32,999 nucleotides of DNA, from positions 1 through 32,999 of the forward strand of contig JAKBFW010000011.1 in NCBI GenBank assembly GCA_021833345.1, in the 5' to 3' direction. This DNA comes from Pseudomonadota bacterium. GTDB lineage: Bacteria; Actinomycetota; Actinomycetes; Actinomycetales; Cellulomonadaceae. Position 1 is the stretch's first letter. The number at the start of each line of letters is the position of its first letter. The notes under the pieces were generated by a model that was given only the letters and a program-made list of their open reading frames with translations, did not search any database and was not told where the DNA came from. The translations under genes and the position numbers were made by a program. Positions 1 through 32,999 of the stretch are shown here, in pieces.

Positions 1-49
1 CAGTGGCCAGGCCGATACGCAGCTCATCGAAGACGTTGACGTCGAGCAA
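1..49 (-). CDS. rpoC: RNA polymerase beta' subunit, first 16 codons only
   Basis: Only the N-terminus lies in the window. Reading leftwards from 49 the codons give (M)LDVNVFDELRIGLAT, the typical actinobacterial RpoC start. The start codon appears to be TTG (49-47), preceded by a purine-rich ribosome site (AAGGAAGTAGGA) a few bases upstream. It is the catalytic large subunit of RNA polymerase, and it follows rpoB on the same strand with a gap of 108 bases, as in the usual rpoBC operon. The rest of the gene continues beyond the left edge. Confidence 0.93.
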   Translation of the reverse strand, partial: MLDVNVFDELRIGLAT

Positions 50-122
50 GGGGTCCTACTTCCTTCGCTTGCCGGATCGATCGCGACCCAGCGGTGATGG
101 AGGTGCAACTGTGGTGTCGGAA

Positions 123-150
123 CCCGGCGCCGCCCGCGGACGGCGCCGGG
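123..150 (-). promoter_or_regulatory. hairpin in the rpoB-rpoC intergenic region
   Basis: A perfect 10-bp inverted repeat (CCGGCGCCG-type arms at 123-132 and 141-150) with an 8-nt loop lies just after the rpoB stop codon. No T-run follows it on the minus strand, so it does not look like a full intrinsic terminator. It could attenuate readthrough, stabilise the rpoB 3' end or mark an RNA processing site between rpoB and rpoC. Confidence 0.55.
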
Positions 151-157
151 GCCGAGG

Positions 158-3664
<3,507 letters not shown>

Positions 3665-3813
3665 GAGGGGTCCTTCCCTGCGGATCGAGTGCGCTCTGCG
3701 CGGCCAGGACGAGGCGCGACCCCCCGGCCTCAAGCCCGCTGGCGTCGCGCACGACGACGTCGATCCGGGCTCGGGTTATTCGGGGTCGCGGGCAAAGGCC
3801 AGCGCAAAGCGCT

Positions 3814-3842
3814 AGCATAACCGGCCACAGGGTGCATGTCCA
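3814..3842 (-). promoter_or_regulatory. rpoB promoter
   Basis: On the minus strand a TGGACA -35 box (3842-3837) and a TATGCT -10 box (3819-3814) are separated by exactly 17 bp. This is a close match to a housekeeping sigma-70-type promoter. The predicted start near 3807 gives an rpoB leader of about 140 nt. It lies just downstream of the rplJL terminator, so rpoBC can be transcribed independently of the ribosomal protein genes. Confidence 0.7.
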
Positions 3843-3884
3843 CCTGGCATCGCAACCTTGCACCGTACGCCGCTGGGACGACGC

Positions 3885-3914
3885 AGGCCGGCACCCCACG
3901 CGGGGTGCCGGCCT
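3885..3914 (-). terminator. hairpin terminator after rplL
   Basis: A perfect 13-bp inverted repeat (arms 3885-3897 and 3902-3914, loop ACGC) lies about 50 bases after the rplL stop and before the rpoB promoter. There is no T-tract, as is common for actinobacterial terminators. It probably lowers transcription from rplJL into rpoBC, giving the known excess of ribosomal protein over polymerase mRNA. That last point is inference. Confidence 0.75.
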
Positions 3915-3961
3915 GTTCTCGCTCGGCTACGCGCGGCGGACGTGACCGTCGCGCGCGCAGG

Positions 3962-4348
3962 TCACTTGAGGGTGACGGTGGCGCCTGCGCCCTCGAGGGC
4001 GGCCTTGGCCTTCTCGGCGGCCTCCTTGTTGACAGCCTCGAGAACCGCCTTCGGGGCGCCGTCGACGAGGTCCTTGGCCTCCTTCAGACCGAGGCTCGTG
4101 AGGGCACGCACCTCCTTGATGACCTGGATCTTCTTCTCGCCCGCCGCCTCGAGGATGACGTCGAACTCGTCCTTCTCCTCCTCGACGACGACCTCGGCGC
4201 CACCGGCGGCCGGGGCGGCCGCGACGGCGACCGGGGCAGCGGCGGTGACCTCGAAGGTCTCCTCGAACTGCTTCACGAAGTCGGAGAGCTCGATGAGGGT
4301 GAGCTCCTTGAAAGCATTGATCAGCTCGTCGGTGCTGAGCTTCGCCAT
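3962..4348 (-). CDS. rplL: 50S ribosomal protein L7/L12
   Basis: This 128-aa protein is the multicopy stalk protein of the large ribosomal subunit, which recruits translation GTPases. The N-terminal dimerisation domain ([20 protein letters not shown]) is followed by an Ala/Pro/Gly-rich hinge at about residues 36-52. The conserved C-terminal domain ([20 protein letters not shown], then [14 protein letters not shown]) completes it. Its length is normal. It lies 73 bases downstream of rplJ on the same strand and is followed by a strong hairpin. An AAGGAACGCC ribosome site precedes the ATG. Confidence 0.98.
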
Positions 4349-4421
4349 GATGGCGTTCCTTCCGTGTCGTTCCTACCGGCCTGCTGACGGCAGAAGTGGG
4401 GGTGCGGCTTGGCCAGGAGGC

Positions 4422-4952
4422 TCAGGCTGCGTCTTCGATCGACTGCTTCTTCTCGCGAAGCGCGTCGATGGTGCGCACGGCCTGGGCCGCGGGCGCGGTG
4501 AAGAGGTACGCCGCCTGGTAGAGCGACGCCTTGAACACGCCGGCCGCCTTGGCCAGCAGGACCTCACGGGACTCGAGGTCCGCGAGCTTGTTGATCTCCG
4601 CGGCGTCGAGGGAGCGCCCGTCGAGGACACCACCCTTGATCACGAGCGCGGGATGCGCCTTGGCGAAGTCACGCAGACCCTTGGCTGCCTCGACCGGGTC
4701 ACCGGTCACAAAGGCGATGGCCGACGGGCCGGCGAGGTGCGCGTCGATACCCTCGACGCCCGCCTCCTTGGCCGCGATGGCGGTCAGCGTGTTCTTCACC
4801 ACGGCGTAGGTTGCGTTGCCGCTGAGCGCGCGCCGCAGCTGCTTGAGCTGGGCGACGGTGAGCCCGCGGTACTCGGTCAGCACGGCCGCGTTCGACTCGC
4901 GGAACTGATCCGTGAGCTCTGCGACTGCGGCTGCCTTGTCCGGCCTCGCCAT
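4422..4952 (-). CDS. rplJ: 50S ribosomal protein L10
   Basis: L10 (176 aa) anchors L7/L12 dimers to the ribosome and, as the L10-L12 complex, represses its own mRNA in many bacteria. The conserved N-terminal rRNA-binding part is visible ([12 protein letters not shown], then [18 protein letters not shown]). So is the C-terminal helix that binds L12 dimers (from about residue 145, [20 protein letters not shown]). The ATG at 4952 has a GGAAGGA ribosome site. The gene is preceded by a structured leader of roughly 220 nt with its own promoter, and it is followed by rplL. Confidence 0.98.
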
Positions 4953-5007
4953 GGCAATCCTTCCGGTGGTGGTGCCGCAGCTCGCCTACCTGGTCCGGAC
5001 ATGCGAA

Positions 5008-5031
5008 GAGCCCCGCGCAGGCGCGGGGCTC
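5008..5031 (-). terminator. GC-rich hairpin in the rplJ leader, possible attenuator
   Basis: An 11-bp perfect inverted repeat (5008-5018 and 5021-5031, GAGCCCCGCGC-type arms) lies between the L10 leader fold and the rplJ ribosome site, about 55 bases before the start codon. On the minus strand it is followed by CTTCG rather than a T-tract. It could be an attenuator controlled by the upstream L10-binding structure, or just part of the leader fold. Confidence 0.55.
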
Positions 5032-5059
5032 GAACCAATCGGATCACGTCCGACGGGAT

Positions 5060-5143
5060 GAGACTCTCACCTGCGCTGGCCTCCGCTGATGCGGAACTTC
5101 GGTAGGCCTCCGAGAAGCGACGCCTCGGAAGGCGGTGAGTCTC
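5060..5143 (-). promoter_or_regulatory. L10 leader (autoregulatory mRNA element of rplJL)
   Basis: On the minus strand a GAGACTCACC arm (5143-5134) pairs with a GGTGAGAGTCTC arm (5071-5060), leaving a 2-nt AG bulge. This closing stem encloses two hairpins: TCCGAG/CTCGGA (5129-5124 with 5114-5109) and TCCGC-ATCA-GCGGA (5095-5082). A closed multi-hairpin structure with a bulge upstream of rplJ matches the known L10 leader family, bound by the L10-L12 complex to repress the operon. The fold was drawn by eye, without covariance data. Confidence 0.75.
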
Positions 5144-5177
5144 GGGAGCCGACGACCTGCGGTCTTGGGCAACGATC

Positions 5178-5206
5178 AGAGTACGGCACCTGAACAGCGG
5201 AGCCAA
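5178..5206 (-). promoter_or_regulatory. rplJL promoter
   Basis: A TTGGCT -35 box (5206-5201) and a TACTCT -10 box (5183-5178) are spaced by 17 bp on the minus strand. They lie directly after the rplKA terminator and before the L10 leader. A start near 5171 would place the first leader stem about 30 nt into the transcript. Confidence 0.6.
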
Positions 5207-5224
5207 ATCAGCGGCCGAGCATGC

Positions 5225-5261
5225 GACGAGGCCCGGCGACATGTCGTCGCCGGGCCTCGTC
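5225..5261 (-). terminator. terminator after rplA
   Basis: A perfect 16-bp inverted repeat (5225-5240 and 5246-5261, loop ATGTC) begins 17 bases after the rplA stop codon. It has no T-tract. It ends the secE-nusG-rplK-rplA side and separates it from the rplJ promoter, whose -35 box begins only 19 bases further on. Confidence 0.85.
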
Positions 5262-5277
5262 TGGAGCGCGCTCGCGG

Positions 5278-6000
5278 TCAGGCGACCTCGGCGTCGTCCT
5301 CGGTCAGGTTCCGCGTCTTCGCCTGGTCGACCAGGATGCCGGGGCCGACCGTCGTGGCGATGGTCGCCTTCGTGATGTACCGACCCTTCGAGGACGCCGG
5401 CTTGAGCCGGAGGACCTCGTCGAGCACCGACGCGTAGTTCTGGACGAGCTGCACGTCCGTGAAGGAGACCTTCCCGATGATGAAGTGCAAGTTCGCGTGC
5501 TTGTCGACGCGGAACTCGATCTTGCCGCCCTTGATCTCGGTGACGGCCTTGGCCACGTCCATCGTGACGGTGCCGGTCTTCGGGTTCGGCATGAGCCCGC
5601 GCGGACCCAGCACCTTCCCGAGGCGACCGACCTTGCCCATGAGGTCGGGCGTCGCGACGGCGGAGTCGAAGTCCGTGAATCCGGCCGCAACCCGGTCGAT
5701 CAGCTCGTCGCCACCGACGATGTCGGCACCTGCCGCACGCGCCGCCTCGGCACGGTCACCCGTGGCGAAGACCAGGACCCGAGCGGTCTTGCCGGTGCCG
5801 TGGGGCAGGTTGACGGTGCCACGGACCATCTGGTCCGCCTTGCGGGGGTCGACGCCGAGGCGGAACGCCACCTCGACGGTTGCGTCGAACTTGGCGGTCG
5901 CGGTCTCCTGCGCGAGGCGCACGGCCTCGAGCGGCGAGTAGAGGTGGTCCTTCTCGATCTTCTCGGCGGCTTGGCGGTACGCCTTGCTGTGCTGTGCCAT
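5278..6000 (-). CDS. rplA: 50S ribosomal protein L1
   Basis: L1 (240 aa) forms the mobile L1 stalk near the ribosomal E site and in some bacteria represses its own operon. I start at the ATG at 6000 ([15 protein letters not shown]), which has a strong AAGGAGAG ribosome site; the frame is open 15 codons further upstream but without conserved sequence. The L1 signature is clear: [48 protein letters not shown] and [15 protein letters not shown] can be read in pieces across the protein. It follows rplK by 120 bases and is closed by a 16-bp hairpin. Confidence 0.98.
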
Positions 6001-6120
6001 CTGCTCTCTCCTTGTGATCAGCAGTCGTGGTCGATCGGGCCGCACATGGCCCTGCCACAGGACTTCCGGGTGGTGACGTGCGGGTGTGTCTGGTGATGCG
6101 GGTGAAACTCGGCGCGGACG

Positions 6121-6552
6121 TCAGCCCTGAACCGTGATGCCCATCGAGCGGGCGGTGCCGGCGATGGTCTTCTCGGCGGCGGCCAGGTCGTTCGCGTTCA
6201 GGTCGACCAGCTTCGTCGTCGCGATCTCGCGCACCTGCTGCGCGGTGATCTTGGCGACCTTGACCGTGTGCGGCGTCGGAGACCCCTTGGCGATGCCGGC
6301 GGCCTTCTTGATGAGCTCCGCGGCCGGCGGCGTCTTGGTGACGAACGTGAACGAGCGGTCCTCGTAGACCGTGATCTCGACCGGGATGACGTCACCGCGC
6401 TGAGCCTCGGTGGCCGCGTTGTACGCCTTGCAGAACTCCATGATGTTGACGCCGTGCTGGCCCAGTGCGGGACCGATCGGCGGCGCCGGCGTGGCGAGCC
6501 CAGCCTTGATCTGGAGCTTGATCAGGCCGGTGACCTTCTTCTTGGGAGGCAT
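6121..6552 (-). CDS. rplK: 50S ribosomal protein L11
   Basis: L11 (143 aa) is part of the GTPase-associated centre and is needed for the stringent response through RelA. The N-terminal domain has the conserved proline motif ([23 protein letters not shown]), and the C-terminal rRNA-binding domain ends in [10 protein letters not shown]. Length and sequence are standard. A GAAGGA ribosome site precedes the ATG. It sits between nusG and rplA in the classic order. Confidence 0.98.
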
Positions 6553-6615
6553 GTCGGGTCCTTCGTCGTGACTTCGTGGTGGACGGCGCCGCGCGACGCC
6601 GTCGGGTTGGTCAAC

Positions 6616-7413
6616 CTAGATCTTGGCGACCTGGTTGAACGACAGCTCGACCGGGGTCTCCCGGCCGAAGATCGAGACGAGAACCTTCAGCTTCTGGCTC
6701 TCGGGGTTGATCTCGGAGATCGTCGCCGGCAGCGTGTCGAACGGGCCGTCCGTCACCGTGACCGACTCGCCGACGGTGAAGTCGACCGTGATCGCCGAGG
6801 CGGCCCGCGCGCCGCCCGCCGCGGCCGGGGCCTTCGGCGCGAGCGTCGAGCCGAGCATCGAGAAGACCTCGTCCGGGGTCAGCGGGACGGGCTGGTGGGT
6901 GTGGCCCACGAACCCGGTCACCCCCGGCGTGTGCCGCACCGCTCCCCACGACTCGTCCGTCAGGTCCATCCGGACCAGCACGTAGCCAGGGATGCGGACG
7001 CGGCGAACCGTCTTGCGCTGCGCGTTCTTGATCTCCACGACCTCTTCCATGGGGACCTCCACCTGGTAGATGAAGTCCTCCATGTTGAGGCTCTGCGTGC
7101 GGTTCTCGAGGTTCGCCTTCACGCGGTTCTCGTAGCCGGCGTACGAGTGGATCACGTACCACTCGCCCGGGAGCGCACGCAGGTGCGCCTTGAAGGCCAC
7201 GACCGGGTCCTCCTCCACCGCGACGGCGGGCTCGGCATCGGCAGCGGGCTCAGGAACGATGACACCGTCCTCCTCGGCGGCGTCAGGCTCCTCGAGGGTG
7301 TCGCCCTCGGCCTCGGTGGCCTCGGACACCTCAACAGCACCGCTCGACTCGAGGGCGTCGTCGACGTCCATCTCGACCTCGTCGACGGTCGGGTCCTGCG
7401 ACTCCTGCGCCAC
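6616..7413 (-). CDS. nusG: transcription termination/antitermination factor NusG
   Basis: NusG binds the polymerase clamp helices and links it to Rho or to the ribosome. The protein is 265 aa, starting at GTG 7413. About 80 residues of a very acidic, Ala/Glu/Asp-rich extension come first, as in many high-GC actinomycetes. The NGN domain starts at about residue 83 ([20 protein letters not shown]). A C-terminal KOW domain follows ([19 protein letters not shown], ending FNQVAKI). An Ala-rich linker ([15 protein letters not shown]) joins the two. It lies between secE and rplK; the ribosome site before the GTG is weak (AGGTT). Confidence 0.97.
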
Positions 7414-7495
7414 GTGCGAACCTGCTTTCTGCCTCGATCACTTCACTGCGGGGACCTTCACGTGCGGGCACCGGACAACGGCGCCCTGCCGGACG

Positions 7496-7780
7496 TCAGC
7501 CCCCGAACACCCAGAACACGACCTTGCCGATGCCCAGGTCGACCACCGTGACGAACGCCATGACGACGAGCACGAACACCAGCACGACCGACGTGTAGGT
7601 CATCAGCTCCGACCGCGTCGGTCGGACGACCTTCTTGAGCTCGGCGACCACCTGACGGACGAACAGGGCGATCCGCGCGAAGAGGCCCTTCTGCTGGCTC
7701 GTGCCGGCAGGTCGGGACTGCTTCGAGCTGGTCGGAGCGCCGTCGGCGCCCGACGCCGCAGCACGTGCGGATTCGCTCAC
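7496..7780 (-). CDS. secE: preprotein translocase subunit SecE
   Basis: SecE clamps SecY in the membrane protein translocation channel. I choose the GTG at 7780 (94 aa), which has an AGGGAA ribosome site; the open frame further upstream runs through the tRNA-Trp gene and cannot be coding. The hydrophilic N-terminal third is Ser/Ala-rich. The conserved amphipathic segment (FVRQVVAELKKVVRPTRSEL) and a single C-terminal membrane helix (VVLVFVLVVMAFVTVVDLGI) follow. It sits directly between tRNA-Trp and nusG. Confidence 0.95.
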   Translation of the reverse strand: MSESARAAASGADGAPTSSKQSRPAGTSQQKGLFARIALFVRQVVAELKKVVRPTRSELMTYTSVVLVFVLVVMAFVTVVDLGIGKVVFWVFGG

Positions 7781-7871
7781 GGGGTCGTTCCCTACGTCTC
7801 GTCGAGTGGTGTGTCTGCGGACCACGGGCTGACCGCAGGAGGTCCTTCCGGGAAGAACCGATCCGCAAGCG

Positions 7872-7944
7872 CAGGGCAGGCGGGGCTCGAACCCACAACC
7901 GCCGGTTTTGGAGACCGGTGCGCTACCAATTGCGCCACTGCCCT
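7872..7944 (-). tRNA. tRNA-Trp (CCA anticodon)
   Basis: A 73-nt cloverleaf: the acceptor stem AGGGCAG (7944-7938) pairs with CTGCCCT (7879-7873), the D-arm has AATTGGTA, the anticodon loop is CTCCAAA, and the T-arm has GTTCGAGC. The discriminator base is G. The CCA end is not encoded. It lies about 90 bases upstream of secE on the same strand, the usual actinobacterial position. Confidence 0.96.
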
Positions 7945-8138
7945 TCGGTGCCGGTGACCGCCCATGACCGCACCAGACAGACCAGGGTACCTGCTCAGGA
8001 ACCCGTCCGCGGGCACGACTCATCATGGCGGGCGTCAACCACCGACGGGCCACTGTACGCGGTCCTCCGGGGATGGCCTAACCACAGGGCGTCTCGCATG
8101 CTCGACAGCCCTCAACGGGCAGCCGCTCTTCTGTCAAG

Positions 8139-9407
8139 ATGGACGACGTGACCCACGACACCGGCACCTCCGCACCCTCGCCCTCCGCACCGCCCTCCCG
8201 ACCCACGAAGCCTCGCGTCTCGGCGCGGCTCGCAGCGATCGCCGAGTCCGCGACCCTCGCGGTCGACGCGAAGGCGAAGGCGCTCAAGGCCGCAGGCCGT
8301 CCGGTGATCGGGTTCGGTGCGGGCGAGCCCGACTTCCCCACGCCGCAGTACATCGTCGACGCCGCCGTGCTCGCGGCGAACGACCCCGGCAACCACCGGT
8401 ACTCCCCCGCGGCCGGCCTGCCCGTGCTGCGCGAGGCCATCGCCGCGAAGACGCTGCGCGACTCGGGCTACGAGGTCGCGGCGAGCCAGGTGCTCGTGAC
8501 CAACGGCGGCAAGCAGGCCGTCTACCAGGCCTTCGCCGCGATCGTCGACCCGGGCGACGAGGTGCTGCTCCCGGCGCCCTACTGGACGACGTATCCCGAG
8601 GCGATCCGGCTCGCGGGCGGTGTCCCCGTCGAGGTGTTCGCCGGGGCCGACCAGGGCTACCTCGTCACCGTCGACCAGCTCGAGGCCGCACGCACGGACC
8701 GCACCAAGGTTCTGCTGTTCTGCTCCCCCTCGAACCCGACCGGCGCCGTCTACTCCCCCGAGGAGACCGCCGCGATCGGGCGCTGGGCCCTCGAGAACGG
8801 CATCTGGGTCGTCACCGACGAGATCTACGAGCACCTGACCTACGACCACGCCGTGTTCACGCCGATCCTCCGGGTCGTGCCGGAGCTCGCCGACACGACG
8901 ATCGTCCTGAACGGGGTCGCGAAGACCTACGCCATGACCGGTTGGCGCGTGGGCTGGATGATCGGTCCGGCCGACGTCATCAAGGCAGCCACGAACCTGC
9001 AGTCGCACCTGACGTCGAACGTCGCGAACGTCTCTCAGCGCGCGGCCGTGGCGGCGGTGTCGGGCGACCTCGCGGCCGTCGAGACCATGCGTGCCGCGTT
9101 CGACCGGCGCCGGAAGATCATGGTCGAGATGCTGTCCGCGATCGAGGGTGTCGTCTGCCCGATCCCTCAGGGCGCGTTCTACGTCTATCCGAACGTCGAG
9201 GGCGTGCTCGGGAAGACGATCCGTGGCGTGACGCCGACCACGTCCGCGGAGCTTGCGGCGCTGATCCTCGACCAGGTCGAGGTCGCGGTCGTCCCCGGCG
9301 AGGCGTTCGGCCCGAGCGGGTACCTCCGACTCTCCTACGCGCTCGGCGACGCCGACCTCGTCGAGGGTGTCGGCCGCATCCAGTCGCTGCTCGCCGAGGC
9401 GCGCTAG
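8139..9407 (+). CDS. aspC: pyridoxal-phosphate-dependent aspartate/aromatic aminotransferase (class I)
   Basis: This 422-aa protein is a fold-type I aminotransferase, probably converting aspartate and 2-oxoglutarate to oxaloacetate and glutamate. Visible motifs are [13 protein letters not shown] near the N-terminus, [11 protein letters not shown], the [11 protein letters not shown] block, [11 protein letters not shown], and the cofactor lysine in [16 protein letters not shown]. The C-terminal arginine region reads [15 protein letters not shown]. The N-terminal 25 residues are Pro/Ser-rich and poorly conserved; a GTG at 8148 is an alternative start, and neither has a strong ribosome site. It is divergent from tRNA-Trp. 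The exact amino acid substrate cannot be read from the sequence. Confidence 0.92.
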
Positions 9408-9458
9408 GCGCGTCGGCCGCGGGCACTGCGGGCGCTCCGGGCGCTTCCGGCACGGGAC

Positions 9459-9518
9459 GGTCAACCGATCGGTCGACCTCCGGTCCTGCCGACCCGTGCT
9501 GTCGACGGGACCGGAGGT
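9459..9518 (+). promoter_or_regulatory. nested inverted repeats between the aminotransferase and the ABC transporter
   Basis: Two structures overlap. A near-perfect 20-bp palindrome (9459-9478, centre CGATCG) is followed by a longer hairpin. The hairpin has 11-bp arms ACCTCCGGTCC (9476-9486) and GGACCGGAGGT (9508-9518), then a 3-nt internal loop, a 4-bp inner stem and a 7-nt loop. It may end aminotransferase transcription. It also buries the only good GGAGG sequence upstream of the ATPase gene (9513-9517), so it might affect translation. The palindrome could be a repressor operator. These roles are inferred. Confidence 0.5.
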
Positions 9519-9534
9519 GCGCCAGGCTGTCCCC

Positions 9535-10488
9535 ATGAGCCCCACACGGCACGGTGCGGACCACGGGGACGGCGACGCCGTCGTCGTCGAGGGCCTCGCG
9601 AAGCACTACGGAGACAAGAAGGCCGTGGACGGCCTCGACCTGACCGTGCACCGAGGCGAGGTGTTCGCGGTGCTCGGCCCCAACGGCGCCGGCAAGACGA
9701 CGACGATCGAGATCCTCGAGGGCTACCGCGAGCGCGACGCCGGCTCGGTGCGGGTCCTCGGGGTCGACCCGCAGACGGCGGACCGGGCCTGGCGCAGCCG
9801 GATCGGGATCGTCCTGCAGAACGCGAGCGACCAGGCCGAGCTCACCGTCGGCGAGCTCGTGCGGCACGTCGGCGGCTTCTACCCCGACCCCCGCGACCCC
9901 GACGAGGTGATCGACGCGGTCGGGCTCCGTGAGAAGGTCCGCACGCGCACCCGCCAGCTCTCCGGTGGCCAGCGCCGACGCCTCGACGTCGCCCTGGGGA
10001 TAGTCGGACGGCCCGAGCTGCTGTTCCTGGACGAGCCGACCACCGGGTTCGACCCGGAGGCGCGTCGCGCGTTCTGGGATCTCATCCGCGGGCTGCGCGA
10101 CGACGGGACCACGATCCTGCTCACGACGCACTACCTCGAGGAGGCGGAGAACCTGGCCGACCGGTGCGCCGTCGTGCGCGACGGTCGGGTCGTCGCCCTC
10201 GACGCGCCCGCCGCCCTCGGTGGACGCAGCGCGCGGCAGGCCGTCGTGCGGTGGACCGAGGACGACGTGACGCGGCAGGTGTCGACCGACACCCCCACCG
10301 CCGTGGTCGCCGAGGTCGCTGCGCGGTTCGCCACCGGTGAGGTGCCCGGCCTGCAGGTGCTCCGACCGACGCTCGAGGACGTGTACCTGAGCCTCATCGG
10401 CGAGGCCTCCACGACCCCCGGCGCCGATCCGGACGCGGCCCCGACTCGCGTCGGCCCGGCAGGAAGCACGACGGAGGCACGTCGATGA
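9535..10488 (+). CDS. ABC-2 type exporter, ATP-binding protein
   Basis: This is the ATPase of a two-gene drug- or lipid-type exporter (DrrA/CcmA-like), 317 aa from ATG 9535. It carries Walker A (GPNGAGKTTT, about residue 48), the signature LSGGQRRRLDVA (about 142), Walker B LLFLDEPTTGFD (about 162) and the switch histidine in LLTTHYLEEAENLADR. An extra C-terminal domain of about 100 residues is typical of the DrrA branch. An in-frame GTG at 9517 is an alternative start. The stop codon overlaps the permease start (ATGA), so the two are co-translated. The substrate is unknown. Confidence 0.93.
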   Translation: MSPTRHGADHGDGDAVVVEGLAKHYGDKKAVDGLDLTVHRGEVFAVLGPNGAGKTTTIEILEGYRERDAGSVRVLGVDPQTADRAWRSRIGIVLQNASDQAELTVGELVRHVGGFYPDPRDPDEVIDAVGLREKVRTRTRQLSGGQRRRLDVALGIVGRPELLFLDEPTTGFDPEARRAFWDLIRGLRDDGTTILLTTHYLEEAENLADRCAVVRDGRVVALDAPAALGGRSARQAVVRWTEDDVTRQVSTDTPTAVVAEVAARFATGEVPGLQVLRPTLEDVYLSLIGEASTTPGADPDAAPTRVGPAGSTTEARR

Positions 10489-11354
10489 GCGCAGCCATGC
10501 CCCTCAGGCCGACCGCCGGAGCGACGACGCACAGACTGCCGTCGGTGCTCACGCTCGGGCTCGCGCGCACCCGGATCGAGGTCCGGCAGTTCTTCCGCGA
10601 GCGGGACGCCGTGGTGTGGATCTTCGCCTACCCGATCATCATGCTGGCGATCTTCGCGACGGTGTTCGGACAGGGCGACGCCAGGGTGGGAGCGACGGGC
10701 ACGTTCGCCGGGATCCCGTTCGGGCAGTACTTCCTGCCCGGGATGGTCGCGACGGGCGTGATGCTCTCGAGCTTCCAGAACCTGGCGATCACGATCGCGG
10801 TCGAGCGCGACGACAGCACCCTCAAACGGCTCCGCGGCACGCCGCTGCCCGCGTCCGCGTACTTCCTCGGGAAGATCGGCTCGGTCCTTCTCACGTCGCT
10901 GGTCCAGACGGCGCTGCTGCTGCTCGTCGCCGCGACGGTGTTCGGCATCGAGATGCCGTCGACCGCCCAGCGGTGGATCACGTTCGCGTGGGTCTTCGCG
11001 CTGGGCACCGCCGCCGGCGCCGTGTGCGGGGTCGCGTTCTCGTCGGTCCCCCGCACCGGGAGAAGCGCGTCCGCCGTCGTGACGCCCGTCGTGCTCGTGC
11101 TGCAGTTCATCTCCGGGGTGTTCTTCGGGTTCACGCAGCTCCCCGGCTGGATGCAGGACGTCTCGTCGGTCTTCCCGCTCAAGTGGATGGCCCAGGGCAT
11201 GCGCTCGGTGTTCCTGCCGGACCAGTTCCAGGCCCACGAGGTCTCGGGATCGTGGGAGCACGGTACGACCGCGCTCGTCATCGGCGCCTACCTGGTTCTC
11301 GGGCTCGTCCTGGGGGCCCGCACCTTCCGCTGGCGGCGGCGCGACGACGGTTGA
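10485..11354 (+). CDS. ABC-2 type exporter, permease protein
   Basis: This 289-aa membrane protein is the partner of the ATPase at 9535-10488, overlapping it by 4 bases. It has about six hydrophobic segments: WIFAYPIIMLAIFATVF, a segment around GMVATGVMLSS, SVLLTSLVQTALLLLVAATV, WVFALGTAAGAVCGVAF, VVLVLQFISGVFFGF, and a last one near the C-terminus. The ABC2-membrane motif before the last helix (LPLKWM-type, here FPLKWMAQGMRSVF) is present. The N-terminus is cytoplasmic and basic. The stop is followed at once by the remains of a sensor kinase. Confidence 0.92.
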   Translation: MSAAMPLRPTAGATTHRLPSVLTLGLARTRIEVRQFFRERDAVVWIFAYPIIMLAIFATVFGQGDARVGATGTFAGIPFGQYFLPGMVATGVMLSSFQNLAITIAVERDDSTLKRLRGTPLPASAYFLGKIGSVLLTSLVQTALLLLVAATVFGIEMPSTAQRWITFAWVFALGTAAGAVCGVAFSSVPRTGRSASAVVTPVVLVLQFISGVFFGFTQLPGWMQDVSSVFPLKWMAQGMRSVFLPDQFQAHEVSGSWEHGTTALVIGAYLVLGLVLGARTFRWRRRDDG

Positions 11355-11830
11355 GACCCGCAGGTCGCGCTGGCGCTGCTGGTCGAGGGCGACGTCCCGA
11401 CCGATCATCTGGGCCCCGTCGCGGGCCAGCTCACCGTGCCTCTCGTGTTCGCCATCATGCTCGGGCTGTGGATCGCGCTCGTCTCGGAACGGAGCGAGGA
11501 CCGCGCCGAGCTGCTCAAGTGGCTCGAGAGGCTCGGGGCGACCCAGCACGAGCTCGCCGCAGCGCACCGGGCCGAGGGGGTGACGGCCGAGCGGCCGCGC
11601 GTGGCGCACGAGATCCACGACACGCTCGCGCACGGCTTCACCTGCATCGCGATGCTCGCCCCGACCGTGGCCGCAGAGGTGGCGCCTGCCGACACCGCTG
11701 CGGCGACCCGGCGCCACGCACTGATCGAGCAGACCGCGCGGGAGAACCGGGCGGAGGCGCGCGGGTTGGTCGCCGCGGTCTCCCCGGTGGCGCTCGACGA
11801 CGGGGTCGGGACCGCATGGCGTCGCGGGAG
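11355..11830 (+). pseudogene. remnant of a NarL-type sensor histidine kinase
   Basis: Directly after the permease stop, in one open frame, lies part of a HisKA_3-class kinase. First come the end of a membrane helix (VPLVFAIMLGLWIALVSERS) and a linker (ATQHELAAAHRAEGV). Then comes the phospho-acceptor helix PRVAHEIHDTLAHGF with its histidine, and a matching second helix (ALIEQTARENRAEARGLVA). Similarity stops at about ALDDG (near 11805). There is no ATPase domain, and the first membrane segments before 11355 are missing too. No start with a ribosome site is visible, only a GTG at 11436. Exporter operons of this type often end in a kinase and a LuxR-type regulator; here both appear to have decayed or been deleted. 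Confidence 0.75.
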
Positions 11831-11893
11831 ATCGAGGTCCTCGAGCGCGGGACCCTGCCCGGCAGATGCGCTCGAGCTGACATCGCGACTCGT

Positions 11894-11926
11894 TCTCATG
11901 GCGCTCTCATCACAGACCTGGATACT
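11894..11926 (+). promoter_or_regulatory. direct-repeat regulator site and -10 box of the two-component operon
   Basis: Two TCTCAT hexamers start exactly 11 bp apart (11894-11899 and 11905-11910), the spacing at which OmpR/PhoB-family dimers bind. The second repeat overlaps the expected -35 region. A -10-like GATACT (11921-11926) follows, 6 nt before the ATG at 11933, so the transcript may be leaderless. No good -35 box is present, which fits an activator-dependent promoter. Control by the response regulator encoded in the same operon is inferred. Confidence 0.5.
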
Positions 11927-11932
11927 GGAGGC

Positions 11933-12493
11933 ATGGCCCGTGTCCGCACCTCCGTCTCGCTCGGCACCGTCGCCGTGCTGGTGCTCGGTGGGCTGAGCCT
12001 CGGTCTCGGCAGCGTGACGATGCCGGGCTCCACCACGCTCGGCGGCCCCGTCGTGCTGCCCGCGCGGCCGGAGCTCCAGCGTCCGCTGTTCGCGGCCCTG
12101 GAGGGGACCACCGATCCGCGCGCCGCCGGGATCGAGCCTGCAGCCGTCGAAGCCGTCGGCGTCCGGGCGCCGACGCCGATCCGCGCGGCGGCGCTCCGCA
12201 CCGCGACGAACGGCACCGCCTCCCACCGCGACCCCACCGGTACCACCGGCACCGCACAGACCAGGACGACCGGGGCCGACACCCGGGCGTCGACGGGGTC
12301 GACGGTGCCGGCTCCCGACGTCCGCGCCACCGGCACGGTGACGACGCCGACGTTGGCACCCGTCGAACCGGCGCATGCGCCGAGCGCGCCCTCGCGCAGC
12401 GACGAGATGCGTGGTGCCCTCGTCAGCCCGATCGAGCTGATGACGAGCGGCACGTCCACACCTGAGGGCACCCGTACCCACCCCCAGCCATGA
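11933..12493 (+). CDS. secreted Thr/Ala/Pro-rich protein of unknown function
   Basis: I do not recognise this 186-aa protein. It starts MARVRTSVSLGTVAVLVLGGLSLGLGS, a basic start plus one hydrophobic helix that fits a signal peptide or single membrane anchor. The rest is low-complexity and rich in Thr, Ala, Pro and Gly (for example the stretch around TGTTGTAQTRTTGADTRAS), has no cysteine and no enzyme motif, and may be an extended wall-spanning region. Its stop overlaps the histidine kinase start (ATGA), so it is co-translated with the two-component system and may be its sensory partner or target. An alternative is a poorly conserved spacer ORF, but the signal sequence, the coupling and the promoter argue for a real gene. 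Confidence 0.65.
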   Translation: MARVRTSVSLGTVAVLVLGGLSLGLGSVTMPGSTTLGGPVVLPARPELQRPLFAALEGTTDPRAAGIEPAAVEAVGVRAPTPIRAAALRTATNGTASHRDPTGTTGTAQTRTTGADTRASTGSTVPAPDVRATGTVTTPTLAPVEPAHAPSAPSRSDEMRGALVSPIELMTSGTSTPEGTRTHPQP

Positions 12494-14085
12494 GGACGAC
12501 GGTTCTGCGCCCGTTCGCACGGTGGCGCGCACGCCGTCAGCACCTCTCCGTCCGCACCCGGGTCCTTGCGGCGGTCCTGGCCCTCGCAGCACTTGCGATG
12601 GTGATCGCCGGCGCGACGTCCACCCTGCTGCAGTACCAGCGCACGGACGTGCGGATCGACGACTCGCTCACCCGCGCGGCCCAGGACCTGCGCGACTTCG
12701 CCGCGTCCGACCTCGACCCGGCCACCGGGAAGCCGTTCGCCTCGATCGACGACCTGCTCTACCTTGCGGTGCAGCGACGCGCGCCCGCCGCTGACGAAGG
12801 GGTGATCGCGCTCGTCAACGGCGTGGAGAAGTGGCTCGCGGCCCCGACCGTCAGCCTGCGACTCGAGGCCGACCCCGAGCTGATGCACAGGCTCCGGTCG
12901 CTCGACCCGACGGTCACACCCCGACTTCAGACGATCCGGACCGCGGTCACGGAGTACCGGTTCGTCGCGATCCCCGTGAACGTGCAGGGCGACACCGCCC
13001 AGGGGTTCTTCGTCGTCGCCGTGGACAGGTCAGCCGAGCTCAGGGCGCTCGCGGTCTCGTCCCGCAGCTACGCCGTCGTCGCCCTCGGTTCGTTGTTGAT
13101 CATCGCGGCCGTGAGCTGGTTCGTGGTGGGGGCGCTGCTCCGCCCGATCCGCCTCCTGCGCGACACGGCGCGGAGGATCACCGAGGCGGACCAGTCCGAG
13201 CGGATCCCGGTGACCGGTCGGGACGACCTCGCGGACCTCGCCCGCACGGTGAACGCGATGCTCGACCGGGTTCAGGGCGCGTTCGGCTCGCAACGGCGCC
13301 TGCTCGACGACGTCGGGCACGAGCTCCGGACCCCGTTGACGATCGTCCGGGGCCACCTGGAGCTGATGGACTCGACGAGCTCGGCCGAGGTGGAGTCGAC
13401 GCGCGCGCTCGCTCTCGACGAGCTCGACCGCATGCAGCGCCTCGTGGACGACCTCGTCACGCTCGCGACGGTCGACCGGCCCGACTTCGTCCGACCGACA
13501 CGGACCGACCTCGGGCGACTGACCGACGACGTCCTGGACAAGGCGCGTCCGCTCGGCGACCGGCGCTGGCAGGTCGAGGCCAGGGCGGACGCGACGGTGC
13601 TCGTCGACGGGCAGCGCCTCACGCAGGCGTGGCTGCAGCTGATCGCCAACGCGGTAGCGATCACGACCCCCGGCGCGCGGATCCGCATCGGGAGCGCCGT
13701 CCGCGGGGGTCGCGCGTTGGTGTGGGTGCACGACGACGGCCCGGGCATCCCGCCCGAGGACATGCCGCGACTTCTCCAGCGGTTCGAGCGCGGAGGCAGC
13801 TCTCGGCGAACCGATGGTGCCGGCCTCGGGCTGCCGATCGTCTCGGCGATCGCCGAGGCCCACCACGGCGAGGTGCGGCTCGACTCCTCGACCCCTCTGC
13901 CGGCGGTCGAGCCGACAGGTGCCGAGAGCGACCGTTGGGGGGCGCTGGCCGGCGCGAGACTCGTGATCGACATCCCGGTGCTCGGCGTCCCCCTGGCGGA
14001 CGACGCGCGCGGCGACGATGCTTCACCTGACGTCGCTCGTGGGATCAGCAGAGCGTCGACGACGGAAAGGTTGGTAGGCCGGTGA
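12490..14085 (+). CDS. sensor histidine kinase (OmpR-class partner)
   Basis: A 531-aa membrane kinase. It has two membrane helices (about residues 26-48 and 194-216) flanking an extracytoplasmic domain of about 145 residues, then a HAMP linker (LLRPIRLLRDTARRITE). The H-box DVGHELRTPLTIV has His277 as the phosphorylation site. The catalytic domain shows an N-box with Asn387 (LIANAVAIT), the G1 box DDGPGIPPED (Asp416), the F box RLLQRFERG and the G2 box GAGLGLPIV. A tail of about 60 residues after the ATPase domain is low-complexity. The start overlaps the secreted protein stop and its end overlaps the response regulator start (GTGA), so all three are one translational unit. Confidence 0.93.
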   Translation: MRTTVLRPFARWRARRQHLSVRTRVLAAVLALAALAMVIAGATSTLLQYQRTDVRIDDSLTRAAQDLRDFAASDLDPATGKPFASIDDLLYLAVQRRAPAADEGVIALVNGVEKWLAAPTVSLRLEADPELMHRLRSLDPTVTPRLQTIRTAVTEYRFVAIPVNVQGDTAQGFFVVAVDRSAELRALAVSSRSYAVVALGSLLIIAAVSWFVVGALLRPIRLLRDTARRITEADQSERIPVTGRDDLADLARTVNAMLDRVQGAFGSQRRLLDDVGHELRTPLTIVRGHLELMDSTSSAEVESTRALALDELDRMQRLVDDLVTLATVDRPDFVRPTRTDLGRLTDDVLDKARPLGDRRWQVEARADATVLVDGQRLTQAWLQLIANAVAITTPGARIRIGSAVRGGRALVWVHDDGPGIPPEDMPRLLQRFERGGSSRRTDGAGLGLPIVSAIAEAHHGEVRLDSSTPLPAVEPTGAESDRWGALAGARLVIDIPVLGVPLADDARGDDASPDVARGISRASTTERLVGR

Positions 14086-14771
14086 CGCAGATCCTCATCG
14101 CTGAGGACGAGGACCGGATCGCGGCCTTCGTCGCCAAGGGGCTCCAGGCCCACGGGATGACGACCTCGGTGGTGGCGAGCGGGCGCGAGGCGTTCGACCA
14201 GGTGATGTCCGGCGGCGTCGACCTGCTGCTCCTCGACCTCGGGCTGAGCGACGGCGACGGCGGTGAGGTCCTGCGCCAGATGCGGGCGGAGGGAAGCACG
14301 GTGCCCGTCATCATCCTCACGGCGCGCAGCTCCGTGACCGACACGGTGGCCGGCCTGGAGAACGGCGCGGACGACTACATGTCGAAGCCGTTCCGTTTCG
14401 AGGAGCTCTTGGCGCGGATCCGGCTGCGGCTCCGCGGCGCCGCGGCGCCGGCCGCAAGCGAGTCCACCCTGGCGCAAGGACGCCTCTCCCTCGACCTGCT
14501 CACGCGGCGGATCGCCGTCGACGGCGCCGAGGTCGAGCTGTCTGCGCGCGAGTTCGCACTGGCCGAGGCGTTCATGCGGCACCCGGATCACGTGTTGAGC
14601 CGCGAGCAGCTGCTCTCCCAGGTCTGGGGCTACGACTTCGATCCCGGGTCCAACGTGGTGGACGTCTACGTCCGCTACCTCCGGCGCAAGATCGGCTCGG
14701 AGTTCATCTCGACCGTCCGCGGCATGGGGTACCGGCTGGTCGGCACCCCTGCGGTCACCGAGCCGGACTGA
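14082..14771 (+). CDS. response regulator, OmpR/PhoB family
   Basis: A 229-aa DNA-binding regulator starting at GTG 14082. The receiver domain has the acidic pair (AEDEDR, residues 7-12), the phosphorylation site Asp52 (LLLLDLGL), the conserved Thr in ILTARSS and the Lys in YMSKPF. A winged-helix DNA-binding domain follows (ELSAREFALAEAFMRHPDHVLSREQLL, then NVVDVYVRYLRRKIG and TVRGMGYRLV). It is the cognate partner of the overlapping kinase. Likely binding sites are the 11-bp-period repeats at 11894-11910 and 15806-15831. A bidirectional terminator follows at 14837-14882. Confidence 0.95.
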   Translation: MTQILIAEDEDRIAAFVAKGLQAHGMTTSVVASGREAFDQVMSGGVDLLLLDLGLSDGDGGEVLRQMRAEGSTVPVIILTARSSVTDTVAGLENGADDYMSKPFRFEELLARIRLRLRGAAAPAASESTLAQGRLSLDLLTRRIAVDGAEVELSAREFALAEAFMRHPDHVLSREQLLSQVWGYDFDPGSNVVDVYVRYLRRKIGSEFISTVRGMGYRLVGTPAVTEPD

Positions 14772-14836
14772 CTTCCGGAGCGTCACGCGGCGGCGCTGGC
14801 GGTCGCCCCAGGTCGGCGGGAGAACCTCCGGGCGCA

Positions 14837-14882
14837 CGACGGTGCGTCGACCAGGGGGGTGGTCCCGGTCGACGCACCGTCG
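14837..14882. terminator. bidirectional terminator between convergent genes
   Basis: A perfect 16-bp inverted repeat (14837-14852 and 14867-14882, CGACGGTGCGTCGACC-type arms, 14-nt loop) lies between the response regulator (plus) and the repeat-rich secreted protein (minus). It can serve both strands. Confidence 0.8.
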
Positions 14883-14898
14883 CATCGATGCCGCTCGC

Positions 14899-15002
14899 GG
14901 TCAGCGCTCGTCGGCTTCTGTCAGCGTCGGTCAGCGTCCGGCGTGGCCGTCAGCGGCCGGCAGCGGCCGGCAGTGCCCGGCAGGGTTCAGGGCAGTGCCC
15001 GG
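14899..15002. repeat. short imperfect tandem repeats, non-coding
   Basis: The stretch between the terminator and the stop codon of the minus-strand gene is full of short repeats. The words GTCAGCG, GGTCAG and GCCGGCAG recur many times, including two adjacent CAGCGGCCGG units. It carries no convincing gene. It may be a decayed continuation of the repeat-rich coding sequence next to it, or slippage-prone spacer DNA. Confidence 0.5.
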
Positions 15003-15710
15003 TCAGTGACCCGAGGTGGCTGTGCGCTCGTGCGTCGACGTGCTGACCTGCGCCTGGTCACGAACCTGAGCCTGCACGGAGGACTGCATCTCCGAGCTGA
15101 CCCGGGCCTGCGTCTGCGTCATCGTCTGCGTCTGCGTCATCGTCTGGGTCTGCGTCATCGCGCGTGCCGTCACCCGGTTGTCTGCCGGCGTCAGGGTTGC
15201 CGGGACGGGCTTCGAGGCGAGGACGGACACGGCCGTGGGGGACGACTGACGAACCTGGTCACCGTCACTGACGGTGTCGCAGTCCCGGAGGCGGTCCCTG
15301 GTCTGGTCCAGGGTCGCGTCCTGGTCCTTGTCACGCAGCTGGTCCTTGTCGCGGAGCTGGTCCTTGTCGCGGAGCAGGTCCGGGAGCGTGGTCACGACAT
15401 ACGTCGTGTCGTGGATCTTGTCGCGGTCCTGCGTCCTGTCCATGTCGCGGAGCTGGTCCCCGGTGCAGGTGGGGCTCGGGACGGTGGTGGGCGTCGTGGT
15501 CGTGGCCGAGATCGGGACGTCGACCCGCAGACGGTCCTGGTCGGCCGTGCGCAGGCGATCCGCCGTAGCGGTCGGGGAGCTGGTCGACGACGCCGTCACC
15601 GCGGAGAACGAGAACGACACCGGTGCCGTGGCCGACGCGAACGCGGCGGTCGCACCCAGTCCGACGACGCCGACAGCGCCGGCGACGATCCAGGAGATCT
15701 TGGTGTGCAC
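15003..15710 (-). CDS. secreted repeat protein (LRDKDQ and MTQTQT repeats), function unknown
   Basis: I do not recognise the family. The GTG at 15710 has an AGGAG ribosome site 7 bases before it, giving 235 aa. A signal peptide is clear (VHTKISWIVAGAVGVVGLGATAAFA, probable cleavage after residue 25). The mature part is hydrophilic: a Ser/Thr-rich start, then Asp/Arg/Gln-rich sequence with three LRDKDQ-type repeats (about residues 113-130) and three MTQTQ(T/A) repeats (residues 185-202). Both come from 18-bp DNA units. Two cysteines flank the charged part. There are no catalytic motifs; a wall-associated or ion-binding structural role is possible but unproven. The upstream region has three 11-bp-period repeats like those before the two-component operon. 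Confidence 0.72.
   Translation of the reverse strand: MHTKISWIVAGAVGVVGLGATAAFASATAPVSFSFSAVTASSTSSPTATADRLRTADQDRLRVDVPISATTTTPTTVPSPTCTGDQLRDMDRTQDRDKIHDTTYVVTTLPDLLRDKDQLRDKDQLRDKDQDATLDQTRDRLRDCDTVSDGDQVRQSSPTAVSVLASKPVPATLTPADNRVTARAMTQTQTMTQTQTMTQTQARVSSEMQSSVQAQVRDQAQVSTSTHERTATSGH
15105..15158 (-). repeat. three 18-bp tandem repeats encoding MTQTQ(T/A)
   Basis: Units at 15158-15141, 15140-15123 and 15122-15105 differ by only a few bases. They keep the reading frame of the secreted protein. Confidence 0.85.
15321..15374 (-). repeat. three 18-bp tandem repeats encoding LRDKDQ
   Basis: Units at 15374-15357, 15356-15339 and 15338-15321; the first two are identical over 18 bp and the third differs at two positions. 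They are in frame in the secreted repeat protein. Confidence 0.88.
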
Positions 15711-15783
15711 GGTAGTGCTCCTCTCATCGGGCTGCGGGTGGCAGCCCTGGAACTGATGCGACACGGCTCTCGTGCTGTGTCAC

Positions 15784-15842
15784 CACCAGGGTGGACCGCC
15801 CTGGTGAGAGGGGCAGGAGAGGGCGGTGAGACTCCTCTCACC
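15784..15842. promoter_or_regulatory. divergent control region with three 11-bp-period repeats
   Basis: Read on the minus strand, three related blocks TCTCACC / TCTCCTG / TCTCACC follow each other at exact 11-bp steps (their GAGA complements on the plus strand are at 15828-15831, 15817-15820 and 15806-15809). They resemble the TCTCAT pair at 11894-11910. An 8-bp inverted repeat (CACCAGGG at 15784-15791, CCCTGGTG at 15799-15806) and a GGTGAG-N6-CTCACC inverted repeat (15825-15842) flank them. The region lies between the secreted repeat protein (minus) and the deaminase gene (plus). Confidence 0.55.
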
Positions 15843-15867
15843 CCCGTTCACCAGGCACAATGAACCG

Positions 15868-16905
15868 GTGCGCGACCTTGCTCGACTGCCCAAGGCTCAC
15901 CTGCATCTGCACTTCACCGGATCCATGCGCGTCTCGACACTCGTCGATCTCGCCACCGAACGGGGCGTGCGGCTCCCCTCCGCGCTGATCGACGGTGACC
16001 CGCTGCGGGTCCCCGGCACGGAGCGCGGCTGGTTCCGCTTCCAGCGCCTGTACGACGCCGCACGCAGCTGCGTGCGATCGGAAGCGGCGATGCGCCGGAT
16101 CATCGCCGAGGCGGCGGAGGACGATGCCGCCGAGGGATCCGGGCGCCTGGAGATCCAGGTCGATCCGACGTCCTACGCGCCCTTCGTCGGTGGCATCACG
16201 CCGGCCCTGGAGATCGTGCTCGACGCGGCGGTCGAGGCGGGCGAGGCGACCGGGATCGAGGTCGGCGTCATCGTGGCGTCGTCTCGGATGCGCCACCCGC
16301 TGGAGGCGCGGACCCTGGCGCGGCTCGCTGCCGCGCACGCCGGCGACGGCCCGGGTCAGGTCGTCGGCTTCGGTCTGAGCAATGACGAGCGGCGGGGCGA
16401 GACGGCCGACTTCGCTGCGGCGTTCGCGATCGCGCGGCGGGCCGGCCTCGCGTCGGTGCCGCACGGTGGCGAGCTGCTCGGACCGCAGCACGTGGCCGAC
16501 GTCGTCGCACGGCTCGCGCCCGACCGGATCGGCCACGGGGTCCGGTCCGCGGAGGATCCCCGCGTGCTCGGCGCCGTCGTCGAGGCCGGCATCGCGCTCG
16601 AGGTGTGCCCGGCGTCGAACGTGTCGCTCGGGGTCTACACGACCGCCGCCGACGTGCCCTTGCGCGCACTGGTGGACGCCGGAGCGGTCGTGGCGCTCGG
16701 CGCGGACGACCCACTGCTCTTCGGCTCGCGGTTGACCCGGCAGTACGAGGATGCGCGGACCGTCCACGGGTTCAGCGACCGAGAGCTCGCGGAGCTGGCG
16801 CGTGGCTCCATCCGGGCATCGACGGCGTCAGATTCGACGAAGAGCCGGATGCTCGCCGGGGTGGAGGCCTGGCTCACCGACCCGAGCCCCTCCGAGAGGA
16901 TCTGA
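15868..16905 (+). CDS. add: adenosine deaminase family protein
   Basis: A metal-dependent amidohydrolase of the adenosine/adenine/AMP deaminase group, 345 aa from GTG 15868, probably deaminating adenosine to inosine in purine salvage. The family motifs are the first metal pair HLHLHFTGS (His13, His15), PHGGEL (His199 and the catalytic Glu202), RIGHGVR (His223), EVCPASNVSLGVY and ALGADDPLLFGS (Asp280/Asp281). The usual Asp after the first histidine pair is Thr here, so the substrate could differ. A -10-like CACAAT ends 6 nt before the GTG and no ribosome site is evident, so the mRNA may be leaderless. The open frame upstream of the GTG runs through the regulatory repeats and is not used. Confidence 0.87.
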   Translation: MRDLARLPKAHLHLHFTGSMRVSTLVDLATERGVRLPSALIDGDPLRVPGTERGWFRFQRLYDAARSCVRSEAAMRRIIAEAAEDDAAEGSGRLEIQVDPTSYAPFVGGITPALEIVLDAAVEAGEATGIEVGVIVASSRMRHPLEARTLARLAAAHAGDGPGQVVGFGLSNDERRGETADFAAAFAIARRAGLASVPHGGELLGPQHVADVVARLAPDRIGHGVRSAEDPRVLGAVVEAGIALEVCPASNVSLGVYTTAADVPLRALVDAGAVVALGADDPLLFGSRLTRQYEDARTVHGFSDRELAELARGSIRASTASDSTKSRMLAGVEAWLTDPSPSERI

Positions 16906-17017
16906 CAGGCTCGCGATCGCCTCGTCGGAGGCCGTCCTCCCGCACATCGTCCCGCTGGCGGTCGTGGCGGGCCTGCTCCTGTGACGCTGCGGATCGAGGT
17001 CGACCGTGCCGCGAGCG

Positions 17018-18115
17018 TCAGGACGGGACCGACGTGGCCCATCCCGACGCGAGATAGGCGGTGAAGCCCACCACCGCGGGGACGTCGAGGACGTACCCGG
17101 CCTTCGGATCCATCGCGACCTGCTCGAACCCGAGCAGCGCGCCGTCCGACGGATCGATCAGCAGCACGCATCGCACCGGCGCGACGAGCTCGAGCGACGT
17201 CGTGATCGCGATCGCCGGCCGTCCGGCACGATCGGTCACCGCCCCGAGCGTGACGACGCCCTTCTCCGCCGCGAGCATCTGCCACATCTCGCTGTCGACG
17301 ACGCCCGGCACCACCTGCTGGTTGTGCACCTGGGGGATGTCCTGGAGCAGGCAGTCTGCGTCGGAGGAGCCCGGCACGCACCCGATGCCGTCGAGCAGAG
17401 CCGTCCGAACACCGCCTGGTCCGACCGCCGCCGCGAGCTGCGAGGCCGTCGGCTGGACCTGCGTGCCGGCGGGGAGCGTGGTCGACACGACCATTCCGGT
17501 CGCGCCACCCGGCGGGAGCCATCCATCCACCCGCAGGGGCGGCGTGGTCCGATCGTGCCGGACGCCCGACCCGTCCGCCGCCGTCCACGTCTCCGAGGAG
17601 ACCGGACGGATCCCGGTCGCCCGCCTCTTGCCGTCCATCGCGGCCGTGAAGAGCCAGGTGTCCGAGCGCACGTAGGCGATGCCCCCGGGGCGGGGTGCAG
17701 CCGGACGTGCCGCGGCGACCCGCGCGAGCCGGAGGAGGGTCGCCTCGGCGGGCTCGCCCTCGGCCTTCCCGAACGGCGTGGCACCGACGAGCCCGTAGCT
17801 CAGGATCGGCGGCGTCTCCGCGCTCGCCGTGTCCGGCGCGCTCCACGGAGACACCACGAGGACGACCGCGACGGCGAGTGCCACGACTGCCAGAGCCAGA
17901 CCTGCGCTCCGTCGAGCCCGGCCCGCACGGAGGCGACCGCCACGGGGTACCGGACCGAGGGGACGAGTCGGATCGCGTCGCGTCGCGAGGAGCCGGCGTC
18001 GGAGAGCCACCGCCTGCGATCGGTCCGCGGTGCCCTCGAGGGCCTGCGCAGGCACCGGGTTGGTGCCAGCGAGAAGCCGCCGCGTGAGCTCGAGATCCTC
18101 CACGATCGTCACCAC
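17018..18115 (-). CDS. CU044_5270-like membrane-anchored protein, partner of an ECF sigma factor
   Basis: A 365-aa protein with an N-terminal cytoplasmic segment of about 68 residues (VTIVEDLELTRRLL, then an Arg-rich stretch). One membrane helix (about residues 70-89, AGLALAVVALAVAVVLVVS) and an extracytoplasmic domain of about 270 residues with two cysteines (GIGCVPGSSDADCLL) follow. The layout and motifs resemble the CU044_5270 family, often found beside ECF sigma factors in actinomycetes. Its GTG start (18115) overlaps the sigma factor stop, so the pair is translationally coupled. It may act as an anti-sigma factor or envelope sensor, but no zinc-binding anti-sigma motif is visible, so that role is inferred. 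Confidence 0.75.
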   Translation of the reverse strand: MVTIVEDLELTRRLLAGTNPVPAQALEGTADRSQAVALRRRLLATRRDPTRPLGPVPRGGRLRAGRARRSAGLALAVVALAVAVVLVVSPWSAPDTASAETPPILSYGLVGATPFGKAEGEPAEATLLRLARVAAARPAAPRPGGIAYVRSDTWLFTAAMDGKRRATGIRPVSSETWTAADGSGVRHDRTTPPLRVDGWLPPGGATGMVVSTTLPAGTQVQPTASQLAAAVGPGGVRTALLDGIGCVPGSSDADCLLQDIPQVHNQQVVPGVVDSEMWQMLAAEKGVVTLGAVTDRAGRPAIAITTSLELVAPVRCVLLIDPSDGALLGFEQVAMDPKAGYVLDVPAVVGFTAYLASGWATSVPS

Positions 18116-18696
18116 CCCCCGTCGGACGTCGCGTCGTCGTCGGCACTGTCGTCGCCGCCGTCGCGCTCGCCGACCGGGCGCACCGCCGACGGGTGGCCAC
18201 CGACCTGGAGGAGCCGCTCGAGCCTCGTCCGGGCACGGTGCAAGCGCATGGCAACCGCGCCGGTCGAACAGCCCAGCACCGTCGCGAGGCCCTCGAGGTC
18301 GAGGCCGTCCCAGGCCGCGAGCTGCAGGACCTCCTGGTCGCGGGGACCGAGCCGGCGCATCGCCATCCCCGCCACCAGCCGCTCGGCGACCACGTCAGCC
18401 GGGTCGAGCTCGACCACCGGGATCCCGGCGGCGAGCCCCGCCCGCAGGCGCACGTCGAGGCGGGCGGAGCACAACCGTGCCTGCTGCGAGCTCGCGAGGA
18501 CGTTACGTGCCACCACGAGGATCCAGGCCTTCCGGTGCTCGTGCTCGTCGGGCACCAGGTCGAGTCGGTGCCATGCGGCGAGGAAGACCCGGGCGGCGAC
18601 GTCCTCAGCGACATGCCACTGCGTCCGCCGCGCCGCATACCCGAGCACGACGGGGTACAGCTCGGCGAACATCGCCTCGAACTGCGTCTCCTGCAC
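18109..18696 (-). CDS. RNA polymerase ECF-type sigma factor
   Basis: A 195-aa sigma-70 family protein. Region 2 is at about residues 6-60 (FEAMFAELYPVVLGYAARR, AEDVAARVFLAAWHRL). Region 4 has a clear helix-turn-helix (LGPRDQEVLQLAAWDGLDLEGLATVLG, then STGAVAMRLHRARTRL). An acidic tail (GERDGGDDSADDDATSDGGW) follows. I start at GTG 18696, which has an AAAGGGG ribosome site; the frame is open further upstream but not conserved. It likely directs polymerase to a small envelope or stress regulon and is probably controlled by the coupled membrane protein. A TAGACT -10-like box is at 18730-18725, with no clear -35. Confidence 0.88.
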   Translation of the reverse strand: MQETQFEAMFAELYPVVLGYAARRTQWHVAEDVAARVFLAAWHRLDLVPDEHEHRKAWILVVARNVLASSQQARLCSARLDVRLRAGLAAGIPVVELDPADVVAERLVAGMAMRRLGPRDQEVLQLAAWDGLDLEGLATVLGCSTGAVAMRLHRARTRLERLLQVGGHPSAVRPVGERDGGDDSADDDATSDGGW

Positions 18697-19033
18697 GCCG
18701 GGCCCCTTTGTCACGTCCTGGGGGAGTCTAGGCGCGTGCGACGGCGCCGACGTGAACAGGGTGAGTCGCTGCGGGATCCGCCTGGTCATCCCGTCAGCGG
18801 ACGGTGTGGACGAGGGCTCGGCAGACCGACGCGGAGCAGCGCATCCACCCGCCGATGCAGCCCGACGGGCCGTGCGGCGCGAAGCGGATCGAGCGGGCGG
18901 GCGGGTCCCGCGACACGCGCCGGTGCCGACGGGTCGTCCGTTGCTCCACGTGCCCCCGTACCGGGAACGGTCGGTCGGGGCGCCCAGATCACCCCGGTCC
19001 GAAGTGATGGGCATCGCACCATCGGGCCGACGC
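18697..19033. other. 337-base gap between murB and the sigma factor gene
   Basis: I see no convincing gene here. Open frames on both strands are long only because of the high GC content and show no family motif. The stretch holds the sigma factor ribosome site and a possible -10 box (TAGACT, 18730-18725 on the minus strand). No strong terminator hairpin for murB is evident. Confidence 0.5.
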
Positions 19034-20182
19034 TCAGACCGTGCAACCAACCAGGACGGGTTCCGGGACGAGGTCGACGCCGAAGGCACCCCGGACGCCG
19101 TCGCGCACCGTGCGCGCGAGCGCGAGGACGTCCTCGGTGGTCGCACCACCACGGTTCGTGATCGCGAGGGCGTGCGAGGTGGAGAGTGCCGCGGGTCCGG
19201 GAAGCCCGAAACCGCGCGCGAATCCGGCGTGCTCGATCAGCCACGCGGCACTCGTCTTCACCTGGTCGGGCCCCGACGGGTAGCGCGGCGCCGCCGCGGG
19301 GAGGCCCGCCGCCCCCGCAGCGTCGAGCACGGGGTTGGTGAAGAACGACCCCGCGCTCCAGGTGTCGTGGTCGGTCGGGTCCAGCACCATCCCCTTGGCG
19401 CGGCGCAGCTCGAGGACCGCGGCACGGACGTCGGCGAGCGGGGCGCGTCCTCCCGTCGCGATCCCCAGATGGCTCGCGAGCTGCGCATAGGCGATCGGCG
19501 CGGAGAGCGACCCGGACCGGAGCTGGAAGGTCACGTCCAGCACGACGAGCCGGGGGGTCGGTGTCCACCGCGACCCCCCACCCGAGCCGGTCACGGCCAT
19601 CGAGGCCTTGAGCACCGACGTCCGGTACCCGAATCCGAGCTCGACGAGAGGCATCGTCCGGTGCGCGCGCCGCTCCCGGTCCCAGACCCGGACGAGGGCG
19701 ATCGTCTGGGAGACCTCCTGCCCGTACGCACCGACGTTCTGGACCGGGGTCGCGCCCGTCGACCCCGGGATGCCCGACAGCGCCTCGATCCCGACGAGCT
19801 CCTGCGCGACCGCGTAGGCGACGACGTCGTCCCAGCGGGTGCCCGCGGAGACCGTCAGCGTCGTGCCGGCGCAGGCCGATGCGTCGGGCACGGCGATCGT
19901 CGTCCGGACGTCACGGACCACCACGCCCGCGAACCCGGCGTCGGCGACGAGCAGGTTGGACCCTCCCCCGACCACCAGGAGCGGCTCCCCCGCCAGGTCG
20001 GCCTCCTCGACGGCGGCGACGAGCTCGTGCTCGGACGACGTCTCGACATACCGTCCGACGGGACCTCCGACCCGCAGCGTCGTCAGCTCGGCCAGCGTCG
20101 ACGGCGCGCTCCGACCGGGGGCGGCGAACCGGACGGGCGTCGTCGGTGCGGCGGGAAGCGGCTCGGGGATCTCGCAGGTCAT
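19034..20182 (-). CDS. murB: UDP-N-acetylenolpyruvoylglucosamine reductase
   Basis: MurB reduces UDP-GlcNAc-enolpyruvate to UDP-N-acetylmuramate with NADPH and FAD in peptidoglycan precursor synthesis. The 382-aa protein shows the FAD-binding blocks TTLRVGGPV and LLVVGGGSNLLVADAGFAG, then GIEALSGIPGSTGATPVQNVGAYGQE. The RRAKGMVLDPTDHDTWSAGSFFTNP region holds the catalytic serine, and SAAWLIEHAGFARGFGL and LSTSHALAITNRG follow. It begins 9 bases after the MFS transporter stop on the same strand, so it may be co-transcribed. A TAGCCT -10-like box (20194-20189) also ends exactly 6 nt before the ATG, with no ribosome site, hinting at a leaderless transcript of its own. Confidence 0.95.
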   Translation of the reverse strand: MTCEIPEPLPAAPTTPVRFAAPGRSAPSTLAELTTLRVGGPVGRYVETSSEHELVAAVEEADLAGEPLLVVGGGSNLLVADAGFAGVVVRDVRTTIAVPDASACAGTTLTVSAGTRWDDVVAYAVAQELVGIEALSGIPGSTGATPVQNVGAYGQEVSQTIALVRVWDRERRAHRTMPLVELGFGYRTSVLKASMAVTGSGGGSRWTPTPRLVVLDVTFQLRSGSLSAPIAYAQLASHLGIATGGRAPLADVRAAVLELRRAKGMVLDPTDHDTWSAGSFFTNPVLDAAGAAGLPAAAPRYPSGPDQVKTSAAWLIEHAGFARGFGLPGPAALSTSHALAITNRGGATTEDVLALARTVRDGVRGAFGVDLVPEPVLVGCTV

Positions 20183-20191
20183 CCGACCAGG

Positions 20192-21499
20192 CTAACGAGC
20201 CGGCACCGCGGCGTCGCCATCGACGACGCCGGGACCCCGGAGCGGTGCCGCTGCCCGCAGGACCGTCAGGCCGGCCACGACCGGGATCACGATCACGAGG
20301 AGCGCGTGCCGGTAGCCGACCTGGTTCGCGAGCAGACCGAGCAGGGGCGGGCCGGCGAGGAACGCGGAGTAGCCGATCGTGGAGACCACGCTCACCCGCG
20401 CAGCCGCCCGAGCCGGGTCGTCGCTCGCGGCACTCATCCCGACCGGGAAGCCCAGCGCGGCACCCACCCCCCACAGCGCGACGCCCACCAGGGCGATCGG
20501 CATGCTCGGGACGAGACCGAAGAGCAGCAGGCCGACCACGGCCAGTCCGGCTGCGAGGCGGAGCACGGGGATACGCCCGTAGCGGTCGAGCAGCGCCGTC
20601 CCGAGGAGTCGCATCGCGGTCATGGCCGTCACGAAGAGACCGAAGGCCAGGGCGCCACCGGCGTGCGTCGTGCCGAAGCCGTCGACGACCGACAACGACA
20701 CCCAGTCGTTCGCCGACCCCTCGGTGAGGGCGGCGGCGAAGACGATCAGACCGATCATCAGGGTGCGCGCCTCGAGCCAGCCGGCGAACGCGCCGGGTCG
20801 GGGCGCGACGGGTGCAGCCCCTCCGGCACCGGCAGCCGCGGCTGCGCCGTCGGCATCGTCGACCGGCGCAGGCATCGCGGCCCCGTGCGGACGCGGACCG
20901 GGGAGGAAGGCGCGGACCGCCCACACCACCGCCACGGTGGACGCCACGATCACGATCGAGAGGTGCGCGAGCACCGAGGCGTGAAGGGCTGCCGCCACGG
21001 CCCCGATGCCGGCGCCGATCATCGTCCCGACGGAGAAGCCCGCGTGGAACCGCGGCATGATCGACCGCCCGAGGCGCTGCTCGACCGCGACCCCGGCGAG
21101 GTTCATCGCGGCGTCCCACACCCCGGTCCCGACACCGAACAGGACCAGCCCGGCGATCACGAGCGCGACGGTGCCCAGCGCGGAGCCGAGCGATGCCGTG
21201 AGCAGCCCGATCGCGCACAGCACGGCGAAGCTCGTCACCGTGCGCCGGGCACCGATGCGGTCGACGACCACCCCGGAGAGCGGGAGGGAGACCAGTGAGC
21301 CGATCGCCCCGACGAGCAGCAGCAGGCCGACCTGTGCCGGGTCGAGGCCGAGGGAGTCGCGGACGGCCGGGAGGCGTGACGCCCAGCTCGCGAAGTCGAC
21401 CCCGCTGAGCAGGAAGACGACGAACACCGCGACCCCGGCGCGACGCACTGCGCGGTCGTTCGACTCGCCGCCCCGGCGGTCGCGCTCGTTGCTCAGCAC
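20192..21499 (-). CDS. MFS transporter (first of a tandem pair)
   Basis: A 435-aa major facilitator superfamily permease with about 12 membrane helices. The first helix region reads VAVFVVFLLSGVDFASWASRLPAVRDSLGL, and the loop 2-3 type motif is GVVVDRIGARR. The cytoplasmic middle loop is Ala/Pro-rich. The second half begins with the block ALTEGSANDWVSLSVVDGFG. The same TEGSANDW block occurs in the upstream neighbour, so the two are paralogues. Its GTG start (21499) overlaps the neighbour's stop. This branch (YbjJ/fucose-permease-like) is often linked to LacI regulators. The substrate is unknown. Confidence 0.9.
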   Translation of the reverse strand: MLSNERDRRGGESNDRAVRRAGVAVFVVFLLSGVDFASWASRLPAVRDSLGLDPAQVGLLLLVGAIGSLVSLPLSGVVVDRIGARRTVTSFAVLCAIGLLTASLGSALGTVALVIAGLVLFGVGTGVWDAAMNLAGVAVEQRLGRSIMPRFHAGFSVGTMIGAGIGAVAAALHASVLAHLSIVIVASTVAVVWAVRAFLPGPRPHGAAMPAPVDDADGAAAAAGAGGAAPVAPRPGAFAGWLEARTLMIGLIVFAAALTEGSANDWVSLSVVDGFGTTHAGGALAFGLFVTAMTAMRLLGTALLDRYGRIPVLRLAAGLAVVGLLLFGLVPSMPIALVGVALWGVGAALGFPVGMSAASDDPARAAARVSVVSTIGYSAFLAGPPLLGLLANQVGYRHALLVIVIPVVAGLTVLRAAAPLRGPGVVDGDAAVPAR

Positions 21500-22884
21500 G
21501 CTGACACCCTCTCAGACACGATCGTTCCGGGACTCGCCGGCTCGAGCGCCGACCGGCCGAGGAGCCGCGCGGGGGGACGCTCGTCGGATGCCGTGGCCAC
21601 ACCCGGTCGAGGTGGCACGGCAGCGACGACCGGTCGCGCGACGACACGGGCCACGCTGACGCTCGCCACCATCGCCACGCTGATCAGCAGCAACGCGTGC
21701 CGGGCTCCGACGGACTCGGCCACCAGCCCGAGCAGCGGCGGCGCGGCGAGGGCGGCCATCGAGGAGAACGCCGAGACCACGGAGACCCGGCCGGCGGCGC
21801 GCGTGGGATCGTCGGAGGCCGCGGCGATCCCGATCGGGACGGCGAGGGCGGCGCCGAGCCCCCATGCCGCCACGCCGAGGACAGCGACCTCCAGCCGAGG
21901 TGCGAGGCCGAAGACGGCAAGCCCGGCGAACGACACGACGCCGGACACCCGGAGCACGGCCACGCGGCCCCATCGGTCGATCAGCCTGGTCCCGAGGAGC
22001 CGGACCCCCGTCATCGACGCGACGAAGACCCCGAACACCGCCGCACCGACGGCCTCCGGCCGGCGGAACCCGTCGACGACGGCGAGCGAGAGCCAGTCGT
22101 TCGCCGACCCTTCGGTGAGGGCGGCCGCCATGATGACCACGCCGATCAGCAGCGTCCTCGGCTCGCTCCACGCCCCGAAGGCCGATCGGGTGCGGACTGC
22201 CACGCGCGGGGCCGCGGGGTCGCCCGTCGCGTCGGCCGCCACGTCCGCCCCGAGCGGGCGCACCGGCTGCGACTCGAGCACCGCGCCTCGGATCGAGGCC
22301 AGACGCCACACGGTGCCGACGATCGCGGTGGCCGCGAACTGGACGATCAGCGGCACGCCGAGCCGCGCGGCGGTGGCGCCGAGGAGCGACCCGAGCACGG
22401 CGCCGATCGAGAAGGCTGCGTGGAACTGCGGCAGGACCGTCCGCCGCATCCGACGCTCGATCGCGGCCGTCTCGACGTTGAGGGGAACGTTCCCGAGAGC
22501 GAACGACACACCGTTGAGGAAGACCCCGAGAGCGAGCAGCGGGACCAGCCCGAGCGTCGGCCCGAGCCCGATCAGCGCGAACGCGAACGCGAAGCCGACG
22601 GAGGACAGCAGGAGTCCGACCCGTCCCCCGTAACGCGTCACGAGAGCCCCCGAGAGGGTGACGGTCACGAGGGCACCGACCGACCCGGCCAGGAGCACGA
22701 CGCCCAGCTCGGCCGTGCTCAGCCCGAGGGCGTCGCGAACCGCGGGGATGCGCGCCAGCCAGCTCGAGTACATGAGCCCGTTCAACGCGAACAGTCCGAT
22801 GAGGAGTCGGCGGGCCCGCGCGACCGCGGCTGGGTCGACGGTGAAGGGGGCCGCGTCCGGGACGTGGACGCGCGGGGTGCGCAC
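21493..22884 (-). CDS. MFS transporter (second of a tandem pair)
   Basis: A 463-aa permease with about 12 helices, related along its length to the 20192-21499 protein (shared SSWLARIPAVRDALGL-type start, LPQFHAAFSIGA block and ALTEGSANDWLSLAVVDGF). It starts at GTG 22884 with a TGGAG ribosome site and overlaps the next gene by 7 bases. Its C-terminal tail (about 30 residues) is Pro/Arg-rich. It is divergent from the LacI regulator gene, with two palindromic operators between them, so the pair is probably repressed by that regulator. Both members have complete helix sets, so neither looks degraded; they could form a heterodimer or have split substrates. Confidence 0.9.
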   Translation of the reverse strand: MRTPRVHVPDAAPFTVDPAAVARARRLLIGLFALNGLMYSSWLARIPAVRDALGLSTAELGVVLLAGSVGALVTVTLSGALVTRYGGRVGLLLSSVGFAFAFALIGLGPTLGLVPLLALGVFLNGVSFALGNVPLNVETAAIERRMRRTVLPQFHAAFSIGAVLGSLLGATAARLGVPLIVQFAATAIVGTVWRLASIRGAVLESQPVRPLGADVAADATGDPAAPRVAVRTRSAFGAWSEPRTLLIGVVIMAAALTEGSANDWLSLAVVDGFRRPEAVGAAVFGVFVASMTGVRLLGTRLIDRWGRVAVLRVSGVVSFAGLAVFGLAPRLEVAVLGVAAWGLGAALAVPIGIAAASDDPTRAAGRVSVVSAFSSMAALAAPPLLGLVAESVGARHALLLISVAMVASVSVARVVARPVVAAVPPRPGVATASDERPPARLLGRSALEPASPGTIVSERVSAC

Positions 22885-22971
22885 GATGGCTCCAGCGATG
22901 ACGAGTGACGAGATCGAGTGCGTGCGGACGGTTGCGGACCGTCGGGCGACAGGTCGGTGGCTCCCGCACCA

Positions 22972-23019
22972 TCGAATCGATTCGACAACCAGCAGAACGC
23001 ATGGGTCGAATCGATTTGA
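22972..23019. promoter_or_regulatory. two LacI-type operators
   Basis: A perfect 14-bp palindrome TCGAATCGATTCGA (22972-22985) and a near copy TCGAATCGATTTGA (23006-23019) lie 34 bp apart, centre to centre, in the divergent region between the MFS and LacI genes. Size, symmetry and central CG fit LacI-family operators. The right copy overlaps a TTGATG -35-like element (23016-23021) that has a TACGCT -10-like box (23041-23046) downstream in the lacI direction. Autoregulation plus control of the MFS genes is inferred. Confidence 0.75.
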
Positions 23020-23139
23020 TGTTGGAACCTATCGTGACGGTACGCTGGCCCGCGAGTCAACTACGAAACGCCCGTCGCGCCGCCGGGCCCGGCGGCGGCA
23101 ACCGAACCGCCCGATCGTCAGGACCTGGAGGTGACCAGC

Positions 23140-24204
23140 GTGGCATCAAGCCGTCCGACCCTCGCCGACGTCGCCGCGGCAGCAGGCGTGTCCGTGTCGA
23201 CCGCCTCGCTCGCGTTCTCCGGCGCGGGCCCGATCGCCGCGACCACCAAGGACCGCGTGCTCGCGGCCGCGACCGCCCTCGACTACAGCGGACCCAACCC
23301 TCTCGGCCGGCAGCTGCGCAGCGGACGCTCCGGCATCGTCGGCGTCCTGATCGGCGACCAGCTCCGCCGCTCGTTCCGCGACCCGGTGTCGATCCAGATG
23401 CTCGACGGTCTGGCGAGCACGCTCGGGCCGCTCGGGTTCGGCGTCCTGCTGATCCCCGGTGCGGCCGACCAGCCGCCGGCCCACCTGGACCCGCTCGTCG
23501 AGTCCGCCGTGATGGACGTCGCCGTGCTCATCTGCGGCGCCACGGCCGACGACGCAAACCTCGCGACGCTGCGACGCCGCGGCATCCCCGTCATCTCGGT
23601 CGAGGGCGAGCCCCTCGAGGGCGTCATCGAGGTCGGGATCGAGGACCGCGTCGGCGCCGCCGAGCTGGGCCGCCACGTGCAGGGACTCGGTCACGAGCGG
23701 ATCGCGATCGTCTCCCTCCCCTTCGACTGGCAGCGGCGCAGCGGGGTCGCGACCCCGGCCCGACTCGCCGAGATCCGCTGGGAGATCCCCCGGCGCCGTC
23801 TCGCCGGGCTGACCGACGCCGGGATCGTGCCGGTGGCGGTCTACGAGACGCCCGCCTCGCTCGTCGAGCACGGCAAAGCGGCCGGGCACGCCCTGCTCGC
23901 AGGGCCGGACCGGCCGACGGCGATCATCGCGCAGTCCGACCTGCTCGCGTCCGGCGTCGTCCTCGCCGCGCGCGAGCTCGGGCTCCGCGTCCCGCAGGAC
24001 GTCTCCGTCGCCGGCTTCGACGGGCTCGACCTGCCGTGGCTGGCCCCGGACGTGCTCACGAGCGTCAGCCAACCGTTGGCCGAGAAGGGCGCCGTGATCG
24101 GACGGGCCGTCCAAGCGCTCATGTCGGGTGAGCTGCCCGGACCCGAGACGCTGGGCATGACCCTGCAGGTCGGCACGACCACCGGTCCCCCGCCGGCGCA
24201 CTGA
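23140..24204 (+). CDS. LacI-family transcriptional regulator
   Basis: A 354-aa repressor-type regulator. The N-terminal helix-turn-helix (PTLADVAAAAGVSVSTASLAFSG) is followed by the hinge helix (NPLGRQLRSGRSGIVGVLIG). A periplasmic-binding-protein-like sensor domain follows, with the typical IAQSDLLASGVVLAARELGLRVPQDVSVAGFDGLDLP segment visible in parts. I choose the GTG at 23140, because GGAGG lies 8 bases before it; the upstream GTG at 23131 abuts that ribosome site. It is divergent from the MFS pair and likely represses them and itself through the palindromes at 22972-23019. The inducer is unknown; sugars or nucleosides are usual for the family. Confidence 0.92.
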   Translation: MASSRPTLADVAAAAGVSVSTASLAFSGAGPIAATTKDRVLAAATALDYSGPNPLGRQLRSGRSGIVGVLIGDQLRRSFRDPVSIQMLDGLASTLGPLGFGVLLIPGAADQPPAHLDPLVESAVMDVAVLICGATADDANLATLRRRGIPVISVEGEPLEGVIEVGIEDRVGAAELGRHVQGLGHERIAIVSLPFDWQRRSGVATPARLAEIRWEIPRRRLAGLTDAGIVPVAVYETPASLVEHGKAAGHALLAGPDRPTAIIAQSDLLASGVVLAARELGLRVPQDVSVAGFDGLDLPWLAPDVLTSVSQPLAEKGAVIGRAVQALMSGELPGPETLGMTLQVGTTTGPPPAH

Positions 24205-24273
24205 GCGGTCCTCGACCCCGCGACGCGCGGGCGGCCCGGACACGCAGGTCGCGTCAGCCCGCGAGCCGCCTCG

Positions 24274-24705
24274 TCACAGGAGACGGACGACCGCCTGGCA
24301 CTTCGCGAGCACGCGCGACCCGCCGGACGTGACGACCAGGTCCACGCGAACCGTGCCCGACTCGGCATCCACCGAACCGACCGCGCCCGACACCTCGATG
24401 AACGCCGACCCGGGATCCGGCACCACGACCGGGCGTGCGAACCGCGTCTGGTAGTCGACCACGGCTCCGGGGTCGCCCGCCCAGTCGCCGACCAGGCCGA
24501 TCACGGCCCCCATCGTGAACATCCCGTGCGCGATCACCCCGGGTAGTCCGACCTGGACCGCGACGCGCTCGTTCCAGTGGATCGGGTTGAAGTCACCGCT
24601 GGCGCCGGCGTAGCGCACCAGCCGCGCGCGATCCACCTCGATCCTGCGCGTCCCGATGTCGTCGCCGACGGCGATCTCCGCCAGGCGCGGCACCGCGCCG
24701 GTCAC
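24274..24705 (-). CDS. MaoC/HadB-like hot-dog dehydratase
   Basis: A 143-aa single hot-dog domain protein of the (R)-specific hydratase/MaoC group. The hydratase motif with catalytic Asp and His is visible (YAGASGDFNPIHWNE), followed by GVIAHGMFTMGAVIGL. In mycobacteria the HadB subunit carries this site and pairs with HadA in fatty-acid synthase II. Here it starts at GTG 24705, overlapping the stop of the HadA-like gene (GTGA), so they are made together. Cellulomonas-like organisms lack mycolic acids, so the role is probably general 3-hydroxyacyl dehydration; this is inference. Confidence 0.85.
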   Translation of the reverse strand: MTGAVPRLAEIAVGDDIGTRRIEVDRARLVRYAGASGDFNPIHWNERVAVQVGLPGVIAHGMFTMGAVIGLVGDWAGDPGAVVDYQTRFARPVVVPDPGSAFIEVSGAVGSVDAESGTVRVDLVVTSGGSRVLAKCQAVVRLL

Positions 24706-25163
24706 GCTCCGACCTCCGGGTCCGAGCCACGCACCGCGAGGGTCGAGACGACCCGCGCGACCGCGCTGCCGTCCTCGGTCGTGATCTCGGCGCGGGTCGT
24801 GACCATCGACAGCCCCCCGCGTTCGACGATCGCGTCAACGTGCAGCACCGTGACGAGGCGATCGCCCGCGTGGATCGGCCGGTGGTGGGAGAACCGCTCC
24901 TCCGCGTGGACCACCCGGCTGAAGTCGACACCGGCATCCGGGTCGCCGACGTACTGCTCCTCGGCGCGCTGGGCGATCACGACCGCGAACGTCGGTGGTG
25001 CGATGACGTCCGGGTAGCCGGCCGCGCGGGCCGCGTCGGCATCCCGGTGCAGGGGGTGATCGGCCCCGACGGCGTCGGCGAACTCATCGAGCTTCTCGCG
25101 CGCGACCTCGTACACGGGTCCCGGCGGGTACTCCCGGCCTGCGTACGCGGAGTTCACCGGCAT
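24702..25163 (-). CDS. HadA-like MaoC family dehydratase subunit (UPF0336/FAS1-like dehydratase)
   Basis: A 153-aa hot-dog protein of the UPF0336/HadA type (PPGPVYEVAREKLDEFADAVG, then APPTFAVVIAQRAEEQYV and VVHAEERFSHHRPIHAGDRL). In this family the subunit binds the acyl chain and has no own Asp-His hydratase pair, which fits its pairing with the catalytic neighbour. The ATG at 25163 has a GGAAGG ribosome site. It lies downstream of tRNA-Met; in many relatives rpmG sits between the tRNA and hadA, but here there are only 88 bases and no rpmG. Confidence 0.87.
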   Translation of the reverse strand: MPVNSAYAGREYPPGPVYEVAREKLDEFADAVGADHPLHRDADAARAAGYPDVIAPPTFAVVIAQRAEEQYVGDPDAGVDFSRVVHAEERFSHHRPIHAGDRLVTVLHVDAIVERGGLSMVTTRAEITTEDGSAVARVVSTLAVRGSDPEVGA

Positions 25164-25206
25164 GGGTGCGCCTTCCCGAGGAGGTCGATCCGTGCGTCCG
25201 TCAGGG

Positions 25207-25235
25207 GGCCTCCGGACGTCGCCGTCCCGGAGGCC
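25207..25235 (-). terminator. terminator after tRNA-Met
   Basis: Arms GGCCTCCGG (25207-25215) and CCGGAGGCC (25227-25235) form a 9-bp stem, extended by ACG/CGT around a bulged C. It begins about 17 bases downstream of the tRNA 3' end on the minus strand. Confidence 0.75.
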
Positions 25236-25251
25236 GCCGTGCTACCTGCAG

Positions 25252-25325
25252 TAGCGGGGGCGGGACTCGAACCCGCGACACCACGATTATGAGCCGTGTG
25301 CTCTAACCACCTGAGCTACCCCGCC
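25252..25325 (-). tRNA. tRNA-Met (CAT anticodon)
   Basis: A 74-nt cloverleaf: acceptor GGCGGGG (25325-25319) with CCCCGCT (25259-25253), D-arm AGCTCAGGTGGTTAGAGC, anticodon loop CTCATAA and T-arm GCGGGTTCGAGTCCCGC. It is the elongator type, since it lacks the initiator's first-pair mismatch and three G-C anticodon stem pairs. The discriminator is A and CCA is not encoded. Confidence 0.94.
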
Positions 25326-25374
25326 TTGTCGGAGATCGGGCCGACGCACGCGCGTCGACCCGCACCTCCCACAG

Positions 25375-25447
25375 AGCCCCGAAAGGGAATCGAACCCTTG
25401 ACCTTCTCCTTACCATGGAGACGCTCTGCCGACTGAGCTATCGGGGC
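25375..25447 (-). tRNA. tRNA-Thr (GGT anticodon)
   Basis: A 73-nt cloverleaf: acceptor GCCCCGA (25447-25441) with TCGGGGC (25382-25376), D-arm AGCTCAGTCGGCAGAGC, anticodon loop with GGT, and T-arm AAGGGTTCGATTCCCTT. CCA is not encoded. It lies between tRNA-Tyr and tRNA-Met on the same strand. Confidence 0.95.
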
Positions 25448-25457
25448 AGCGCGAGCA

Positions 25458-25486
25458 AGGTTACACGTCGCGGGCCGGGCCGCGAA
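25458..25486 (-). promoter_or_regulatory. probable promoter of tRNA-Thr/tRNA-Met
   Basis: TAACCT (-10, 25463-25458) and TTCGCG (-35-like, 25486-25481) are 17 bp apart, about 11 bases before the tRNA-Thr 5' end. The -35 match is weak. Confidence 0.4.
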
Positions 25487-25580
25487 ATCCGCCCGAGCGG
25501 CCTCAGCGGCCCCTCACGCCGACCCCACGGGGTCCGTCACGCACGCCGCCCGACCACCCGCACGCCGGCGCGAGACGCAC

Positions 25581-25611
25581 CACGGGGCGCCCTCGTCGAG
25601 GGCGCCCCGTG
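25581..25611 (-). terminator. terminator after tRNA-Tyr
   Basis: A perfect 13-bp inverted repeat (25581-25593 and 25599-25611, CACGGGGCGCCCT-type arms, loop of 5) starts 16 bases after the tRNA-Tyr 3' end. No T-tract follows. Confidence 0.85.
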
Positions 25612-25626
25612 ATGGTGGAGCTGCGG

Positions 25627-25708
25627 TGGCAGGTGAGGGATTCGAACCCCCGTAGGCGTTGCCAGCTGATTTACAGTCAGCCCCCTTTGGCCACTCGGGT
25701 AACCTGCC
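25627..25708 (-). tRNA. tRNA-Tyr (GTA anticodon)
   Basis: An 82-nt class II tRNA: acceptor GGCAGGT (25708-25702) with ACCTGCC (25634-25628), anticodon loop CTGTAAA, a long variable arm, and T-arm GGGGGTTCGAATCCCTC. The discriminator is A and CCA is not encoded. A promoter-like TATTCT (25750-25745) lies upstream, with a poor -35 (TTCGTC, 17 bp away). Confidence 0.95.
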
Positions 25709-25799
25709 GCTACTCGTGGGGGCGCAGCCCTGCGGAGCCACGCCAGAATACAGACCAGAGCACCCAGGACGAAATCACGCCGACGGCGAGGAGCGCACC

Positions 25800-26183
25800 A
25801 TGATCATCGTGACCACCAACGACATCCCCGGGTACGAGGTGACAGCGGTGATGGGCGAGGTGATGGGTGTGACGGTGCGGAGCCGCCACATCGGGGCGCA
25901 GCTGACCGCCGGGCTGAGGTCCCTGGCCGGAGGCGAGCTGCCCGAGATGACGCGTAACCTGCTGGAGTCCCGCGGTGAGGTCATGAACAGGCTCGTCGCC
26001 GAGGCCGAGGCGCGCGGCGCCAACGCGCTCCTCGCCGCCCGTTTCGACGCCAGCTCGATGGGCGACACCTGGACGGAGATCTGCGCCTACGGCACCGCGG
26101 TCCAGGTCCGACCCATCCCTGAGGGCCGGCCCGGAGCGACGCCGCAGTCGATCCAGCACGCGCAACAGCTCGGCCTCGCCTGA
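25800..26183 (+). CDS. UPF0145 (YbjQ-like) family protein
   Basis: A 127-aa small protein of the YbjQ/UPF0145 family (putative heavy-metal-binding domain). The family opening (MIIVTTNDIPGYEVTAVMGEVMGVTVRSRH) and the block VMNRLVAEAEARGANALLAARFDAS are clear. It has no membrane helix or cysteine. The C-terminal 20 residues after the core (RPIPEGRPGATPQS and on) extend beyond the usual length. The ATG at 25800 has a GAGGAG ribosome site. It is followed by yajQ 62 bases later on the same strand. The biochemical role of the family is unknown. Confidence 0.88.
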   Translation: MIIVTTNDIPGYEVTAVMGEVMGVTVRSRHIGAQLTAGLRSLAGGELPEMTRNLLESRGEVMNRLVAEAEARGANALLAARFDASSMGDTWTEICAYGTAVQVRPIPEGRPGATPQSIQHAQQLGLA

Positions 26184-26245
26184 ACCGACCGGCCCGGCCG
26201 GACCACACCTGACACCACGCGGCACCCACGCGAAGGAGCACCACC

Positions 26246-26743
26246 ATGGCAAGCGAGTCGTCGTTCGACATCGTCAGCAAGGTCGACCGGCAGGAGGTCG
26301 ACAACGCGCTCAACCAGGCCGTCAAGGAGATAGTCCAGCGCTACGACTTCAAGAACGTCGGCGCCTCGATCGCCTGGAGCGGCGAGACGATCGTGATGAT
26401 CGCGAACTCCGAGGAGCGCGTGAAGGCGATCCTCGACGTGTTCCAGACCAAGCTCATCAAGCGTGGGATCTCGCTCAAGTCCTTCGACACCGGGGACGGC
26501 GAGCCGCGCGCCTCGGGCAAGGAGTACCGGCTCGAGGGGTCGATCGTCGAGGGCCTGAGCAGCGAGAACGCGAAGAAGATCGGCAAGATCATCCGCGACG
26601 AAGGCCCCAAGGGCGTGAAGTCGCAGATCACCGGCGACGAGCTCCGGGTCTCGGCGAAGTCCCGCGACGACCTTCAAGAGGTCATCACCCTCCTGAAGGG
26701 GGCGGATCTGGACGTCGCGCTCCAGTTCACGAACTACCGCTGA
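26246..26743 (+). CDS. yajQ: YajQ family cyclic di-GMP/nucleotide-binding protein
   Basis: A 165-aa UPF0234/YajQ protein, a small cytoplasmic two-domain ferredoxin-like fold; some members bind cyclic di-GMP. The family signatures are [55 protein letters not shown] and [16 protein letters not shown] at the end. A GAAGGAG ribosome site precedes the ATG. Length is normal. It converges with htpX. Confidence 0.95.
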
Positions 26744-26756
26744 GCTGCAGGCCCGT

Positions 26757-26781
26757 CGCCCGGTCGATCTCCGTCCGGGCG
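26757..26781. terminator. possible terminator between yajQ and htpX
   Basis: A 7-bp inverted repeat (CGCCCGG 26757-26763, CCGGGCG 26775-26781, 11-nt loop) lies 13 bases after the yajQ stop, between convergent genes. Confidence 0.4.
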
Positions 26782-26812
26782 GCACGATCTCCCCCTGAGC
26801 GGGCCCGCGCGA

Positions 26813-27685
26813 TCAGGAGAGCGGGCGCCCGGCCATCGCCTCGAGCCGCGCGATGCGCTGCGTCATCGGCGGGTGCGTCTGGAACAGTGAGGCCATGCCG
26901 ACGCCCCGGAACGGGTTGGCGATCATCAGGTGTGACACGTCGACGAGGCGCTGGTCCTGCGGGAGCGGTGCCCGCTTGACGCCGTACTCGAGCTTGCGCA
27001 GCGCCGACGCGAGGGCGAGCGGGTCACCGGTCAGCTTCGCGCCGTCCTCGTCGGCGTCGTACTCACGCGTGCGCGTGATCGCGAGCTGGATGACCATCGC
27101 GGCGACCGGCGCGAGCAGCGCGAACCCGATCGCGGCGAGCGGGTTCCCGCTCCGGTCCCGGCTCCCACCGCCCCCGAAGAACATCAGGAACTGCGCGAGC
27201 GACGTGATGATGCCCGCGACGGCTGCCGCCACCGACGACGTCAAGATGTCCCGGTTGTAGACGTGCATCAGCTCGTGCCCCAGCACGCCACGGAGCTCAC
27301 GCTCGTCGAGCAGCTGGAGGATCCCCTCGGTGCAGCAGACGGCGGCGTTGCGAGGGTTCCGGCCGGTCGCGAAGGCGTTCGGAGCGGCGGTGGGCGAGAC
27401 GTACAGGCGCGGCATCGGCTGACGTGCCGAGGTCGACAGCTCACGCACGATCCGGTACATCGCCGGGTACTCGATCTCGCTCACCGGACGTGCCTGCATG
27501 GCGCGGATCGCGATCTTGTCCGAGTTCCAGTAGCCGTACGCGGTCGACACCAGACCGAAGCCGACGAACAGGAGCAGCATGGTGGAGCTGCCGCGACCGA
27601 AGACCGCCCACACGCCAAGGAGCACGGCCCAGAGCACCCCGAACAGGGCTGCGGTCTTCAGACCGTTGAAGTGCTGGTGACCCAT
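26813..27685 (-). CDS. htpX: membrane zinc metalloprotease HtpX
   Basis: HtpX is a membrane-bound M48 protease that degrades misfolded membrane proteins. The protein is 290 aa when started at ATG 27685 ([17 protein letters not shown]); the frame is open to 27712. Two N-terminal membrane helices ([15 protein letters not shown] and [17 protein letters not shown]) come first. The zinc site HELMH follows with the third ligand Glu in [12 protein letters not shown], and two further hydrophobic segments lie between them ([20 protein letters not shown] and [20 protein letters not shown]). The family motif [14 protein letters not shown] is intact. Confidence 0.95.
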
Positions 27686-27713
27686 CACGTGCTCGCTCTC
27701 TGCGGCCCACAAT

Positions 27714-27730
27714 GCTCACCGGTGGTGAGC
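27714..27730. promoter_or_regulatory. palindrome upstream of htpX
   Basis: GCTCACC-GGT-GGTGAGC (7-bp arms, 3-bp centre) lies about 30 bases before the htpX start. It could be an operator or an mRNA hairpin. Confidence 0.3.
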
Positions 27731-27848
27731 TCGACGCTGCCGGCCTCTTCCTCGTCAACGCCGATCATGCCAGCCGGGTTCCCCGACGGCCGCTGCGCGG
27801 TCGGCCGAGCACGGCCTCCCCGAGCACGGCCTTCCCGCGCAGGGTCGC

Positions 27849-29237
27849 TCAGCCGAGCAAGGTCTCGCCGAGCGCGATCGCGACCATCTCGTCCCGCGGC
27901 ACGACCTTGATGCGCTCGCGGCCTTGGGGTACGCCGAGGCTGCGCTCATGCGCATCGAGCAGCTCCCACGCCGACCACTCGACCGGCCGGACGCCGCGGG
28001 CCCGGAGAAACTCCGTGATCGCGCCCGGGTCGCGCTCCGGTGCGGAGAGCACCAACGCGCCGTCGGCGTCGAGGAGGTCCTCGACCAGGTGCGCGACCGT
28101 CTCCGACGCGTCGGACTTCGTGTGCCCGATCAAGCCGACCGGTCCGCGCTTGATCCAGCCCGTCGTGTAGACGCCGGGCAGAGGCTCGCCGTCGACGTCG
28201 ACGACACGTCCTTCACGGTTCGAGATCACCCCCGCGGCGTGGTCGAACGGGAGGTCGGGCAACGGGGACCCGAAGTACCCGACCGCGCGGTAGACCGCCT
28301 GGACGGGCCAGTCGCGCAGCTCGCCGGTGCCCGTCACGGATCCGTCGCCGGTCAGGACCGTGCGCTCGGTACGCAGGCCGACCACGTGCCCGTCCTCCCC
28401 GAGGACCTCGGCCGGGCGGTTCAGGAAGTGCAGGTGGATGCGTCGGCTCGCGGTGCAGTCCTCCGGCTCCTTGAGGGTCCAGTCCGTCAGCGTCTTGACG
28501 ACCTGCTTGGTCTGGTTCGAGGAGTGGATCGCGGACATCGACCCTTCGTCGAAATCGAAGTCCTCGGGGTACACGATCACGTCGACGTCCGGCACGTGAC
28601 CGAGCTCGCGCAGCTCGAGCGGGGAGAACTTGACCTGCGCCGGACCGCGCCGCGCGAAGATGTGCACGTCGGTCACGGGCGACTGCTTCAGGACCTCGTA
28701 CACGTTCGCCGGGACGTCGGTCGGGAGCAGGTCGTCCGCATGTTTCGACAGGATGCGGGCGACGTCGAGCGCCACGTTGCCGGCGCCGAGGACGGCGACC
28801 TCACGCGCCTCGAGCGGCCACGTCCGTGGCACGTCGGGGTGCCCGTCGTACCAGGACACGAAGTCGGCAGCGCCGTACGATCCCTCGAGGTCGATGCCGG
28901 GGATCGGCAGCGCCGCGTCGCGGATCGCACCGGTCGAGAAGACGATCGCGTCGTAGTGCTGCCGCAGCTCGGAGAGCTTGATGTCCGTGCCGTAGTCGAC
29001 GTTGGCCAGGAGCCGCACGTCGCCGCGCTCGAGGATCTTGTGCAGCGCGACGATGATCTGCTTGATCCGAGGGTGATCCGGTGCGACGCCGTAGCGCACG
29101 AGGCCGAACGGTGCGGGCAGCCGCTCGAACAGGTCGATGCTGACGTCGACGCCTGCCTTGGAGAGGATGTCGGCGGCGTAGATGCCCGCCGGGCCGGCAC
29201 CGACGATGGCGACGCGCAGAGGACCGAGGGTGCTCAC
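27849..29237 (-). CDS. fprA: ferredoxin/adrenodoxin-type NADP+ reductase (FprA family)
   Basis: A 462-aa FAD- and NADP-binding flavoenzyme that passes electrons between NADPH and ferredoxin, for example for cytochromes P450 or iron metabolism. The FAD motif is at the N-terminus (VAIVGAGPAGIYAADIL), the NADP motif is VAVLGAGNVALDVARIL, and the C-terminal block is TGWIKRGPVGLIGHTKSDASETV. I choose GTG 29237; the frame stays open 100 codons further but without conserved sequence. GGAAGG lies 11 bases before it. A good -10-like TACACT (29376-29371) suggests a leader of about 125 nt. It is divergent from the RarD gene. Confidence 0.92.
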   Translation of the reverse strand: MSTLGPLRVAIVGAGPAGIYAADILSKAGVDVSIDLFERLPAPFGLVRYGVAPDHPRIKQIIVALHKILERGDVRLLANVDYGTDIKLSELRQHYDAIVFSTGAIRDAALPIPGIDLEGSYGAADFVSWYDGHPDVPRTWPLEAREVAVLGAGNVALDVARILSKHADDLLPTDVPANVYEVLKQSPVTDVHIFARRGPAQVKFSPLELRELGHVPDVDVIVYPEDFDFDEGSMSAIHSSNQTKQVVKTLTDWTLKEPEDCTASRRIHLHFLNRPAEVLGEDGHVVGLRTERTVLTGDGSVTGTGELRDWPVQAVYRAVGYFGSPLPDLPFDHAAGVISNREGRVVDVDGEPLPGVYTTGWIKRGPVGLIGHTKSDASETVAHLVEDLLDADGALVLSAPERDPGAITEFLRARGVRPVEWSAWELLDAHERSLGVPQGRERIKVVPRDEMVAIALGETLLG

Positions 29238-29497
29238 GTGGGAGAGTGCCTTCCAGTTCCGGGAGACAGCCACGACGCGTACTCGCATGGTGGCCGTGCG
29301 GGCCCCGGTCCGGGTACCTGTCCTTGTGCGCAGTCGGCGAACCGAACGCCCGCATCGGGTGCTGGCGCCCAGTGTACGACCGGGAGGGCGACGCAGACAT
29401 GGCGTGCCCACCTGACGGAACGTCCGGCCCGTCGGCCCGGCCGACACGATGCGGACACGACCCCCGCAGGGTCCGACCTGGACCGTACCGTCAGGGC

Positions 29498-30439
29498 ATG
29501 AGTGCTGGCGGGTCGAACCCGCGACCGACCCCCGCACGGACCGGGCTGGCGCTGGGCCTGGGGGCCTACCTGCTGTGGGGCGGGTTCCCGCTCTACTTCC
29601 CGCTTCTCGACCCGGCGGGCGCGGTCGAGATCATCGCGCACCGGGTCGTCTGGTCCCTCGTGGTGTGCGTCGCGCTCCTGACGGTCACGCGCGGCTGGGA
29701 ACCGTTTGCGGCGGCAGTGCGCCACCGCCGGACACTGGCTCTGCTCTCGCTCGCGGCCGCACTGATCGCGGTGAACTGGCTCGTCTACGTCTACGCCGTG
29801 CTCTCGGACCAGGTCGTCGACGCATCGCTCGGGTACTTCCTCAACCCACTCGTCACGGTGCTCCTCGCGGTCTTCGTGCTCGGCGAGCGGGTGCGCCCCG
29901 TCCAGTGGGTCGCTCTCGGGTTCGGAGCGCTCGCGGTGGTCGTCATCGCGGTCGGAGCCGCGCGGCTCCCCTGGATCGCCCTCACCCTGGCCGTCTCGTT
30001 CGGCCTGTACGGGCTGATCAAGAACCGGGTCGGTCGGACGGTCACCGCCCTCGCCGGGCTCGGTGTCGAGACCGCGGTCCTCTCCCCCGTCGCGCTCGCC
30101 TATCTCGTGTGGCTGCAGGCCACCGGTACGGGACACTTCACCGGCTACGGCACGTGGCACGCGGTCGCGCTCATGAGTGCCGGCCTGCTGACCGCGACGC
30201 CCCTGCTTCTCTTCAGCGGGGCGGCGCGTCGGCTCCCGCTGCGGACGATCGGCATGCTCCAGTACCTGACCCCGGTCCTCCAGCTCTTGCTCGGGCTGTT
30301 CGTCTTCCACGAGCACATGCCTGCGGCGCGATGGATCGGCTTCGCCCTGGTCTGGGTCGCGCTGGTGATCTTCACCGTGGACGGGCTGCGCACGTCGCGC
30401 CTCGACGCCCTCGCCCAGCGCGCCACCGCCAGGTCCTAG
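29498..30439 (+). CDS. rarD: RarD/EamA family permease
   Basis: A 313-aa membrane protein of the drug/metabolite transporter superfamily with about 10 helices in two EamA repeats. Family markers are GAYLLWGGFPLYFPLL in helix 1, EIIAHRVVWSLVV, the NWLVYVYAVLSDQVVDASLGYFLNPLVTVLL region and LQYLTPVLQLLLGLFVFHEHM in the second repeat. The substrate of RarD proteins is not settled. A -10-like TACCGT (29486-29491) ends exactly 6 nt before the ATG and no ribosome site is seen, so the mRNA may be leaderless. It converges with the polyprenyl synthase gene, only 22 bases away. Confidence 0.9.
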   Translation: MSAGGSNPRPTPARTGLALGLGAYLLWGGFPLYFPLLDPAGAVEIIAHRVVWSLVVCVALLTVTRGWEPFAAAVRHRRTLALLSLAAALIAVNWLVYVYAVLSDQVVDASLGYFLNPLVTVLLAVFVLGERVRPVQWVALGFGALAVVVIAVGAARLPWIALTLAVSFGLYGLIKNRVGRTVTALAGLGVETAVLSPVALAYLVWLQATGTGHFTGYGTWHAVALMSAGLLTATPLLLFSGAARRLPLRTIGMLQYLTPVLQLLLGLFVFHEHMPAARWIGFALVWVALVIFTVDGLRTSRLDALAQRATARS

Positions 30440-30461
30440 TCGGAGGTGCCCGCTCCCGGGC

Positions 30462-31469
30462 TCAGGACGAACGGTCGACGAGCGACTCGGCGAACGCCGC
30501 AAGGGCGTCCTTGACGGCCCCGGCGGGCAACGGCGCCAGGAGCGCGACCGCCTCGCTCGCCCACTGCAGGGCCTGCGCACGGGTCTCGTCGACGACCGCG
30601 TGCACCCGCAGCGCCGCGACCGCCTCGTCGAGCGCGACATCGGACGAGAGGTCGGACTCCAGGAGAGCCACGAGGTCGCGGTCGGCGCTGCTCGCACCGC
30701 GTGCGCGCGCCCGTGCACGCAGCAGGAGAGCCGGCATCGTGGGAACCCGCTCGCGCAGGTCGGTGCCCGGTGTCTTCCCGGTGACAGAACCGGCGGACGT
30801 CAGGTCGATCACGTCGTCCGCGAGCTGGAAGGCCACGCCGATCTTCTCGCCGTACCCGGTCACCGTGCGCACCACGGAGGACGGGCAGCCGGAGAACATC
30901 GCCCCGAACATCGCCGAGGTCGCGATCAACGACGCCGTCTTGTCCGAGAGGACCTGGAGGTAGTGGGCGACGGCGTCCTCGTCGGGTCGCGGACCGACGG
31001 TCTCGTGGAGCTGACCGAGGCACAGCCGCTCGAACGTGCTCGCCTGGATCCGCACGGCCTCCGGTCCCAGTCCGGCGACCGTTGCCGACGCGCGCGCGAA
31101 CAGCAGGTCACCCGTGAGGATCGCGACCGAGTTGCCCCAGACCTCGTGCGCGGCCGGCGCACCGCGCCGCAGCGGGGCGGAGTCCATGACGTCGTCGTGA
31201 TAGAGCGTGGCGAGATGCGTGAGCTCGACGACGACGGCCGCGTCGAGCACCTCCGGCCGCTGCCCGTCGCCGAGCTGCGCCGTGAGCAGGGTGATGAGCG
31301 GGCGCAGCCGCTTGCCCCCGGCATTGACCAGGTGACGGGACGCCTCGTCCGCCAGGGCGTCCGCATGGCTCACGGAGTCACGAAGACGCTCCTCCACCAC
31401 CTGGAGCTTGGCGGTGAGCAGCTCGGCGAGCTCCGGGTCGGCGAGCGGGATGGCTGTCGATGACGTCAC
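30462..31469 (-). CDS. polyprenyl diphosphate synthase (long-chain, quinone side chain type)
   Basis: A 335-aa trans-isoprenyl diphosphate synthase that extends farnesyl- or geranylgeranyl-PP by isopentenyl-PP units, probably making the menaquinone side chain. Both Asp-rich sites are present (LYHDDVMDSAPLRRG and FQLADDVIDL), as is GGKRLRPLITLL. GTG 31469 overlaps the nuoN stop (GTGA), so it is coupled to the complex I operon; the open frame upstream lies inside nuoN. The chain length produced cannot be judged reliably by eye; hepta- to decaprenyl synthases share these motifs. Confidence 0.92.
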   Translation of the reverse strand: MTSSTAIPLADPELAELLTAKLQVVEERLRDSVSHADALADEASRHLVNAGGKRLRPLITLLTAQLGDGQRPEVLDAAVVVELTHLATLYHDDVMDSAPLRRGAPAAHEVWGNSVAILTGDLLFARASATVAGLGPEAVRIQASTFERLCLGQLHETVGPRPDEDAVAHYLQVLSDKTASLIATSAMFGAMFSGCPSSVVRTVTGYGEKIGVAFQLADDVIDLTSAGSVTGKTPGTDLRERVPTMPALLLRARARARGASSADRDLVALLESDLSSDVALDEAVAALRVHAVVDETRAQALQWASEAVALLAPLPAGAVKDALAAFAESLVDRSS

Positions 31470-32999
31470 GAGATGAACTTCGCCGCCTGCTGCACGATCT
31501 CGAGCACCGGAGAGGGGAACACGCCGAGCAGCACGGTGAGCGCGGCGCACACCCCGACGACGATCCCGGTGAGTCGACCGCTGACGACGGTCGTCCCGGC
31601 CGAGGCCGACGCCTCCGCGTCGTCCGTGAAGTACATCAGCACGATGATCCGCACGTAGAAGAACACCGACGCGGCCGAGACGAGCACACCGACGACCACC
31701 AGCGGGGCCGCGCCACCGGCCACCGCCGCCGAGAACACGGTGAACTTCCCGATGAAGCCGGCCGTGAGCGGGATACCCGCGAACGAGAGCAGGAACAGCG
31801 AGAACGCTCCGGCGATCCACGGATGGCGTCGTCCCAGGCCAGCCCACTGCGAGACGTGCGTGGCCTCGCCCAAGACCGTCTCCGAGCCGCCGACGGCGGT
31901 GCCGGAGCCCGCACCGACGAGCACCTGCGCGGTCGCCTTCTCACGGACGAGCGTCACGACGGCGAACCCGCCGACCGTCGCGACCCCGTAGGCCAGCAGG
32001 TAGAAGAGGACGCCGGAGATCCCCTTCGGGTCGAGCGAGACGACGCCGGTGAGCACGAACCCGGCGTGCGCGATCGAGGAGTACGCCAGGATCCGCTTGA
32101 CGTCGGTCTGCACCAGTGCCACGACGGTCCCGACGACCATCGTGAGGATCGCCACGCCCCACAGGGCCGGCCGCAGGTCCCAGACCAGACCGGGAAGCAC
32201 CACGTAGACGATGCGCAGCATGGCCCCGAACGCGGCGATCTTGGTGCACGCCGCCATGAAGCCCGTGATGGGCGTCGGCGCGCCCTGGTACACGTCGGGC
32301 GTCCAGGAGTGGAACGGCACCGCGCCGACCTTGAAGAACAGCCCGACCAGCACCAGCGCAGCACCGGCGAAGAGCAACGTGTCCATCCCGGTGACGGTCC
32401 CGATCGCCGTCGCGATGTCCGAGAACCGGACCGACCCCGCGAACCCGTACAGCAGCGCCGTCCCGAACAGGAAGAACGCCGACGCATAGGCGCCCAGGAG
32501 GAAGTACTTCATCGACGCCTCCTGGGACAGCAGACGACGACGACGCGCCAGCCCGGTCAGGAGGTAGAGCGGGAGCGAGAGGACCTCGAGCGCGACGAAC
32601 AGCGTCAGCAGGTCACCTGCTGCCGGGAAGATCATCATCCCGCCGGTCGCGAACAGCACGAGCGGGAAGACCTCGGTCTGGACGAGCCCCTGGCGGCGCG
32701 CGAGCTCCTCGTAGTCCGAGCCCGGCACCCCGGCAGCCTGCGGCGAGAACGCGTCCTCGCCGCTGCTGCGGTCGGCGATGACCAGGAGCGACAGCAGCGC
32801 GAGCGCCGCTACCGCGCCCTGGATCACCAGGGCCGGGCCGTCGAGGATCATCGCGCCCCCGAGGACGACCGTGCCGCCCGTCGTGCGCACGCCGTGCCAC
32901 AGGAGCGCGGTCGCCGTCACGGCGCCGACGAGTGCGACGAGCGACAGGGTGAGCTGGACGGGCCGACGCACGCGCGCAGGGACGAACGCCTCGACGAGG
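31466..32999 (-). CDS. nuoN: NADH-quinone oxidoreductase subunit N, 5'-truncated by the window
   Basis: NuoN is one of the three antiporter-like proton-pumping subunits of respiratory complex I. About 511 codons lie in the window and the frame stays open to the right edge (LVEAFVPARVRRPVQLTLS), so the true start is outside. There are about 13-14 membrane helices. The Proton_antipo_M core is clear (EVLSLPLYLLTG, then the SQEASMKYFLLGAYASAFFLFG block, FKVGAVPFHSWTPDVYQGAPTP, LAYSSIAHAGFVL and SFAGIPLTAGFIGKF). The conserved pump lysine in FKVGAVPFHSW is present. Its stop overlaps the polyprenyl synthase start. Confidence 0.95.
   Translation of the reverse strand, partial: LVEAFVPARVRRPVQLTLSLVALVGAVTATALLWHGVRTTGGTVVLGGAMILDGPALVIQGAVAALALLSLLVIADRSSGEDAFSPQAAGVPGSDYEELARRQGLVQTEVFPLVLFATGGMMIFPAAGDLLTLFVALEVLSLPLYLLTGLARRRRLLSQEASMKYFLLGAYASAFFLFGTALLYGFAGSVRFSDIATAIGTVTGMDTLLFAGAALVLVGLFFKVGAVPFHSWTPDVYQGAPTPITGFMAACTKIAAFGAMLRIVYVVLPGLVWDLRPALWGVAILTMVVGTVVALVQTDVKRILAYSSIAHAGFVLTGVVSLDPKGISGVLFYLLAYGVATVGGFAVVTLVREKATAQVLVGAGSGTAVGGSETVLGEATHVSQWAGLGRRHPWIAGAFSLFLLSFAGIPLTAGFIGKFTVFSAAVAGGAAPLVVVGVLVSAASVFFYVRIIVLMYFTDDAEASASAGTTVVSGRLTGIVVGVCAALTVLLGVFPSPVLEIVQQAAKFIS

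Follow-up and report, generated by a model that had tools for sequence, protein, structure and literature searches.

WalK of Bacillus and Staphylococcus is encoded in an operon with membrane-anchored accessory proteins, of which YycH is a folded protein, and PhoB-dependent promoters carry 11-bp direct repeats, a signature of the OmpR family, immediately upstream of the -10 element. In Streptomyces, HbpS is a heme-related redox protein and the inverted site of MacR reads TGAGTAC-N2-GTACTCA. According to published accounts, the Streptomyces systems CseA-CseB-CseC and AfsQ1-Q2-Q3 are two-component operons with an extra envelope protein that is thought to modulate the kinase, CseA and AfsQ3 being described as lipoproteins or potential lipoproteins (PMC9739842), and in HbpS-SenS-SenR a secreted protein works with a kinase and a regulator (PMC4991794, PMC9739842). 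Membrane proteins and lipoproteins are given as targets of MacRS in Streptomyces coelicolor (PMC9739842), and other papers report direct repeats, each five to six bases long, for MtrA (PMC5650626), the motif TKTTAAGAAM for MprA of C. glutamicum (PMC12113857), the motif TAWATAAA for Streptomyces CutR (PMC12802291), and a regulator-first gene pair, sco5282/5283 (PMC6629963).

In this report we focused on a locus in a window of 32,999 nt (the whole stretch of DNA that was analysed), in which a three-gene operon for a low-complexity protein, a kinase and a regulator is followed by a convergent gene for a second low-complexity protein. The features of the locus are listed below, with the basis of each in brackets.

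11894-11910, plus strand: predicted operator of the two-component operon, TCTCAT half-sites at 11894-11899 and 11905-11910, 11-bp step (sequence; kept in relatives).
11921-11926, plus strand: GATACT, a -10-like hexamer 10 bp past the second half-site and 6 bp ahead of the ATG (spacing shared by promoters).
11933-12493, plus strand: SP1 (ORF1), a Thr/Ala/Pro-rich, membrane-anchored or secreted protein of 186 aa, start codon ATG 11933, with LGGPVVL after the hydrophobic segment (translation; alignment with counterparts).
12490-14085, plus strand: histidine kinase of 531 aa with an extracytoplasmic PDC/Cache-like sensor, HAMP, HisKA and HATPase_c (Pfam; sensor model).
14082-14771, plus strand: OmpR/PhoB-type response regulator of 229 aa (Pfam Response_reg and Trans_reg_C).
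15003-15710, minus strand: SP2, a convergent secreted repeat protein of 235 aa with DKDQLRDKDQ and MTQTQT repeats, start GTG 15710 (translation; SP2-type neighbours in relatives).
15803-15840, minus strand: predicted SP2 operator, TGAGA 15840-15836, TCTCAC 15831-15826, TCTCCT 15820-15815 and TCTCAC 15809-15804, with an 11-bp step from each of the three TCTC half-sites to the next (sequence; class-wide pattern).
15868-16905, plus strand: adenosine-deaminase-family gene, divergent from SP2 with the operator in between (Pfam A_deaminase; in-frame start).

The locus is like CseABC and AfsQ1-Q2-Q3 in having an extra envelope protein in the operon and like HbpS-SenS-SenR in placing a secreted protein beside a kinase and a regulator; with the WalK operon it has a membrane-anchored accessory protein in common. 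However, SP1 differs from CseA and AfsQ3, lipoproteins or potential lipoproteins by those accounts, in its plain hydrophobic segment, Pro-Val-x-Val-like motif and, in many counterparts, acidic tail, from HbpS in its low complexity, and from the folded YycH in consisting of a short motif and a disordered-looking tail. Several described types were rejected on model scores. For the CseABC type, the regulator reaches 175.1 bits against the CseB model NF041733 (cut-off 350), and the window's SP1 contains no Cys at all, which rejects a lipoprotein partner of that type. For MtrAB, the scores are 129.8 bits for the kinase (NF040691, cut-off 450) and 182.2 for the regulator (NF040689, cut-off 300); for CzcS/CusS heavy-metal systems, 180 (TIGR01386, 292.55) and 182.5 (TIGR01387, 279.2); and for WalKR (YycGF), 128.5 (NF033092, 725) and 145.2 (NF040534, 340). 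The published MprA and CutR motifs do not match the operator, and the gene order described for sco5282/5283 is unlike that seen here. Among the matches listed for open-licence PMC papers, no operator or locus like the present one was found.

The sequence-only reading had proposed that the three genes are one unit, and sequence comparison supports this: ORF1 and the kinase gene overlap by ATGA (12490-12493), the kinase and regulator genes by GTGA (14082-14085), 4 bases each, and the order ORF1-kinase-regulator is found again in relatives from several families. The repeat it had pointed out, TCTCAT at an exact 11-bp step, is present as TCTCATGGCGCTCTCAT (TCTCAT-N5-TCTCAT, 11894-11910), is the sole copy in the window and appeared in none of 100 dinucleotide shuffles of it. 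The window's assembly holds three copies; the other two (G000 C102 and C142) are each kept in one congener and directed away from the closest gene starts. The layout of half-sites, -10-like hexamer and start is constant in eight of ten aligned SP1 promoters, counting the window's (exceptions L040 and L049). Because the SP1 ATG lies only 6 bp past GATACT, the SP1-kinase-regulator mRNA is probably leaderless. The OmpR/PhoB binding geometry that had been suggested also gains support, from the 11-bp repeats, the -10-like hexamer at a fixed distance and a class-wide tie to the kinase, with binding itself predicted. The likeness to PhoB promoters lies in direct repeats abutting the -10; the differences are that the half-site here is TCTCAY, that SP2-type operators have one more half-site, in inverted orientation, and that the operon transcript is probably leaderless.

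The kinase (HisKA and HATPase_c) and the regulator (receiver and winged helix) both have the domains of the OmpR/PhoB family, with Pfam scores above gathering thresholds. A Foldseek search with the model of the whole kinase gave only kinase-type proteins among the best 50 matches listed, and the sensor part was therefore folded separately. Foldseek found nothing for this sensor-domain model at E 0.001 or better. A second aligner returned the PDC/Cache group with similar scores, the WalK extracellular domain being among the top tied matches (5is1: Z 10.4, 128 aligned, 3.7 Å), which suggests that the fold resembles that of the WalK sensor; since the PDC/Cache matches score alike, the ligand cannot be inferred from them. 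Judged by eye, the recognition-helix stretch of the regulator is the same whether or not a locus has the operator.

Conservation of the operator across much of the actinomycete class is well supported by genome comparison. Among 59 related genomes, the exact TCTCAT repeat has 18 copies in 13 genomes (reversed pattern, 2 copies) and is found in 13 of the 24 with a near full-length kinase ortholog vs none of the other 35 (Fisher p 6e-7); in four of the 13 (G014, G021, G044, G053) it occurs away from the operon. The 875,375 bases of loci contain 27 high-scoring sites, or 25 under scoring identical to that of the controls, vs a mean of 0.15 (maximum 3) for 59 permuted hexamers. Of 394 genomes of the class, 70 have the composite operator, with 119 sites in all and none for the reversed control, and 66 of these 70 genomes carry the kinase ortholog (Fisher p 2e-35). 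Of the sites, 83 lie no more than 6 kb from the kinase and 36 do not, several of the latter being on a different contig or a short one. The kinase ortholog occurs in 123 of the 394 genomes, and the strict operator pattern is missing from 57 of these. In 40 loci hand-picked from the 70 matching genomes for family spread, not at random, kinase and regulator are both present in 36, and the operators face an SP1, SP2 or APH-type gene in most. One tally of candidates in these loci, which came to 26, leaves out those of L159 and L194 and the first of L189 as other genes or frames.

The family to which SP1 belongs has no name, and the earlier statement that the secreted protein lacks a recognised family stands, as neither Pfam nor NCBIfam matched the window's SP1; nor did tested members of either low-complexity family, SP1 or SP2, match a model in these databases. 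The family plan is a hydrophobic anchor, a Pro-Val-x-Val-like motif and a low-complexity, often acidic tail. In 52 of 97 loci an SP1-like ORF precedes the kinase gene, at least five of these calls looking false or different (L043, L047, L048, L051, L194); L031, L087 and L111, duplicates of L073, L034 and L054, were left out of some counts. The motif, a pattern picked post hoc with the sequences already known, is found in 38 of the 52 ORFs (outside the aligned segment in six of the 38) vs 26 of 316 control windows. Acidic tails occur in 37 of the 52; the window's SP1 has none (4 of its last 40 residues). The C terminus is encoded at or near the kinase start, with an overlap in the window, and the short membrane-adjacent motif is kept as the tail diverges. 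From these sequence features, ORF1 is most likely a partner of the kinase, and the anchor, juxtamembrane motif and often acidic tails of its counterparts fit an accessory partner.

The earlier reading had overlooked SP2 and its operator (15003-15840). SP2 promoters have a three-step repeat in common, and operators of the SP2 type combine direct repeats with an inverted pair, whereas in the window's genus the promoters of SP1 have direct repeats alone. Adenosine-deaminase-like genes are close to the locus in relatives too. A sortase gene adjoins the SP2-type gene in four loci, all of one family; the remaining 34 class loci and the 25 closer loci gave no sortase match. The suggestion that the secreted protein is an accessory sensor ligand or output thus gains support on both counts, the features of SP1 fitting an accessory partner and the convergent SP2 fitting an output.

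The comparison within Cellulomonadaceae that had been proposed beforehand was borne out in part: the window's genus and several others keep the arrangement, but for 18 of the 19 Cellulomonas loci, whose kinase orthologs are 52-60% identical, scans found no operator (no site of at least 20 of 26 between -1500 and +5500), SP1 or SP2. The SP2 scan recovered SP2-type genes in nine of 12 control loci (missing L000, L037 and L101), and its few candidates in the 18 Cellulomonas loci resemble antisense frames or membrane-protein pieces. Locus L090 has both SP1 and SP2. The kinase-regulator pair can therefore persist without its partners. In five Streptomyces loci SP1 is present and no comparable operator was found at it, a single site of 22 at +2601 in L097 not being counted as an SP1 operator.

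It is extremely improbable that a terminator or chance accounts for the inverted repeat near 15830, and chance for the repeat at 11894. The arms are complementary, but the loop between them is just 2-4 bases, a T run is absent, and the site is flanked by the starts of two divergent genes and does not follow a stop; counts for permuted and reversed controls are close to zero, and the class scan refutes a chance origin. We also think it unlikely that the repeats are sites of another regulator, for which the two-component genes would be just one target and the inverted TGAGAG-N2-CTCTCA perhaps a dimer site. The composite SP2-type operator does differ from a plain PhoB layout, and more than a quarter of the class sites are not within 6 kb of the kinase. 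In addition, the inverted part of the operator is similar to the MacR site, and MacRS is alike as a regulator of envelope proteins; however, the core bases differ, and what stays constant here is the direct repeats. The near-universal presence of the kinase in operator genomes, the proximity of most sites to it, the SP1 promoters with direct repeats alone and the OmpR-family signature of an 11-bp step all argue against another regulator.

That SP1 and SP2 are both pure outputs, surface or wall proteins of which SP1 has no sensing role and stands first in the operon for co-expression, is a possibility that we take seriously without favouring it. The two proteins have a hydrophobic N terminus and a low-complexity tail in common, many kinase orthologs are without SP1, and the sortase gene adjoining SP2-type genes in one family makes a structural surface role plausible. 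Yet the position of the SP1 end at the kinase start, and a membrane-side motif kept while the tail diverges, are what might be expected of a docking segment, and SP2 is usually its own transcription unit.

We consider it likely that the locus encodes a two-component module that regulates itself and has two partners in the envelope, with the regulator activating SP2 as well as the operon to which it belongs, and SP1 tuning the kinase. The kinase would sense the exterior via its PDC/Cache-like domain, and SP1, the first product of the operon, would be anchored beside it and tune it, its juxtamembrane Pro-Val-x-Val-like strand probably docking on the sensor domain and its low-complexity, often acidic tail extending into the wall. 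We infer that the phosphorylated regulator binds the 11-bp-spaced TCTCAY half-sites immediately upstream of the -10, like PhoB, and so would activate both its leaderless operon and the convergent gene for the surface protein SP2; the signal may be envelope stress or cations. A more elaborate version is tentative: SP1 might be a class-wide family of membrane-anchored co-sensors in which the conserved strand motif beside the membrane plugs into the PDC/Cache domain and a long, mostly polyanionic wall tail serves as bait, whether for cations, cationic peptides or wall tension. In response the kinase would have the cell coated with repeat proteins of short period, and a single composite operator, conserved across the class of actinomycetes, would wire the whole loop.

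The kinase has no description among the matches listed in the open-licence PMC literature, and the present analysis provides a testable regulator-operator-target circuit for this kinase of about one third of the sampled class. It also ties two fast-diverging families of low-complexity surface proteins to a definite control system, and may point to a new mode by which an accessory protein influences a sensor kinase.

The three-gene unit that the sequence-only reading had proposed is real, its successive genes overlapping, and the TCTCAT repeat at an 11-bp step does lie at its start, as the sole TCTCAT-N5-TCTCAT within the window. Absent from that reading was a second predicted regulator site (operator), upstream of a convergent secreted protein, SP2. 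The features are as follows.

11894-11910: operator of SP1, TCTCATGGCGCTCTCAT
11933-12493, plus strand: SP1 (ORF1), first gene of the unit
12490-14085, plus strand: histidine kinase, overlapping SP1 by ATGA
14082-14771, plus strand: regulator, overlapping the kinase by GTGA
15003-15710, minus strand: SP2, convergent secreted protein
15840-15803, minus strand: operator upstream of SP2, TGAGA-N4-TCTCAC-N5-TCTCCT-N5-TCTCAC

SP1 had been described as having no recognised family, and indeed neither it nor SP2, which carries the repeats DKDQLRDKDQ and MTQTQT, has a Pfam or NCBIfam match. The SP2 operator comprises one inverted half-site and three half-sites spaced 11 bp, and separates SP2 from a divergent adenosine-deaminase-family gene; because TCTCAC-N5-TTCACC on the plus strand (15836-15852) is directed at the latter, the region may serve both directions. 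Eight of ten aligned SP1 promoters, among them that of the window, share one spacing: 10 bp separate the second half-site from a GATACT-like hexamer, and another 6 bp separate the hexamer from the start codon. The promoters of loci L040 and L049 deviate. With the hexamer so placed, transcription would begin at the start codon itself and give a leaderless SP1 mRNA, and the promoter spacing supports 11933 as the SP1 start. SP2 promoters have the composite operator and then, at a similar distance, a weaker -10-like hexamer. This layout matches the known one of PhoB-type activation, binding of the regulator being predicted. Upstream of the unit, 11327-11860 holds the remnant of a NarL-type two-component pair: a cut-down HisKA_3 kinase ORF stands beside sequence that matches the last part of the partner regulator from a congener (L031), in which ORFs of 422 and 242 aa run uninterrupted at this place; the window's genome has seemingly lost some 1 kb here and a further 0.3 kb or so upstream.

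Among related genomes the exact TCTCAT repeat co-occurs with the kinase. We searched 59 of them for kinase orthologs and found 18 copies of the repeat in 13 genomes (2 copies of the reversed pattern), all 13 being among the 24 whose kinase ortholog is near full-length (p 6e-7). Nine of the 13 have a copy at the operon, located upstream of SP1 in G000 (the window's genome), G001, G002, G013, G022, G024 and G033, directly 5' of the kinase in G027, and upstream of an SP2-like gene downstream in the locus in G041; in G014, G021, G044 and G053 it is elsewhere. The 875,375 bases of loci hold 27 sites scoring at least 24, or 25 under scoring identical to that of the controls, and 59 permuted hexamers gave on average 0.15 sites, and never more than 3, in the same loci. 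Two further copies are each common to the window's genome and one congener. One (1501-1517 in both L056 and L063) has a TatD-like gene on one side and a DUF348/G5-like wall gene of the Rpf type on the other, and is oriented away from the latter's start; the other (L057 1428 and L071 1517, minus strand) lies between a gcvH-like gene and a small LuxR-type regulator, both named by eye.

The composite operator, TGAGANNNNTCTCAYNNNNNKCTCM, extends this association to the actinomycete class, with 119 sites in 70 of 394 genomes and none for the reversed pattern in the same genomes. Kinase orthologs (E 1e-45 or better) occur in 123 genomes, so that 66 have operator and kinase, 57 the kinase only, 267 neither and 4 (G046, G270, G335 and G431) the operator only (p 2e-35); 83 of the 119 sites are within 6 kb of the kinase and 36 are not. 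Among 40 operator loci hand-picked from the 70 genomes, kinase and regulator are both matched in 36, L170 giving the weakest match. No such match lies within the fetched loci L157, L158, L181 and L182, the first of which stops at a contig end, its genome carrying the kinase on a different contig. The operators face genes of three main classes: SP1 with the kinase next to it, genes of SP2 type, and APH-type phosphotransferases (PF01636 in the one gene tested). In L164 and L165 no ORF was called between operator and kinase, and another gene or no callable ORF is faced in L158, L159, L170, L181 and L182. The window's arrangement of two inward-facing operators separated by a few kb recurs in L177, L178, L184, L185 and L188. 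Locus L035 has tandem SP2-like genes (2840 and 3534 relative to the kinase), each with its own three-step operator, which suggests that the promoter was duplicated along with the gene.

By our own reading, an SP1-type ORF lies just 5' of the kinase in 26 of 36 kinase-bearing class loci. With all sets pooled, 52 of 97 such loci have an ORF called as SP1-like, at least five of these calls (L043, L047, L048, L051 and L194) looking false or different; the L051 ORF (-761 to -117 relative to the kinase) has by eye a PepSY-type look and a hydrophobic N terminus, unlike SP1. The pattern P[VILAM]x[VILFM], picked after the sequences had been seen, occurs within 26 residues past the hydrophobic core in 38 of the 52, compared with 26 of 316 control windows taken later in those proteins, and six of the 38 matches (L036, L039, L183, L185, L190 and L193) lie outside the aligned segment. 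The motif reads LGGPVVL in the window and LGEPVVV in Streptomyces; FGEPVEV, RDPIVI and SPVTV are examples from elsewhere. An acidic tail (12 or more D/E among the 40 C-terminal residues) is found in 37 of the 52; the SP1 of the window has the anchor and the motif without this tail.

SP2-type tails often consist of short-period repeats, e.g., SPVSPKSPVSPKSP, NTPNTPNTP, KNTAPTKNTAKT and ANSPASANTAAS, and in many the strongest lags are 3, 6, 9 or 12. In one family, f36, the C terminus of SP2-type proteins, three of them seen in full, consists of GGVDTGxGGT followed by a hydrophobic stretch and arginines, and homology search finds a sortase gene in all six fetched loci (L164-L169; PF04203 in L166), adjoining the SP2-type gene in L166-L169, no SP2 being called in L164 and L165. 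Neither the remaining 34 class loci nor the 25 closer loci gave a sortase match. A surface location of f36 SP2-type proteins is thus supported, as judged from these genes and C-terminal ends, and we infer one for the window's SP2.

The sensor part of the kinase, modelled alone (mean pLDDT 82.1), is a helix-strand-strand-helix-three-strand domain framed by two long helices. No Foldseek match to this model reached E 0.001, and a second aligner returned sensor domains of WalK, a dCache chemoreceptor, CusS, CitA and PhoQ, many of them tied, at Z 7 to 11. These matches support a PDC/Cache-like fold in the model, the comparison naming no ligand.

Two-component systems with an extra envelope protein are a kind already known, CseA, AfsQ3 and HbpS being examples (PMC9739842, PMC4991794). 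Kinase and regulator fall below the NCBIfam cut-offs for the CseB, MtrAB, CzcS/CusS and WalKR models. No description of the SP1 family, the composite operator or the class-wide circuit was among the matches listed for the open-licence literature. The conservation that the sequence-only reading had proposed to look for among relatives is patchy in Cellulomonas: of 19 loci, only that of C. carbonis (L090) has operator, SP1 and SP2, and scans show none of the three in the other 18, the SP2 scan having recovered 9 of 12 control loci. In Arthrobacter the loci combine an SP2-like gene with the operator, no SP1 being called upstream of the kinase, and five Streptomyces loci have SP1 without a comparable operator at it. 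Since the kinase-regulator pair survives in loci without operator, SP1 or SP2, the circuit is, as judged from the loci compared, a modular one, in which the pair persists without its partner genes.
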